NCBI RefSeq assembly: GCF_001636345.1
Contig: NZ_KV440945.1
Location: 491,340-555,339, forward strand
Direction: 5' to 3'
Origin: Cytobacillus gottheilii
GTDB lineage: Bacteria; Bacillota; Bacilli; Bacillales; Cytobacillaceae
Length of the DNA stretch: 64,000 bases
This document shows, piece by piece, positions 1-64,000 of the stretch (position 1 is its first letter; the number at the start of each line of letters is the position of its first letter). The translations under genes were made by a program, and so were the position numbers. The notes beneath the pieces were generated by a model, which saw only the letters and a list, made by a program, of their open reading frames with translations, was not told the DNA's origin and did not search any database.

Positions 1-231
1 ATGAGTATTGCAGCTAATAAGGTGAAAGGCATTCGCTGTGCGCTTGTACACGATACGTTTAGTGCAAAAGCGACGCGGGCACATAATGACAGTAATATGC
101 TGGCAATGGGCGAGCGTGTAATCGGACCTGGTCTTGCACGGGAAATCGCAAGCATCTGGCTTGGTACAGATTTTGAAGGCGGCCGTCATGAAACACGCGT
201 AGGCAAAGTTACGGCTTATGAAAATAAATAA
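1..231 (+). CDS. rpiB: Ribose-5-phosphate isomerase B, C-terminal part
   Basis: This is the C-terminal half of RpiB (RpiB/LacAB family), which interconverts ribose 5-phosphate and ribulose 5-phosphate in the cytosolic pentose phosphate pathway. The 76 visible residues carry the family signature GIRCAL, HD-FSA-ATRAHNDSN, MGERVIGPGLA and a closing FEGGRH. The family is usually about 145-150 aa, and the ATG at base 1 corresponds to the internal Met of GxGMSIAANK, so the gene begins before the window. It lies 27 nt ahead of ywlG, the usual Bacillus order (ywlF-ywlG), and probably shares a transcript with it. The family call is confident. Confidence 0.93.
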   Translation: MSIAANKVKGIRCALVHDTFSAKATRAHNDSNMLAMGERVIGPGLAREIASIWLGTDFEGGRHETRVGKVTAYENK

Positions 232-258
232 TCTACCTGTCTCAGGAGTGTGAAGACA

Positions 259-831
259 ATGGCGGAAGAATTGCAGACATGGAAAAAAGAGCTCGATGAG
301 ATTGTTGAGCAATTTTTACAAACAGTTTCTCTAAATGAAAAAAGTGTGGTTGTCATCGGCTGCAGCACAAGTGAGGTTGCTGGAAGCAGGATCGGTACGG
401 CTGGAACAGAGCAGGTGGCAGAGATGATTTATCATTCACTGCAGAAATTGATCAGTGAGACGGGAGCTTCCCTGGCATTTCAATGCTGTGAACACTTGAA
501 CCGGGCAATTGTGATCGAGAGGCAGGCTGCTGAGTTTAAAGGGTGGGAAGAAGTCAGCGTCGTTCCCGTTCGAACAGCTGGAGGTGCCATGGCGACCTAT
601 GCTTACGGCTCAATGAACGACCCTGTAGTTGTGGAACATATAAAAGCTGATGCAGGCATTGACATAGGTGACACATTCATTGGCATGCATTTAAAACATG
701 TAGCGGTTCCTATTCGAACCATGCAGAAAAATGTTGGTGCAGCACATGTCACACTGGCAACAACACGGCCTAAATTAATCGGCGGAGTACGAGCTGTCTA
801 TGAAAAAAAGACAGAAAATGAATCATGCTAA
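259..831 (+). CDS. ywlG: YwlG, TIGR01440 / DUF436 family protein (UPF0340)
   Basis: A cytoplasmic protein of 190 aa from a family conserved in Bacilli but without an established function. Recognisable stretches are VVIGCSTSEVAGSRIGTAG near the N-terminus, FQCCEHLNRA in the middle and GDTFIGMHLKHVAVPIR near the end. The start was placed at ATG 259 because AGGAG at 244-248 lies 10 nt upstream; the in-frame GTG at 250 sits right against that Shine-Dalgarno sequence. It follows rpiB by 27 nt and a strong terminator follows its stop codon, so it ends this transcription unit. No signal peptide or membrane segment is visible. Confidence 0.9.
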   Translation: MAEELQTWKKELDEIVEQFLQTVSLNEKSVVVIGCSTSEVAGSRIGTAGTEQVAEMIYHSLQKLISETGASLAFQCCEHLNRAIVIERQAAEFKGWEEVSVVPVRTAGGAMATYAYGSMNDPVVVEHIKADAGIDIGDTFIGMHLKHVAVPIRTMQKNVGAAHVTLATTRPKLIGGVRAVYEKKTENESC

Positions 832-857
832 CCTTTGCGTATGCAAAGGTTTTTTTA
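831..857 (+). terminator. Rho-independent terminator after ywlG
   Basis: A perfect 8-bp stem, ACCTTTGC with GCAAAGGT, and a 4-nt loop are followed by seven T. It overlaps the ywlG stop codon. The phased repeat array begins 24 nt further on. Confidence 0.9.
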
Positions 858-880
858 TGAGCTGAAGTTAGGCTTGGTTG

Positions 881-1110
881 GCGAATATATTTCTATTACG
901 GCGAAAAAAATGTAATAACGGCGAAAAAACCCATTTTACGGCGAAAAAAACGTAATAACGGCGAAAAAACCTATTTAACGGCGAATAAAACATAATAACG
1001 GCGAATAAAACTATTTGACGGCGAAAAAAACGTAATAACGGCGAAAAAACCCATTTTACGGCGAAAAAAACGTAATAACGGCGAAAAAACCCATTTAACG
1101 GCGAATATCT
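881..1110 (+). repeat. Phased 20-nt repeat array, family A copy 1 (11.5 units)
   Basis: Eleven units of exactly 20 nt plus a terminal half unit, with no indel. Each unit starts with GCGAA(A/T) and a run of A and ends in ACG. Spacers alternate between a CGTAATA type and a CCATTTT type, giving a 40-nt super-period. The first and last cores read GCGAATAT, unlike the internal GCGAAAAA or GCGAATAAA. A 20-nt period is not a multiple of three, so the array is not coding. Related arrays occur at 22982-23092 and 30375-30444, with the same boundary cores and a similar left flank (AGTT..G..TTGGCG). Confidence 0.93.
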
Positions 1111-1290
1111 AGCCTGCGCCCCTTTGGGCAGACAGTCACATCAGCCGCAATGCTTGAAACAGCCCCAATCATTGCTTCAATCATCTTATAAGTGGCACAT
1201 CCTCCTGGAAAACAGGTTGCTCCCCGAATAGACGATAGCCCCAGAAATGATTCGTATTTTTTAAAGATTAAAACAGAAAAACATGTTAAA
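1095..1290 (-). other. Open reverse-strand stretch between repeat array and glyA
   Basis: On the minus strand about 65 codons are open, ending in a TAA inside the repeat array (1095-1097). The translation contains GLSSIRGATCFPGGCATYK followed by MIEAMIGAVSSIAADVTVC, which looks protein-like, but no start codon with a ribosome binding site precedes it. It may be the remnant of a gene or chance. The rest of the gap up to 1437 holds a weak imperfect hairpin with a short T run (about 1338-1376) and no clear operator or riboswitch. I do not recognise the sequence. Confidence 0.25.
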
Positions 1291-1437
1291 ATGAAAGAGA
1301 TTTTTGGTACATAGGATGCGTTTTAACAAGCAGAACAAGGTTTTCATGGCCTCACGGCGGGATGACTTGCCTTTTTATGAATAAGTCTGTTTGTGAAGAA
1401 CGCGATAATAAGCTGTTGGACAAGGGGAGGATTATAA

Positions 1438-2679
1438 ATGAAGCATTTAGCACAGCAGGATGAGCAGGTTTTTCAGTCGATTCAAGATGAGCTTAAGAGA
1501 CAGAGAACAAAAATTGAGTTAATTGCGTCCGAAAACTTTGTCAGCGAAGCCGTAATGGAAGCACAGGGCTCTGTACTGACCAATAAATACGCAGAAGGCT
1601 ACCCGGGACGCCGATATTATGGCGGCTGTGAGCATGTGGATGTAGCTGAGGATCTTGCCCGTGACCGCGCGAAGCAAATTTTCGGAGCGGAGCATGCCAA
1701 TGTGCAGCCGCATTCTGGTGCACAGGCAAACATGGCTGTTTATTATACAGTACTTCAGCATGGTGATACCGTTCTTGGTATGAATCTTTCACATGGCGGA
1801 CATTTAACACATGGAAGTCCAGTAAACTTCAGTGGAATTCAATATAACTTTGTTGAATATGGTGTTGATGAGCAAACGCAATACATTAACTATGATGATG
1901 TCCTTGAAAAAGCGCGTGAGCATAAGCCGAAGCTGATTGTTGCGGGTGCAAGTGCATATCCTCGTGCGATCGACTTCAAGCGATTCCGTGAAATTGCTGA
2001 TGAAGTGGGCGCTTATCTAATGGTAGACATGGCTCATATCGCAGGTTTAGTTGCTGCGGGCCTTCACGAAAATCCAGTGCCTTATGCTGACTTTGTCACA
2101 ACAACAACACATAAAACATTACGCGGACCGCGCGGCGGCATGATTCTTTGCAAAGAAGAGTTTGCTAAAAAGATTGATAAATCCATCTTCCCTGGTCTTC
2201 AAGGCGGACCCCTTATGCATGTGATTGCTGCTAAAGCAGTTGCCTTTGGTGAGGCGCTGCAGGAAAGCTTCAAGGACTACGCGGGCAGCATTATTCAAAA
2301 TGCTCAGCGTCTTGCGGCGGCACTTGCGAAAGAAGAAATCAACCTAGTTTCTGGCGGAACTGATAATCACCTTTTACTTATTGATTTGCGCTCTTTAGAT
2401 TTAACTGGAAAAGTAGCGGAAAAAGTCTTGGATGAGATCGGTATTACCGTCAATAAAAACACAATTCCATTTGATCCGCAAAGCCCGTTTGTCACTAGCG
2501 GTGTTCGTATTGGAACGGCTGCTGTTACATCACGCGGTTTTGGTGAAAAAGAAATGGATGAAATTGCTTCTATTATTGCATTAACGCTGAAAAATCATGA
2601 AAATGAAGAAAAGCTTTCAGAAGCAAAACAGCGTGTAGAAGCTTTAACAAGCCAATTTACACTTTATCCTGAGAGATAA
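1438..2679 (+). CDS. glyA: Serine hydroxymethyltransferase
   Basis: A PLP enzyme that converts serine and tetrahydrofolate to glycine and 5,10-methylene-THF, the main source of one-carbon units for purines, thymidylate and methionine. It is 413 aa, the normal bacterial length. The PLP-binding Lys is K226 in [14 protein letters not shown], and the substrate/cofactor motifs SENF (31-34), [13 protein letters not shown] (51-63) and HSGAQAN (92-98) are intact. AAGGGGAGG at 1422-1430 ends 7 nt before the ATG. The gene has its own terminator, behind which a group II intron has inserted, separating glyA from upp, its usual neighbour in Bacillus. Confidence 0.97.
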
Positions 2680-2693
2680 TAGAAAATAAATCG

Positions 2694-2727
2694 AAATCCC
2701 GGTCAGATTCATCTGGCCGGGATTTTA
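2694..2727 (+). terminator. Terminator after glyA; insertion site of intron 1
   Basis: AAATCCCGG pairs with CCGGGATTT, with TCAGA/TCTGG extending the stem to about 14 bp, followed by a short T-rich tail. The group II intron begins 3 nt after the tail. Class C introns are known to insert behind such hairpins. Confidence 0.88.
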
Positions 2728-2729
2728 TT

Positions 2730-4620
2730 GTGTGCCCGGCATGGGTGCAGGCTCTAGGGTGCGAGTCCCGAACGGCGAAGGCAGTAGTAGCCGTAGCTTA
2801 AGACAAGGATATGCGGGGTGACCCTCCTATCTGAAGGAAGTCGGCGGCAAACTTCCGCTCTGAGGAACACGAATCTCATATGAGGCTAGATGACATTGGG
2901 TGAGTCTGCAATACAAGACAAAGTCCATACTGCCAAAGGTGTCACATAGTAAATGAGGCGGAGACATGGAAGGAAAGTCTGTACTCTTACCCGGGGAGAA
3001 CCTGTCGATATGCCGTACTCATGCGGTAAGCCTATCCGTGAGGATAAGTTGAACGACAGGCGTCAGCAGAAGCCATAGTACTTATTCGCTTAAGAGGATA
3101 AGGAAGGGCTGAACCGGTTATGGAAAATAGGAACTAGGCGTATCTTTCCATTCGATGAAACAGAAAACATAGTACCTGTTTAATGAAAGAAACGGTGAAT
3201 CCGCGGGGGTCATTAAACAGGGTGGAGAATGAAAAGGACACAAACAGAACACCTATTTACGCGGGAGGTTATATCAATGTTAATGGAACGAATCATGTCA
3301 CGGGAAAACCTACTTAATGCGATTAAAAGAGTAGAAAAGAATAAGGGAAAACATGGAGTGGACGAAATGCCCGTCACTGCTCTTCGTGGACATATTATGC
3401 TCAACTGGAGCGAACTGCGAAAATCCCTCTTCGAGGGAACCTATATCCCATCCCCCGTCCGTCGAGTCGAAATCCCGAAACCAGACGGCAAAGGGAAGAG
3501 GAAACTGGGAATCCCAACCGTGACAGACCGTTTCATTCAACAAGCAATCACCCAAGTGCTTACCAGAATGTATGACCCTAGTTTCTCTGAATGTAGCTTC
3601 GGCTTTCGCCCTAACAGGCGAGCGCACCAGGCTGTTAAATTAGCCCAAAGCTATATAGAAGAGGGTTATCGATGGGTAGTCGACATTGACCTTGAAAAGT
3701 TCTTTGACAAGGTTAACCACGATAGATTAATGAGTAAATTAGCCATGAGGATAAAGGATAGTACTCTCCTCAAACTAATAAGACGGTTCTTAACCTCTGG
3801 TGTTATGGAAGGCGGACTTGTCAGTCCTAACCTTGAGGGGACACCGCAAGGTGGACCTTTAAGCCCTTTACTTTCGAATATTGTGTTGGATGAACTGGAT
3901 AAAGAACTGGAGCGCAGAGGACATCGCTTTGTCCGCTACGCCGATGATTGTAATATCTATGTGAAATCTAAAAGAGCTGGAGAAAGAGTTATGAAGGCAA
4001 TGACCCATTTTATCGAGAGGAATCTTAAACTGAAGGTTAACAAGGATAAAAGTGCTGTAGACCGCCCTTGGAAAAGGAAATTTCTTGGGTTCAGTTTTAC
4101 AAGTAATCTAAAACCGAAGGTGAGAATATCTCCCCAATCAGTTAAACGGTTTAAAGATAAAATAAGAAAGCTTACAAGCAGACGAAGGTCAATTGCCATG
4201 GAAGATAGGATTCATAACCTTAACCAATATCTAGTGGGATGGGTTAATTATTATCATTTAGCAGATACCCGTTCAGTAATCGCAAAACTCGAAGGATGGC
4301 TTAATCGAAGGTTAAGAATGATTCGATGGAAGGAATGGAAACTTCCCCAAACGAAGGTCAAGAAACTTATTAAACTAGGTGTTTCGAAAGGGAAAGCATA
4401 TGAATGGGGAAATACAAGAAAGGCTTATTGGAGGATATCCAAAAGTCCAATTCTTCATAAAACATTAGGGAAAGCCTACTGGCTTTCCCTTGGGTTAAAA
4501 AGTATTTCTGCTAGATATGACTTACAGCGTTCGACTTAATCGGAACCGCCGTATACGGAACCGTACGTACGGTGGTGTGAGAGGGATAAATGGAGGTTAA
4601 TCGCCTCCCCCTATCTCAAT
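2730..4620 (+). mobile_element. Group IIC intron 1, full length (about 1.89 kb)
   Basis: A retroelement ribozyme with an intact maturase. The 5' end GTGTGCCCGGCATGGGTGC matches the 5' end of the second intron at 21080. Domain V is at about 4550-4601, where GAACCGCCGTATAC folds on GTACGTACGGTGGTGTG around a GAAC loop. Domain VI follows (GGAGG...CCTCC) and the intron ends in CTCAAT at about 4620 (AY rule). The encoded protein lacks an endonuclease domain and the element sits behind an intrinsic terminator, both hallmarks of class C. The exact 3' end is inferred by alignment with intron 2. Confidence 0.9.
3277..4539 (+). CDS. ltrA: Group IIC intron-encoded reverse transcriptase/maturase
   Basis: A 420-aa protein that splices its host intron and reverse-transcribes it at a new site (target-primed retrotransposition, or priming from nascent strands in class C). 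RT motifs are in order: KPDGKGKRKLGIPTVTDR, FGFRPNRRAH, DIDLEKFFDKVNHD, EGTPQGGPLSPLLSNI, the catalytic YADD in RYADDCNIY, and the thumb/maturase X region with LNQYLVGWVNYY. There is no H-N-H endonuclease domain. Length and sequence resemble the Geobacillus GsI-IIC enzyme. ATG 3277 was chosen because GGGAGG (3263-3268) lies 8 nt upstream; the frame is open back to 3229 without a better site. All key residues are intact, so it is probably active. Confidence 0.95.
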   Translation: MLMERIMSRENLLNAIKRVEKNKGKHGVDEMPVTALRGHIMLNWSELRKSLFEGTYIPSPVRRVEIPKPDGKGKRKLGIPTVTDRFIQQAITQVLTRMYDPSFSECSFGFRPNRRAHQAVKLAQSYIEEGYRWVVDIDLEKFFDKVNHDRLMSKLAMRIKDSTLLKLIRRFLTSGVMEGGLVSPNLEGTPQGGPLSPLLSNIVLDELDKELERRGHRFVRYADDCNIYVKSKRAGERVMKAMTHFIERNLKLKVNKDKSAVDRPWKRKFLGFSFTSNLKPKVRISPQSVKRFKDKIRKLTSRRRSIAMEDRIHNLNQYLVGWVNYYHLADTRSVIAKLEGWLNRRLRMIRWKEWKLPQTKVKKLIKLGVSKGKAYEWGNTRKAYWRISKSPILHKTLGKAYWLSLGLKSISARYDLQRST

Positions 4621-4708
4621 TGCTGCTGAGAAACAGACATCAGTTGTGCGTCTTCCTTCACTTATATTCTTACTTTCATGACACTTCCTTAACAATTTGC
4701 TTTGATAG

Positions 4709-5416
<708 letters not shown>

Positions 5417-5427
5417 GGGAGGAGAAG

Positions 5428-6582
5428 ATGATCATGAAAAGTCCAATAAAAGTAATGACGATTTTTGGGACAAGACCAGAAGCGATTAAGATGGCGCCGC
5501 TTGTTCTTGAACTGCAAAAATATCCTGAGCAATTTGAATCTATTGTTACTGTTACGGCTCAGCACCGTGAAATGCTTGACCAAGTGCTGACGATCTTTGG
5601 AATTACACCTGACCATGATTTAAATATTATGAAGAATCGCCAAACCCTAATTGATGTTACAACAAGAGGGTTGGAAGGCTTGGATGCTATTATGAAGGAA
5701 GTTAAGCCTGACATAGTTCTAGTGCATGGTGATACAACAACGACATTTATTGCAGGACTTGCTGCATTTTACAATCAGATTCCTGTAGGACATGTTGAAG
5801 CGGGACTGCGGACATGGAATAAGTACTCGCCATTCCCGGAAGAAATGAATCGTCAGCTTACAGGTGTGATGGCTGATCTGCATTTCTCTCCAACTCTGCA
5901 GTCATCACAGAATTTAGTTCGTGAAAATAAAAAGGAAGAAAGCATTTTTGTAACTGGCAACACCGCAATTGATGCTTTGAAAACAACAGTTAAAGATGAA
6001 TATCATCATGAAGTGCTCGACAAGGTTGGATCTGATCGCCTTGTATTACTAACGGCACACCGCCGTGAAAATCTCGGTGAGCCGATGCGCAATATGTTTA
6101 AAGCGATTAAACGGCTTGTAGACGAGCAGTCAGATATTCAAGTTGTATATCCTGTTCATATGAATCCGGCTGTTCGGGAAATTGCCGGGGAAATTTTAGG
6201 GAATGATGATCGCATTCACTTAATTGAACCGCTTGATGTGATTGATTTCCATAATTTTGCTTCCCGTGCCTATTTAATTTTGACAGATTCTGGCGGTGTT
6301 CAAGAGGAGGCTCCTTCTCTTGGTGTACCGGTTCTTGTTCTTCGTGATACAACAGAACGTCCAGAAGGAATCCAAGCAGGCACATTAAAGTTAGCAGGAA
6401 TTGAAGAACAGCCAATTTATGAGATGGCAACGGAACTATTGACTGATGAAGAGGCCTACAAAAAAATGGCTCATGCTGTTAACCCGTATGGCGATGGACA
6501 TGCTTCTTATCGTATTTGCGAGGCAATCCGCTATCATTTTAAACAGCTGGAAAACCGTCCGGAAGAATATAATCCGCAATAA
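5428..6582 (+). CDS. mnaA: UDP-N-acetylglucosamine 2-epimerase, non-hydrolysing
   Basis: Interconverts UDP-GlcNAc and UDP-ManNAc, supplying ManNAc for the teichoic-acid linkage unit or secondary wall polymers. It is 384 aa (382 if ATG 5434 is used; GGGAGGAG at 5417-5424 could serve either). Family motifs are FGTRPEAIKMAPL at the N-terminus, VHGDTTTT, GHVEAGLRT, LLTAHRRENLG and the C-terminal LTDSGGVQEEAPSLGVPVLVLRDTTERPE. It lies 12 nt behind upp and ends at a terminator. The ManNAc product fits the SLH-anchored proteins later in the window, whose docking polymer typically contains ManNAc (inference). Confidence 0.95.
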   Translation: MIMKSPIKVMTIFGTRPEAIKMAPLVLELQKYPEQFESIVTVTAQHREMLDQVLTIFGITPDHDLNIMKNRQTLIDVTTRGLEGLDAIMKEVKPDIVLVHGDTTTTFIAGLAAFYNQIPVGHVEAGLRTWNKYSPFPEEMNRQLTGVMADLHFSPTLQSSQNLVRENKKEESIFVTGNTAIDALKTTVKDEYHHEVLDKVGSDRLVLLTAHRRENLGEPMRNMFKAIKRLVDEQSDIQVVYPVHMNPAVREIAGEILGNDDRIHLIEPLDVIDFHNFASRAYLILTDSGGVQEEAPSLGVPVLVLRDTTERPEGIQAGTLKLAGIEEQPIYEMATELLTDEEAYKKMAHAVNPYGDGHASYRICEAIRYHFKQLENRPEEYNPQ

Positions 6583-6630
6583 AATAAACTTGGCCTTACC
6601 GTGGTATCACTTCGGTTAGTAAAGCAGCAG

Positions 6631-6669
6631 AAGCAGTCTGATTCTTATTGAATTGGACTGCTTTTTTTT
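6631..6669 (+). terminator. Terminator after mnaA
   Basis: AGCAGTC (6632-6638) pairs with GACTGCT (6656-6662), followed by a run of eight T. Confidence 0.85.
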
Positions 6670-6836
6670 GTAAATTCTTATGAAATTTAAGGATTTGCTT
6701 AAATTAAAGATATCAAAAAGGCAGCCTAATAGGACCGTTTTTACACGTTCCCACCACCCAATCAGGCATTTCAGCAAAAGATGCATACTCCCATCTCAAA
6801 AAGAAAACGCTAAGCAGTAAAAAGAGGTGCATCGCT

Positions 6837-9089
6837 ATGAGATATTTTCTTCTATTGTTTCTTGTTTTTATCCTTATTTTCCCCTTATCTGCATATAGCA
6901 CCCCACTGGAGACACCGCCGATTCCTGGCATAGAGGACGGTGAAGAGGTAGCAATCATTGTACTAAAGGACGGGCAAAATGTTCAAAGCGTGAAAAAGCG
7001 TGCCATTGAGGCAGGGCTTGAGGTCCGCCGTACTTATCATATTGCCTTAAACGCAATCTCTGTTAAAGGGAATTCATCTGCAATTCAAGAACTGAAGGAG
7101 GAGGCAGCCGTTTCCTTTATCTCTTCTGTTAACACGTATACTGTACACTCAGAAAATAATATTGAATTGATTGGCGGGGATTTAATCCGTGGTTATTTTG
7201 ATGAAGCAGATCATCGGTTAACTGGGAAAGGAGTGAAAGTAGGTATTATTGATACGGGTGTTGATTATCATCATCCGGATCTGGCCAGGAATTATGGAGG
7301 CGGTCATGATGTTGTTGACGAGGATGATGATCCGATGGAAACAAGGGCTGCTGGAGGGAAATCCACTCTGCATGGTACTCATGTTGCGGGTATTATCGCT
7401 GCGAACGGCAGATTAAAGGGGGTTGCGCCAGAAGCAACGATTATTGCCTATCGTGCATTAGGGCCAGGAGGCAGCGGCACAACGGAGCAAGTTATTGCAG
7501 CGGTCGAAGAAGCCATTAAAGATAAGGTCGATGTATTAAATTTATCACTAGGCAACAATGTTAACGGGCCAGACCTGCCGATTAGCATGGCATTAAATAA
7601 GGCGGTTGACGAAGGAATTACAGCTGTCGCATCATCAGGCAATTCGGGTCCTAATATTTGGAGTGTCGGTTCGCCAGGTACTGCTGCGAAAGCTATCTCT
7701 GTAGGTGCATCCACTCCCTCTCTCATGATTCCGTATCTAAAAGTAGAAGGAAGAAACACGCGCCTGCAGCTATTACAGGGTTCTCCTGCATGGAAGCTTG
7801 ATAAATCATATCCCCTTGCAGACGGAGGGATCGGCACAAAAAGGGATTTAAAGAATGTGAAGGGGAAAATCGTGCTTATTGAACGAGGCGAGCTGACTTT
7901 TTCGGAAAAAAGTCAAAATGCGTATGAAGCAGGCGCTGAAGCAGTTGTGATTTATAACAATACAAATGGTCATTTCCAAGAAAATCTTGAAGGCAAACAT
8001 CATATTCCTGCAGCATCGCTTTCAAAAAAAGATGGAAACCGTCTTATTAAAAAATTGAAAAACAACCCCTTGTTAGCTCAGACCAATATAATAGAAGAAA
8101 AAGATTTATTAGCTGATTTCAGTTCACGCGGCCCTGTGACTTCTACATGGGAAATTAAGCCGGATGTAGTTGCTCCGGGAGTAGCAATTAAAAGCACTAT
8201 CCCAGGCGGCTATCTCCCGCTTCAGGGAACGAGTATGGCAGCGCCGCATGTAGCAGGAGCATGTGCACTTTTAAAACAGGCCCATCCTGATTGGGGACCT
8301 GAACAGATTAAGTCAGCTTTAATGAATACGGCGAAACAGCTTGTGAATCCAACGGGACTTCCGTACAAAACTTACGAACAAGGTGCAGGAAGGATTCAGC
8401 TGGAAAAAGCCTTAAAAACAGAGTCGCTGGTGATGCCGGGTTCTCTGCAGTTTGGGAAGTTTAAGCTTGCCGATCAGCAGCATATGCATACAACATCTAT
8501 TGAAATAGAGAATACAGGCAGATCAGAAAAAACCTATTCATTTAACATTCCGCACAAAGTTGAAGGGATTCAGTGGGAACTGCCGCTTTCTTTTCAAATC
8601 GCACCAGGTAAAAGAAAGAAAGTTGAAATCAAAATGTCAGCCGACCCGAGAAAACTTACCGAAAAAATATATGATGGAAGCCTAACGTTAAACGCCGGAG
8701 CAGACAAGATTAAGATTCCTTACTTATATGTACTAGAGGAACCTAATTATCCACGAGTGATGGGCTTTGCAATTGGAAAAGGCGATAAACCTGGTGTATA
8801 CCGTTACGAAGCATATCTTCCTGGCGGTGCAGAAGAATTCGGAATCGCTCTGTTTGATCCGGAAAGTCTTCGATTTATTGGTTTTCTTGATTGGAAACGG
8901 AAAGTGAAGAAAGGACAGCTGGAAGAGGAAATTGAAGAATCTAAGCTGCCGGCCACTGGCCTTTACTTAACGAAGATATTTGCAAAAAAATCAGGCAAAG
9001 AGGACTGGATTGAAACCTATTTAGTTGTTGGCCCGCATGGTGAATTAACACAGCAGAACGAGAAGGCTGAGTCCAAGAATCTAAACTGA
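6837..9089 (+). CDS. Secreted subtilisin-like serine protease, Vpr type
   Basis: A 750-aa exported protease of the S8 family. It has a signal peptide (about residues 1-22), an I9-type propeptide (about 35-105), and an S8 domain with Asp139 (GIIDTGVDYHHPDL), His179 (HGTHVAGI), oxyanion Asn269 (ASSGNSGP) and Ser466 (GTSMAAPHVAG). A PA-type insert (about 325-400) splits the catalytic domain, as in minor extracellular protease Vpr. The C-terminal ~200 residues look like Fn3-type beta domains. There is no SLH or LysM anchor, so it is probably released. It lies alone between mnaA and the ATP operon with its own terminator. The ribosome binding site AAGAGGTG is in place. Confidence 0.92.
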   Translation: MRYFLLLFLVFILIFPLSAYSTPLETPPIPGIEDGEEVAIIVLKDGQNVQSVKKRAIEAGLEVRRTYHIALNAISVKGNSSAIQELKEEAAVSFISSVNTYTVHSENNIELIGGDLIRGYFDEADHRLTGKGVKVGIIDTGVDYHHPDLARNYGGGHDVVDEDDDPMETRAAGGKSTLHGTHVAGIIAANGRLKGVAPEATIIAYRALGPGGSGTTEQVIAAVEEAIKDKVDVLNLSLGNNVNGPDLPISMALNKAVDEGITAVASSGNSGPNIWSVGSPGTAAKAISVGASTPSLMIPYLKVEGRNTRLQLLQGSPAWKLDKSYPLADGGIGTKRDLKNVKGKIVLIERGELTFSEKSQNAYEAGAEAVVIYNNTNGHFQENLEGKHHIPAASLSKKDGNRLIKKLKNNPLLAQTNIIEEKDLLADFSSRGPVTSTWEIKPDVVAPGVAIKSTIPGGYLPLQGTSMAAPHVAGACALLKQAHPDWGPEQIKSALMNTAKQLVNPTGLPYKTYEQGAGRIQLEKALKTESLVMPGSLQFGKFKLADQQHMHTTSIEIENTGRSEKTYSFNIPHKVEGIQWELPLSFQIAPGKRKKVEIKMSADPRKLTEKIYDGSLTLNAGADKIKIPYLYVLEEPNYPRVMGFAIGKGDKPGVYRYEAYLPGGAEEFGIALFDPESLRFIGFLDWKRKVKKGQLEEEIEESKLPATGLYLTKIFAKKSGKEDWIETYLVVGPHGELTQQNEKAESKNLN

Positions 9090-9113
9090 CCATTGTGCAA
9101 TTAACGGATCTTT

Positions 9114-9156
9114 AGAAATCCACTATCCAGAGCAAATGGACAGTGGATTTCTTTTT
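9114..9156 (+). terminator. Terminator after the Vpr-like gene
   Basis: AGAAATCCACT pairs with AGTGGATTTCT around a 17-nt loop, followed by a T run. Confidence 0.85.
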
Positions 9157-9354
9157 GGAAACCAAAGAGCAGCAGCCGCTCTTTAAATAGTTTTATTCAA
9201 TAATCCTTCTCTTATAAACTGCATTTTAAAACAGAATTTACATAAGAATCATAGCTGTAAAAAGCTTTCAAGAGGTAAAAAAGAAAAAATATGAACAATA
9301 TGTGAACTCTTATTTTTCCAGGTTTAGGTTGTGAACTTTTTGACCTGAAACGCA

Positions 9355-9398
9355 TTGACATTGACAAGCCCCTATTGTATGCTTACAAAGGGTATAAT
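9355..9398 (+). promoter_or_regulatory. Promoter region and leader of the ATP synthase operon
   Basis: Two TTGACA hexamers lie side by side (9355-9360 and 9361-9366). The first reaches TATGCT (9378-9383) and the second TACAAA (9384-9389), each with a 17-nt spacer. A perfect TATAAT sits at 9393-9398 but has no good -35 box. Which one is used cannot be decided from sequence. The leader to atpI is about 280 nt; it shows a small palindrome (GGTTTTAAACC near 9437) but no recognised riboswitch. The gap 9157-9354 holds only an AT-rich stretch with a small hairpin near 9165. Confidence 0.6.
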
Positions 9399-9678
9399 TG
9401 ATAGGGTTTACAAAGCAATATTGGCATGTTGTTAAGGTTTTAAACCTCCCTTTGCATTTGGTTTTTAATACATAAAATCGTGTAGTTTTGAAAGGGAAGA
9501 ATTCGAACCTGCTGTATAAATCCGATCAATTAATACGCTTTTTCTGTTGCTCTTTTCTTGTTGTTTTTGGCGCAGGCACTTCTCCCTCTTTTAAAAAGAA
9601 ATCCATACATACTATTAATAAGAGGATGAATACGGCCGTTGGTAAATGGTTCTCTACGGCAGACAGGAGAAAAGGGAT

Positions 9679-10787
<1,109 letters not shown>

Positions 10788-10826
10788 TATATTATATGTT
10801 CAGCTTATTGAACAAAACAAAAATAA

Positions 10827-11069
<243 letters not shown>

Positions 11070-11087
11070 TCGGTATATAAAATTAGA

Positions 11088-11122
11088 AATGGCGAAGTCG
11101 ATCGATAAGAACCTTCGCCATT
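11088..11122 (+). other. Intercistronic hairpin between atpE and atpF
   Basis: AATGGCGAAG (11088-11097) pairs perfectly with CTTCGCCATT (11113-11122), followed by CCTTTAT rather than a true T run. It lies 19 nt after the atpE stop inside a 142-nt gap. It could act as a 3'-end stabiliser of an atpBE transcript or as a leaky terminator, raising c-subunit output. Confidence 0.6.
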
Positions 11123-11196
11123 CCTTTATGCCTAATATTTGGATTAGTGAATCAATTATCGAATGAAATATGGATACTATCTTAGATTCCAGATGA

Positions 11197-12278
<1,082 letters not shown>

Positions 12279-12287
12279 GATTCGTAG

Positions 12288-13811
<1,524 letters not shown>

Positions 13812-13830
13812 TAGAAGTCTTTCGAGTATT

Positions 13831-13848
13831 GGAGAGGGAAGCCTCTCC
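13831..13848 (+). other. Hairpin between atpA and atpG
   Basis: GGAGAGG (13831-13837), loop GAAG, CCTCTCC (13842-13848): a perfect GC-rich 7-bp hairpin with no T run, 19 nt after the atpA stop. It is probably an RNA-stability or processing element rather than a terminator. Confidence 0.5.
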
Positions 13849-13902
13849 TAAAATCCTATCAGGCTCCTATTTTAGTCAACAAACTTTGAATGAGGGTGGT
13901 GA

Positions 13903-14766
<864 letters not shown>

Positions 14767-14770
14767 AGAG

Positions 14771-14859
14771 ATGACGAATGAAACGGGGAAGCTGGAGATG
14801 TTGCTCTGGCTTCTATGTTTGAAAGCATGCCGTTTTTGCGGCTGCCCGCGTCATTTTTT
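14771..14859 (+). other. Terminator-like structure between atpG and atpD
   Basis: ATGACG (14771-14776) can pair with CGTCAT (14849-14854), followed by TTTTT, enclosing about 70 nt with weaker internal pairing. It lies inside the operon, so it may act as an attenuator or processing site. A TATAAT at 14887-14892 lacks a good -35 box. The outer stem is short, so confidence is low. Confidence 0.35.
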
Positions 14860-14878
14860 ATGAATAAGAAAATTATGA

Positions 14879-16375
<1,497 letters not shown>

Positions 16376-16394
16376 ATCTGGACCAGGAGGGTAA

Positions 16395-16805
<411 letters not shown>

Positions 16806-16818
16806 TGAATGTTAAAGG

Positions 16819-16850
16819 CACCTCACAGAACTAACTGTGAGGTGTTTTTT
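16819..16850 (+). terminator. Terminator of the ATP synthase operon
   Basis: CACCTCACAG (16819-16828) pairs perfectly with CTGTGAGGTG (16835-16844), followed by six T. Confidence 0.93.
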
Positions 16851-17160
16851 AGTATACTGCTGATTTAGCTCATTACTCCGTATCCATTCGTTATAAAAAC
16901 CTCTCAATGTATAACAACCACTTTTGTCTCAAATCCCTAGTGCAAGAACAGATAGAGCGCAAGCTTACAGCAGACCGCTCAATTCGGTGCAAGAATAATA
17001 CAAGTTTAAATGCAGTTAAAAGCATTCATTAAGGAAAGTTATTGATGAATGTAAAATTTTTTTAAATAAAGTGTAACTTACTAGCTTGAATATACGTCGA
17101 ATGATAGGATGGATTTGGAGTGTCTATTATGGATGTCTTTAAACTGGAGGAGGAGTTAGG
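16851..17160 (+). other. Intergenic region upstream of the DUF1146 gene
   Basis: About 310 nt of AT-rich DNA with no supported gene. Only a ribosome binding site (GGAGGAGG before 17161) stands out; no operator, riboswitch or repeat was recognised. Confidence 0.5.
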
Positions 17161-17421
17161 ATGATTACAGGAGACTTTGGGCAGCAGGCGCTCATCAGCA
17201 TCATGTCACATCTTGTATTTATTGCCCTTGCCTGGTGGGCATTGCAGGCTATTCGTCTAGACCAATTATTAAAGCCAAATCGGGTTGTACAGGCAAGAGT
17301 TCTGTATATCCTTTTATCCATCATAATTGGTTCTGCTGCTAGTAATTTTTTCCTTGACTACTTATTATGGTCACAGCAGCTGCCTCTGATTTTACAAACA
17401 ATAGGCTTATCTAAAATATAG
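17161..17421 (+). CDS. DUF1146 (YwzB) family membrane protein
   Basis: An 86-aa protein with two hydrophobic segments (about residues 12-31 and 45-65) around the conserved RLDQLLKPNRVVQARVLYIL. The family (TIGR02327, B. subtilis YwzB) has no established function and is normally found between atpC and murA, as here. A strong GGAGGAGG precedes the ATG. Confidence 0.85.
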   Translation: MITGDFGQQALISIMSHLVFIALAWWALQAIRLDQLLKPNRVVQARVLYILLSIIIGSAASNFFLDYLLWSQQLPLILQTIGLSKI

Positions 17422-17651
17422 GTCTTCGTGCATGTTTTCTTTTATGCCATTTTTCAGTATGATTCTCTTGTTGTGAAAAAATATTACGCGTTTTTATACT
17501 CTTGTGAAGCATTTTTCAAAGTTGGACAAAAGACAGAGTACATTCTGATTTTGATGAGTACATATTGGATGATTGTCAAAAAGTGACGAGAGTTTTTAAG
17601 TATGTCGTGCTTCTCCTTGGTAACAATGATACTAAGGGGAGGAGATTCAAA

Positions 17652-18401
17652 ATGAAAGATAAAAAAGCGATTTTATTAGCAATTATTACCGTAATTGGTT
17701 TTATGGGCTTAACGATTGGGAATAAGACGATTGTAGCATATGAAGAGCTTGACCTATCAAAGTTTGCTTCTGTAATGGAAGACGAGAATATTATCATATC
17801 TGAGTGGTCTTTACATGCAAGAGAAAAAATGGAAAGTTTTGAAACACTTGATCAAGCTGAAGGATACACAAATCAGCTAAAAAAGGCATATGCTGATTGG
17901 GAATGGACAGTAAAGTCAGAGTCTGATCAATGGGAAGCAACTGCTTCAAAAACAGATGATGAAGGCATAGCTGAAAGCATTAAAATGATGTCTGCAGAAG
18001 CTGGCGGAAAGATCCAATCCTACTTGACATATGAGATGAAAGGCAGCTTGTGGAACAGCGATACAGAGCAGTTGGCTGAAAATAAGCTGAAAAGCAGACT
18101 TTCCGACTTATTTCGCGGAAATACCACAATTTTCTCTTGTATGAAAGGCGAATTCAATGATAAGATTAATGGGTCTTTGTCAAATACTGCAAGTCATTTA
18201 CTAGAAGTATTTGATGCAGAAGAAATTGAAACGTTAGAAGAAGAAAATTTTGTTTCTACAACTGCTAGTTCACCGATGTTCCATGAATCGGTTGCAGCTG
18301 GCGGAAAGAAAATGAATGTACAAATTGGATTAAGAACTGAAGGGATGGGCGCTAATACAACCATAGTTATTGGCACACCCATCATTACGATTGAATATTA
18401 A
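17652..18401 (+). CDS. ywmB: YwmB family protein
   Basis: A 249-aa exported protein of the YwmB family (DUF1779), function unknown. The N-terminus has a membrane or signal segment (ILLAIITVIGFMGLTI), followed by a soluble domain with two Met/Glu-rich halves ending in MNVQIGLRTEGMGANTTIVIG with PIITIEY. ATG 17652 is preceded by AGGGGAGGAG; the frame is open to 17565, but that upstream part lacks a site. It stands directly in front of murA, as in other Bacilli, and may share its transcript. Confidence 0.85.
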   Translation: MKDKKAILLAIITVIGFMGLTIGNKTIVAYEELDLSKFASVMEDENIIISEWSLHAREKMESFETLDQAEGYTNQLKKAYADWEWTVKSESDQWEATASKTDDEGIAESIKMMSAEAGGKIQSYLTYEMKGSLWNSDTEQLAENKLKSRLSDLFRGNTTIFSCMKGEFNDKINGSLSNTASHLLEVFDAEEIETLEEENFVSTTASSPMFHESVAAGGKKMNVQIGLRTEGMGANTTIVIGTPIITIEY

Positions 18402-18434
18402 TATAGAGATAATGGACGCGGAGGGGAATACACT

Positions 18435-19742
18435 TTGGAAAAAATCATCGTCCGCGGCGGGAATCGGCTAAGCGGAACTGTTAAAGTTGAAGGCGCAAAA
18501 AATGCTGTTTTGCCGGTTATCGCTGCTACACTGTTAGCAAGTGATGGAAAAAGCATAATTCGTGATGTCCCTACTCTCTCCGATGTATTTACAATTAATG
18601 AAGTATTACGCTATTTAAACGCCGAAGTGGAGTTTGATAATAATACAGTAATCGTTAATGCATCAAGAGAGTTAAGAGAAGAAGCACCTTTTGAATATGT
18701 TCGTAAAATGCGGGCGTCTTCATTAGTAATGGGACCGCTTCTTGCTAGAAATGGCCGTGCACGAGTGGCATTGCCTGGGGGCTGTGCAATCGGCTCTCGC
18801 CCAATTGATCAGCATTTAAAGGGCTTCGAAGCAATGGGAGCGACAGTAAAGGTTGGAAATGGATTTGTTGAAGCAGAAGCAGCAGATGGCCGTCTGCGCG
18901 GAGCAAAAATATATTTAGATTTCCCAAGCGTAGGCGCAACGGAAAACATTATGATGGCAGCAACACTTGCAACTGGTACAACAGTTATTGAGAACGTTGC
19001 AAAAGAACCTGAAATTGTAGACCTTGCTAATTTCCTAAACAGCATGGGAGCAAAAGTTAGAGGCGCAGGTACAGGAACGATCCGCATTGAGGGAGTGGAA
19101 ATGCTTTTCGGAGCAGACCACAACATAATTCCAGATCGCATTGAAGCAGGAACATTTATGGTTGCTGCAGCGATTACAGGTGGAGATGTACTCATTAAAG
19201 GAGCAGTTCCAGAGCATTCTACATCCTTAATCGCAAAAATGGAAGAGATGGGTGTTGTATTTATTGAAGAGGCAGAAGGTGTGCGTGTATTAGCACCTGA
19301 AAAGCTGAAAGCAGTAGATATTAAAACAATGCCTCATCCTGGATTCCCGACTGATATGCAAGCACAAATGATGGCGTTATTGCTTCATGCAAACGGCACT
19401 AGTGTGATCACAGAAACTGTGTTCGAAAACCGTTTTATGCATGTGGAAGAATTCCGCCGCATGAATGCTGAAATTAAAATTGAAGGCCGCTCGGTTATCA
19501 TGAATGGTCCTTCTAATCTGCAGGGAGCAGAAGTAGCTGCAACGGATCTTCGTGCTGCTGCTGCGTTAATTTTAACAGGTCTTGTTGCTGATGGAATTAC
19601 ACGCGTTACAGAACTAAAGCATCTTGATCGCGGATATGTAAGCTTCCATGAAAAACTGGCTGCGTTAGGTGCAGATATTGAACGTATTACGGAAGTTGAA
19701 GAGCAGCAAGCTGAAAAGTTTGTAACAGATTTAAACGCTTAA
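18435..19742 (+). CDS. murA: UDP-N-acetylglucosamine 1-carboxyvinyltransferase
   Basis: Catalyses the first committed step of peptidoglycan synthesis, transfer of enolpyruvate from PEP to UDP-GlcNAc. It is 435 aa, starts with TTG 18435 behind GCGGAGGGG, and shows [18 protein letters not shown] at the N-terminus. The active-site Cys117 lies in [16 protein letters not shown]. The presence of Cys rather than Asp predicts fosfomycin sensitivity (known for the family). It is the MurAA type found before spoIID in Bacillus. Confidence 0.97.
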
Positions 19743-19759
19743 TCAACTGGAATATATTG

Positions 19760-19813
19760 AAAAACCGCAACACCGAATTGTCTGTAAGGACAGAACGGTA
19801 TGCGGTTTTTTTA
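19760..19813 (+). terminator. Terminator after murA
   Basis: AAAACCGCA pairs with TGCGGTTTT; an inner stem (TGTCT...GGACA) lies within the long loop, and T residues follow. Confidence 0.8.
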
Positions 19814-19954
19814 TTTATGTATAATTGTACCGTTGCTTATTTGGGCAGCTAAACTCATTCTTGTCAGTGACCAAATGCTCTCTAGCTATAAGAGTTATGC
19901 TAAACTCTTAAAACAGCGGCAGAAACAGCCACCCAAAATTTCTTCGAATACTTG

Positions 19955-19983
19955 TCATATTAGCTTGTCCAATCCCATATGAA
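19955..19983 (+). promoter_or_regulatory. Putative SigE promoter of spoIID
   Basis: TCATATT (19955-19961) is a perfect match to the SigE -35 consensus KMATATT. After 14 nt comes CATATGAA (19976-19983), close to the -10 consensus CATANNNT (last base differs). It lies 33 nt upstream of spoIID, a gene known to belong to the mother-cell SigE regulon in B. subtilis. Confidence 0.7.
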
Positions 19984-20015
19984 TGGAATGAGACTGAAAC
20001 TACGGAGGCTTACAT

Positions 20016-21035
20016 ATGACAAAAATCAAACCATTCATTCTACTAGCGTCGATTCTCTTTGCCGTCACGATCATTGTTCCGTCTCTTCTGGTTATCCCAT
20101 TTTCAAATAATGAAGAGACAGGAAAGCTGGATGAAGAACTGGAAGAAACAGTGGCTGAACCAGCAGGCACTGAACCTGCCATTGAAGTGGCTGTGTTCCG
20201 AACAGCGACAAAAAAGGTTGAAAACCTGGCAATGGAAGATTATTTAGTTGGAGTCGTATCAGCTGAGATGCCTGCAGAGTTTGAAGATGAAGCTTTAAAA
20301 GCACAGGCGCTGACAGCACGAACCTATATTGTTCAGCATCTAATGAAGGATCAAGATCTGAATATTCCTGGAGATGCACAAGTGTATGATACGGTCGATC
20401 ATCAGGTATATAAAAATAAAGAAGAGCTAAAGAAGCAGTGGAAAGAAGAATATGACTCTAATATTAAGAAGGTGACTGAAGCTGTTCGTGCTACAGCAGG
20501 TCAGATCCTTACTTATGAAGGGAATCCTATACAGGCACAATTCTTTTCAACGAGCAATGGCTTTACCGAAAATTCAGAGTCGGTATGGACAAATGCCATT
20601 CCCTACTTAAAAAGTGTTGAGAGCCCATGGGATCAGAAATCACCAGAGTTTACAGATCAACTGGTCATAGCAGTGCCCGATTTTGAAGCAAAGCTGGGCG
20701 TGTCATTGCCGGAAGGTCCAGCAATCGGAAGTGTAACAGAACGAACAGCAGGAAAAAGAGTCTCCAAGGTGAATATTAATGGTAAGGAATTAAAAGGTGT
20801 CGATATCCGTGAAAAACTAGGATTAAGATCAACCGATTTTACATGGGAAAGAAAAGGCGATAATGTGGTCATTCAAACAAAGGGCTATGGACATGGTGTT
20901 GGCATGAGCCAATACGGAGCCAATGGCATGGCTGCAGAAGGAAAAACATATAAAGAAATCGTCAATCATTATTATAAGGGAGTCGAGATCTCAACGTCTG
21001 ATACGATGCTCGCTAAAGTGATGGCGAAAAAATAG
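20016..21035 (+). CDS. spoIID: Stage II sporulation protein D, peptidoglycan lytic transglycosylase
   Basis: A 339-aa mother-cell membrane enzyme which, with SpoIIM and SpoIIP, drives engulfment by cleaving stripped glycan strands. A single N-terminal membrane anchor (about residues 7-28) is followed by the SpoIID domain. Conserved stretches include [20 protein letters not shown] (catalytic Glu region), [20 protein letters not shown] and [17 protein letters not shown] near the end. GGAGG precedes ATG 20016. The SigE-like promoter upstream fits the known control. Confidence 0.95.
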
Positions 21036-21045
21036 ACAGAAACAA

Positions 21046-21079
21046 AAGAGCCGCCGAAGGCATTCGGCGGCTCTTGCTG
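21046..21079 (+). terminator. Terminator after spoIID; insertion site of intron 2
   Basis: AAGAGCCGCCGAA (21046-21058) pairs perfectly with TTCGGCGGCTCTT (21063-21075). The group II intron begins at 21080 where the T-rich tail would continue. Confidence 0.92.
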
Positions 21080-22964
21080 GTGCGCCCGGCATGGGTGCAA
21101 TCTATAGGGTGCAAGTCCCGAGCCACGAAGGCAGTAGTAGTGGTTAGCTTAACGCAAGGGTGTCCGCGGCGACGCGGAATCTGAAGGAAGCGAGCGGCAA
21201 ACCTCCGGTCTGAGGAACACGAACTTCATACAAGGCTAGGTATCATTGGATGAGTTTGCCAGACAAAACAAAGTCCTTACTGCCGAAGGTGGTACAGAGT
21301 AAATGGAGCAGATAGATGGAGGGAAAGATTGTACTCTTACCCGGGGAGGTCTGGTTGGTACGCCAAGTACACTTGGTAACCTATCTAGAAATAGATAGCT
21401 GAACAACCAGAAGTCAGCAGAGGTCATAGTACCTTACCTACTCGAGACGGTAAGGGAAGGACTGAACAATTAGGAAGAACGAGAACTAGGCATACAATTC
21501 CTGTGTAGAAGCAGACAATCCGAAAGGACTTACTTGAAGGAGGAAGTGGTGAATCCACAGGGGACTTCATGAGGGTGGAGCAGGAATAACATAATTAGAC
21601 TTCTACGTTCACGTCGAAAGGAAATATCACATGTTAATGAATCTGATTCTGTCACGGGAAAACTTAATAGAAGCACTTAAACGTGTGGAGAAGAACAAAG
21701 GAAGTCACGGCATAGATGGAATGTCCGTAAAATCCCTACGAAGACATCTCTATGAAAACTGGGACACCCTATGTGACTCTTTAAGGAAGGGTACCTATCA
21801 GCCTACCCCAGTCCGTCGAGTCGAAATCCCGAAACCGAACGGTGGAGTAAGATTACTAGGAATACCGACCGTGACAGACCGGTTCATTCAACAGGCAATT
21901 GCCCAAGTTTTAACCCCACTTTTTGACCCAATCTTCTCAGAACATAGTTATGGGTTCAGGCCAAGCCGAAGAGGCCATGACGCTGTTCGTAAAGCAAGGG
22001 GATACATAAGTGAAGGTTATAGGTGGGTGATTGATATGGACTTGGAGAAGTTCTTTGACAAAGTGAATCATGATAAGTTGATGGGGATATTGGCAAGCAG
22101 AATCCAAGACCGATTGGTCTTGAAATTAATACGGAAATATCTCCAAGCAGGAATCATGATAAATGGTGTAGTCTACGATGCAGAAGAAGGAACACCACAA
22201 GGAGGCCCCCTGAGCCCTCTTCTTTCGAATATCCTTTTGGATAAGCTTGATAAAGAGTTAGAAAGGAGAGGTCACAAGTTTGTCCGCTACGCCGATGATT
22301 GTAATATCTACATGAAATCGAAGAAAGCTGGAGAACGTGTGATGAACTCGATTACATGTTTTATTGAGCAGAAATTAAAGCTCAAAGTGAACAGGGATAA
22401 ATCAGCGGTTGACCGCCCGTGGAAACGAAAGTTCCTTGGCTTTAGCTTTACGATTAATAAGAAACCGAAGGTTCGAATAGCCAACGAAAGTATTAAAAGG
22501 CTTAAAGCTAAAATACGAGAGTTAACCTCCCGTTCCAAATCCATTTCCATGGAAGGTAGAATTGAGAAACTAAATCAATATCTAACGGGATGGTGTGGAT
22601 ATTTTGCATTAGCCGATACACCTAGCAAATTTAAAGAATTTGATGAGTGGATTAGGAGAAGACTTCGTATGATTGAATGGAAACAATGGAAGAATCCGGG
22701 GACAAGAGTAAGAAAACTCAAGGGCTTAGGTGTTCCAGACCAAAAGGCATACGAATGGGGAAACTCCAGAAAGAGATATTGGAGAATAGCCTCTAGTCCG
22801 GTTCTAAACAAAACCCTCAATAACTCTTATTGGAGTAATCGAGGGCTCAAAAGTCTATATCAAAGATATGAATTTCTACGTCAAACTTAATTGAACCGCC
22901 GTATACCGAACGGTACGTACGGTGGTGTGAGAGGTCGGGGGTTAGTCACCCCCTCCTACTCGAT
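21080..22964 (+). mobile_element. Group IIC intron 2, full length (about 1.89 kb)
   Basis: A second complete class C intron. The 5' end GTGCGCCCGGCATGGGTGC is followed by conserved domain I sequence (AAGTCCCGAGCC, GGCAGTAGTAG, TCTGAGGAACACGAA). Domain V lies at about 22891-22935 (GAACCGCCGTATACC, GAAC loop, GGTACGTACGGTGGTGTG), and domain VI ends in CTACTCGAT at 22964. It differs clearly from intron 1 along its length, so the two represent separate arrivals or an old duplication. Without it the spoIID terminator would abut the family A repeat array that follows. Confidence 0.9.
21631..22890 (+). CDS. ltrA: Group IIC intron-encoded reverse transcriptase/maturase
   Basis: A 419-aa maturase/RT of the same class as the protein of intron 1 but with many substitutions. 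It has all RT motifs: KPNGGVRLLGIPTVTDRF, YGFRPSRRGHDAV, DMDLEKFFDKVNHDKL, EGTPQGGPLSPLLSNILLD and catalytic RYADDCNIY, then the maturase domain with LNQYLTGWCGYF. No endonuclease domain follows. The ATG at 21631 has AAAGGA upstream. Nothing is truncated, so it should be functional. The product supports splicing and spread of the intron RNA. Confidence 0.95.
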   Translation: MLMNLILSRENLIEALKRVEKNKGSHGIDGMSVKSLRRHLYENWDTLCDSLRKGTYQPTPVRRVEIPKPNGGVRLLGIPTVTDRFIQQAIAQVLTPLFDPIFSEHSYGFRPSRRGHDAVRKARGYISEGYRWVIDMDLEKFFDKVNHDKLMGILASRIQDRLVLKLIRKYLQAGIMINGVVYDAEEGTPQGGPLSPLLSNILLDKLDKELERRGHKFVRYADDCNIYMKSKKAGERVMNSITCFIEQKLKLKVNRDKSAVDRPWKRKFLGFSFTINKKPKVRIANESIKRLKAKIRELTSRSKSISMEGRIEKLNQYLTGWCGYFALADTPSKFKEFDEWIRRRLRMIEWKQWKNPGTRVRKLKGLGVPDQKAYEWGNSRKRYWRIASSPVLNKTLNNSYWSNRGLKSLYQRYEFLRQT

Positions 22965-22981
22965 CGGTAAAGTTGGGTTTG

Positions 22982-23092
22982 GCGAATATATTATTATTTT
23001 GGGCGAAAAACTGGAGATAACGGCGAAAATAATGTTTTAACAGCGAATAAGTTTATGCTAACGGCGAATATATTTCCAGGACAGCGAATATC
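22982..23092 (+). repeat. Phased repeat array, family A copy 2 (6 cores)
   Basis: GCGAA cores start at 22982, 23003, 23023, 23043, 23064 and 23084, i.e. spacings of 21, 20, 20, 21 and 20 nt. The first and the last two cores read GCGAATAT; the inner ones are GCGAAAA or GCGAATAA, usually preceded by ACG or ACA. The left flank AAGTTGGGTTTGGCG resembles those of copies 1 and 3. It lies 17 nt behind intron 2. The rest of the gap to 23181 shows nothing recognisable. Confidence 0.85.
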
Positions 23093-23180
23093 CACATGCC
23101 GAACTCCGCTATATTGCAATCACTGCTCTATTTTACAGCAGCGAACCACGTACATAGTTTTTTCAACCCAAATACCACAA

Positions 23181-23615
23181 TTACTTCCCTGCAGTCGTCA
23201 CCCTTTTAATACTTTCCAGAAAGCGGCCGATTTTTTGAAATCTTTTTCCAAAAACAGCTTGAGAAATTACCCAATAGGCAACTGCCACACCTATAACATC
23301 CTTCACAACGTCAATAAGGGTTGCAGAACGGTACGGCACAAAGTACTGATGTATTTCATCTACAACGCCATAGAGACAGGCTAGAGCGGCCAGGAGCAGG
23401 TTGATTTTAAACGTAAAGGGTTGTTTAAAAGTGAAAGCAGCTCCAACGAGCAGAAGATAGAGGATGCCAAATTCAACAAGGTGCATCGATTCTTTAAAGA
23501 ATCGATCAAAAGCGGAGTCTGGCAACTCTACTACTGCATTATGCGGGAGACTTGATAGAATCCAAATAAGAATCATATAAGAAATAGGAAGGAGGCGAAG
23601 CAGCCATTTTAACAT
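23181..23615 (-). CDS. VanZ family membrane protein
   Basis: A 144-aa membrane protein with about four hydrophobic segments. The VanZ-family signature is seen as the early SSLPHNAVVELP, MHLVEFGILYLLL in the middle and GVVDEIHQYFVPYRSATLIDVVKDVIGV, the most conserved part. VanZ gives low-level teicoplanin resistance in enterococci, but most chromosomal homologues have no known role. It is transcribed against spoIID and spoIIQ. No good terminator is visible behind it. Confidence 0.85.
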   Translation of the reverse strand: MLKWLLRLLPISYMILIWILSSLPHNAVVELPDSAFDRFFKESMHLVEFGILYLLLVGAAFTFKQPFTFKINLLLAALACLYGVVDEIHQYFVPYRSATLIDVVKDVIGVAVAYWVISQAVFGKRFQKIGRFLESIKRVTTAGK

Positions 23616-23708
23616 GATAAAAACTCCTTTGAAAAAAAGTTATAAGAAATATGAATAATTCAATCAGCTTTGTCGAAAAATAACATCTAAAAAAATATTT
23701 TTAAAAAG

Positions 23709-23737
23709 GTATATAATCCTTGCAATCTGTTCAGACT
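23709..23737 (+). promoter_or_regulatory. Possible SigF promoter of spoIIQ
   Basis: GTATA (23709-23713), a 15-nt spacer and GTTCAGACT (23729-23737) fit the SigF pattern GYWTA-N15-GGNRANANT except for the second G. spoIIQ is known to be SigF-dependent in B. subtilis. The predicted transcript would begin very close to the ribosome binding site, which weakens the call. Confidence 0.35.
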
Positions 23738-23756
23738 GATTGCTGAGGTGATGATA

Positions 23757-24746
23757 ATGAGAGAGGAAGAAAAGAAACGATCTTCTCAAGATTCAAGTTT
23801 TAAGCGTTTTTTAAAGAAGCGTTGGGCATTCCCAGCAATCTACATTGCAAGTGCAGCTATTATTTTATCGGCGGTTCTATGGTATCAAAATAGCAGTGAT
23901 AGCGCGATAGAGTCAGATGAATTTGATCATGAAGCTACCGATATTACTGGCAAAACAGAAGAACCGGCAATTGAAGTAACAAATTCACTAGAAGACTTCA
24001 AAATGCCTGTAGCTGATGAAGATACTGCTGTTATTCAAACACAGTTCTATGATCATAGTGCTGACACTGCAGATCAAGAGGCTGCGCTCATCGTTTATAA
24101 TAACATCTACCACCCTAGCACTGGTATAGATATCGCTATGAAGGATGGGGAGACATTTGATGTCCTTGCATCACTAAGCGGTACAGTGACAAAGGTCGAG
24201 GAAGATAGAACGCTTGGAAACAAAATTGAAATCGAACATACAGAAGGTATTGTAACACAATATCAATCTGTTACTGAGATGAATGTTGAGGTTGGCGATC
24301 AAGTTAAGCAAGGCGATGTTTTAGCTAAAGCAGGACAAAGCCTATTTAATGAAGATGCAGGTGTACATGTCCACTTTGAAATTCGCAAGGATGGACAGGC
24401 AGTTAATCCGCATGAGTACTTTAACAAATCTCTAAGTGCATTACAGGAAGCTGATTTATCTGGAGACACAGAGGCAGCTGACAATGAAGATGGCTCTGAA
24501 GAAAGTTCTGCTCCAGAAGGTGATGAGGAAGCAAAACCTGAAGATGGCGAAAAAACAGCGCCTGAAGATGGCTCTGCTCCAGAAGAAGGCACTGAAACAG
24601 CACCTGGTGAAGACAGCACAACAAATCCAAATGACCAAGCTGAAGATGAAGGCACTTCTGATGAAGAAACTGATACAGAAGGCGGCTCTGAAGAAGAAGG
24701 GGACCATACTGGTGACCATTCTGAAGAGGACTCAGCTAACGCATAA
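23757..24746 (+). CDS. spoIIQ: Stage II sporulation protein Q (degenerate LytM/M23 domain)
   Basis: The forespore membrane partner of SpoIIIAH in the channel between forespore and mother cell, 329 aa. A membrane helix (about residues 25-43) precedes a LytM domain. In its first zinc motif the His is replaced by Ser (PSTGIDIA), while the second motif HVHFE is present, so it is probably not an active peptidase, as known for B. subtilis SpoIIQ. The last ~100 residues are very acidic, rich in Glu, Asp, Gly, Ser and Pro, and exceed the 283 aa of B. subtilis. ATG 23757 follows GAGGTG; the GTG inside that site (23748) was rejected. Confidence 0.93.
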   Translation: MREEEKKRSSQDSSFKRFLKKRWAFPAIYIASAAIILSAVLWYQNSSDSAIESDEFDHEATDITGKTEEPAIEVTNSLEDFKMPVADEDTAVIQTQFYDHSADTADQEAALIVYNNIYHPSTGIDIAMKDGETFDVLASLSGTVTKVEEDRTLGNKIEIEHTEGIVTQYQSVTEMNVEVGDQVKQGDVLAKAGQSLFNEDAGVHVHFEIRKDGQAVNPHEYFNKSLSALQEADLSGDTEAADNEDGSEESSAPEGDEEAKPEDGEKTAPEDGSAPEEGTETAPGEDSTTNPNDQAEDEGTSDEETDTEGGSEEEGDHTGDHSEEDSANA

Positions 24747-24758
24747 GATGATAAAAAC

Positions 24759-24790
24759 GAAAACCCGACATAATGTCCGGGTTTTTGTTC
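24759..24790 (+). terminator. Terminator after spoIIQ
   Basis: AAACCCG pairs with CGGGTTT across an ACATAATGTC loop, followed by five T. Confidence 0.8.
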
Positions 24791-24887
24791 TTGTTTAGGA
24801 AATAGATTCAGCCCTATGCATGGCACTCAAGAATTTGAGGTGAAAAGCAGCAGCTTTACATTCACCACGATAAACTTAATTTCTCTT

Positions 24888-25544
24888 CTATTTCTGAATA
24901 TTAATAACAGAACCGTTTTTATGTGTCACAATGACCGTTTTTCCCGCAAGGCGCTGATATTCCTGTGCCGTGCCATAAGGAACTTTTAAGGCGAAATGGC
25001 GGCCGCCTGCTTGAAATTCAACGGTAAAATTATCAGCAGCTCCGATAATTTTAGCGGATTGAACAGCGATATCCTCCATAATGATCAGGCGCTGGTGGAT
25101 GAGCACCATATCATTTTGAAGATGATTCAAGCTTTTTAATTCAGATACTGGCACGCCATAACGGTCTGCAATGCTCCACAATGTATCACCGGGGACTACT
25201 GTGTAAATAGCTGCGTGCTGAAGGAAGGTTTCTGTTGTGTGATATTCAGTTGGCACCTCCAGTTTCTGTCCGGGGAAAATTTTATCCGAGTGTAAGTCGT
25301 TCATTTCCTTGAGCTGCTGGACGGTTAAATCAAAATCCTTCGAAATTCGGTACAACGTATCGCCTTTCTCCACTTCATACGTGCCTGCAGATGCCTTTGC
25401 TTCTTTTCCGCCAAGGCCAATAGCAGAAGCTGTGACAGCGGCTGCCACCGTGACTGTCGCAAGCTTTGTATTTCTTATCCTCATTTTCTTCTTTCGCGTT
25501 TCATCAATTCGTGCCTTCCTAGGTCTTAAAACAGCTTTTTCCAT
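24888..25544 (-). CDS. LysM domain protein, exported
   Basis: A 218-aa protein with a basic N-terminus, a hydrophobic export segment (about residues 27-50) and two LysM modules that bind peptidoglycan GlcNAc: YEVEKGDTLYRISKDFDLTV and YTVVPGDTLWSIADRYGVPV. A C-terminal domain of about 60 residues (FTVEFQAGGRHFALKVPYG) is not recognised. AAAGGAG lies 8 nt upstream of the start. Bacillus spores carry LysM proteins in the coat and cortex, and the neighbours spoIIQ and spoIIID are sporulation genes, so a spore or wall role is possible but unproven. Confidence 0.8.
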   Translation of the reverse strand: MEKAVLRPRKARIDETRKKKMRIRNTKLATVTVAAAVTASAIGLGGKEAKASAGTYEVEKGDTLYRISKDFDLTVQQLKEMNDLHSDKIFPGQKLEVPTEYHTTETFLQHAAIYTVVPGDTLWSIADRYGVPVSELKSLNHLQNDMVLIHQRLIIMEDIAVQSAKIIGAADNFTVEFQAGGRHFALKVPYGTAQEYQRLAGKTVIVTHKNGSVINIQK

Positions 25545-25560
25545 CTTAAATCTCCTTTAA

Positions 25561-26260
25561 TTAACTTTATATATGTTTGGGTGAATCTGGCTGTATACCC
25601 ATATTTATGAACGTTTTGGTCAGCATAAGTGTATGTGAATAGTCCCGAAGCGACAATAGGCAAGAAATCATAGTGGTTTTTGTTACTATATACACGAAAA
25701 CAGTGAATACAAAACTCATCAATAGACGAATGGAACTGTAAATTTGGAAAGGGATTATTGAATTGATAGGCAGATGGATACGGGGAGAATAAGGTTTGTT
25801 ATTTTTTATGATGCAAATGGGAGAATGGCTGCAGAAATTTAAGAGATATTGTCCTAAGTGGATTTTTTAATCAGCTGAAAGAAATGGGTCATAGTACACG
25901 AATCTATAGAACTAATACGGATGATATAGCCGGATTTTTTAAAAAATTGCCGAAAGAAATAAGCAAATTTGTAAGTTTTCTGAAAAAAATAAGCAATGAC
26001 TTGTCCCGATTCATGAAATTGTGCATATATCTTCATCCAAGCTAATAAAATGTTACAAACCTTACAAAGAGAATGTTTGAGGTGGGTATCGTTTTAATGC
26101 TATCAGTGAATGAGCAGGAGCAGATGATTATTTACAGCAGGTAAATGGAGAGGTTTTGCCTTTCTGCCGCAGGTAAATTGTGCGGACTATCGTATAGGAC
26201 AAAGATAAAAGCGAGTCTCATTTCACACTTCTCACATCCAATTTAGGGAGGGCGAGTGGT
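25561..26260 (+). other. 700-nt intergenic region between LysM gene and spoIIID
   Basis: AT-rich DNA without a supported gene. A 60-codon minus-strand frame (25854-26036) has no ribosome binding site. GAAARAAATAAGCAA occurs twice 30 nt apart (25952 and 25982), a possible minor direct repeat. No SigE promoter as clear as that of spoIID was found before spoIIID. Confidence 0.4.
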
Positions 26261-26533
26261 GTGCACGATTACATCAAAGAGAGAACTATCAAGATTGGAA
26301 AGTATATCGTGGAGACGAAAAAAACAGTTCGCGTGATTGCGAAGGAGTTTGGCGTATCCAAAAGTACAGTCCATAAAGATTTAACAGAAAGACTTCCTGA
26401 AATTAATCCCGATCTTGCAAATGAAGTAAAGGAAATTTTAGATTATCATAAATCCATCAGACATCTCCGTGGGGGAGAAGCCACTAAAATGAAGTACAAA
26501 AAGGAAGAGCTAGAGGGGGAGCCCATCAATTAA
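26261..26533 (+). CDS. spoIIID: Sporulation transcriptional regulator SpoIIID
   Basis: A 90-aa DNA-binding protein that adjusts the mother-cell SigE/SigK programme. It is nearly identical to B. subtilis SpoIIID over MHDYIKERTIKIGKYIVETK, the helix-turn-helix VIAKEFGVSKSTVHKDLTER and the basic C-terminal IRHLRGGEATKMKYKK; only the last few residues differ. Translation starts at GTG 26261 with AGGGAGGG upstream. It stands alone between a long upstream gap and a strong terminator. Confidence 0.97.
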   Translation: MHDYIKERTIKIGKYIVETKKTVRVIAKEFGVSKSTVHKDLTERLPEINPDLANEVKEILDYHKSIRHLRGGEATKMKYKKEELEGEPIN

Positions 26534-26559
26534 TAAGGGAACCACACAAAACAAGACGT

Positions 26560-26618
26560 AACACAAACGGTATGCAAAGAATGTTTTCTGGATTCTATGT
26601 ATACCGTTTGTGTTTTTT
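26560..26618 (+). terminator. Terminator after spoIIID
   Basis: ACACAAACGGTAT (26561-26573) pairs perfectly with ATACCGTTTGTGT around a 27-nt loop, then six T. Confidence 0.9.
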
Positions 26619-27033
26619 ATATGATGGACAAGGGACCTAGGTTCTTCCAGAAATTAGGTCGATAAACTGGATAGGAACGAATTCGACAAATTCTTTAATT
26701 TGTTCTATATAATTTGACAAAAAGTTACTTTATTATAGATAGATGTGCTAAAATATACAATTAGGATAATAACTTAGTTTAGCTAATAGATGTGGGAAAA
26801 AAGGCTCTTTTTTGTCTGTCTTTTTCTGCTCGCAATTTTTCATAAAGACATCGTTTGCTGAGAATGATTTGCGCTAATTGTGAAGAACTTCTCAGAGGGA
26901 AATTAAAGATATGTACTGTACTAAAACTGATATAGGCCACCTCAGGCTTTGAAGTGATCATCAATGTCTGTGTCTTACTGCTTAAGCCGCTGCGGACAGT
27001 GCGGGCCAAAATTTCAAGGAGGAAAGAAAGAGA

Positions 27034-28035
27034 ATGTTTGCTAGGGATATTGGAATTGATTTAGGGACGGCCAATGTGCTCATACATGTGAAAGGCCGCG
27101 GAATAGTTTTGAACGAGCCTTCAGTTGTGGCAATTGATAAAAATACAAACAAGGTACTTGCCGTTGGAGAAGAAGCCCGCCGCATGGTTGGCCGTACACC
27201 GGGAAATATTGTGGCAATTCGTCCTTTAAAAGATGGCGTAATTGCTGATTTTGATGTAACAGAAGCAATGTTAAAATATTTTATCAACAAACTTGATGTA
27301 AAAGGATTTTTATCAAAACCGCGCATTTTAATTTGCTGTCCGACCAATGTTACCAGCGTTGAGCAAAAAGCCATTAAAGAAGCAGCAGAAAAGAGCGGCG
27401 GCAAAAAGGTATATCTTGAAGAAGAACCAAAAGTCGCTGCAATTGGTGCGGGGATGGATATTTTCCTTCCAAGCGGAAACATGGTAGTTGATATCGGCGG
27501 CGGTACTACAGACGTAGCAGTTCTTTCAATGGGCGACATCGTCACTTCTTCATCCATTAAAATGGCTGGTGACAAATTTGATAATGAAATTCTTCAATAT
27601 ATCAAAAGAAAATATAAACTCTTAATCGGGGAAAGAACGGCAGAGGATATTAAAACAACGATCGCAACCGTTTTCCCTGGTTCAAGAAGTGAGCAAATGG
27701 ATATTCGCGGCCGTGATATGGTTTCAGGACTGCCAAGAACCATTACTGTGTATTCAGAAGAGATCGAGCAGGCGTTAAGAGAATCGGTATCTGTTATTGT
27801 TCAGGCAGCTAAGAGCGTACTTGAACGTACACCGCCTGAGCTTTCAGCAGACATTATTGACCGCGGTGTTATTTTAACAGGCGGCGGCGCTTTGCTACAC
27901 GGCATTGATATGCTCTTAGCAGAAGAGCTGAAGGTTCCTGTGCTTATTGCCGAAAATCCAATGGATTGTGTAGCAATTGGAACAGGCATTATGCTTGATA
28001 ATATTGACAAGCTGCCTAAGCGGAAATTTAGTTAA
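27034..28035 (+). CDS. mbl: MreB-like actin homologue Mbl
   Basis: A cytoskeletal ATPase of 333 aa that guides side-wall synthesis. Actin-fold motifs are visible: phosphate 1 GIDLGTANVLIH, phosphate 2 VVDIGGGTTDVAVLS and the adenosine motif GVILTGGGALLHG. Position after spoIIID and before flhO identifies it as Mbl rather than MreB or MreBH. AGGAGG precedes the ATG. The upstream 415-nt gap contains a possible promoter (TTACTT, 18 nt, TAAAAT around 26725-26754) and no supported gene. Confidence 0.95.
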   Translation: MFARDIGIDLGTANVLIHVKGRGIVLNEPSVVAIDKNTNKVLAVGEEARRMVGRTPGNIVAIRPLKDGVIADFDVTEAMLKYFINKLDVKGFLSKPRILICCPTNVTSVEQKAIKEAAEKSGGKKVYLEEEPKVAAIGAGMDIFLPSGNMVVDIGGGTTDVAVLSMGDIVTSSSIKMAGDKFDNEILQYIKRKYKLLIGERTAEDIKTTIATVFPGSRSEQMDIRGRDMVSGLPRTITVYSEEIEQALRESVSVIVQAAKSVLERTPPELSADIIDRGVILTGGGALLHGIDMLLAEELKVPVLIAENPMDCVAIGTGIMLDNIDKLPKRKFS

Positions 28036-28038
28036 TTA

Positions 28039-28074
28039 AAAAGCTGCCAGTGAGAAATTCTGGCAGCTTTTTTT
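28039..28074 (+). terminator. Terminator after mbl
   Basis: AAAGCTGCCA pairs perfectly with TGGCAGCTTT (28061-28070), loop of 11 nt, continuing into T. Confidence 0.92.
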
Positions 28075-28304
28075 CAGTAACATAGTGAAACATGCAGACA
28101 TGCTTTATCGGCAATTCATAATAGCTTGCACATGCTTCGCCAATTTTTTTCAAAATATGACTTTTTCCTTTATTTTTTTAATGTATATTGTTGATTTTTT
28201 TTTTATAATAAAAGTAAGACGTAAATAGCTTTTATTTTTTCTGCGTTTTTGATCCGCTGCTTCGTCTTTTCAGGAGACGTTCAGTATTTTAAGAGGTGAG
28301 AATT

Positions 28305-29144
28305 TTGTTTAAAGGATTTTATACAGTGGCTTCCGGAATGCTTGCTCAGCAGCGGAGAACAGAAATGCTTTCAAATAACATGGCGAATGCGAATACACCA
28401 GGATTTAAAGCAGATCAGTCTGCTATTAGAAGCTTCCCGGAAATGCTGCTTCAGCGTATGGATCAGCAATCTATTCCGACAGAGAAGGGTTTAAATATAC
28501 CTGGAAACACAACAATCGGCAGCATAAGCACAGGTGTGTATATGCAGGAAGTGATTCCTAATTTCCTTCAAGGTGATATAAAAGAAACAGGTTTAAATAC
28601 AGATGTATCCTTAATCAATGTGAATGTCCCTGACAATGGGGAGGAAGATGCAGTTGGTTCAGTATTCTTCACTGTTACTGGACCTTCTGGAGAAGAGCGT
28701 TATACCCGTAACGGAAACTTCACTCTCGATGGAGCAGGATATTTAACAACGGCCAGCGGCTTGTATGTATTGGATGATGCAGGGCAGCAGATTCAGCTGA
28801 CAAGTGATGACTTCTCTATTAATGAGGAAGGCATCCTGACAGGTGCAAATGGCGAAGTGGCTCGTCTTGGAGTTGCTTATACAGACAATGCCAACAGACT
28901 GATTAAAGAAGGAGATGGCCTTTACCGGACAGAAGATGGCAACAATTTGCCTAGTGCCTATCTGGCCGGCGGTGTGCAGTTTAACCTTCAGCAGGGATTC
29001 CTTGAGCGCTCAAATGTAGATGTCAGTCGCACGATGACCGACATGATGACAGCTTATCGCGCGTTTGAAGCGAATCAGAAGGTTCTGCAGGCATATGACC
29101 GCAGCATGGAAAAGGCTGCAAATGAAGTTGGGCGCATCGGATAA
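28305..29144 (+). CDS. flhO: Flagellar hook-basal body protein FlhO
   Basis: A 279-aa rod/hook-family protein (FlgF/FlgG type) forming part of the flagellar distal rod. It has the N-terminal family motif YTVASGMLAQQRRTEMLSNN with MANANTPGFK and the C-terminal helix RSNVDVSRTMTDMMTAYRAF with EANQKVLQAYD. TTG 28305 gives MFKGFYTVASGM, like B. subtilis FlhO, and follows AAGAGGTG; the GTG at 28296 lies within that site. It forms a pair with flhP 31 nt downstream. Confidence 0.93.
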   Translation: MFKGFYTVASGMLAQQRRTEMLSNNMANANTPGFKADQSAIRSFPEMLLQRMDQQSIPTEKGLNIPGNTTIGSISTGVYMQEVIPNFLQGDIKETGLNTDVSLINVNVPDNGEEDAVGSVFFTVTGPSGEERYTRNGNFTLDGAGYLTTASGLYVLDDAGQQIQLTSDDFSINEEGILTGANGEVARLGVAYTDNANRLIKEGDGLYRTEDGNNLPSAYLAGGVQFNLQQGFLERSNVDVSRTMTDMMTAYRAFEANQKVLQAYDRSMEKAANEVGRIG

Positions 29145-29175
29145 TCATGTCTATACTTTCTAAGGGAGAAAAACA

Positions 29176-30024
29176 ATGAATAGAACGATGATCACGGCAA
29201 CCAATACATTGGCACAGCTGCAGAAGCAAATGGACATTGTCAGCAACAATGTAGCCAACATTGATACAAATGGATTCAAAAGAAGAGAAGCGAACTTCAC
29301 TGATCTGCTGTTTCAGCAATTTAACAATGGACCAGGTGCTCCAGGGGCAGGGGATGCTGGGAGGCTGACACCGAATGGCATTCGTCAGGGTACAGGTGCA
29401 AAGCTTGCGATTTCAAAAATTGTAATGGCGCAGGGCAACCTGAAAACAACGGATCGCCCGCTTGATATGGCGCTAACAGCAGAAGGACAGGTTTTCAGAG
29501 TGCTTGAACAGAATGATAATGGTTCTGCCATTCGTTATACAAGAGACGGTGCCTTTTATTTAACGCCGATCTCTCAAAACGAAACAATGCTTGTAACGGG
29601 AAATGGCTATCCTGTCCTGGATGAAAATGATAATCCAATCACCATTAACGCACAAGCTTCTAACTTTGCTCTTTCGGAAACAGGCAGACTAACCGTTGAT
29701 GTCCCTGGCGGAGGAACGGCAAGTTATGATTTGGGAATTTCATATGTGAATAAGCCACAGTTTTTAGAACAAAAGGGCGGAAACCTATTAGGTCTGCCTG
29801 AAAATATGGCTGATTTGGGAGTAGAAGCAGAGGAGATTTTAACAGAGCTGAATGGGCCTCTTCGTAATCAGATTGGAATCGCTCAAGGAAGGTTAGAGCA
29901 ATCCAATGTTGATCTATCAAAAGAGATGACCGAGCTGATCAATCTTCAGCGTTCCTACCAGTTTCAGTCCAGATCGATTTCGATGGCAGACCAAATGATG
30001 GGTCTAGTCAACGGAATTCGCTAA
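29176..30024 (+). CDS. flhP: Flagellar hook-basal body protein FlhP
   Basis: The paralogue of FlhO, 282 aa, also a distal rod component. N-terminal MDIVSNNVANIDTNGFKRRE and C-terminal QSNVDLSKEMTELINLQRSY with QFQSRSISMADQMMG are the conserved terminal helices of the rod/hook/filament axial family. AAGGGAGAAA precedes the ATG. It is followed 13 nt later by the small epuA-like gene, so the three genes probably form one transcript. Confidence 0.93.
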   Translation: MNRTMITATNTLAQLQKQMDIVSNNVANIDTNGFKRREANFTDLLFQQFNNGPGAPGAGDAGRLTPNGIRQGTGAKLAISKIVMAQGNLKTTDRPLDMALTAEGQVFRVLEQNDNGSAIRYTRDGAFYLTPISQNETMLVTGNGYPVLDENDNPITINAQASNFALSETGRLTVDVPGGGTASYDLGISYVNKPQFLEQKGGNLLGLPENMADLGVEAEEILTELNGPLRNQIGIAQGRLEQSNVDLSKEMTELINLQRSYQFQSRSISMADQMMGLVNGIR

Positions 30025-30037
30025 AGGAGCTTAGAAC

Positions 30038-30310
30038 ATGTCAGTAAACAGTCATAATCAAGAAGCGGCGAAAACGCGCGAACAAGTGAAAAAAGAACGA
30101 AAAGTAAATGAAGAAAAACCGCGTGCAAGACGAATCCGCATTCGTCTTATTCCGATCTGGCTTCGGATTATAATTGTCGCTGTCTTGATTGCAATCAGTG
30201 CCATTGCTGGTGCTGCAGTCGGGTATGGAGTTATGGGGGATGGCGATGCAAAGGACATCTTTAAAAAGTCAACCTGGACTCATATTATCGATCTTGTTGA
30301 AAAAGAATAA
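30038..30310 (+). CDS. EpuA family small membrane protein
   Basis: A 90-aa protein with a charged, basic N-terminus (about 45 residues), one membrane helix (RIIIVAVLIAISAIAGAAVG) and a short C-terminal tail ending in WTHIIDLVEKE. It resembles the EpuA family (PF11772), often named 'DNA-directed RNA polymerase subunit beta' in annotations, although no RpoB sequence is visible and a single-helix membrane protein cannot do that job. Its function is unknown. It follows flhP by 13 nt and ends at a terminator. Confidence 0.75.
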   Translation: MSVNSHNQEAAKTREQVKKERKVNEEKPRARRIRIRLIPIWLRIIIVAVLIAISAIAGAAVGYGVMGDGDAKDIFKKSTWTHIIDLVEKE

Positions 30311-30317
30311 ATGGTTT

Positions 30318-30348
30318 AGCAGACTTTATTAGGAGGTCTGCTTTTTTT
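30318..30348 (+). terminator. Terminator after the epuA-like gene
   Basis: AGCAGACTT (30318-30326) pairs with AGGTCTGCT (30334-30342), one wobble, then T7. The third family A repeat array begins 26 nt later. Confidence 0.88.
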
Positions 30349-30374
30349 ATGTTCGGAGGGTGAGTTGGAGTTTG

Positions 30375-30444
30375 GCGGATATATTGAAATAACGGCAAAA
30401 ATAATTTTTTTACGGTGGATATATTTTCTGGACGGCGGATATCA
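30375..30444 (+). repeat. Phased repeat array, family A copy 3 (4 cores, degenerate)
   Basis: Cores GCGGATAT, GCAAAA, GTGGATAT and GCGGATAT start at 30375, 30395, 30415 and 30435, exactly 20 nt apart; the inner ones are preceded by ACG. The left flank GAGTTGGAGTTTGGCG matches copies 1 and 2. The R variant (GCGGATAT instead of GCGAATAT) is uniform at both ends, suggesting the ends evolve together. Confidence 0.75.
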
Positions 30445-30588
30445 GCTATAAATAGCTCGACTAACTTACTATTTGTAATTTTTTACACGTGAAAAGACCA
30501 TTCAATAGGGGAAAACAATAAAAACTTGTACCAAACGTGCTAGTTTTAACAAAAACGGCTCTGTTCCTTGTTCTTTCCCCATTTAACT

Positions 30589-30617
30589 TTGCGGTTCAAC
30601 GGGTTTTTTAGTACAAT
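30589..30617 (+). promoter_or_regulatory. SigA-type promoter of fabZ
   Basis: TTGCGG (30589-30594) and TACAAT (30612-30617) with a 17-nt spacer, 31 nt before the fabZ start and just upstream of its AGGAGGAGG. Confidence 0.6.
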
Positions 30618-30647
30618 AATACCTAATAATAGGAGGAGGTACTAAAA

Positions 30648-31070
30648 ATGCTCGATATTACACAAATTAAAGAAATCATTCCGCATCGTTATCCGTTTTT
30701 GCTTATTGATAAAATGTTAGAGGTCGTGGAAGGACAAAAAGCGATTGGTCTTAAAAATGTAACAGCAAACGAAGAGTTTTTTAACGGCCATTTCCCTGAT
30801 TACCCAGTGATGCCTGGTGTCCTAATCGTTGAGGCACTTGCACAAGTTGGAGCAGTTGCCATGCTAAAGAAAGAAGAGAATAGAGGCCGCCTTGCCTTCT
30901 TTACAGGCATTGATAACTGCCGCTTTAAGCGCCAAGTAAAACCAGGAGACCAGCTTCGACTTGAAGTTGAAATTATTCGTGTGAAAGGTCCAATCGGCAA
31001 AGGCAAAGGCACTGCAACCGTAGACGAAGAAATCGTTTGCGAAGCAGAAATCATGTTTGCGTTAAAATAA
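30648..31070 (+). CDS. fabZ: (3R)-hydroxymyristoyl-ACP dehydratase
   Basis: Dehydrates 3-hydroxyacyl-ACP to trans-2-enoyl-ACP in type II fatty acid elongation. It has 140 aa, the family length. The active-site His48 lies in [14 protein letters not shown] and Glu62 in [10 protein letters not shown]. The N-terminal [16 protein letters not shown] and C-terminal [11 protein letters not shown] are typical. No FapR operator is evident. It has its own promoter and terminator. Confidence 0.97.
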
Positions 31071-31108
31071 TAATTAGGTTATGCTGGCTTAAATTTAAAA
31101 TCAACTAT

Positions 31109-31157
31109 AAACCCGAGTGATGAAAGAATAACCTTTCTGATCACTCGGGTTTTTTAT
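31109..31157 (+). terminator. Terminator after fabZ
   Basis: AACCCGAGTGA (31110-31120) pairs with TCACTCGGGTT (31141-31151), followed by T. Confidence 0.9.
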
Positions 31158-31518
31158 TGCTGCTGTTTCGCATTACTGTTACACATGGTTGAAATGTAGT
31201 AATTGAAACCCTGCTGCTTAAAAAGAAAAAGCTGAGATCCTGCAGACTTGCTGGAGAGGATTTTCTTCCTCCTTTTTTAGATGGGAAAAGTTAAATCATA
31301 TAAATTAACCGCTTTCTTCACCAGATAAACTGGATATTATTGGACAACCAACCAGCGTTTATAACCTCTCCAATAAGTGTATGTATTAATATGCAAGGGC
31401 AAGATCAGAAATTGACTGCTTTTAAAATATTTCATGCAAGTTGTTTGTTGTTTTGGGAAACATAAAAAAAGACCGAATAACAGGTCGACAATAAACAACG
31501 AAGAAAGGAGCTAACATT
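31158..31518 (+). other. Intergenic region upstream of the lipoprotein gene
   Basis: About 360 nt without a supported gene. No SigB-type promoter or known riboswitch was recognised. AAAGGAG at 31504 is the ribosome binding site of the next gene. Confidence 0.4.
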
Positions 31519-31845
31519 ATGAATAACAAGCTTTTAAAGATCGTTGGAGGTTCTTTACTTTCAGCCATGCTTCTTACAGGCTGCGGAAATGACGAGCAGG
31601 ACCCGCCGCCAGAGGATAACAATGTGGAGGACCCAGCTGGTGACGAAGACATGGACATGGATATGGACATGAACGAAGGTGACAACGGCGATATGGATAT
31701 GAATGAAGGTAACGATGATGTTACTGATCCAAATGCTAATGACACTGGCGATCCTAGCATGAATACAGAGACTGAAGGCGAAGACAATCCTGGCGAAGAT
31801 ATGATTGAAGATGAAATGAAAGATAACGAAGAAGATAATCAGTAA
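31519..31845 (+). CDS. Small acidic Asp/Met-rich lipoprotein
   Basis: A 108-aa predicted lipoprotein: a type II signal peptide ending in the lipobox LLTGC, then a mature part that is almost entirely low complexity and strongly acidic. It contains a run of Asp-Met pairs (DMDMDMDMNEG) and a second DMDMNEG, and otherwise mainly Asp, Glu, Asn, Gly and Pro. There is no folded domain. Such sequences could bind divalent or soft metal ions or act as an extended surface tail; this is inference only. AAAGGAG precedes the ATG and a terminator follows, so it is monocistronic. Confidence 0.8.
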   Translation: MNNKLLKIVGGSLLSAMLLTGCGNDEQDPPPEDNNVEDPAGDEDMDMDMDMNEGDNGDMDMNEGNDDVTDPNANDTGDPSMNTETEGEDNPGEDMIEDEMKDNEEDNQ

Positions 31846-31854
31846 TTCTAATTA

Positions 31855-31886
31855 GGGACAGGCTTTGGAGCCTGTCCTTTCTTCAA
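31855..31886 (+). terminator. Terminator after the lipoprotein gene
   Basis: GGACAGGC pairs with GCCTGTCC around TTTGGA, followed by TTTCTT. Confidence 0.8.
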
Positions 31887-32083
31887 ATAAGCTACTTAAC
31901 ACGACCTCCTCAAGTGACCTAAACACACCAATATTCCTTTAAACAAAATTCAATACATGTTAAGCTAAAAATAGAGTATGACCTAAAGATGAAAAGTAAG
32001 ACATATTTTCTCTAATTATGTAAAAAACTATATAGGAATCGACTATTTATGACATTTACTGTTTACTAATTACAATATTTTTA

Positions 32084-32092
32084 TGGTATGAT
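32084..32092 (+). promoter_or_regulatory. Extended -10 promoter upstream of the 126-aa gene
   Basis: TGGTATGAT (32084-32092) matches an extended -10 element (TGnTATAAT type). TTACTA lies 18 nt upstream as a weak -35 box. The next gene starts 54 nt downstream. Confidence 0.45.
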
Positions 32093-32146
32093 TACAAATA
32101 GACTTTATTCATTTGCAGAGCTTAGATTGGGGGTACTTTTAAAAGC

Positions 32147-32527
32147 ATGGCGTTTAAAGATCTTTCGCAAGGAATCAAAATAAGTGTATCTCGTTCCATT
32201 ACAACTTCTTTTGAACGGTATATGAGCAATATTCAATGGGACGAAGAGCAATTTGATATTCAGCGCTTTGTTTCTGAGTGGCAAGAGTATATACAGAATC
32301 ATTCTTCCTGGTATAGCCAAGTCAGTGACGAAATGAAAGCTGACCCTGAATTTCATCAAGAACTTGCTGCGAAAATTAACGAAATAATCGAGAAAATCTT
32401 CTCAGAAAAGCCAACAGATGAACAAATGGAGGAGATCGAATCTCTCCAAAAGCAGACGGGCAAGGAAATGGACTATTCCTGTAAAATGGAAGCGAAATAT
32501 GTAATTGAGCAATTGAAAAATGCATAA
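32147..32527 (+). CDS. Hypothetical protein, 126 aa
   Basis: Not recognised. The protein is soluble, acidic and rich in Glu, Gln and aromatic residues, predicted mainly helical, with no signal peptide or membrane helix. A charged helix (ELAAKINEIIEKIFSEKPTD) occupies the middle and a single Cys lies near the C-terminus (MDYSCKMEAKYVIEQL). GGGGGT about 11 nt upstream is only a moderate ribosome binding site, but a promoter-like element upstream and a terminator downstream frame the gene. It lies where B. subtilis has unrelated small genes (ywp region). Confidence 0.7.
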   Translation: MAFKDLSQGIKISVSRSITTSFERYMSNIQWDEEQFDIQRFVSEWQEYIQNHSSWYSQVSDEMKADPEFHQELAAKINEIIEKIFSEKPTDEQMEEIESLQKQTGKEMDYSCKMEAKYVIEQLKNA

Positions 32528-32579
32528 TAATGTCACACTGCCAAATAAGGCATGATCGACTAAAAGTGACAACACAATA

Positions 32580-32612
32580 AAAAAACAATCCTCATAATGG
32601 ATTGTTTTTTTG
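32580..32612. terminator. Bidirectional terminator between convergent genes
   Basis: AAAAACAATCC pairs with GGATTGTTTTT (loop TCATAAT), with T on the plus side and A before the stem, so it can stop both the 126-aa gene and ywpF. Confidence 0.85.
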
Positions 32613-32656
32613 TATTTAGTAAAGCTTTTATAGAAATCGTGCGGGTCATAGGAACG

Positions 32657-33076
32657 TTATTTTGCAGCTAACTTCGGACGGCTCCGCATTTTTAGTTTAA
32701 ATTCATTCATGAGGTCTTCGCCGGTTAAACCTTGTGTTAATAGATCTTGAAGAAGAATCTCAGCAAAATCACTTTTTGTGCGCTTTAATTGACCTTTAAA
32801 TAAAATGCTAATATGGTCATCAAATTCGTTCATCGATAAAATGGTTGTTAAGAAAGCAGCCGGATCGTTCTCCTTCTTAGAAATGACTACTTGAACAACA
32901 AGTTCTTGATCTGACTTCTGCTGAAAATAGCTTTTATACTGACTGTTTATATATGCTTCCAAAAGCCATGTGCTGTTCTCGTCTTCTTTATTAATGATCA
33001 AACCGTCATCAAGCACAATATCCGTGAGCTTATCCTCTTCGACCACCTGCATCGAAACTAACTTAAACGTCTTCAT
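32657..33076 (-). CDS. ywpF: YwpF-like protein
   Basis: A cytoplasmic protein of 139 aa, homologous by recall to B. subtilis YwpF, function unknown. N-terminal MKTFKLVSMQVVEEDKLTDI and the acidic central region are typical; the C-terminal 20 residues are basic (FKLKMRSRPKLAAK). The start was put at 33076 (ATG) because GGAGG lies 8 nt upstream; the longer frame with five more residues has no site. It stands next to ssbB, as in B. subtilis. Confidence 0.8.
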   Translation of the reverse strand: MKTFKLVSMQVVEEDKLTDIVLDDGLIINKEDENSTWLLEAYINSQYKSYFQQKSDQELVVQVVISKKENDPAAFLTTILSMNEFDDHISILFKGQLKRTKSDFAEILLQDLLTQGLTGEDLMNEFKLKMRSRPKLAAK

Positions 33077-33186
33077 GCACGCTGCCTCCATTCGATCCTA
33101 TTTATTAGTAAAAGTATAACACATTGCCGAATGAAAACGAATTTTCCTAAAAGAATCGACATAACGATTTTTTTGTCTGAAATTGT

Positions 33187-33274
33187 AAAATTGAATTATA
33201 AAAAACAAAAAAGCTATTTCCTTTTAGAAAAAATATAAATATTTTTAAATGATTATGTTCAAAAATTGAATTTT
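33187..33274 (+). promoter_or_regulatory. Putative ComK-binding AT boxes upstream of ssbB
   Basis: ComK binds pairs of AAAA-N5-TTTT boxes spaced 8, 18 or 31 bp. Here a perfect box lies at 33262-33274 (AAAATTGAATTTT). A one-mismatch box AAAATTGAATTAT is at 33187-33199, and a two-mismatch box (AAAT-N5-TATT) at 33231-33243. The gaps are 31 and 18 bp, both allowed values. ssbB is a known ComK target in B. subtilis. The region is AT-rich, so chance boxes are possible. Confidence 0.55.
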
Positions 33275-33342
33275 GGCGATTTTACATATGCTATCGATTT
33301 CCATTAAGCTGGGATCATCAAAAGAAAGGAGCTGGAAATACA

Positions 33343-33699
33343 ATGATTAATCAAGTCACCCTCGTCGGGCGTCTTACAAAGGATCCTGAGCTGAAGAGAA
33401 CGCAGGATGGCAAGCCGGTCACAAATGTGGTGCTGGCCGTCAATCGTCAATACAAAAACCAGCAGGGAGAAATTGACGCTGATTTTGTTCAATGCACACT
33501 ATGGAAGAAAACGGCTGAGAATACAGCGTCCTATTGCCAAAAAGGCTCACTGATTGGCATTACAGGCAGAATCCAAACGAGGCACTATGAAAACAATGAA
33601 CAAAAACGAGTTTATGTAACCGAGGTGGTTGCAGAGAGCGTCCGTTTCCTTGATAAACGGAAAGAACCAGTTGAAGTACCAGCAGGAAGGGAGTTTTAA
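33343..33699 (+). CDS. ssbB: Single-stranded DNA-binding protein, competence type
   Basis: A 118-aa OB-fold protein coating incoming single-stranded DNA during transformation. The N-terminal [19 protein letters not shown], the core [20 protein letters not shown] and [17 protein letters not shown] are intact. It lacks the long linker and acidic DDDIPF tip of SsbA, ending instead in VPAGREF, which together with position next to ywpF points to SsbB. AAAGGAG precedes ATG 33343. The ComK-like boxes upstream support competence control. Confidence 0.92.
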
Positions 33700-33704
33700 C
33701 AATT

Positions 33705-33935
33705 ATGTATGATAGAGCTGCTTCAGATAACACGGTCGAATGCATGCTTGAGAGTTTGATTAGAATGCTGGGAAAATCGAATCAAAGAGTAGAAGAGCTG
33801 TCAAAAAGAGTGGGACAGCTTGAGCTCATCATCCTCTCGCAAAGCAAAAATGAGCATGCCCGCCAGCTGGTTGACTTAGAGGAAGAAAGGAGAGTGTTGA
33901 CACACCAGGGAGCACAAAGCCAGCAAGCTCAGTAA
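33705..33935 (+). CDS. Small coiled-coil protein downstream of ssbB
   Basis: A 76-aa protein of unknown function starting 5 nt after the ssbB stop; AAGGGAG inside the ssbB end serves as its ribosome binding site. It is predicted to be mostly one helix, with a heptad-like stretch (QRVEELSKRVGQLELIILSQ) that could form a coiled coil, and a Gln-rich tail. Translational coupling suggests it shares the competence expression of ssbB; no function can be named. Confidence 0.65.
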   Translation: MYDRAASDNTVECMLESLIRMLGKSNQRVEELSKRVGQLELIILSQSKNEHARQLVDLEEERRVLTHQGAQSQQAQ

Positions 33936-34018
33936 TATAATATCTAATACTGCTAAAAGGAATTCCCCAAACACAGCCTCATTAGAGAAAATCAAATAAC
34001 GTCCCCTAATCCCCATTT

Positions 34019-34044
34019 TCCAGTGCAGCTGCACTGGTTTTTTT
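34019..34044 (+). terminator. Terminator after the ssbB operon
   Basis: CCAGTGCA pairs with TGCACTGG as a perfect palindrome (CCAGTGCAGCTGCACTGG), followed by seven T. Confidence 0.9.
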
Positions 34045-34211
34045 CTAACTGATTTTAAAAGGATATAACTTGCAAATTCACAGGATTGACACAAAAAGTG
34101 GAGAAAAAAGAAGAAAAAAGGAGGATTATGGAAAGTTATAGGAGAAAAGAACTGAGAGTAAATACTTAGTATTTATTTGTTGTAAAAATCTAGGTAAGAG
34201 GAGGTGAAACC

Positions 34212-34565
34212 ATGGAAGAGAAATTTCTTTTCTATAAGGGAATCTGTAATGAAATCGACATGATGCATCGTCCAAGTTTTGGGGATGCTGTACTTCTTAG
34301 TAAGCGTCCAAAGATCAAATCCTATCAAAGGCTCCCGCTAATCGAAAACATGCCGCTGACACTTCAATATAATACAAATCACCCAAAGAATCAGGTTCAA
34401 TACCAACTACATAACAATCATTTAGAAATCTGTTTCCCTGAGCCAGATGGAAAGGAATTTTTCTATAGTATTTTAATAAAAGAGGGAAATTGGGTCAGTT
34501 ATGTTTTGAATCCAGCAGCAAGAAAAAAACCACTGGCGAAAGGGAACATAGGTCGATTGCAATAA
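34212..34565 (+). CDS. Hypothetical protein, 117 aa
   Basis: Not recognised. A soluble, basic protein without signal peptide or membrane helix, probably beta-rich in its second half (QVQYQLHNNHLEICFPEPDG). AGAGGAGG precedes ATG 34212. It converges on ywqA. A single-copy gene with good translation signals and about 145 nt of upstream DNA lacking a clear promoter. Confidence 0.65.
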   Translation: MEEKFLFYKGICNEIDMMHRPSFGDAVLLSKRPKIKSYQRLPLIENMPLTLQYNTNHPKNQVQYQLHNNHLEICFPEPDGKEFFYSILIKEGNWVSYVLNPAARKKPLAKGNIGRLQ

Positions 34566-34604
34566 AAAAAGCAGGCGGGAATATGGAATATTTCCCGCTT
34601 GCTT
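34562..34604 (-). terminator. Terminator of the ywqB-ywqA operon
   Basis: GCAGGCGGGAA (34571-34581) pairs with TTCCCGCTTGC (34592-34602), one wobble; seven A on the plus side form the U run of the minus-strand transcript. Confidence 0.85.
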
Positions 34605-34624
34605 CAAACATGATGAAAGATAAA

Positions 34625-37441
34625 TTAACTCAAATAAACAAGATCGTGCAATTCATCATTTGAAAGCTCCGTAATCCAGCTTTCACTTTGGATAATCTGA
34701 TCGTTTAAGGACTGTTTCTTCTCAAGCATCACATCTATTTTTTCCTCAAGAGTTCCGGTGCTGATCAGCTTATGAACATGAACAAATCGTTTTTGGCCAA
34801 TCCGATAAGCACGGTCAGTAGCTTGGTTCTCTACAGCTGGGTTCCACCAGCGGTCAAAATGGATGACATGACTTGCTGCTGTTAAGTTCAGCCCAGTTCC
34901 TCCGGCTTTTAGAGACAGAAGAAAGACAGGGAACTCCTCGTTTTGAAAACGCGTGATCATGTTGTCGCGCTCCTGTTTTGGCACACTTCCATTTAAGAAT
35001 GGCACATCAAGCTGGAATTCACTTTTCAGCATCTGCTGAATAATCCTGCCCATCTCAATATACTGAGTAAAAATAAGACAGCTTTCCCCTTGTTCCCGAA
35101 CAGCGCTAATCAGCTCGTGCAGCTTTTCGAGCTTCGAAGAGCGCGAAAGGATGGATTTTGGCTTTTCTTCTTTTAAATACAGTCCAGGATGGTTGCATAA
35201 TTGTTTTAAGCGGCCCAGCAGCTGCAGGACCATGCCTCGGCGTTCGAGTCCGGTTAATGTTTCAATTTGCGCAAATGTATCGCGAACAAGCTGTTCATAT
35301 AGGGAAGCTTGCTCGGCTGTCAGCGGGCAATATTCCTTTTGCTCGAGCTTATCCGGTAAATTCAGAGCAACTTCTTCATCCTGTTTCGTCCTTCTTAAAA
35401 GGAAGGGACGTATATAGGCTTGAAGCTGACGAACCTTGTCTTTATCGTCATCCTTTTCGATGGGAAGGACATATTTATTCTGAAACTGTCCAAGACTGCC
35501 AAGATAGCCATGGTTGGTGAAGTCAAAAATGGACCATAGCTCCGACAAACGGTTTTCCATCGGTGTTCCTGTAAGAGCAATATGATGTTTGCCCTTTAGT
35601 TTGCGCACTGCTCTTGATTGCTTTGTCCCGGCATTTTTAATATTTTGGGCTTCATCAATGGAAATAGAGCTCCAATCCATCGCTTCAAACTCATCAAGAT
35701 CTAAGTGTGTCAAACCATAAGAGGTAAGGACCACATCTGCGCCTTGACAGATCTCAGCAAATGCCTCGCCTTTTGGACGATTTGGACCGTAATGCAAATA
35801 AACGTTCATGTCTGGTGCGAATCGTTCGATCTCTTTTTGCCAGTTGCCAAGCACGGAGGTCGGACAAATAATCAATGCCGGCCCTTCTTCCATCTCCCGT
35901 ACTTTTAATAGGTAAGAAATAAGCTGAATTGTTTTTCCTAACCCCATATCATCAGCAAGAATCGCGCCAAATCCATAACGGCGCAGAAACAGAAGCCAGC
36001 TCATTCCAAGCTGCTGATATGGACGAAGCTCGCCGTAGAAGCCTTCAGCACTATCAGCTAAAGGAATCTCTTTCAGATTTCTCAGCTGCTTGATCATCTG
36101 CTTCCATTGACGATTTAATTCAATTTGAATACGTGCAAAGCTTTGCGGGTTTTCAAGCTCTTCATCATGTCCAGCTTCCTCCGCTAAAAGCTCCTGTTCA
36201 ATAAGATCCCGTACATGCAAGCCTTCCTTTTCCGCTCTTTTCATCATATCTTGAATATGGCGAATAAACTGCGGATCGAGCTTGATCCAGCGGCCGCGAA
36301 TGTATACAAGCTTTCTTTTTTCTTCGACCATGCCGTGAAATTCTTCCTCGGTCAAATCGACTCCATTCATTGAAATACGCCAGTCATAATCAAGCATCGA
36401 CTGCAGGCCAACAAAGGATGGGCGATGACTTTGCGAGCTCTTTACCCGTGCCTTTACCTTCATGCTCGCATTTTTCATGGCTTGCCACCAGGAAGGAAGC
36501 AGAATGTCAACACCTAGTGCAAGCAATGTTTCACTTGCTTCTGTTAGGAACATCCAAGCCTCATCTTCAGTCAGAAACGTGGTAATCCCATTTTTGCCAT
36601 TACTAAGCCATGGAAACAGCTTTAGCCATCTCTGGAGCTCAAGCTCTACTTTATCTTCATGATCATGCCAATCTGTTTGATAATTAGAGTAATCTTTATA
36701 ATCAGCAAAAAGTTCAGGGTCAGCCTTTCCGCGCAGAAAAACCGTCACATTCCAATGAAGTTCTGCTTCACCAGGCTCCTCAAGCTTAAGACCAATCGTA
36801 AAAGGCGTATCGTCTTCTTTGATCCCCATCCAGCGCTGAAAGCTTTCTTCATCAAAATAGGCAGCAAGATGCGCTGCGGATAAATGTTCACTGTTCAGCT
36901 TCTCAAGTTTTTCGCCAAAGCTTGCTCTTGCTTCCCGGTTGCGGTTTAAATATTCTCCGAGTGCATAATGGAACATGTCACCGATGAAGGTTTGTACAGG
37001 GATATCCTCCACATTCTGCTCCCAAAAGGATGGATCAAATTCATGCAATACATTCTTAGGAAGCTCCCAGCGGAACTCATCTTGTTCCCAGACGGAAAAG
37101 TCGGGAATCCAATCCTTATGAATAATCGAATCATATAAGGCTGGAGCAGCTGCCAGACAAAGCTGTGTATATTCATCCCAATCCCATTCAATCAGCCTAT
37201 TGAACTGTTCTGCGGAAAAAAGCGACACAAGCTCCCATCCGTTTAACATGACACCGCTGACGCCGTTTCGGCTCTCCTCCGTCAGCATGGTTCCATAAAA
37301 GCTGCCTGCATGACGGCCAAAGAGCAGCTGTTTCCAGTGATGAGGATCATATGGAGCACCATATTCGTCCACGGCATAAAGGAAGTAACGGCCGTCAGCG
37401 TCTCTATCCAATTTAATATGAAGATATCTTGTTTTAAGCAT
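34625..37441 (-). CDS. ywqA: SNF2 family DNA/RNA helicase-like ATPase YwqA
   Basis: A protein of about 938 aa. The N-terminal half is a SNF2-associated region (DUF3670 type); the C-terminal half has the two RecA-like domains of SNF2 translocases. Walker A is ILADDMGLGKTIQ, Walker B is SIDEAQNIKN (DEAQ), motif III LTGTPMENRLSELWS, and motifs V-VI are SLKAGGTGLNLTAASHVI and QATDRAYRIGQ. Substrates of the Bacillus enzyme are not established. It overlaps the end of ywqB by a few bases and is translated from ATG 37441 (a TTG precedes it directly). The conserved pairing with a SWIM protein suggests joint action on DNA. Confidence 0.93.
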   Translation of the reverse strand: MLKTRYLHIKLDRDADGRYFLYAVDEYGAPYDPHHWKQLLFGRHAGSFYGTMLTEESRNGVSGVMLNGWELVSLFSAEQFNRLIEWDWDEYTQLCLAAAPALYDSIIHKDWIPDFSVWEQDEFRWELPKNVLHEFDPSFWEQNVEDIPVQTFIGDMFHYALGEYLNRNREARASFGEKLEKLNSEHLSAAHLAAYFDEESFQRWMGIKEDDTPFTIGLKLEEPGEAELHWNVTVFLRGKADPELFADYKDYSNYQTDWHDHEDKVELELQRWLKLFPWLSNGKNGITTFLTEDEAWMFLTEASETLLALGVDILLPSWWQAMKNASMKVKARVKSSQSHRPSFVGLQSMLDYDWRISMNGVDLTEEEFHGMVEEKRKLVYIRGRWIKLDPQFIRHIQDMMKRAEKEGLHVRDLIEQELLAEEAGHDEELENPQSFARIQIELNRQWKQMIKQLRNLKEIPLADSAEGFYGELRPYQQLGMSWLLFLRRYGFGAILADDMGLGKTIQLISYLLKVREMEEGPALIICPTSVLGNWQKEIERFAPDMNVYLHYGPNRPKGEAFAEICQGADVVLTSYGLTHLDLDEFEAMDWSSISIDEAQNIKNAGTKQSRAVRKLKGKHHIALTGTPMENRLSELWSIFDFTNHGYLGSLGQFQNKYVLPIEKDDDKDKVRQLQAYIRPFLLRRTKQDEEVALNLPDKLEQKEYCPLTAEQASLYEQLVRDTFAQIETLTGLERRGMVLQLLGRLKQLCNHPGLYLKEEKPKSILSRSSKLEKLHELISAVREQGESCLIFTQYIEMGRIIQQMLKSEFQLDVPFLNGSVPKQERDNMITRFQNEEFPVFLLSLKAGGTGLNLTAASHVIHFDRWWNPAVENQATDRAYRIGQKRFVHVHKLISTGTLEEKIDVMLEKKQSLNDQIIQSESWITELSNDELHDLVYLS

Positions 37442-39053
37442 CAATCAGCTTACCCCTTTTGCACTCTTCCTGAAAGGCGCGAAGGCGCTTTGTTTTAAGT
37501 AAAATCTCATCCAGATAAAGCGACCAGTCATCCATACGCTTTAGCTTTTTGTATAGCGTGCGCAGTTTCTTCATCTTTCTGACAGCCGCTTTGTAATGAT
37601 CACGGTTTTTCATATTAATATCACTTTGAATTCCATGATGATATAGAGGAAGAAGGACGATTGGATCGGCCTTTTCTAGTGTTTTAATCCGGTCGTTTTG
37701 CAGGATTCCCATATCAAAACCAATATACGCCTGCAAATCGCCCCATTTTTCGTATTCCTTATTTTCAAAAAGAAGATATTCATACTCGCTATAACTATAT
37801 GGCAGAGTTTCTTCAAGTGCACGCTCGAAAAGGTCCATGCTGCCGGTTTCTGTGCAGAATGGAGAAATAACCTTAATGGCAAATCTGGTGAAATCCCGGC
37901 ATGTATAGTAATCAGGCTGCTGCTGCAAGTAATCGTGCAGCTTACTGATAAACACTTCTAGATATAAGCCTGCCCGCTTCCAATCCTTTTGCGAATTCAG
38001 CGTCTCGATCCAATAAAGCATATAGGTGGTAAGGCTTGAATCCCTTTCGCTAAGGGCACGTAAGGCATCCTCATCCTGCCGCAGCAGAAAATCAATATGA
38101 ATTGCTGCTGCACTTAGAGAGAAGGAGTGATCTGTGTTGATTTTCTGCAGCCTTTCACGTTCATCCTGACGCCAGTTTTTTTTCGTAAAGAAGGTCGTCC
38201 AGAGAATTCGATACAGATGAATCCGTTCATACTCTAATGGAGCATCTCCCTTTAAAATCTCTATGGAATCATCCTTCATTCGCTCAATAAAGTCATCAAA
38301 GGCAAATGGAAAAGACTGTGCGGATAGAGTCCTCATTCGTTCGAAAACATCGTCCATGATCGACTGAAACACATGGCCATAATAACGGTGAATGACAGCT
38401 TCTTCATATTCTAATCGCTGTGATAAATCTGCGAGCTTCCGGAACGTGTAGATAGAGCCGATCAGCTCGTATAGAAGGCGCCATTCCCGCTCAGTAGGCG
38501 CTCCTGCTCGTAAGCGGCGTATATAAATAGAATAGATTTCAGGAATAATGTAAGGTTTAATAATTCCTTTGCTATAAAAAAGCTCCTCAAAACTAACTTC
38601 AAACGTTTCAATCCATCTATCATAAGAGGGCTTCATCATGCCTGCTGTTTTCAGCAAGTCGCGTGCTTTCTGCAGACTCCAGCCTTTAGCATCCTGCATT
38701 TCCTTCAGCGGTTTGCGCCATTCTTCAACCCATTCGGAAACACTGTGTGCCCGTGAAAGCAGCTGAAGAAACACAGCCATTTGATGCCGGCAAAAACCAT
38801 CGGCAGGACAGGAGCATTCACTCATTGAAAAAAAATCAAGATCGAGCAATACATTCGCTGGCGTCACATCCTGAACTACGGCCGAAATGATTTCGCCCTG
38901 TACACTAAGGCTGCCGACAAGCCCTTGCCGATAAAGCATAAGACCTTTATGGACAAGCTTTACATCATCCTCGGCATCTGCATGAAGCATGCCCTTAAGT
39001 TCTTGAGAAGCAAGCTGCAATGGCTCCTCTAAATGCTCTGGAATTCCTCTCAT
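37434..39053 (-). CDS. ywqB: SWIM zinc finger protein YwqB
   Basis: A 539-aa protein with an N-terminal SWIM zinc finger seen as C-x-C-x6-C-x-H in SECSCPADGFCRHQM (about residues 76-92), a fold for DNA or protein binding. The remainder is helical and Trp/Tyr-rich without known motifs. Its stop overlaps the ywqA start, so the two proteins are translationally coupled. The function is unknown beyond this association. A Shine-Dalgarno AAAGGAGG lies upstream of the start. Confidence 0.9.
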   Translation of the reverse strand: MRGIPEHLEEPLQLASQELKGMLHADAEDDVKLVHKGLMLYRQGLVGSLSVQGEIISAVVQDVTPANVLLDLDFFSMSECSCPADGFCRHQMAVFLQLLSRAHSVSEWVEEWRKPLKEMQDAKGWSLQKARDLLKTAGMMKPSYDRWIETFEVSFEELFYSKGIIKPYIIPEIYSIYIRRLRAGAPTEREWRLLYELIGSIYTFRKLADLSQRLEYEEAVIHRYYGHVFQSIMDDVFERMRTLSAQSFPFAFDDFIERMKDDSIEILKGDAPLEYERIHLYRILWTTFFTKKNWRQDERERLQKINTDHSFSLSAAAIHIDFLLRQDEDALRALSERDSSLTTYMLYWIETLNSQKDWKRAGLYLEVFISKLHDYLQQQPDYYTCRDFTRFAIKVISPFCTETGSMDLFERALEETLPYSYSEYEYLLFENKEYEKWGDLQAYIGFDMGILQNDRIKTLEKADPIVLLPLYHHGIQSDINMKNRDHYKAAVRKMKKLRTLYKKLKRMDDWSLYLDEILLKTKRLRAFQEECKRGKLIDA

Positions 39054-39186
39054 CCTGCCAAGCCTCCTTTTAATTCCACGTTCAATAATGAAAACTGAAG
39101 GTGACGGTCACCTCATTTTCTGCATTTCTTTATTATAACATTTCAAAGTGGGAGGTAGAAGGGAAGACAAAAAACCATTGACCAAA

Positions 39187-39217
39187 CGCAAAAAAAGCTG
39201 CCTTACTAAAGGCAGCA
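39187..39217 (-). terminator. Terminator of the LysM-NlpC/P60 gene
   Basis: On the minus strand GCTGCCTT pairs with AAGGCAGC, followed by seven T. Confidence 0.9.
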
Positions 39218-39230
39218 AAGACTGTTTTAT

Positions 39231-40268
39231 TCAATAAAAACGTTTAAACCCATCGAAGTGTTTTTGATAATAAGCATTATTAATGTTTGATATGGTGACT
39301 CCTAGTGTTGAATCTGCATGAATAAATTCATCATTTCCTAAGTATATGCCCATATGAGATATTCCTTTGCGATACGTATTTTCGAAAAAGACAATATCGC
39401 CAGGCTGCGGCGTGGATACATAGTAGGAGCGGCTATAATAGCCATCCGTTGAATACCGGCCCATTTGTGACCCAGTTTGTTTTAGTACGTAATAGATGAA
39501 TCCGCTGCAGTCAAACCCTGTTAATGTTGATCCACCCCAAATATAAGGTTTGCCTAGAAGGTTTTTAGCAGCTGAGATGATATCCTGTACATCCTTTGGA
39601 ACTTGAACAGCAGGACCTTCAGGAGCAATTGCCTCATTTTTCTGAAGCATCAGCACTTGTCCAACAAAAATATAATCGCCGCTTAAGCCATTCCACTTTC
39701 TCAAGTCGCTTACACTTGTTTTTGTCTGTGCAGCAATTTTACTTAATGTATCACCCTTTTTTACCATGTACTGTGTAAGAGCAGGTGCTGGCTGTGAAGG
39801 CTGAGCAGGCTTCACTTCTTCTTTTGGTCCCTGGCTGGATGAAGATGTGACTTTCAATGTTTGTCCTGGGAAAATAAGATGTGTCGTCAGACCATTTAAA
39901 TTCATCAATGTTTGCAGACTAATATTATGTTTTATAGCAATTTTTGATAGAGTGTCGCCTGATGCAACGGTGTATGTATGTGTTACGGGTTTACTGCTTG
40001 GCTTGCTTGGCTCTTTTACAGCGGGAGGAGCTGGTTTTGTGGCAGGAGCTGTTACAGTTTTAGCGATTTTAATAGGCTGATTGATTTTTAAAAAATCTGA
40101 AGATAATCCGTTTATACTCTTAAGCTCTGCAACAGAAACACTATATTTCTTTGATAACTGCCAAAGTGTATCTCCTTTTTGAACCACATGTGTATCGGCG
40201 GAAGCATGGGCAGCATAAGCAGAAGAGATGATCGCTATTGCAGCAATAGATACGATTTCCTTTTTCAC
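39231..40268 (-). CDS. Secreted peptidoglycan endopeptidase, three LysM plus NlpC/P60
   Basis: A 345-aa wall hydrolase that cleaves gamma-D-Glu to diamino acid bonds in stem peptides. It has a signal peptide (about residues 1-24), three LysM modules (HVVQKGDTLWQLSKKYSVSV, YTVASGDTLSKIAIKHNI, YMVKKGDTLSKIAAQTKTSV) joined by Pro/Lys/Ser linkers, and a C-terminal NlpC/P60 domain. Its triad is Cys (GFDCSGF), His (ISHMGIYLG) and His (FIHADST). It starts at GTG 40268 with AAGGAGAG upstream. It belongs to the LytE/LytF/CwlS type of cell-separation and elongation hydrolases, but the exact orthologue cannot be assigned. Confidence 0.9.
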   Translation of the reverse strand: MKKEIVSIAAIAIISSAYAAHASADTHVVQKGDTLWQLSKKYSVSVAELKSINGLSSDFLKINQPIKIAKTVTAPATKPAPPAVKEPSKPSSKPVTHTYTVASGDTLSKIAIKHNISLQTLMNLNGLTTHLIFPGQTLKVTSSSSQGPKEEVKPAQPSQPAPALTQYMVKKGDTLSKIAAQTKTSVSDLRKWNGLSGDYIFVGQVLMLQKNEAIAPEGPAVQVPKDVQDIISAAKNLLGKPYIWGGSTLTGFDCSGFIYYVLKQTGSQMGRYSTDGYYSRSYYVSTPQPGDIVFFENTYRKGISHMGIYLGNDEFIHADSTLGVTISNINNAYYQKHFDGFKRFY

Positions 40269-40689
40269 TTCTCTTAATCTCTCCTTCTATTAGATCGGGT
40301 GTTTTCTCCTAATATCGGCATAAAAGTGGAAAGTTTTACTGAAAATAGGTTTATTTTCATAAAAAATTTCATTCTTTTTGTACTATCGAATAATAATCTA
40401 TTGGGAAAAAGATCACAAATCTGCTTATTTTAGAAGAAAATAGGGGTGCAGCTAAACCTTTGGCTGCAGCTTTCTGGCTTGCTGACGCTTGCGTATTCTT
40501 TAACCATTACTGTTAAATGTGGGTTATGGGGAGCCATTGATGGCTGGAATGGGTGGCATAAATTACTTGGAGTGTAATCTGGCGCACTTATATACACTTT
40601 TGTTATACTGTAAAACGTAAGAATTGTGTTTAAAACCTATTGAATACAAATATATCTTGCAAATATACAATTGATAGGTGGAAAAAAGA
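40269..40689. other. Divergent intergenic region LysM-NlpC / trhO
   Basis: About 420 nt without a gene. A small hairpin TGCAGC/GCTGCA (40447-40468) lacks a T run. A TATACT near 40606 may be the trhO -10 box, without a clear -35. No riboswitch or WalR box was identified with confidence. Confidence 0.4.
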
Positions 40690-41640
40690 ATGAGTGAAAA
40701 GAATTATCGAGTATTACTGTATTACATGTATGTCCCAATTGAAAATGCTGAAGAGTATGCGCAAGAGCATCTTGCTTTTTGCCAGGAGCTTGGTTTAAAA
40801 GGAAGAATTCTAATCGCTGATGAGGGCATTAACGGAACAGTTTCAGGTACAATTGAACAGACAGATCAATATATGGCTGCGATGAAAGCTGATCCTCGCT
40901 TTGCTGAAATGATATTCAAAATTGATGAAGCAGAGGAACATGCCTTCAAGAAAATGAAGGTTCGCCATCGCAAGGAGCTTGTTACACTTCGTCTTGAAGA
41001 TGATGTGAATCCGAATGAATTGACTGGGCAATATTTAAGCCCAAAAGAGTTTTACGAGCGTTTAAATGATGAAGACACTGTGGTCTTAGATGCGCGCAAT
41101 GACTATGAGTATGATCTTGGTCATTTCCGCGGTGCGATCAGACCGGATATCATAAACTTCCGTGACCTTCCACAATGGGTGCGTGAAAATAAAGAATTGC
41201 TTGGAGATAAGAAGATTGTTACGTATTGCACAGGCGGAATCCGCTGTGAAAAATTCTCAGGCTGGCTGTTGAAGGAAGGCTTTAAAGACGTTGCTCAGCT
41301 TCACGGCGGCATCGTCACATACGGCCAAGATCCGGAAGTCCAAGGTGAGCTTTGGGATGGTCAGCTGTATGTATTCGATGAAAGAATTGGCGTACCTGTT
41401 AATCAGAAAGAGCATGTGGTCGTCGGCCGCGATTATTTTTCAGGCGAACCTTGCGAGCGCTATGTAAACTGTGCAAACCCTGCCTGCAACAAAAAAATCT
41501 TATGCTCTGAAGAAAATGAGCATAAATATATGCGCAGCTGCTCAGATGAATGCCGTACAAATCCGCGCAACCGCTATATTATTCAGCATGAATTGAGCGA
41601 GGAAGAAGTACAGAATCGTTTAGAAACAATTGAAGCGTAA
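40690..41640 (+). CDS. trhO: tRNA uridine(34) hydroxylase, rhodanese type
   Basis: A 316-aa enzyme making 5-hydroxyuridine at tRNA position 34, the first step towards mo5U in Bacillus. The N-terminal acylphosphatase-like domain ([14 protein letters not shown]) is followed by a rhodanese domain with catalytic Cys180 in [15 protein letters not shown] and a C-terminal Cys-rich segment ([20 protein letters not shown]). ATG 40690 follows AGGTGG by 8 nt; the GTG at 40678 is inside that site. It is monocistronic, with its own terminator. Confidence 0.93.
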
Positions 41641-41653
41641 ATCAATGAATAGA

Positions 41654-41684
41654 AAGGGGCATCCAGATTGGGTGCCCTTTTTTC
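41654..41684 (+). terminator. Terminator after trhO
   Basis: GGGCATCC (41657-41664) pairs with GGGTGCCC (41670-41677), one wobble, followed by six T. Confidence 0.88.
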
Positions 41685-41689
41685 TGCTA

Positions 41690-42646
41690 TTATTTATTGG
41701 AAAGCTGATCAATAACCTTTTCAAGCTTTTCGTCTACAACACTTGCATCGTCAATATGCTGCTTCAGCAAAGCGTTTACCTCATCAAAAATATGTTTAGT
41801 CTTGCTGATTTCGTCTGCTGTTTCCTGAGATTGATATGTCTGCTTGCCGATTTGCTGCATGACTTCACCAACTTCTTTTTGTACGGTACTAATGATGCTG
41901 CTGATAGAATCAATCGCTGTAGTTGAACCGCTGCTGATCTCCATTCCTTCTTGAATGAGATGGGAGCTTTGCAGGGTTGATTGTAGAGTTGCCCCAATAT
42001 CCTGCTGAATGTTTTTAGTCAAACTGCTAATATTGGCTGTACTCTCAGCTGTATTTTCCGCCAGTTTCCTAACTTCCTCTGCAACAACAGCAAACCCCTT
42101 CCCTTGTTCTCCTGCACGAGCAGCTTCTATTGAAGCATTCAAGGCAAGCAGATTGGTTTGATCAGCAATCTCTTTAATTACTTTTACAATCATTTCAATT
42201 TCCTTCGATCGCTCATTGAGCTGCTCCATTTTACGGGAATTTTCCTCCAATTGAGCGCCAAGCTGCTTCATCAGTTCTTCAGATTTTAAGATTGAAGCTC
42301 TGCCATCGTTTGACCGCGACACCATTTCCCCAGCAGAATGAATGAGAACCTCTCCTTTTTGTGAAAGGTCTTTTGAATTCAGAACTGAATCTTCACTTAA
42401 TGACTTAACGTGATCAAAGTGAGTTTTAATGCTGCCAACTAATGAGCCAAGTGTATGATGCTGTCCATTTACCATTTCGTGCTGATGCAGGGTGTGCTGT
42501 AAGTCATGGAGAAAATCGAAAATAGTCTCTTGCAGTGCGGCTTCCTTATGTGCCATTTCTTCCTCAACTTGCTTTCGAATAGAATCTTCTAACTCTTTCC
42601 GTTCTAACTCTAGCTTTTTTGTATTCTTCTTTCCTATCAGCAGCAT
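41690..42646 (-). CDS. Soluble methyl-accepting chemotaxis-type transducer
   Basis: A 318-aa cytoplasmic protein: an N-terminal coiled coil (about residues 10-45), a short helical region with several His ([17 protein letters not shown]) and a C-terminal MCP signalling domain. The kinase-contact hairpin tip is [20 protein letters not shown] followed by [19 protein letters not shown]. There is no membrane helix, so it must sense an intracellular signal or partner. The His-rich patch could bind a metal or haem (inference). GGGGT lies 6 nt before the start codon. Confidence 0.9.
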
Positions 42647-42755
42647 GTTATTACCCCAATCCCTATGATTTATGGTCGTCCTTTCTATTATATCGGCACT
42701 ATTTCCTATCTTTTGTGCATCATATCACTCTTTTTAAATATTTCCGGGGAAATTG

Positions 42756-42784
42756 TTGAAGATGGTTGAAAGTTGTTGTAATAA
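42756..42784 (+). promoter_or_regulatory. Promoter of the c-di-GMP riboswitch transcript
   Basis: TTGAAG (42756-42761), 17-nt spacer, TAATAA (42779-42784), followed 41 nt later by the first conserved aptamer base. Confidence 0.5.
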
Positions 42785-42821
42785 TGAGAATAAAGACTTA
42801 AGATAAAAGTAACAGATGTTT

Positions 42822-42977
42822 AAAGGCAAACTTATTGAAAAATAAGGACGCAAAGCCGCGAATCTAAGGTCTGATAGACATTCTTTACCTTTGGCATGAA
42901 AGTAAAGGCTATTAGTCTTTCTGCCGAAAAGAAGGAGTATCTCTAATTATATTGGACTATGATGGTCGGGCTGCCAG
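42822..42977 (+). ncRNA. Cyclic-di-GMP-I (GEMM) riboswitch
   Basis: Elements appear in the canonical order. GGCAAAC (42825-42831) is followed by a perfect P1-type hairpin CTTATT-GAAA-AATAAG with a GNRA loop, then GGACGCAAAGCC (42846-42857). A tetraloop-receptor half TCTAAG (42863-42868) pairs across with TATGA (42958-42962), and the end GGTCGGGCTGCC (42964-42975) closes on GGC. The base at the ligand-discriminating position appears to be G, as in c-di-GMP rather than cGAMP sensors. The distal stem is extended: GTCTGATA (42869-42876) with TATTGGAC (42950-42957), enclosing about 70 nt with an inner hairpin CTTTAC/GTAAAG. No terminator follows, so control may be translational. I infer the class from memory of the consensus. 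Confidence 0.85.
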
Positions 42978-43017
42978 CATGAACGGGTGTTAAAAAAATA
43001 GACAAGGAGAGAGGACG

Positions 43018-43248
43018 ATGGAGGTACTATTTGGAACAGTAGCTTACTTTGAACAGGAAATTCAGCGTCATGTTTTAAAAGAAGAGAAAAATAAAATTGC
43101 TCAGATTGCTGAAAATCTGGAATTAGATCTTAAGTTTAACTTCGTGTGCCATGAAGACTTAAGAAAAGAATGCCTGCAAAATCTTTCACATGCTTCAGAG
43201 AAACTGCTTCAAGCCACGGATCAAAAGCTAGAAAAGATTCCCTGCTAG
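43018..43248 (+). CDS. Orphan 76-aa protein under a c-di-GMP riboswitch
   Basis: Not recognised. A small soluble, mostly helical protein with a charged first half (ILQRHV-type start, KEEKNKIAQIAENLELDL) and three Cys, one in FVCHEDL, one in RKECLQNL and one as the last residue. It has no signal peptide, membrane helix or PilZ motif. AAGGAGAGAGG lies just upstream of ATG 43018, 41 nt after the riboswitch aptamer. It is monocistronic, ended by a strong terminator, so the riboswitch has this gene as its only visible target. A role in the motility-to-sessile switch is possible but unsupported by the protein sequence. Confidence 0.75.
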   Translation: MEVLFGTVAYFEQEIQRHVLKEEKNKIAQIAENLELDLKFNFVCHEDLRKECLQNLSHASEKLLQATDQKLEKIPC

Positions 43249-43321
43249 AAACGTAAATTTACTGAACTTATACTTTTCCTATTTTTCATTAATAAGAATG
43301 CCATTAGCGCATATATATAAT

Positions 43322-43374
43322 AGCTGAACTTGCCCAGACATCTAGTATTTGCCTGTGCAGGTTCAGCTTTTTTC
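43322..43374 (+). terminator. Terminator of the riboswitch transcript
   Basis: AGCTGAACTTGC (43322-43333) pairs with GCAGGTTCAGCT, one wobble, then six T. Confidence 0.88.
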
Positions 43375-43476
43375 ATTAGTGAAAACTTTTCATCATACGT
43401 TCATTTTCAGCATGAGCAACTTGTAGAAATTTGTCTAATGAGAATGATAAAATAGAATACAGTAGGAGGGGGATTC

Positions 43477-45486
43477 ATGAGAAAAAGATGGTTACTGGCT
43501 ACTTCTTTCCTGATTTTTATCGTTTTAGCAGGCTGTTCAAAAGAACCTATGCCTCAAGATCAGTTTTCGCAATATATTAAACATTGGAATAACCAAGAAT
43601 TTACCGATATGTATCGTTTACTCTCTGCAAAAGCAAAGGAAACCATATCAGAGGATGACTTTGTAGATCGATATGAAAAAGTGTATAATGACCTGCAAAT
43701 CTCTGATATAGAGGTTACATCGAATGCAGACGAAGAACAGGAATTTGAGGAAGAAAGCTCAGCACTTCCCTTTTCAGCGTCAATGAATAGTGCTGCAGGA
43801 AAAATAGAATTCACACATGATGCAACACTTATAAAGGAAGAGCATGAGAATGAGGAAAATTGGTTTGTAGAGTGGGATACGACCCTTATTTTTCCAGAGC
43901 TCGGCGCTAATGACAAAATAAACTATACCTCTATCCCTGCCCAGCGCGGTGATATAATTGATCGCACCGGCGATATGCTTGCTTTTAATGGCACGCTATA
44001 TGAAATCGGCATCGTGCCGGAGGAAATGGGAAATGATGAGGAAACAACCATTAAAGGACTATCTCAGAGCTTAGGAATTTCCGAGGAGAGTATTGAAAAT
44101 GCCTTGAATGCAGATTGGGTGCAGCCTGGTCATTTTGTACCGATCAAAAGGGTTTCTCCTGATAATGAAGGGCTTCTAAATGAAGTATTTTCTCTGCCTG
44201 GTGTTTTAAAACAGGATGTGAAAGGCAGAGTCTACCCAGCTGGAGAATCAGCAGCACATTTGATTGGGTATGTTGGTCCAATTACTGCTGAAGAACTGGA
44301 GAAAAATGAAGACAAAGGCTACTCCAGTACAGATCTAATTGGAAAACGGGGCCTTGAACAAGTACTGGAAACGCAGCTAAAAGGAACAAATGGCATTAAA
44401 ATCAGCATTACGAAAGAAGACGGATCAGAGGCAGTGCTGGCGGAGAAGCCGGTTGAAAATGGAGAAAAGATTCAGCTGACAATAGATTTAACTGTCCAAG
44501 AAGATCTATATGAGGAATTGAAGGGCAGTGCCGGCACTGCATCCGCCATTGACCCAGTTACAGGTGCGACAATGGCGTTAGTGAGCAGTCCAAGCTTTGA
44601 CCCAAATGCTGCTTCATTAGGATTAACAGTACAAGAGTGGAAGACGCTCGAAGAAAATGAGCAGCAGCCGCTCCTTAACCGTTTCAGTCATAACTATGTG
44701 CCAGGCTCAGTTATGAAACCAATCACAGGAGCGATTGGCCTTGAAGAGGGAATCACAACAGCAGACGAAACAAAGGATATTAAAGGTCTGCGCTGGCAAA
44801 AGGACACCTCATGGGGAAGTTATCGAGTCACACGGGTAAAAGATCCGGGTTCACCAGTCAATTTCGACCAGGCTATGATGTACTCTGACAACATTTATTT
44901 TGCTCAAGAAGCATTGCAGTTAGGCAAGGATTCTTTCATGGAAGGGTTAAAAGCATTTGGCTTTGAAGAAGAAATCCCATATGTGTATCCGCTTCAATCT
45001 TCACATACAGGCAACATGGACACTGAAATAAAACTGGCAGATTCCGGTTATGGTCAAGGTGAAGTGGAAATGAATATCCTCCACCTTGCTGCCAGCTACA
45101 CACCATTCATAAATAAAGGTTCACTCATTAAGCCGGTTTTGTTAGAAAACGAAGAAAAAAACCAAGTTTGGAAAGAAAATATCATTAGTGAAGAAACCGT
45201 AGCTATAATGAATTCGGCTTTACGAAAAGTCATCCAAGAGCCAGGCGGAACAGGCCGTGCTGCCAAAATGGACGATTACCCGCTCGCCGGAAAAACCGGC
45301 ACAGCCGAGCTTAAGTTAAATGTAGGCATGAAAGGTCAGGAAAATGGGATGTTTGTTGCCTACAATCCAGATTCGCCAAAGCTGCTCATTGCCATGATGA
45401 TTGAAAGTGTAGAAGACGCAGGCGGATCCGGAATCGTTGTGGAAAAAGTGAAAAATGTATTTGAGAAGAATATGGAGCGGTTCTAA
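43477..45486 (+). CDS. Penicillin-binding transpeptidase, MecA/PBP3 type lipoprotein
   Basis: A class B PBP of 669 aa that cross-links peptidoglycan. It has a lipobox LAGC (Cys20), an NTF2-like MecA_N domain (about 25-145), a PBP dimerisation domain (about 150-320) beginning PAQRGDIIDRTGD, and a transpeptidase domain. The active-site motifs are SVMK (Ser411, Lys414), SDN (470-472) and KTGTAE (606-611). This architecture is that of B. subtilis PBP3 (pbpC) and staphylococcal PBP2a; such enzymes often bind beta-lactams weakly, so it may contribute to intrinsic tolerance (inference). AGGAGGGGG precedes the ATG. It is monocistronic. Confidence 0.92.
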   Translation: MRKRWLLATSFLIFIVLAGCSKEPMPQDQFSQYIKHWNNQEFTDMYRLLSAKAKETISEDDFVDRYEKVYNDLQISDIEVTSNADEEQEFEEESSALPFSASMNSAAGKIEFTHDATLIKEEHENEENWFVEWDTTLIFPELGANDKINYTSIPAQRGDIIDRTGDMLAFNGTLYEIGIVPEEMGNDEETTIKGLSQSLGISEESIENALNADWVQPGHFVPIKRVSPDNEGLLNEVFSLPGVLKQDVKGRVYPAGESAAHLIGYVGPITAEELEKNEDKGYSSTDLIGKRGLEQVLETQLKGTNGIKISITKEDGSEAVLAEKPVENGEKIQLTIDLTVQEDLYEELKGSAGTASAIDPVTGATMALVSSPSFDPNAASLGLTVQEWKTLEENEQQPLLNRFSHNYVPGSVMKPITGAIGLEEGITTADETKDIKGLRWQKDTSWGSYRVTRVKDPGSPVNFDQAMMYSDNIYFAQEALQLGKDSFMEGLKAFGFEEEIPYVYPLQSSHTGNMDTEIKLADSGYGQGEVEMNILHLAASYTPFINKGSLIKPVLLENEEKNQVWKENIISEETVAIMNSALRKVIQEPGGTGRAAKMDDYPLAGKTGTAELKLNVGMKGQENGMFVAYNPDSPKLLIAMMIESVEDAGGSGIVVEKVKNVFEKNMERF

Positions 45487-45493
45487 ACGGATA

Positions 45494-45527
45494 GGCCAAG
45501 AGGAAAACTCTTGGCTTGTTTTTTTGT
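45494..45527 (+). terminator. Terminator after the PBP gene
   Basis: GCCAAGAG (45495-45502) pairs with CTCTTGGC (45508-45515), followed by a T-rich tail. Confidence 0.9.
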
Positions 45528-45582
45528 TGGGGGATAAATGGATGAGGATGTTTTTGCGTTTGGTTGGGGGGATTTTTGCAGT

Positions 45583-45700
45583 TTGATAGGAAAAATGAAA
45601 AATTTGATAGGAAACGGCTGCGAATTGATAGGAAAGCCAAAAATTTTGATAGGAAAACCGAAAATTTTGATGGAAAAACCTAAAATATTGATAGAAACCG
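45583..45700 (+). repeat. Phased 21-nt repeat array, family B (6 units)
   Basis: TTGATAGGAAA cores start at 45583, 45604, 45625, 45646, 45667 and 45688: exactly 21 nt apart with no indel. The last two cores are diverged (TTGATGGAAAA, TTGATAGAAAC). Spacers are variable but share CCRAAAATT. The period equals seven codons, so an open frame reads heptapeptides (LIGKPKI), but that frame has no ribosome binding site. It lies 56 nt behind the PBP terminator. Confidence 0.92.
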
Positions 45701-45810
45701 AGTCCCGCCCTTCCTTAAAAAGGAGTATCCTCCCGCTTTTTTAAGAGAAGAATAATAAAATTGAGCCCTATCGCTTTTAAATTAGCCAAAAAAGGCGTAA
45801 AACTGTTAAA

Positions 45811-45967
45811 ATGATCGAAAAATCTCTAAAAATGATCGAAAAACAAACGGAAATGATCTAGAAGTTCTCCTGAATGATTGAAATACAAATCAAAATGATC
45901 GAAAAGCTCTCCAGAATGATCGAAATACAAACCAAAATGACCGAAAAGCACATACAAATGACCGAAA
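45811..45967 (+). repeat. Phased 21-nt repeat array, family C (8 units)
   Basis: ATGATCGAAA cores, usually preceded by AA, start at 45811, 45832, 45853, 45874, 45895, 45916, 45937 and 45958: eight units, always 21 nt. Variants are ATGATCTAGA, ATGATTGAAA and ATGACCGAAA. Spacers differ (AATCTCTAAA, AAGCTCTCCAGA, TACAAACCAAA). The core is unrelated to families A and B except for the closing GAAA. It shares one intergenic gap with family B, ahead of the SIS gene. Plus-strand reading meets stops. Confidence 0.92.
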
Positions 45968-46076
45968 CCCATCGATACGCGCTTTTCTGTCATTTAAAAG
46001 CCAAAGTACCATCAAAAACTTTCCATTCAACTCAGTAAAAAACACAAAATTTCCACCCAAGGAGGGGAATACATAC

Positions 46077-46811
46077 ATGCTCGACCAATATTTCCAAAAA
46101 GCAATCCAACGAATTCAGCTAGTCCAGGAAAATGAAAAGGAAAAGATGATCAAGGCTGCTGAAAAGGTAGCGGCTTCTATCCAAAACGGCGGAATCGTCC
46201 AGCTGTTTGGATGTGGGCATTCGCATATTTTAACTGAAGAAGTATTTTATCGCGCAGGCGGTCTTGTGCCAATCAATCCGATCCTCATTGAGCCGCTCAT
46301 GCTTCATGAGGGAGCGCTAAGATCTTCTCAGTTAGAGCGTAAAAACGATTATGTTGCCCCCATTCTAGAACAGTTTGAAATCCGGCCAGAGGATATCGTA
46401 TTTGTATTATCAACTTCAGGCAGAAACCCTGTACCCGTCGACGTTGCATTGCAAGCGAAAAAGAATGGAGCGTATGTCATCGCTCTCACATCGATGGAAT
46501 ATTCTAAGAGCCAGCCGTCCAGACATAATAGTGGCAAGCATCTTTATAATTCTGTCGATTTAGCCATCGACAACTACTCTGTAAAAGGAGACGCGATCCT
46601 TTCCTATGAAAAAGTAAAGGTGCCTTTTGCTCCAACTTCAACCGCAGTTGGATCTGTCATTCTAAATGCCATCTTTGCCGAAGCCATCAAACTCATGGCC
46701 GACAATGGCTTCGAGCCGCCCATCTTCCTAAGCGGCAACATCGACGGATCCGATGAACATAACGAAAAACTCATCCAAAAATATCATGATAGAATCCCTT
46801 TATTGAAATAA
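46077..46811 (+). CDS. SIS domain protein (UPF0309 family)
   Basis: A 244-aa cytoplasmic sugar-phosphate binding protein. The SIS fold shows VQLFGCGHSHILTEEVFYRA (N-terminal sugar-binding loop) and FVLSTSGRNPVPVDVALQAK. C-terminal SVILNAIFAEAIKLMADNG with FEPPIFLSGNIDG is typical of the UPF0309 group. No catalytic role is established. AAGGAGGGG precedes the ATG. MurQ and MurR, also SIS proteins, are encoded 3 kb downstream, so it may act on related amino-sugar phosphates (inference). Confidence 0.88.
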   Translation: MLDQYFQKAIQRIQLVQENEKEKMIKAAEKVAASIQNGGIVQLFGCGHSHILTEEVFYRAGGLVPINPILIEPLMLHEGALRSSQLERKNDYVAPILEQFEIRPEDIVFVLSTSGRNPVPVDVALQAKKNGAYVIALTSMEYSKSQPSRHNSGKHLYNSVDLAIDNYSVKGDAILSYEKVKVPFAPTSTAVGSVILNAIFAEAIKLMADNGFEPPIFLSGNIDGSDEHNEKLIQKYHDRIPLLK

Positions 46812-46825
46812 CTCTGGCAACGAAA

Positions 46826-46862
46826 AAGCCACAACTAGCACTATGCTAGCTGTGGCTTCATT
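46826..46862. terminator. Terminator between convergent SIS and GT4 genes
   Basis: AGCCACA-ACTAGCA pairs with TGCTAGC-TGTGGCT, with AAAAA before the stem giving a U run on the minus strand; the plus-side T run is weak. Confidence 0.7.
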
Positions 46863-46884
46863 CATTGATTCAATTCACTTTGAT

Positions 46885-48069
46885 TCAAGTAAACAAGATT
46901 CTTTCTGTTCTGGGATTCTGATAGAAAGAGATGGCGTGATCATACACACTCTCAACATGCTTGGCAAACGCAACAGAAGAGTAATGATCAAAAGCCTTCT
47001 TTTCAGCGTTAGCGGACAGCTTTTTGTATTCATTAGAATCGATAAAAATATCATTTATATAGCGTTCAAACTCACTGAATGTCTCGAACAGCCAGCCATT
47101 TACTCCGTTTTCCACTACATTTTCCAGACAAGCATCCTTCTTGCAGAGTGCAGGCAGCCCGCTCGCCAGCGCTTCAATATACGTCAAGCCCTGTGTCTCA
47201 CTATTTGATGCACTCACAAAAAGATCAGCTGCCTGATAATAAGCTGGAACATCCTTTGGGGCCACCATCCCTGTAAAGATCACCTTATGCTCAATGTTTA
47301 GATTCCTTACATATTTTTCAAGGAACTGCCTATGCGGTCCATCGCCCACAATGAGTAAAGACAAATTCTGATTGTCAATTTGTGAAAAATAGGACAAGAT
47401 TTCTTCCAGGTTCTTTTCTTTAGCTAAACGGCCAACAAACACCAGTAAGCGATTCTGCTCGGGAATTTGCAGAGTTTCCCTAATTTTATTTCTGTTTTCT
47501 ATGGATTTGTTTTGCGTGTAGCTCGATAAGTCAATGCCAGTTGGAATGACTTTAATTGGCTGTGTTACCCGATAACCCTTTAATAAAGTGCTGACTTTTT
47601 CAGTTGGTGCGATCACATAAGAGGCGTTTTTCAGAACCTTTCTGGAAAAAAGGGCAACCATCGCTTTGCCCCATTTTTGGTTTGGTGAAAAATAATGGGT
47701 GTAATCTTCGTAAACGGTATGATACGTGTGCACAATGGGAATACGAAGGCACTTTGCGATATATTTTGCTAAACGAAAGGTGCTGAATTCACATTGCGTA
47801 TGAATAACATCCGGTCTCCAATTGATTACTTCCTGAAGGTGTTTATAATTCTTAAAGAGCGTGATGCGTGCACCAGGGTAAATCTTGTCAATCCCTAAAG
47901 AACTTATATAAGTGACGTCGTCTGCTATGTATGATTTTGCTTCATCTGATAATGTGAGAACTCTGACTTCATGCCCTGCTTTTTCTAATTCCTTCTTCAG
48001 GTTCACAATCGAAGTAACCACTCCATTAATGACAGGAGAATAACATTCAGTCGTAATCAAAATTTTCAT
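46885..48069 (-). CDS. GT4 family glycosyltransferase
   Basis: A 394-aa GT-B fold enzyme transferring a sugar from a nucleotide sugar. The N-terminal acceptor domain starts ILITTECYSPVINGVVTSIV; the donor domain holds VFVGRLAKEKNLEEIL, IVGDGPHRQFLEKYV and the EX7E-like region ASNSETQGLTYIEALASGLP. The sequence resembles diacylglycerol glucosyltransferases of the MGS/LafA type (MGlcDAG synthesis, membrane-associated), but mannosyl or wall-polymer transferases are possible. It is transcribed alone from a 420-nt divergent region. GGGGGACTAC lies before the ATG. Confidence 0.85.
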   Translation of the reverse strand: MKILITTECYSPVINGVVTSIVNLKKELEKAGHEVRVLTLSDEAKSYIADDVTYISSLGIDKIYPGARITLFKNYKHLQEVINWRPDVIHTQCEFSTFRLAKYIAKCLRIPIVHTYHTVYEDYTHYFSPNQKWGKAMVALFSRKVLKNASYVIAPTEKVSTLLKGYRVTQPIKVIPTGIDLSSYTQNKSIENRNKIRETLQIPEQNRLLVFVGRLAKEKNLEEILSYFSQIDNQNLSLLIVGDGPHRQFLEKYVRNLNIEHKVIFTGMVAPKDVPAYYQAADLFVSASNSETQGLTYIEALASGLPALCKKDACLENVVENGVNGWLFETFSEFERYINDIFIDSNEYKKLSANAEKKAFDHYSSVAFAKHVESVYDHAISFYQNPRTERILFT

Positions 48070-48488
48070 TTTGTAGTCCCCCAGTTTTAATGCTTAAAAA
48101 ATACAGATAATCCATAGAAAGTATAGTTCAGTATCATTAACACTGTATTAAATTAATATGAAGTTTTCTTAATATTTTGAGAAGGGATTCTAATCCAATA
48201 TCATGCAAAGTTTACAGCACGAAAAAAAATCATAATCATCGGCAGTGAGCCTTCCTTTTTTAACAATTACTTCCTATATATACAACGAAACTCAAAAATA
48301 AAAAGTTTCAGGAACCAAGCAGCGGTTCTGCCGGTTCGCTATCGATTAAGTTGGCTGAAAGGTAAATAAAACGCCAATCACAATTTGAAATATTTTTTCA
48401 CAGCTATTATGCTGATAGTGAAATATTTGTTTAAATTTATGCATACATCATATTAAATGGACAGAGCAGATCGGAAGGTGGAGAGGTA
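48070..48488. other. Divergent intergenic region GT4 / HAD hydrolase
   Basis: About 420 nt with no supported gene, promoter or repeat. GGAAGGTGGAGAGG before 48489 is the ribosome binding site of the HAD gene. Confidence 0.4.
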
Positions 48489-49349
48489 ATGAATTATCAT
48501 GTATTAGCAATTGATATGGACGGCACTCTTTTAGACGAGAGCAGAGAGATTAGCAGAAAAAATGTAGAAGCCATTCAGGAGTATCGGAACAAAGGCGGGC
48601 ATGTCATTGTGTGCAGCGGCCGGTCCCCTCTATCAACACGCTGGCTGGCAGAATATATCGGCTTAGCAGAACCCATCATTGCCTATAACGGTGCCGTCAT
48701 TCAAAACTATGATGGAGAAATTCGCAGCACCCTCCATTTCAAACAGAATGACCTGATGAGAATAGCATCCTATTGTGAGGAAAACGGGTTATACTTACAG
48801 CTTTACGAAGGTGATCAGCTGATTGTTTCGGAGAAAAACAACCGGAATGAGCACTGGGTTGAACACAACATCTTAGCACTGGAGCAGTCTGGCGCCAGCA
48901 AAGAAAGATGCGATTATTACCGCAGCCAATGTTTAGTGCAGCATACGGAGAACCTTCGCACATACTTAGAGAAAAACACACCAAACATCAGCAAAGCCGC
49001 CATTTTTGCTGAAAGAGAGAAAACAATGAAGTGTGCCGGAGATCTGCACGAGGAAAAACTCAATATACACATCAGCAGCAGCTTAAATTATGCCAATCTA
49101 GAAATCTCACCGCTAAACGGCACAAAAGAATACGCACTTCAAACCGTCGTAGAAGAACTGGGCTTCACCTTAAACGAAGCGGCCGCCATTGGGGATAATT
49201 ATAATGATCTTGGCATGCTGAAAGCAGCAGGACTGGGAATCGCCATGGGCAATGCACCAGAAGAGGTGAAAGAAGCCGCCAATTTCACCACTGTAACAAA
49301 CGAAGAGGCAGGAGTTGCCTATGCCATTCAAAACTATATATTGAAATAA
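48489..49349 (+). CDS. Cof-type HAD-IIB phosphatase
   Basis: A 286-aa haloacid dehalogenase-family phosphatase, probably acting on sugar or cofactor phosphates. Motif I is AIDMDGTLLDE (nucleophile Asp9, Asp11), motif II VCSGRS, motif III uses Lys in LNGTKEYAL, and motif IV is AIGDNYNDLGML. The C2B cap lies between. It resembles B. subtilis YwpJ/YkrA-type proteins. It precedes the MurNAc operon by about 100 nt, and could act on muropeptide-derived sugar phosphates, but HAD specificity cannot be read from sequence. Confidence 0.9.
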   Translation: MNYHVLAIDMDGTLLDESREISRKNVEAIQEYRNKGGHVIVCSGRSPLSTRWLAEYIGLAEPIIAYNGAVIQNYDGEIRSTLHFKQNDLMRIASYCEENGLYLQLYEGDQLIVSEKNNRNEHWVEHNILALEQSGASKERCDYYRSQCLVQHTENLRTYLEKNTPNISKAAIFAEREKTMKCAGDLHEEKLNIHISSSLNYANLEISPLNGTKEYALQTVVEELGFTLNEAAAIGDNYNDLGMLKAAGLGIAMGNAPEEVKEAANFTTVTNEEAGVAYAIQNYILK

Positions 49350-49372
49350 AATTTTAAAATATAATAAAATAT

Positions 49373-49391
49373 ATTGAATTAATATTTCAAT
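49373..49391 (+). promoter_or_regulatory. Possible MurR operator upstream of murQ
   Basis: An inverted repeat ATTGAA-N7-TTCAAT lies 60 nt before murQ. RpiR-family repressors bind such AT-rich palindromes. It is the only clear dyad in the gap; the assignment to MurR is inference. Confidence 0.4.
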
Positions 49392-49450
49392 CACGTTAAA
49401 ATAACATCAAGAACAGAAACAGCTAGAAAGAACAATTGGAGGCGTTTACA

Positions 49451-50359
49451 TTGGATCGTGAACTAGTTTCTCTTACGACTGAATCGCGTAATGAGTTATC
49501 AATGGAAATAGATACAGCCAGCGCTGGGGAGATTTTACGTATATTTAATGAAGAAGATCAAAAGGTTGCACTTGCTGTAAAAGAAGTGACAGCAGATATT
49601 GAAAAAGCGGTTGAGCAGGTTGTTCAGTCATTCAAGCAGGGAGGCAGACTCATCTATATCGGTGCAGGAACGAGCGGCAGACTTGGCGTCCTTGATGCGG
49701 TTGAATGTCCGCCAACATTCAGCACAGATCCTGAACTTGTTCAAGGCATCATTGCAGGCGGTGAAAGAGCCTTTACAAAAGCGGTTGAAGGAGCAGAGGA
49801 TAAGCCGGAGTTAGGTGAAGCAGACCTGAAAGAAATTGGACTTACTGCAAACGATACAGTTATCGGAATTGCGGCTAGCGGCAGAACGCCTTACGTGATT
49901 GGGGCATTAAAATACGCCCGTGCACTTGGGGCCGGCACAGTCGCATTGTCCTGCAACAAAGGATCCCTTATCGGGAAGGAAGCAGAAATTAATATAGAAG
50001 TCATTGTCGGTCCCGAAGTCTTAACAGGCTCAACCCGCCTGAAGTCAGCGACGGCTCATAAAATGATTTTAAATATGATTTCGACATCCTCCATGATCCT
50101 TATGGGCAAAGCATATGAAAATTTAATGGTTGATGTGCATGTGAGCAACCACAAACTCAAAGAACGTGCCATTGGCATTATTCAAAAAATCACGAAGGCA
50201 GATAGGGAAATAGCAGAGCAGGCGCTGACAGAATCGGATCTGCAGGTGAAAATAGCGATCATTATGATCACAGCAGACGTAAGCAAAGCAGAAGCGCAAA
50301 GCTTGCTCGCTGAAGCTGGCGGCTATGTGCGCAAAGCGATCCAGCTATCCTCAAAATAA
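49451..50359 (+). CDS. murQ: N-acetylmuramic acid 6-phosphate etherase
   Basis: Cleaves the lactyl ether of MurNAc-6-phosphate to give GlcNAc-6-phosphate and D-lactate in wall recycling. It is 302 aa with a SIS domain: [66 protein letters not shown]. The start is TTG 49451, with GGAGG 8 nt upstream, matching the usual [15 protein letters not shown] beginning; an earlier TTG at 49436 has no site. First gene of the murQ-murR-murP-mupG operon. Confidence 0.95.
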
Positions 50360-50389
50360 ACCTGAAGAACAGGAAAAAGGAGTTACCAA

Positions 50390-51244
50390 ATGGCAAGCGG
50401 AGGTTTAAAGATTATACGAAACACACTGGAGCAGCTGCCGGCTTCAGAACGGAAAATTGCAGAATATATTTTAGCGCATCCGCAGGCTGTGATTGACCGC
50501 ACTGTCAGCGAACTTGGCCAAGAAGCCAATACAAGCGGTGCAGCCGTCATTCGATTATGCAAATCCCTTGGTTTAAAAGGCTATCAGGAATTAAAGATGC
50601 GCATAGCAGGCGACCTTATGAAACCTGAGGAGCAGGGCTATCGTGATATCGAGCCTGGTGAATCGTATTACTCCATCGTTCAAAAGACGATGAGCAACAG
50701 TATACAGAGCATGAAGGATACGACTGAGCTGCTTCATCATGATGAATTGGAAACTGCAATAGAGGTGCTCCTAAAGGCAAAAAATGTTCACTTTTTTGGC
50801 ATTGGCGCTTCCCATATTATCGCAGTTGATGCTCAGCAGAAACTGCTGAGAATTAACAGGAGGGCAACTGCTTTTACGGATGTTCATCTCGTAGCAACAC
50901 TTATTGCCAACGCTGATCAAGACGATGTACTTTTCGCCATTTCTTATTCTGGCGAAACACCAGAGGCAGTCAGCATCGTTTCACTGGCAAAGAAACAAAA
51001 CATGAAAACGATCAGCTTAACAAAATACGGACAAAACACAGTCAGCTCTTTGGCGGATATTCATCTATATACTTCTGACTCAACAGAAGCGCCATTCCGG
51101 AGCGCAGCCACTACATCAAGACTTTCCCAGCTTCTGATCATTGATTTTATTTTCTTATGCATGGCCACCGCTGAATACGGTGAAACCATTGAGCACATTG
51201 ATAAAACTAGAGAAGCGATTCGATTTCTTAAGGATCATCAATAA
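50390..51244 (+). CDS. murR: MurR/RpiR family transcriptional regulator
   Basis: A 284-aa regulator: N-terminal HTH of the RpiR type (LPASERKIAEYILAHP, SGAAVIRLCKSLGLKGYQE) and a C-terminal SIS domain (VHFFGIGASHIIAVDAQQK, FAISYSGETPEAV) that senses a sugar phosphate, most likely MurNAc-6-phosphate or GlcNAc-6-phosphate. Being encoded inside the recycling operon, it probably represses it and is relieved by the substrate. AAAAGGAG precedes the ATG. Confidence 0.92.
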   Translation: MASGGLKIIRNTLEQLPASERKIAEYILAHPQAVIDRTVSELGQEANTSGAAVIRLCKSLGLKGYQELKMRIAGDLMKPEEQGYRDIEPGESYYSIVQKTMSNSIQSMKDTTELLHHDELETAIEVLLKAKNVHFFGIGASHIIAVDAQQKLLRINRRATAFTDVHLVATLIANADQDDVLFAISYSGETPEAVSIVSLAKKQNMKTISLTKYGQNTVSSLADIHLYTSDSTEAPFRSAATTSRLSQLLIIDFIFLCMATAEYGETIEHIDKTREAIRFLKDHQ

Positions 51245-51316
51245 GGGGGGTGGTGTAAGCAAATAATCAGTTGTTTACACAGATGAAGGACAAATCAAAA
51301 AGGGGGAAAAGAAAAA

Positions 51317-52678
51317 ATGGCAGGAGAAAACCAGAAATTAGCCAAAGAAATACTAGAACAACTTGGCGGAGCATCGAATATTTCAAGCTATACACATTGT
51401 ATGACTCGTTTGCGTGTTCAGCCATCTGATGAAAGTCTCGTCAATAAAGAGGCATTAAGAAAAATAGACGGAGTACTGGGCTTAGTTGAAGAAGAAACAC
51501 TGCAAATTATCATCGGCCCTGGAAAAGTCAATTCTGTAACAGAAGAGTTTGGTAAATTAGTAGAATCAGAGGGCGGAATTGATCTAAAAGATCGCGCTGC
51601 CAGTGTGAAATCTGAGATAAATAAAAAGAATGCAACACCTTTTAAACTTTTCCTAAGAAAAATTGCAAGCATTTTCATCCCGCTGATTCCGGCCCTTGTT
51701 GCCTCCGGATTAATTACCGGTATTTCAAAAGCGTTGATTCAGGCAGAGTGGCTGGCGGCAGATTCACAGATTGCGATTATTTTAACCGTTATCGGCGGCG
51801 GACTATTTACGTATCTGGGCATTTTAGTCGGTATAAATGCAGCGAAAGAATTTGGCGGATCACCGGCATTGGGCGGTTTGGCCGGCATTCTCATCATTAA
51901 CCCCGCTGCAGCAACGATCACTCTATTTGGCGAAGAACTTCTGCCTGGACGCGGCGGTTTAATTGGGGTCCTCATGGCAGCGATTTTCATTGCGATTGTT
52001 GAGAAAAATGTACGTAAATTCGTTCCGCAATCTGTTGATATTATTGTAACGCCAACCATTGCTTTATTGATTACTGGTATTGTAACTTATATTGTATTTA
52101 TGCCAATTGGCGGCTTTATCTCTGATAGCATTACGAACGGTCTTTTAGCTGTTTTAGATATCGGAGGAGCAGTTGCTGGTTTTGTTCTTGGCGCAACATT
52201 CCTTCCGCTAGTAGTTACAGGCCTGCACCAAGGTTTAACACCAGTTCACCTTGAGTTAATCAACTCGATTGGTGATGACCCGCTGCTTCCAATCCTTGCA
52301 ATGGGTGGAGCAGGTCAAGTTGGTGCTGCGTTCGCAATCTATTTCAAAACAAAGAAAAAGCGTTTGAAGCGTGCAATTGGCGGGGCGCTTCCATCCGGAA
52401 TCCTTGGAATCGGGGAGCCGCTGATTTTCGGTGTTACCTTGCCGCTTGGACGTCCATTCTTAACAGCGTGTCTTGGTGCCGGTGTCGGCGGAGCTTTCCA
52501 GGCGATTTATAATGTCGCAACCGTTGCTGTAGGGGTTTCCGGGCTGCCGCTTGCCTTTATCGTTGTGCCAGGAGAAGTCATTTACTATCTAATCGGATTA
52601 GTGATTGCGTATGTAGCAGGCTTCATTTTCACTTACCTATTCGGCTTTAAAGACGAAATGGCTGGTGAATTTGATTGA
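51317..52678 (+). CDS. murP: PTS transporter subunit IIBC, MurNAc specific
   Basis: A 453-aa membrane PTS permease that imports and phosphorylates MurNAc (or MurNAc-GlcNAc) to the 6-phosphate. Domain IIB (about 1-85) carries the phosphorylated Cys28 in SSYTHCMTRLRV; domain IIC (about 110-450) has some ten membrane helices and the motif GIGEPLIFGVTLPLGRPF. There is no IIA domain, so it depends on a IIA in trans (as for MurP in other bacteria). Operon context decides MurNAc specificity. It overlaps mupG by 4 nt. Confidence 0.92.
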   Translation: MAGENQKLAKEILEQLGGASNISSYTHCMTRLRVQPSDESLVNKEALRKIDGVLGLVEEETLQIIIGPGKVNSVTEEFGKLVESEGGIDLKDRAASVKSEINKKNATPFKLFLRKIASIFIPLIPALVASGLITGISKALIQAEWLAADSQIAIILTVIGGGLFTYLGILVGINAAKEFGGSPALGGLAGILIINPAAATITLFGEELLPGRGGLIGVLMAAIFIAIVEKNVRKFVPQSVDIIVTPTIALLITGIVTYIVFMPIGGFISDSITNGLLAVLDIGGAVAGFVLGATFLPLVVTGLHQGLTPVHLELINSIGDDPLLPILAMGGAGQVGAAFAIYFKTKKKRLKRAIGGALPSGILGIGEPLIFGVTLPLGRPFLTACLGAGVGGAFQAIYNVATVAVGVSGLPLAFIVVPGEVIYYLIGLVIAYVAGFIFTYLFGFKDEMAGEFD

Positions 52679-53682
52679 TCGGCATTTCCTTCTACCTGAA
52701 CGATGAGAAGGCAGAGAAACGCATTGCTGAAGCTGGAAAGCTCGGCGTCAAGCAGGCGTTTACCTCGCTTCACATCCCAGAAGAAACCGGAAACCTGGCA
52801 GAACGGGCAAAAGCACTGCTCGCCGCTGCGAAAGAAGCTGGAATGGAAGTATATGCAGATGTTTCGAAACATACATTAAAGCATTTAGGCATTTCCGATT
52901 TTAGTAAGCTTCAGAACCTGGGTGTCGCTGGATTGCGGCTTGATGAATTCTTCGACACTGATTTTGTTCTCAGTCTTGCACAGCAGTATAAGCTGGCAAT
53001 TAATGCGAGTACAGTGACGGAAAGAGAACTGATCGATCTGCTTGAAAGAGGACTAAAAGCAGAGCAGCTCATCGCCTGGCATAACTTTTACCCGAAAAAA
53101 GAAACAGGCTTGGATGAGAACTTTTTTATAAAGCAAAATCAATTGTTTCAAGCTTATGGAATTAAAATCAGTGCCTTCATCCCAGGTATTGGAGAAAAGC
53201 GCGGTCCTCTATTTGACGGCCTGCCAACACTTGAAAAGCATCGCCAGCACAATCCAATGTCAGCAGTATTGGAATTGATGGATTCTGGTGTGGATGATAT
53301 TTATATCGGTGACCCTGATAGTGGAGAAGGTTTACTGGAGAACTTAATTGCTTTAGAAGTTGAAAACATTGTTACGCTGCATATGGAGGATTCTTCCTTC
53401 GCGGCAGACGTTTATTCACCAAGACCGGATTTTGCCCGTGATGTGCTGCGTTTCATGAACACACGAACAGCACAGCCAATACCAGCTGCTAATACGATCG
53501 AACGGAAAACAGGCTGTATTACAGCTGATAATGAGAAGTATGGACGATACAATGGGGAAGTCTCGATTACATTGCGGGACCTGCCTGCAGATGAACGTGT
53601 GAACATCATCGGGAGAATAAGAGAGTCAGATATCGAGGTGCTGAGGTTCATCAAGCCGAAGCATAAGATAAAACTGATTTAG
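52675..53682 (+). CDS. mupG: 6-phospho-N-acetylmuramidase MupG (DUF871)
   Basis: A 335-aa TIM-barrel hydrolase of the DUF871 family. S. aureus MupG, the characterised member, splits MurNAc-6P-GlcNAc, the product of disaccharide import by MurP. Typical are the N-terminal GISFYLNDEKAEKRIAEAGK, GLRLDEFF, WHNFYPKKETGL and the C-terminal RKTGCITADNEKYGRYNGEV. It begins at TTG 52675 within the murP stop (TTGA overlap) and ends the operon. B. subtilis instead uses exo-acting NagZ and AmiE, absent here, so this strain follows the staphylococcal route. Confidence 0.92.
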   Translation: MIGISFYLNDEKAEKRIAEAGKLGVKQAFTSLHIPEETGNLAERAKALLAAAKEAGMEVYADVSKHTLKHLGISDFSKLQNLGVAGLRLDEFFDTDFVLSLAQQYKLAINASTVTERELIDLLERGLKAEQLIAWHNFYPKKETGLDENFFIKQNQLFQAYGIKISAFIPGIGEKRGPLFDGLPTLEKHRQHNPMSAVLELMDSGVDDIYIGDPDSGEGLLENLIALEVENIVTLHMEDSSFAADVYSPRPDFARDVLRFMNTRTAQPIPAANTIERKTGCITADNEKYGRYNGEVSITLRDLPADERVNIIGRIRESDIEVLRFIKPKHKIKLI

Positions 53683-53709
53683 AGGAGGGGGTTCTCTCCT
53701 CTTTTTTTT
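53680..53709 (+). terminator. Terminator after mupG
   Basis: AGAGGAG (53681-53687) pairs with CTCCTCT (53696-53702), running into eight T; it overlaps the mupG stop. Confidence 0.88.
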
Positions 53710-53764
53710 GCGAAAAAACCCCTATTTTTATAGAAAATTAAGGAAATTTTTCATAAGAATATAG

Positions 53765-53794
53765 TATAATAGTAGAAAATGAGAATGATTCTCG
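53765..53794 (+). promoter_or_regulatory. Promoter and Fur-like box of the response regulator
   Basis: TATAAT (53765-53770) is followed by the dyad TGAGAATGATTCTCG (53780-53794), a 6-of-7 match on each arm to the 7-1-7 box TGATAATNATTATCA used by Fur, PerR and Zur. It covers the predicted start point. A matching -35 box is not evident. Confidence 0.5.
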
Positions 53795-53809
53795 GCGGGA
53801 GGAGAAGAA

Positions 53810-54755
53810 ATGAAAGCATTCATAATAGATGATGAAACGTATGCTGTTAAAATGCTTGAAAAAATGCTGAAATCCTATAAAGAGATAGATAGTATAGGCA
53901 GTTTTACTGATCCAGCTGCCGCTTTTTCTGAAATGCGGAAGAACCCGCCGGATGTCATTTTCCTCGATATGGAGTTAGGCGGAGAACATGGCCTGCAATT
54001 CGCTGAAAAATTACTGGAGAAGCAATTGCCAATAGAAATTATATTTGTTTCTGCACATCCTCAGTTCGCGTTAGAAGCCTTTGAGGTGAATGCTGCTGAT
54101 TATCTATTAAAGCCTGTCTCAAAAGCACGCTTAGAAAAGGCAATTTCAAGAGTAAAAGAAAAAATACAAATCTACAAAGAATTTATAAAAACAAAGCCTC
54201 AAAGTCAAAGAATGTATATCTCCTCTTTTGGATCCTTGCGTTTAGTGAACAATAGCGGAATGGAGATTAAATGGCGGACTAAAAAAGTGAAAGAGCTTTT
54301 TGCTTATCTATGGTCAAATAGCGGGAATCCAGTTCATAAAGCAAAAATAATCGATCAGTTTTGGCCTGATATCCATGCTGATAAGGCGATGACATTGCTG
54401 CATACCACTGTTTATCAGCTTCGCAAAACACTTAAAGAAGCAGGTCTTGAAACAAACCCCATCATATTGGCTAATGATACATATTCCTTGGCTGCTGATT
54501 TTCAAAGCGACAGGCAGGAGCTTCAGGAACTGCTGAATGATTCTGAACCTGCAGAAAAGAATATGCTAAAAATCCTAGATTTATATAAGTCTGATTATCT
54601 TGAAGAGGAAGATTATTTTTGGGCAAGTCAAATAAGGCAAAATCTAAAGCAGACTGTGCAAGCAATTTTAGAGAAATTTGTTCAGATGAACTGGGAACAT
54701 ACATTATTTGCTGACAGTGTTGAAAAATGTCTAGAAAAACTGCAGCAGCTTGATC
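53810..54755 (+). pseudogene. Response regulator with winged helix, truncated by IS
   Basis: The receiver domain (1-120) has the acidic pair Asp7/Asp8, phospho-acceptor Asp53 (VIFLDMELGG) and Lys101 (YLLKPVS). A winged-helix DNA-binding domain of the OmpR/SARP type follows (about 135-225), and then the start of a bacterial transcriptional activation domain (about 240-315). After Asp315 the frame runs into the IS element and ends at 54811 with 18 foreign residues. Relatives are longer, so the C-terminal helical repeats are lost; the remnant of the gene is not found on the far side of the IS. DNA binding might survive. GGGAGGAG precedes the ATG. Confidence 0.85.
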
Positions 54756-54807
54756 TGCACTGCCCCCCTATTGTTGGACACTCCAACAATAGGAGGCGAA
54801 CTCATAA

Positions 54808-55326
54808 ATGACTCATCTTACCAAGGAAAAGAAACTTCAAATTGCTAAACGTTATTTAAACGAAATGATTAGTTATCGAGAACTAGCGAATCAGGTGGGC
54901 GTAGATCATTCCACTCTCCGTTACTGGGTGCTGCTCGTTCGTTACCATGGGGATCAGGCTTTTTCCTTTCCCTATACAAACTATCCTTCTGCCTTTAAAA
55001 TGAGGGTAATTCAATTTATCACGGAAAAGAATTACTCCATTCGAGAGGCATCCGCGATTTTCCATCTCCCTGATCCATCTATGCTTCGCAAGTGGAAGAA
55101 AACGTGGGAGACAGCTGGAGTAGGTGCCCTTGAACCAAAAGAAAAGGGGCTTTCTATTATGACATCTAATCAGAGGAAAAATAAGGACAAGAGTAACTCT
55201 CAGAATCCATCGGTAGAAGAGCTGATAGAAGAACTGGAATACCTTCGTATGGAGAACGCGTATTTAAAAAAGCTGAAAGCCTTAGTTCAGAAAGAACAAT
55301 CACCAACCAATATAAAGCGAAAGTAA
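54808..55326 (+). CDS. IS150-type transposase OrfA
   Basis: A 172-aa DNA-binding protein with two helix-turn-helix segments (YRELANQVGVDHSTLRYWV and SIREASAIFHLPDPSMLRKW) and a C-terminal leucine zipper (VEELIEELEYLRMENAYLKK). It recognises the inverted repeats, and by frameshifting becomes the N-terminal part of the OrfAB transposase. AGGAGG precedes it. The upstream 50 bp belong to the IS end. Confidence 0.93.
   Translation: MTHLTKEKKLQIAKRYLNEMISYRELANQVGVDHSTLRYWVLLVRYHGDQAFSFPYTNYPSAFKMRVIQFITEKNYSIREASAIFHLPDPSMLRKWKKTWETAGVGALEPKEKGLSIMTSNQRKNKDKSNSQNPSVEELIEELEYLRMENAYLKKLKALVQKEQSPTNIKRK
55266..55272 (+). other. Slippery site for -1 programmed frameshift
   Basis: A-AAA-AAG near the end of orfA. 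After a -1 slip the frame stays open to orfB (…AESLSSERTITNQYKAKVIY, then ELRKDFPVIKMIKIAKM), giving the OrfAB fusion known for IS3 elements. Confidence 0.8.
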
Positions 55327-55352
55327 TATATGAACTAAGGAAGGACTTCCCG

Positions 55353-56168
55353 GTGATTAAAATGATCAAAATAGCCAAGATGCCTAGAAGCACTTACTAC
55401 AGCTTCATAAAAAAGTGGAATCAACCAGATCCTGACCGCAAATGGAAAAGAAGAATTTCATTCATTTACCGCAAACACTCAGGTCGGTTTGGATATCGCC
55501 GCATTACGGACGTGCTTCAGGAAAAAGGATATCAGATCAACAAAAAGAAAGTACTTCGAATAATGAGAGATCTAGGGCTTAAATGCATGGTGCGTATGAA
55601 AAAGTATAAATCGTATAAAGGGGAAGTTGGAAAAGCAGCTCCAAACATCCTTAACCGTGACTTCCGTGCCCAGAAACCGAACCAAAAGTGGGTGACGGAC
55701 ATTACAGAATTTAAAGTGTTTGGAGAGAAGCTTTATCTTTCTCCCATTTTAGATCTATTTAATAGCGAGGTCATCACCTATACACTCCAATCAAGGCCGA
55801 CGTTTGATTTGGTCGATAGGATGTTGGCCCAAGGATTAAAATACGTAAAAGAAGGCGATGAGCTCTTACTACATTCCGACCAGGGATGGCACTATCGAAT
55901 GCCCAAATACCGAAGGACGCTAAAAGAACATAAGATTACACAAAGCATGTCTAGAAAAGGAAACTGTCTTGACAATTCTGTCATGGAAAACTTTTTTGGG
56001 ATCTTAAAATCAGAGTTTCTTTATTTACAAGAGTTTGAAAGTATCGAGCATTTTAAAGCCGAGTTAGAAAAATACATCTATTACTACAACCACTTGAGAA
56101 TTAAATCAAGATTAAATCGGAAAAGTCCAGTAGCTTATCGGGTTAGTACTGAAGTAGTAGCTGCTTAA
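55353..56168 (+). CDS. IS150-type transposase OrfB (rve integrase)
   Basis: A 271-aa catalytic domain with the DDE triad: Asp in WVTDITEFKV, Asp in LLHSDQGWHY and Glu in NSVMENFFGILKSE. The HTH_21 segment RKHSGRFGYRRITDVLQEKG precedes it. The annotated ATG lies inside the frame, which is open upstream to the slippery site in orfA, so the active product is most likely OrfAB. It is intact and should be mobile. Confidence 0.93.
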   Translation: MIKMIKIAKMPRSTYYSFIKKWNQPDPDRKWKRRISFIYRKHSGRFGYRRITDVLQEKGYQINKKKVLRIMRDLGLKCMVRMKKYKSYKGEVGKAAPNILNRDFRAQKPNQKWVTDITEFKVFGEKLYLSPILDLFNSEVITYTLQSRPTFDLVDRMLAQGLKYVKEGDELLLHSDQGWHYRMPKYRRTLKEHKITQSMSRKGNCLDNSVMENFFGILKSEFLYLQEFESIEHFKAELEKYIYYYNHLRIKSRLNRKSPVAYRVSTEVVAA

Positions 56169-56206
56169 GCTTAAATATAAGTGTCCAATTTTATGGGTCC
56201 AGTGCA

Positions 56207-56276
56207 CGTGCTCCGAGGAGGCTCAGCTTCCTCCCCTCGGAAAGCGAGTGTCCGCAGCGCAATGCAACGGACTTGT
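56207..56276 (+). repeat. Fragment of a dispersed Bacillaceae repeat
   Basis: GCTCCGAGGAGGCTCAGC and GGAAAGCGAGTGTCCGCAGC, ending in ATGCAACGGACT, resemble a palindromic element I recall as common between genes of Bacillaceae. Only its 3' part remains, cut exactly at the IS right end. An inner stem CCGAGG/CCTCGG is visible. The following 290 nt to the amidase gene hold no gene. Confidence 0.5.
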
Positions 56277-56563
56277 TGCCCAAACCATAACTTTGAATGT
56301 TTAGATTATAAAAATATTATTTTAAGATTTATCACAGTCACTTTTTTTACCTGTCATATATTTAGAGGGAAATGAAGATGGAAAATATTACATATGGAAA
56401 TAACTCTACTTATTTCCACTATACCTATAAATTTCTTAAAAACAATGTCGATATAGATAGAGACTGAATTAGACAAATTTCTACTAAAACTAGCCAATTT
56501 GTGTGATTCAAAATATCATAATAGTATGATAGTATGTAGGAAAATGCCGAAAGGAGTAAGCTA

Positions 56564-57958
56564 ATGAGGAAAATTGTTCTCGCGGTTGTGCTAGCTTTGC
56601 TGTTTCTACCTTTGTCAGAAACCGTGTCCAAAGCAGCTTCATCCTTCAATGATGTGAGCACTGGCCACCGTGCTTACAAAGAAATTAAGTATCTGTTCGA
56701 TGGTAAAATTGTCACTGGATCGCTTGATGGCTACTTTAACCCTGGGAAGGTTGTAACAAGAGGTGAGGCGGCAGCAATGATCGGCCGTGCCCTTAATCTG
56801 AACGGGACCAAAAGAAGCACACAGTTTTCGGATGTGGGTTCACAATATTTTGCTTCTGGTTACATACAAGCAGCAGCAGATGCCAAAGTCATTACTGGAT
56901 ACAAAGATGGAAGCTTTAAGCCCAATAATCCAGTAAACCGCGGTGAAATGGCCGTCATCCTAAGCAAAGCGTTTAACTATAACTTTGGAGGCACCTTATC
57001 TGGAGCAGCTAAGGCCTTAATGACCCGCGGAATTTCAGGAGGTATGGCTGATGGTACGTTTGGATCAGAATTAGCAACGATTCGTGCAGACTTTTCTGTA
57101 TTTCTTGCCAGAGCCATCAATTACAAGCTGAGACTGAACCCGACTGAAAATTTCAGTCTTGAGAGAACAGTTACAGCATCATCTTTAAATGTACGCTCTG
57201 GTCCTTCAACTGCCTATCCTGCAGTTGGCAGCCTAGTAAAAGGAACGAAAGTTGAAGTGGCTTATTCAGTTGGCCAATGGGTATATGTTCGCTCGGGCAG
57301 TACGGAAGGATTAGTACATTCAGCTTACTTGGATGCCGACATTGATACAGGAAATGAAGGAAATGATCCGGCTGATAACATATTAAGTCAGCAAATGATC
57401 GTCATTGACGCTGGTCATGGCGGGCACGATCCTGGAGCGATAGGATATGGATTGAAAGAGAAAGATGTTGTCCTGAACACGGCTCTTAAGGTAAAAGCAT
57501 TGTTAGCAAAATCTCCGTTCCAATATAAGCTGACGAGAGATACCGACGTGTACCTTACTCTAGATGAGCGTGTTGATATTGCTGAAGATGCCGACGCAGA
57601 TGTATTTGTCAGCATTCATGCGAATGCATTCAACGGTTCAGCTAAAGGTTCTGAGACATATTATTATGCGGCGAAAAACACGAACTCTGCAGACAGCAAA
57701 CTGCTTGCTACAAAAATTCAAGAGAGACTTATTGCTGCCGGCAAGCTAAGTGATAGAGGAGTGAAGAACGGCAACTTCCATGTTCTTCGCGAAAACGGCA
57801 TGCCAGCTGTTCTGACAGAATTAGGTTTCATTGATAATAAGGGAGATAACGCCAAGCTTGCATCTCCTTCGTGGAGAGATGCAGCAGCAAAAGCGATCTA
57901 TTATGGGATCCTAGATTACTATAAAGCAAAAGGCTTCGACGTTTCTAATTTATATTAA
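56564..57958 (+). CDS. SLH-anchored N-acetylmuramoyl-L-alanine amidase
   Basis: A 464-aa secreted wall hydrolase cutting the MurNAc to L-Ala bond. It has a signal peptide (about 1-25), three SLH modules (about 27-190: FNDVSTGHRAYKEIKYLFDG, FSDVGSQYFASGYIQAAADA and a weaker third), a bacterial SH3 domain (about 200-258, SSLNVRSGPSTAYPAVG) and an Amidase_3 domain (278-455). Zinc ligands and catalytic Glu are seen in VIDAGHGGHDPGA, KEKDVVLN, VSIHANAFNG and LTELGFIDN. SLH repeats bind pyruvylated wall polymer. GAAAGGAG precedes the ATG. First of four SLH enzyme genes. Confidence 0.93.
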   Translation: MRKIVLAVVLALLFLPLSETVSKAASSFNDVSTGHRAYKEIKYLFDGKIVTGSLDGYFNPGKVVTRGEAAAMIGRALNLNGTKRSTQFSDVGSQYFASGYIQAAADAKVITGYKDGSFKPNNPVNRGEMAVILSKAFNYNFGGTLSGAAKALMTRGISGGMADGTFGSELATIRADFSVFLARAINYKLRLNPTENFSLERTVTASSLNVRSGPSTAYPAVGSLVKGTKVEVAYSVGQWVYVRSGSTEGLVHSAYLDADIDTGNEGNDPADNILSQQMIVIDAGHGGHDPGAIGYGLKEKDVVLNTALKVKALLAKSPFQYKLTRDTDVYLTLDERVDIAEDADADVFVSIHANAFNGSAKGSETYYYAAKNTNSADSKLLATKIQERLIAAGKLSDRGVKNGNFHVLRENGMPAVLTELGFIDNKGDNAKLASPSWRDAAAKAIYYGILDYYKAKGFDVSNLY

Positions 57959-57994
57959 TCTACCCTTTATAAAAGTGAATAAACGTTTCTAAAT

Positions 57995-58049
57995 AAAGGC
58001 TATCCACTGGGGTCTATTCTAGGCAACTGGATAGCCTTTTGTTTTTTTT
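57995..58049 (+). terminator. Terminator after the SLH amidase gene
   Basis: AAAGGCTATCCA (57995-58006) pairs with TGGATAGCCTTT (58028-58039), followed by a T-rich run. Confidence 0.88.
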
Positions 58050-58171
58050 CATATCAGGCAGCAGCGATTTGGCAAATGGAAATCAAAATCATCGCCTGAT
58101 AGACCAATGCAGTGATACAAATATGCTATTATTATAAATTATAAGCGTAATAGAAAAGGGGGCACTGGACT

Positions 58172-60073
58172 TTGAAGAAAAAATGGGTAGGAATGCTGGC
58201 TGGCTTGCTGCTGGCAGTATGGTTTGCTTCAAGCACGGCTGCTGTGTCTGCCGAGACCAGCTATGAAAATTATATTGTTTTCTTATCTGCTGATATAGAA
58301 GAATCCCAACTTGAGGCAGAAGGTCTTACCGTAATTAGATCTTTTGAGAACATACATGCTGCAGCGGTTAAAGCAACGTCGGAGCAAATCCAGGAACTAA
58401 CAGATAAAAATATGATTACGAAAGCGGAACCCGATCAGCCTGTTCAAACGAGTGCCCAAGTAACACCATGGGGACATGAAACAATGCAGATCCCAGAAAG
58501 ACAGTCCACTGTTTTAACAGGGAAAAACATTAAGATTGCAATTCTTGATACAGGTGTGGATCTAAATCATCCGGATCTAAATATTACGGATGGCGTATGT
58601 GTTCTATCTCAATGTACGGATTCCTATAACGATGATAATGGACATGGCACACATGTAGCTGGCATTATCGGAGCAAAGGACAATTACATTGGTATTGTGG
58701 GGGTTGCCCCTGATGCAGAGCTTTATACGATTAAAGCATTGAACTCTAGAGGGAGAGGAACGACATCGACCTTTATGGCTGGGCTTGACTGGGCAATATC
58801 CAAAGATGTAGACATTATCAATTTAAGCTTAACAACAGATGTGGAAGACCTGGGAATTAAGGCAATGATTGATAAGGCTTACCAGAAGGGAATTCTAGTA
58901 ATTGCAGCAGCAGGGAACGAAGGAACAGAATCAGGGACAAGTGAAACGGTCATGTATCCGGCTAAATTCTCCAATGTCATTGCTGTATCAGCGATCGGCA
59001 AAAATCAGACGAGAATCCCAACCTCTTCCACCGGAATGGAAGTGGAATTGACGGCTCCGGGAGATTATATTTATAGTACATATCCAACAGCGCTTAAGGC
59101 AGATGGATATGCAGAAATGACAGGAACTTCAATGGCTGCTCCGTTTGTAACGGGGTTAGCTGCATTATATAAAGAAAAATATCCGCTTCTTACACATATT
59201 GAAATGAGACAGCTGCTTCAAGAAACAGCAAAAGATCTCGGACCTACAGGGCGTGACCGTTTTTATGGTTTTGGTTTAGCACAATTAGAGCAAGATAACA
59301 GCGGAATTGATTCGATCTCTTATAATGTCGATCAAAAAGGAAAAGTGACATTAGAGATGGGCGAAATTCTTAAGCAATATAGTCAATATAAAGTGCAGCG
59401 CTTTGATAAAGTCATTAATGCTGCAGCATCTCATCACACATTCGAAGACTATGGTTTAAAAGGAAGCATTGAATACACCATTATTCCGCTGCAAAACGGT
59501 GTTGAGCAAAGAAAAGCGGGCATTGTTGTGAATGTCGATGTAGCAAAGCCGACATATAGAGATATTGATAATTCTGTCTGGTATAGCAGGTATATGATGT
59601 ATTTAAATCATCAGTCGATTCTATTAGGATACGATCAGAATGAACTGCGTCCATCACAGCTTGTAAAAAGATCGGAAGCTGTTGCCATGATTGGCCGTGC
59701 TTTAGGCTACGATGGTGAGAAAAGATCAACAAGATTTAAAGATGTGGCGAGCGGCAATTCTGCTTCAGGATATATAGAAGCAGCAGCACAAAATAATATT
59801 CTGCGAGGTTATCCTGATGGCACATTCCGTCCGGATGAGCCGGTTTCAAGAGCGGAAATGGCTATCCTCATTGCCAATGCTTACGACCTGCAAGACTCAG
59901 TCTCTATGAACTTTAAAGACGTAAATGAAAAAGTAACAGGCTATGAGGCGATTGACCGCTTAGCTGCCGCCAGCATTACAGAAGGATACAGCGACGGCAC
60001 ATTCAGACCTTACGAAAAAATGGCAAGATCCACATTCTCCGTCTTTATCGCGAGAGCAGAAGGACTCTACTAA
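58172..60073 (+). CDS. SLH-anchored subtilisin-like protease
   Basis: A 633-aa secreted S8 protease with a signal peptide (about 1-27), an I9-like propeptide (about 32-88), and a catalytic domain with Asp126 (AILDTGVDLNHPDL), His158 (GHGTHVAGIIG), Asn249 (AAAGNEG) and Ser320 (GTSMAAPFVTG). An unassigned linker domain (about 385-450) is followed by three SLH modules at the C-terminus (YRDIDNSVWYSRYMMYLNH, FKDVASGNSASGYIEAAAQN, FKDVNEKVTGYEAIDRLAAA). It starts at TTG 58172 behind AAAGGGGG. It is a surface-held protease, unlike the free Vpr-like enzyme at 6837. Confidence 0.93.
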   Translation: MKKKWVGMLAGLLLAVWFASSTAAVSAETSYENYIVFLSADIEESQLEAEGLTVIRSFENIHAAAVKATSEQIQELTDKNMITKAEPDQPVQTSAQVTPWGHETMQIPERQSTVLTGKNIKIAILDTGVDLNHPDLNITDGVCVLSQCTDSYNDDNGHGTHVAGIIGAKDNYIGIVGVAPDAELYTIKALNSRGRGTTSTFMAGLDWAISKDVDIINLSLTTDVEDLGIKAMIDKAYQKGILVIAAAGNEGTESGTSETVMYPAKFSNVIAVSAIGKNQTRIPTSSTGMEVELTAPGDYIYSTYPTALKADGYAEMTGTSMAAPFVTGLAALYKEKYPLLTHIEMRQLLQETAKDLGPTGRDRFYGFGLAQLEQDNSGIDSISYNVDQKGKVTLEMGEILKQYSQYKVQRFDKVINAAASHHTFEDYGLKGSIEYTIIPLQNGVEQRKAGIVVNVDVAKPTYRDIDNSVWYSRYMMYLNHQSILLGYDQNELRPSQLVKRSEAVAMIGRALGYDGEKRSTRFKDVASGNSASGYIEAAAQNNILRGYPDGTFRPDEPVSRAEMAILIANAYDLQDSVSMNFKDVNEKVTGYEAIDRLAAASITEGYSDGTFRPYEKMARSTFSVFIARAEGLY

Positions 60074-60078
60074 AATAG

Positions 60079-60112
60079 AAAGATGCTGCAGAACTTTGGC
60101 AGCATCTTTTTT
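60079..60112 (+). terminator. Terminator after the SLH protease gene
   Basis: AGATGCTGC (60081-60089) pairs perfectly with GCAGCATCT (60099-60107), then T. Confidence 0.92.
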
Positions 60113-60274
60113 CATGTATGATCTTTCTGTAACACAATTGTAATATAAATTCAGAAAATAAATCCTCTAAATCCGCTTATCCCTTATCCTAACGGGTATT
60201 TACCCACTCGCCATACAAAAAAACACCTCTACTACAATTGTAATAGAATAGTAAAGTAAATTACCTTCCTCATT

Positions 60275-60283
60275 TGGTAGAAT
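60275..60283 (+). promoter_or_regulatory. Extended -10 promoter of the SLH NlpC/P60 gene
   Basis: TGGTAGAAT (60275-60283), 69 nt before the gene, is an extended -10 element; the same TGGTAGAATG occurs before the glucosaminidase gene. No clear -35 box. Confidence 0.45.
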
Positions 60284-60351
60284 GTAACTACATACTCCAA
60301 GATTTGATATTTTACGAGTAAATATGAAATGAAATGAGCAGAGGTGGCAAG

Positions 60352-61344
60352 ATGAGACAAAAGTTTTCGAAGGTGATCCTTCTAGTATTGATATTTTCGG
60401 TTCTTCCATTCACGACAGCTTTCGCACAATCATCCCAAGAAGAAATCATTAAAACTGCTAAAGCACAGCTGGGAGTTCCGTACCTATATGGAGGAACAAC
60501 ACCACGAGGCTTTGATTGCTCAGGATTCGTTACATATGTATTCGGCAAAGCAGGCTATGATCTGCCTCGTACTTCATCAAGTCAGTATCATGCAGGTACA
60601 AAAGTAGCGAAGAAAAACCTGCAGCCTGGTGATTTAGTATTTTTTGAACGTACATATAGCAAAGCAGGCATCACACATGCCGGCATATACATAGGAAATA
60701 ATGAATTTATCAGCGCAACTTCAAGCAGCGGCATTAAGATTGATTCTTTAAGCAGCTCATACTGGGGACCAAAGTATTACGGTGCAACAAGAATTTTAGC
60801 TGATGAAGGATTCTCTGATGTTAGTGAAAAGGATCTTGCTTTTGAAGCAATCTATGCATTAAGCGACAGCGAAATCATCCAAGGGTTTGAAGATGGCACT
60901 TTCCGTCCAGACCAAGCTGTAACAAGAGGACAAGCTGCAGCAATCATTAACCGCGTACTGAAGAAGACTCCAAAGAATATTAGCGCATTTAAGGATGTTC
61001 CAAAAGGTTCACGCTTTGCAAAAGATATTGCAGCTATAAAAGAATTAGGCATTATCAATGGATTTAAAGATGGTACTTTCCGTCCGGATGCTTACATGAC
61101 TAGAGCGGAAATGGCTGTCATTCTTGAAGGCGCATTTAAATTGAATGAAATGAAAATTGCTGAAGCAAATACGAGTTCATATAGTGACATCACTCCAGCA
61201 TATTGGGCTCATGATGCAATCGTAACGATGAGCAGTATCGATAGCACGACAATCTTTGATACAGATCGTTATTATGCAACACATCGTGCGACAAGAGCTT
61301 TCTTTACAGCAGCGATCTTCAATTCTATGAATGTTAAAAAATAA
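60352..61344 (+). CDS. SLH-anchored NlpC/P60 endopeptidase
   Basis: A 330-aa secreted enzyme with a signal peptide (about 1-26), an NlpC/P60 domain (about 28-150) and three SLH modules (about 152-325: FSDVSEKDLAFEAIYALSDS, FKDVPKGSRFAKDIAAIKEL and a diverged third). The catalytic Cys56 (GFDCSGF) and His109 (THAGIYIG) are present, but the third position, usually His, is Ser (FISATSSSG). It would cut D-Glu to diaminopimelate bonds. ATG 60352 follows AGAGGTGG; an ATG at 60334 upstream of that site was rejected. Confidence 0.92.
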   Translation: MRQKFSKVILLVLIFSVLPFTTAFAQSSQEEIIKTAKAQLGVPYLYGGTTPRGFDCSGFVTYVFGKAGYDLPRTSSSQYHAGTKVAKKNLQPGDLVFFERTYSKAGITHAGIYIGNNEFISATSSSGIKIDSLSSSYWGPKYYGATRILADEGFSDVSEKDLAFEAIYALSDSEIIQGFEDGTFRPDQAVTRGQAAAIINRVLKKTPKNISAFKDVPKGSRFAKDIAAIKELGIINGFKDGTFRPDAYMTRAEMAVILEGAFKLNEMKIAEANTSSYSDITPAYWAHDAIVTMSSIDSTTIFDTDRYYATHRATRAFFTAAIFNSMNVKK

Positions 61345-61349
61345 TTATT

Positions 61350-61394
61350 TGTAAGCTGGCTCGGGCAGTGCAACTGCTAAGGTCAGCTTTTTTC
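61350..61394 (+). terminator. Terminator after the SLH NlpC/P60 gene
   Basis: AAGCTG pairs with CAGCTT around a loop with an inner GCAGT/ACTGC stem, followed by T7. Confidence 0.75.
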
Positions 61395-61522
61395 TTTTAA
61401 AAAGTTCACTTGATTGTTTCTTATTATATTAGACGTATGAAGAAGCAAAAAAGTTTCAAAATAGAATAGGATATTTTCCCTATAAAAAAATAGCCGAAAA
61501 CGACCATGAAACGGAAATTTTC

Positions 61523-61531
61523 TGGTAGAAT
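61523..61531 (+). promoter_or_regulatory. Extended -10 promoter of the SLH glucosaminidase gene
   Basis: TGGTAGAAT (61523-61531), 58 nt before the gene, identical to the element before the NlpC/P60 gene. Confidence 0.45.
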
Positions 61532-61588
61532 GATAGTTAGTGATTTTTAGATTGCCACTTTACAACGGAAAAGAGAGGGGAAATACTT

Positions 61589-63598
61589 TTGAAAAAAGCA
61601 AAGATTCTGTTGCTTGCCGTCGCTCTTATATTGTCGTTATTGCCAGCAGGAATTGGACAGGCTGCCACGGATGACATCACGGGTATCAAGCTCGAAACTG
61701 AATTGAGAGAAGCGATTCAAAAAGGAATTCTGACTGGATATAGTGAAGGTGTATATAAACCGGGCAACAAAGTAACGAGAGGCGAGTTTGCTACTTTCCT
61801 TGCACGTGCTTTAAAGCTTCCGGAAGCACCACATAAATTCTCCGATGTTGCTGTAACATCCAAACTGGCACCTGGGATCAACGCGGCTGCAGAAGCTGGA
61901 ATCATTGCAGGCGGTACAGATGGAAACTTTAAGCCAGACAACCAAATCACACGTGAGCAAATGGTCATCATGATCAAAAATGCTCTTGATTATAAAAATA
62001 TAGACGTGCCTTTTGAAAAACCATCTATTTTGACTGATTTTGATGCTGTTACATCATCAGCTTCACGTCTTGCGATTGCATCAAGCGTAAAACTTAACAT
62101 TACAATTGGTTTTCCGAACAGTGATGGTAAAACATATCGTTTTGAGCAATCAAGACAAGCTTCCAGAGCAGAAGCAGCTGCATTTATCATTCGTATGATT
62201 CATGCAATGGAAGACTTTGAAAATCAGCTGCCTGGCGAACCTGGACAGCCTATTGAAGAAAAACCTTATGTGATTTCTACTATTGATCAAAATGGAGAAT
62301 TAGTAGAATCAGCTAAAAAATATAAAACCTTTGCAGAAGCTGAAGCAAGCTGGAATTCTTCTTCAGAGGTTATTACCCTCAAAGGCAAAGTTATAAAAAT
62401 GGCTTCAGGCTTGGCATATGCGAGTCCTTCAATCGGAAATGCTACGACAAGCTTATACAGCGGATCAGATTTGAGATCTGTTCAAGCTGCGGTGCCAGCT
62501 CAGGAAGAGTTAAAATATATTGAGTCAACTGAAGAAGCTGTTAAAGTATATATTGGCGGCCGAACAGCTTACGTGAAACACTCGGATATCCATCTTGTCC
62601 CTGCCAAAATGATTAAGAATCAAAACTACTATACTGTCAATGCAAGAGTTGAGCTTGTTCACAGCATTTATAATCCTGGAACAAACCAGTATGGTTCTTA
62701 TGAAATTGGCAAAGCTCCTTCAGCGCTAAAGCAAGGAGTCAGATATTATAGCTGGGATGGCACAAAGTTCTATACCAACAATTTAGGCACATCTACTTCT
62801 TATGTAGGAAAAGAACTTTACCCATACTATCAGTATTTATCTGCACGTACAAAAACACCTTATACGGCAGCAGAGTTAGATCGTTTCATTGATAATAAAC
62901 TAGCAGAACTAGAAGCTACGGGATTATCAGTCTATAAAGATGCTACAGTAAAAAGCAAAGTTAAAGGACTTGGCTCATATCTGAAAAAGGTTGAAGCTGA
63001 ATCGAATATTAATGCACTTTTAGTTCTTGGATGGGCAATGCATGAAAGCCAGTACGGAATGAGTAATAATGCATTAAGATTAAATAATCTCTTTGGAATT
63101 GAAGCGTATGACAGCGATCCATCCGGAGCGAAGGCTTATCCAAAGGCGACTGACAGTGTGGATGCGCTTGTTAGCAAATATTTAAACAAAGCATATGCAG
63201 TCCAAGGCGATTGGAGAAGCAACGGTGCTGCACCAGGAAACAAAGGAATGGGCTTTAACGTAAGATACGCAACAGATGCTTACTGGGGCTCTAAGTTAGC
63301 TGGCCATATGTACCGAATCGACAAAGCGTTAGGCTTTAAAGATTACAATAACAAGCAAGTAGTGGCGCTGACAAATACACCTGGTACAAATATTCGCAGC
63401 ACACCATCATCAGCTGTAGGTACAGCAAACTTAGTATATACGTACAAAGCGGCAAAAATGCCAATTGTGATCGTTGATGAAGAAAAAGCAGCTGACGGCT
63501 ATGTCTGGTATAAAATTTTATCTGATGCAGATACGACTGGAAAAAATCCATACGCGTATATCCGCTCTGACTTAGCAGATAAAATTGAAACGTACTAA
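61589..63598 (+). CDS. SLH-anchored N-acetylglucosaminidase
   Basis: A 669-aa secreted glycan-strand hydrolase: signal peptide (about 1-25), three SLH modules (about 30-210, e.g. FSDVAVTSKLAPGINAAAEA with GIIAGGTDGNFKPDN), a linker, a central region with SH3-like character (about 255-345), and a glucosaminidase domain (about 420-580) of the LytG/Bacillus autolysin type. The presumed catalytic Glu lies in LGWAMHESQYGMSN. A C-terminal SH3-like segment (TNIRSTPSSAVGTANLVYTY) follows. It starts at TTG 61589 with GAGGGG upstream. It completes a set of four different wall enzymes with the same anchor. Confidence 0.9.
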   Translation: MKKAKILLLAVALILSLLPAGIGQAATDDITGIKLETELREAIQKGILTGYSEGVYKPGNKVTRGEFATFLARALKLPEAPHKFSDVAVTSKLAPGINAAAEAGIIAGGTDGNFKPDNQITREQMVIMIKNALDYKNIDVPFEKPSILTDFDAVTSSASRLAIASSVKLNITIGFPNSDGKTYRFEQSRQASRAEAAAFIIRMIHAMEDFENQLPGEPGQPIEEKPYVISTIDQNGELVESAKKYKTFAEAEASWNSSSEVITLKGKVIKMASGLAYASPSIGNATTSLYSGSDLRSVQAAVPAQEELKYIESTEEAVKVYIGGRTAYVKHSDIHLVPAKMIKNQNYYTVNARVELVHSIYNPGTNQYGSYEIGKAPSALKQGVRYYSWDGTKFYTNNLGTSTSYVGKELYPYYQYLSARTKTPYTAAELDRFIDNKLAELEATGLSVYKDATVKSKVKGLGSYLKKVEAESNINALLVLGWAMHESQYGMSNNALRLNNLFGIEAYDSDPSGAKAYPKATDSVDALVSKYLNKAYAVQGDWRSNGAAPGNKGMGFNVRYATDAYWGSKLAGHMYRIDKALGFKDYNNKQVVALTNTPGTNIRSTPSSAVGTANLVYTYKAAKMPIVIVDEEKAADGYVWYKILSDADTTGKNPYAYIRSDLADKIETY

Positions 63599-63602
63599 AA
63601 TG

Positions 63603-63644
63603 AAAAGAACCAGATCCCAATAAAGGGAATCTGGTTCTTTTTTG
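63603..63644. terminator. Terminator between SLH glucosaminidase and convergent gene
   Basis: AAGAACCAGAT (63605-63615) pairs with ATCTGGTTCTT (63629-63639), with T behind and A before the stem, so it may serve both strands. Confidence 0.88.
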
Positions 63645-63661
63645 TCTATAGAGGGAAATTT

Positions 63662-64000
63662 CTAAATCCCCAGTTCTGCGGCAAATCCCTGCTCTTCTAA
63701 AAGCTCCTGCACCTCATCAATCAGCACAACATCATTTTCTAATAAGTACGCTGTTTTTGATGTGATAAAGTCATCAATGACAGCACTTTTTGTATCGCCG
63801 GAAGCTTCCCATTTGTTTTGGTGTTTCAGCAAATCCAGTAAAGTAAGCTGTTCATAGTCATTGCCGGAAAAGGTTAGATCCGGATTAACCTGATACCAGA
63901 GGTCGCCTGTATCACGTATCCATTCATCCGCAAGATCCTCAATCGCTGTACGGATTTTTTTTGCGGCCTCTAAATATTTTTCATCATTTGTGGCTATATA
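63662..64000 (-). CDS. Unrecognised protein, C-terminal fragment
   Basis: An open minus-strand frame runs in from the window edge and stops at 63662-63664 (TAG). The 112 visible residues are acidic and probably helical, with EDLADEWIRDTGDLWYQVNP and a C-terminal LLENDVVLIDEVQELLEEQG. No signal peptide or catalytic motif can be seen in this part. It converges on the glucosaminidase gene. The start lies outside the window and I do not recognise the family. Confidence 0.7.
   Translation of the reverse strand, partial: YIATNDEKYLEAAKKIRTAIEDLADEWIRDTGDLWYQVNPDLTFSGNDYEQLTLLDLLKHQNKWEASGDTKSAVIDDFITSKTAYLLENDVVLIDEVQELLEEQGFAAELGI

Follow-up and report, generated by a model that had tools for sequence, protein, structure and literature searches.

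Phased arrays of an 8-nt core behind terminators in Cytobacillus gottheilii, and related arrays in Bacillaceae and Planococcaceae

Rows of short direct repeats, mostly four to twelve near-identical sites over about 70-230 bp, lie just behind terminators along the chromosome of Cytobacillus gottheilii, oriented as the gene that precedes them. The sites recur every 20-21 nt and share an 8-nt core that is nearly uniform within an array and changes slowly, and the arrays at two unlinked loci of one genome use the same version of this core, its dialect. The account that we prefer, though with less than even confidence, is that these are rows of DNA sites read by a factor with a drifting preference, and that they mark the ends of transcription units. 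The factor itself, its cooperativity and its role as a boundary are the parts of this account that we infer from the comparison of sequences.

Arrays of the window and of the chromosome

The analysis started from a stretch of 64 kb (the window), in which a sequence-only reading had singled out three arrays. All three are real, with 12, 6 and 4 cores at steps of 20 or 21 nt, and the pattern GCGAA-N15-GCGAA, with at most one mismatch, matches the window 16 times, whereas 100 shuffles give 4.6 matches on average and 10 at most. Array 1 (880..1107, + strand) is made of 12 cores GGCGAATA/GGCGAAAA, all at steps of 20 nt, and its spacers alternate with a period of 40; it follows a gene of the TIGR01440 family (250..831, +) and its intrinsic terminator (830..851, +). 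Array 2 (22981..23090, +) has six cores of the [GA]GCGA[AT]A type at steps of 21, 20, 20, 21 and 20. It belongs to the terminator stem-loop (21048..21073, +) of spoIID (20016..21035, +), the upstream gene before a group II intron came to stand between them (21080..22964, +, with its start read from the sequence, Rfam domains at 21163-22964 and an RT ORF at 21631-22890); in the related genome G010 the intron is absent and the array directly follows the intact terminator. Array 3 (30374..30441, +), with four cores GGCGGATA/GGCAAAAA/GGTGGATA/GGCGGATA at steps of 20, is preceded by a stem-loop with a T-run (30318..30342, +). A further array of the same architecture with another core, TTTGATAGGAAA, lies at 45582..45701 (+, period 21), a terminator-like hairpin being visible by eye before it, and yet another, with core AATGATCGAAA, at 45808..45967 (+, period 21, or 42). 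An Rfam scan of the window at the gathering score gave seven matches, none of them over the arrays.

Two other features of the window may be recorded here. A second group II intron occupies 2730-4620 (Rfam domains 2812-4620, ORF 3229-4539); it too starts close behind a hairpin of terminator type, one that follows the ORF at 1438-2679. A c-di-GMP-I riboswitch (42815-42978) lies upstream of the ORF at 43477-45486.

To limit the family, called A here, to three loci was an understatement, for this genome (G000) holds about 21 of them: a genome-wide pattern search gave about 20, to which a 50-position sequence model added one clear and one weak locus. When three mismatches are allowed, most matches of the pattern are due to chance (the strands give 75 and 33, those of a reversed control 62 and 65); only the matches that chained with others were kept as family A, and a trimer sequence model was then applied. 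The elements run from GTTT through GGCG[AG]ATA cores to a last core that mostly ends in ATATC, with steps of 20 nt, the first usually of 21, and with spacers whose types can be recognised and succeed one another in a fixed order. The conserved ends first described in the window stand in part. Outer cores reading GCGRATAT with differing inner ones are mostly found there, core 5 of array 2 also reading GCGAATAT; genome-wide the description suits the last core, the first being usually followed by AAA and not TAT. In the left flank given as AGTTGG..TTTGGCG, GTTTGGCG is general, with few exceptions, and AGTTGG is not.

That these elements are bounded, phased, oriented and linked to terminators is borne out along the whole genome. 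All 21 arrays share their strand with the closest upstream ORF (counting those of 50 aa or more), which stops 13-99 nt before them. One of these ORFs is that of the intron, and three, being only 52-62 aa long, are perhaps not genes; in the three short cases (L042b, L043, L052) the strand also agrees with that of the next gene of 80 aa or more. Downstream, the next gene may be on either strand. An intrinsic terminator, hairpin and T-run, stands 12-55 nt before the array in 18 of the 21 (a script looking within 130 nt counts 19, one of its matches, at L098, lying inside a gene); of 345 background genes, 141 have such a site no more than 130 nt beyond the stop. The arrays that lack one are the second copy behind enolase, the array of L098, where the terminator comes after the array, and array 2 of the window, whose terminator is 1.9 kb away, beyond the group II intron. 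Among the upstream genes tested are purA, pta, degV, eno, sufB, dnaI, tcdA-like, mtaB, TIGR01440 and spoIID. Array rows that have the orientation of their upstream gene number 25 of 26 in G010 and 27 of 30 in other Cytobacillus, 11 of the latter coming from the survey of enolase described below; in other genera some arrays are listed on both strands, and the 55 rows there are not 55 arrays.

An orientation fixed relative to the upstream gene would also suit an RNA element, a repeat bound by a protein or processed in read-through transcripts. We find this improbable: the arrays lie past the terminator in the 18 cases just mentioned, and folding compared with shuffles gives no consistent gain, one array in 11 having a z below -2 and the 12-core array folding worse than all of its 200 shuffles. 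RNA structure was rejected on this account as the basis of the arrays. The 'selected structure' that had been proposed for them is thus unsupported as RNA, and what the slow change of the cores and their identity within arrays suggest is a constraint at the level of DNA or sequence.

Transposons offer another comparison. Tn7-like elements insert behind conserved genes, and sites phased near 21 bp, in a fixed orientation behind such genes, might be the relics or ends of a transposon with phased transposase sites. The arrays that were read, however, show no second end in inverted orientation, and the some 21 loci have different upstream genes; we consider this origin very unlikely. Tn7-like ends were set aside, as was CRISPR-like acquisition. 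Plasmid and phage records, queried with one array, gave no match.

As to distribution along the chromosome, no family A match at E <= 0.001 was found in C1:1.67-3.37 Mb of G000, whose skew flips at about 2.35-2.55 Mb, nor in C4:1.47-3.43 Mb of G010. The gap covers the terminus-side third or more of both chromosomes, two observations that are not independent because these genomes share most loci. A role like that of Noc or SlmA, which the gap brings to mind, was discarded, as core genes may simply lie elsewhere.

Recurrent sites and dialects

Family A is one dialect of a wider class of arrays in Bacillaceae and Planococcaceae. With the sequence model, arrays like those of family A appear in 12 of 36 genomes of the genus (E <= 0.001), and in 18 of 193 genomes and nine of 25 genera of the family (E <= 1e-5). 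A wider scan of records gave at least 80 loci (at least 112 stretches), of which 30 with Bacillales names were examined; Neobacillus, Ureibacillus, Lysinibacillus, Mesobacillus, Planococcus and Niallia are among the genera with arrays in named records. The core changes with the species, reading GGCGRATA, GGCCGGTA, GACCGATA, CGCCGATA, CGCGGATA or GGCTAATA.

The site behind enolase is the recurrent one. In 30 chosen genomes, some picked for their model matches (only that of G184 lying at enolase itself), an array of period 19-22 follows the gene within 330 nt at 18 of 29 loci, in five genera, against a background of 6 in 1007 genes; two more loci carry 52-nt repeats, and the array of G018, visible by eye and missed by the detector, was kept out of the count. 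The cores there read GGCGAATA, GGCGGATA, GGCCGGTA, GGCCGATA, GACCGATA, CGCYGATA, CGCCGATA, CGCGGATA and GGCTAATA. In the same genomes an array lies behind pta at eight of 28 loci (two of the 30 yielded no gene end), and one was called behind dnaI in a single genome of 30, the dnaI array of G010 having a model match that the detector did not call. For ywlG, 30 loci were collected, seven without a gene end that could be found; among the 23 loci read, family A occurs only in G000 and G010, and at least six others carry repeats of about 50 nt. As the low counts at dnaI and ywlG show, a given gene can do without the element.

Enolase and pta arrays of one genome share their dialect. In the seven genomes that have both, three close pairs among them, the distance between cores is 0.062 within a genome and 0.192 between genomes, only 16 of 5040 permutations of the labels being as low; for spacers the corresponding values are 0.54 and 0.64. 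The enolase array of G013, where GGCGAATA alternates with GTCCAATA, is a case in point: the order GGCG, GGCG, GTCC, GGCG, GTCC, GGCG is the same at enolase and at pta, with different spacers.

Some peculiarities of individual loci should be added. In G013 and G004 the six-core order A,A,B,A,B,A is met at several loci (L102, L105, L106, L366, L371), again with differing spacers; A stands for GGCGAATA and B for GTCCAATA or similar, and B with GGAC before the next A forms an inverted repeat. The enolase locus of G004 looks as if it had been split by an insertion, the intact gene (C3, 23227-24519) being followed by other sequence, and a separate enolase tail with three successive arrays standing about 8 kb from it (L105, C3:28000-38000). 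L080 of G010 (C4:702000-721999) holds two successive copies of enolase with both its arrays, at a distance of 2528 bp and with an N beside one array; this is a tandem duplication or an error of assembly.

The period, about two helical turns, deserves an open test, since the count of 675 steps of 20 or 21 in 697 is conditional on a detector that takes only steps of about 19-22. A second detector accepted any 8-nt core in at least four copies at periods from 13 to 70. Applied to 1.2 Mb sampled from four genomes, with the G000 windows placed to avoid known family A loci, it found 16 arrays: ten of period 20-21 (three of them in one 2-kb stretch of L313), five of period 52 and one, within an ORF, of period 24; shuffling every stretch five times yielded a total of two chains. 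Their cores include TACCGGC, TGACCGA, TTATGAGCGA, TTTGCAAATAG, TTTTCCTATCAAA and AATGATCGAAA; the window contains the last two as well, at 45582-45701 (as the reverse complement) and 45808-45967 respectively. The arrays of period 52, about five helical turns, make up a second intergenic class in similar places, some with inverted cores such as GTCCGAA...TTCGGAC; they were seen at L297, L314 (G007), L342 (G050) and L348 (G033), at the enolase loci of G083 and G094, and at the ywlG loci of G024, G009, G032 and G007.

Two main periods near whole helical turns, and GC-rich cores alternating with AT-rich spacers over some 70-230 bp, raise the question of topology. The arrays could be preferred sites for gyrase, or for another protein that wraps DNA, absorbing supercoils behind transcribed genes, and eno, purA, pta and sufB are indeed among the genes upstream; BIMEs are the case to compare. 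Yet bendability alone would not need one core per array, nor a dialect per species, and less GC-rich cores build equal arrays. We rate this explanation as unlikely. Composition and twist were also compared between units of 20 and 21 nt. Spacer GC is 0.227 in the former and 0.344 in the latter in other species, and in G000 and G010, once shared spacers are removed, the difference is not clear (p 0.08); scales of twist give no consistent support. As a test of helical phase this comparison is weak and in part negative.

Cores, spacers and a putative reader

The contrast between core and spacer is best seen at enolase. Of the 18 arrays 17 were compared (G078 was left out), reduced to 11 when near-identical ones were removed: core mismatch is 0.08 within arrays and 0.28 between them, the values at positions 4 and 5 rising from 0.13 and 0.00 to 0.68 and 0.46. 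In the middle of the spacer, positions 4-8 are close to random in both comparisons (0.61-0.69 and 0.66-0.77), the spacer as a whole being somewhat more alike within arrays (0.46) than between them (0.62). At core position 5, which is G or A in G000, agreement within arrays reaches 0.978 in this genome, where 0.502 is expected and 0.626 is the maximum of 2000 shuffles, and 17 of 19 arrays are uniform; in G010 it is 0.855 against 0.562, with 20 of 26 arrays uniform.

Cores also change more slowly than spacers or flanks. Pairing the loci of G000 and G010 gave 19 of 19, of which L045, L046 and L049, mispaired by their upstream genes, were dropped. In the remaining 16 pairs mismatches amount to 56/679 in cores, 170/829 in spacers and 826/5234 in the downstream flank, the first figure being understated because repeats preferentially align core to core. 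In six pairs picked by the analyst for clearly alignable spacers (L040, L041, L043, L047, L050, L052), they are 4/248, 24/309 and 243/1999.

Would copying alone produce such a pattern? The main rival to our account, a possibility to be taken seriously although we lean against it, sees in the arrays dispersing passenger repeats, copied whole into the permissive space behind terminators and devoid of function for the host; their uniformity might come, and here too we are rather doubtful, from slippage, unequal exchange or short-tract conversion. Several facts agree with it. Unlinked loci of G000 and G010 have ordered spacers in common, so that copies of the arrays have probably dispersed in this lineage; the number of units differs between orthologs of the two genomes (12 versus 6, or 6 versus 11, for example); some arrays are nearly perfect tandem repeats; and array sites differ between species. 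The mobile origin proposed in the sequence-only reading finds some support in these common spacers, without a transposase or a precise empty site having come to light, and neither a mobility gene nor a target duplication was found in the partly annotated flanks. Copying of units, however, predicts spacers as uniform as cores, and 291 of 687 pairs of near-identical spacers taken from different arrays, pairs that are not independent, have opposite core classes. Without the arrays that have alike spacers, core concordance is still 0.966 against 0.505 in G000 and 0.935 against 0.626 in G010. Uniformity of the cores does not simply follow from the copying of units. Furthermore, the enolase arrays of five genera have different dialects. 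A passenger in which homogenisation is restricted to the core explains dispersal and turnover of units, but neither the uniformity of the core alone nor the recurrent enolase site.

We come back to rows of DNA sites read by a drifting factor. The arrays would be platforms acting at the level of DNA and in one direction, made of 8-nt core sites with some preference in their flanks, and following closely on the terminators of chromosomal genes; with 20-21 bp from one site to the next, they would present all sites on roughly one side of the helix. Their reader would be a DNA-binding factor that acts cooperatively and whose gene lies elsewhere. Its preference would drift between species, and this would be why unlinked arrays of one family share their dialect within a genome. 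Against this account, several dialects are found side by side in one genome, for which several readers, or a tolerant one, would be required. Acting along the direction of transcription, an occupied array would most likely mark or enforce the end of the transcription unit, perhaps by stopping or releasing polymerases that have gone past the terminator.

Extended to the whole of the Bacillaceae and Planococcaceae, the proposal becomes more tentative: there may be an unrecognised class of boundary elements of transcription units, tandem sites behind terminators, spaced by two turns of the helix, whose arrays follow the dialect of the species because sites and a putative DNA-reading factor, or its paralogs, coevolve. 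Conceivably this would proceed much as with satellite repeats and their binding proteins in eukaryotes, and the element might then be defined, as we would cautiously put it, by its self-similarity and phase and not by a fixed sequence. If a protein reads the arrays, they are a widespread and unnamed feature of the chromosome at the ends of genes, a bacterial coevolution of repeat and reader, with concerted sequence change inside arrays and from species to species. Should the arrays be passengers instead, they are a bacterial repeat in which homogenisation affects the 8-nt core but not the central part of the 12-13 nt that separate cores, something that slippage or ordinary conversion is poor at explaining. 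Either way the dialects provide a handle, as one would expect the specificity of a reader to covary with core sequence over the 36 genomes of the genus.

Comparison with known repeats

The arrays are interspersed intergenic direct repeats, of a sort for which searches of open-access full-text papers brought up no description; to this extent the earlier statement that no element of this form had been described holds good. A motif that is near-uniform within an array and different between species suggests that something in the cell may be reading it.

The REP and BIME sequences of enterobacteria are likewise repeats near the 3' ends of genes, where they cluster, but they are palindromic and form hairpins, unlike the cores found here, which are not palindromic and whose arrays, as noted, gave a single low z in folding. 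CRISPR arrays have repeats over 20 nt and spacers over 20 nt, in contrast with an 8-nt core and 12-13 nt spacers. Plasmid iterons come closer in one respect, being direct repeats about two helical turns apart, as are the arrays; iterons serve at an origin, where a replication initiator binds them, and against such a role speak the 21 or so chromosomal loci behind different genes, together with the array queried without a plasmid match.

Within Bacillaceae, the repeats bcr1-bcr18 of the Bacillus cereus group also occupy intergenic space, some of them in 3' UTRs, bcr1-3 being MITE-like according to the excerpted text of PMC3446304. By comparison with the latter, the present arrays are short phased direct repeats devoid of terminal inverted repeats: their ends, GTTTGGCG... 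and ...GGCGRATATC, are not the inverted repeats expected of a MITE. Finally, the STAR elements of Staphylococcus, as they appear in the excerpted text of Purves et al. (2012, PMC3532100), have a 14-bp core T(G/A/T)TGTTG(G/T)GGCCC(C/A), successive cores being separated by 40 bp or more, in units of about 50 nt. They too are interspersed intergenic direct repeats with a GC-rich core, locus-specific spacers and a variable number of units; their loci differ between species and their function is unknown. The spacers of our arrays are also locus-specific, though partly common between loci in G000 and G010. In contrast with what that excerpt describes, the arrays have an 8-nt core of several dialects (GGCGRATA and relatives) in units of 20-21 nt, and they are oriented behind terminators, with a dialect common to loci and a conserved site at enolase. 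STAR elements, which differ in core, spacing and placement and fail as a match on the first two, are nevertheless the nearest known kind.
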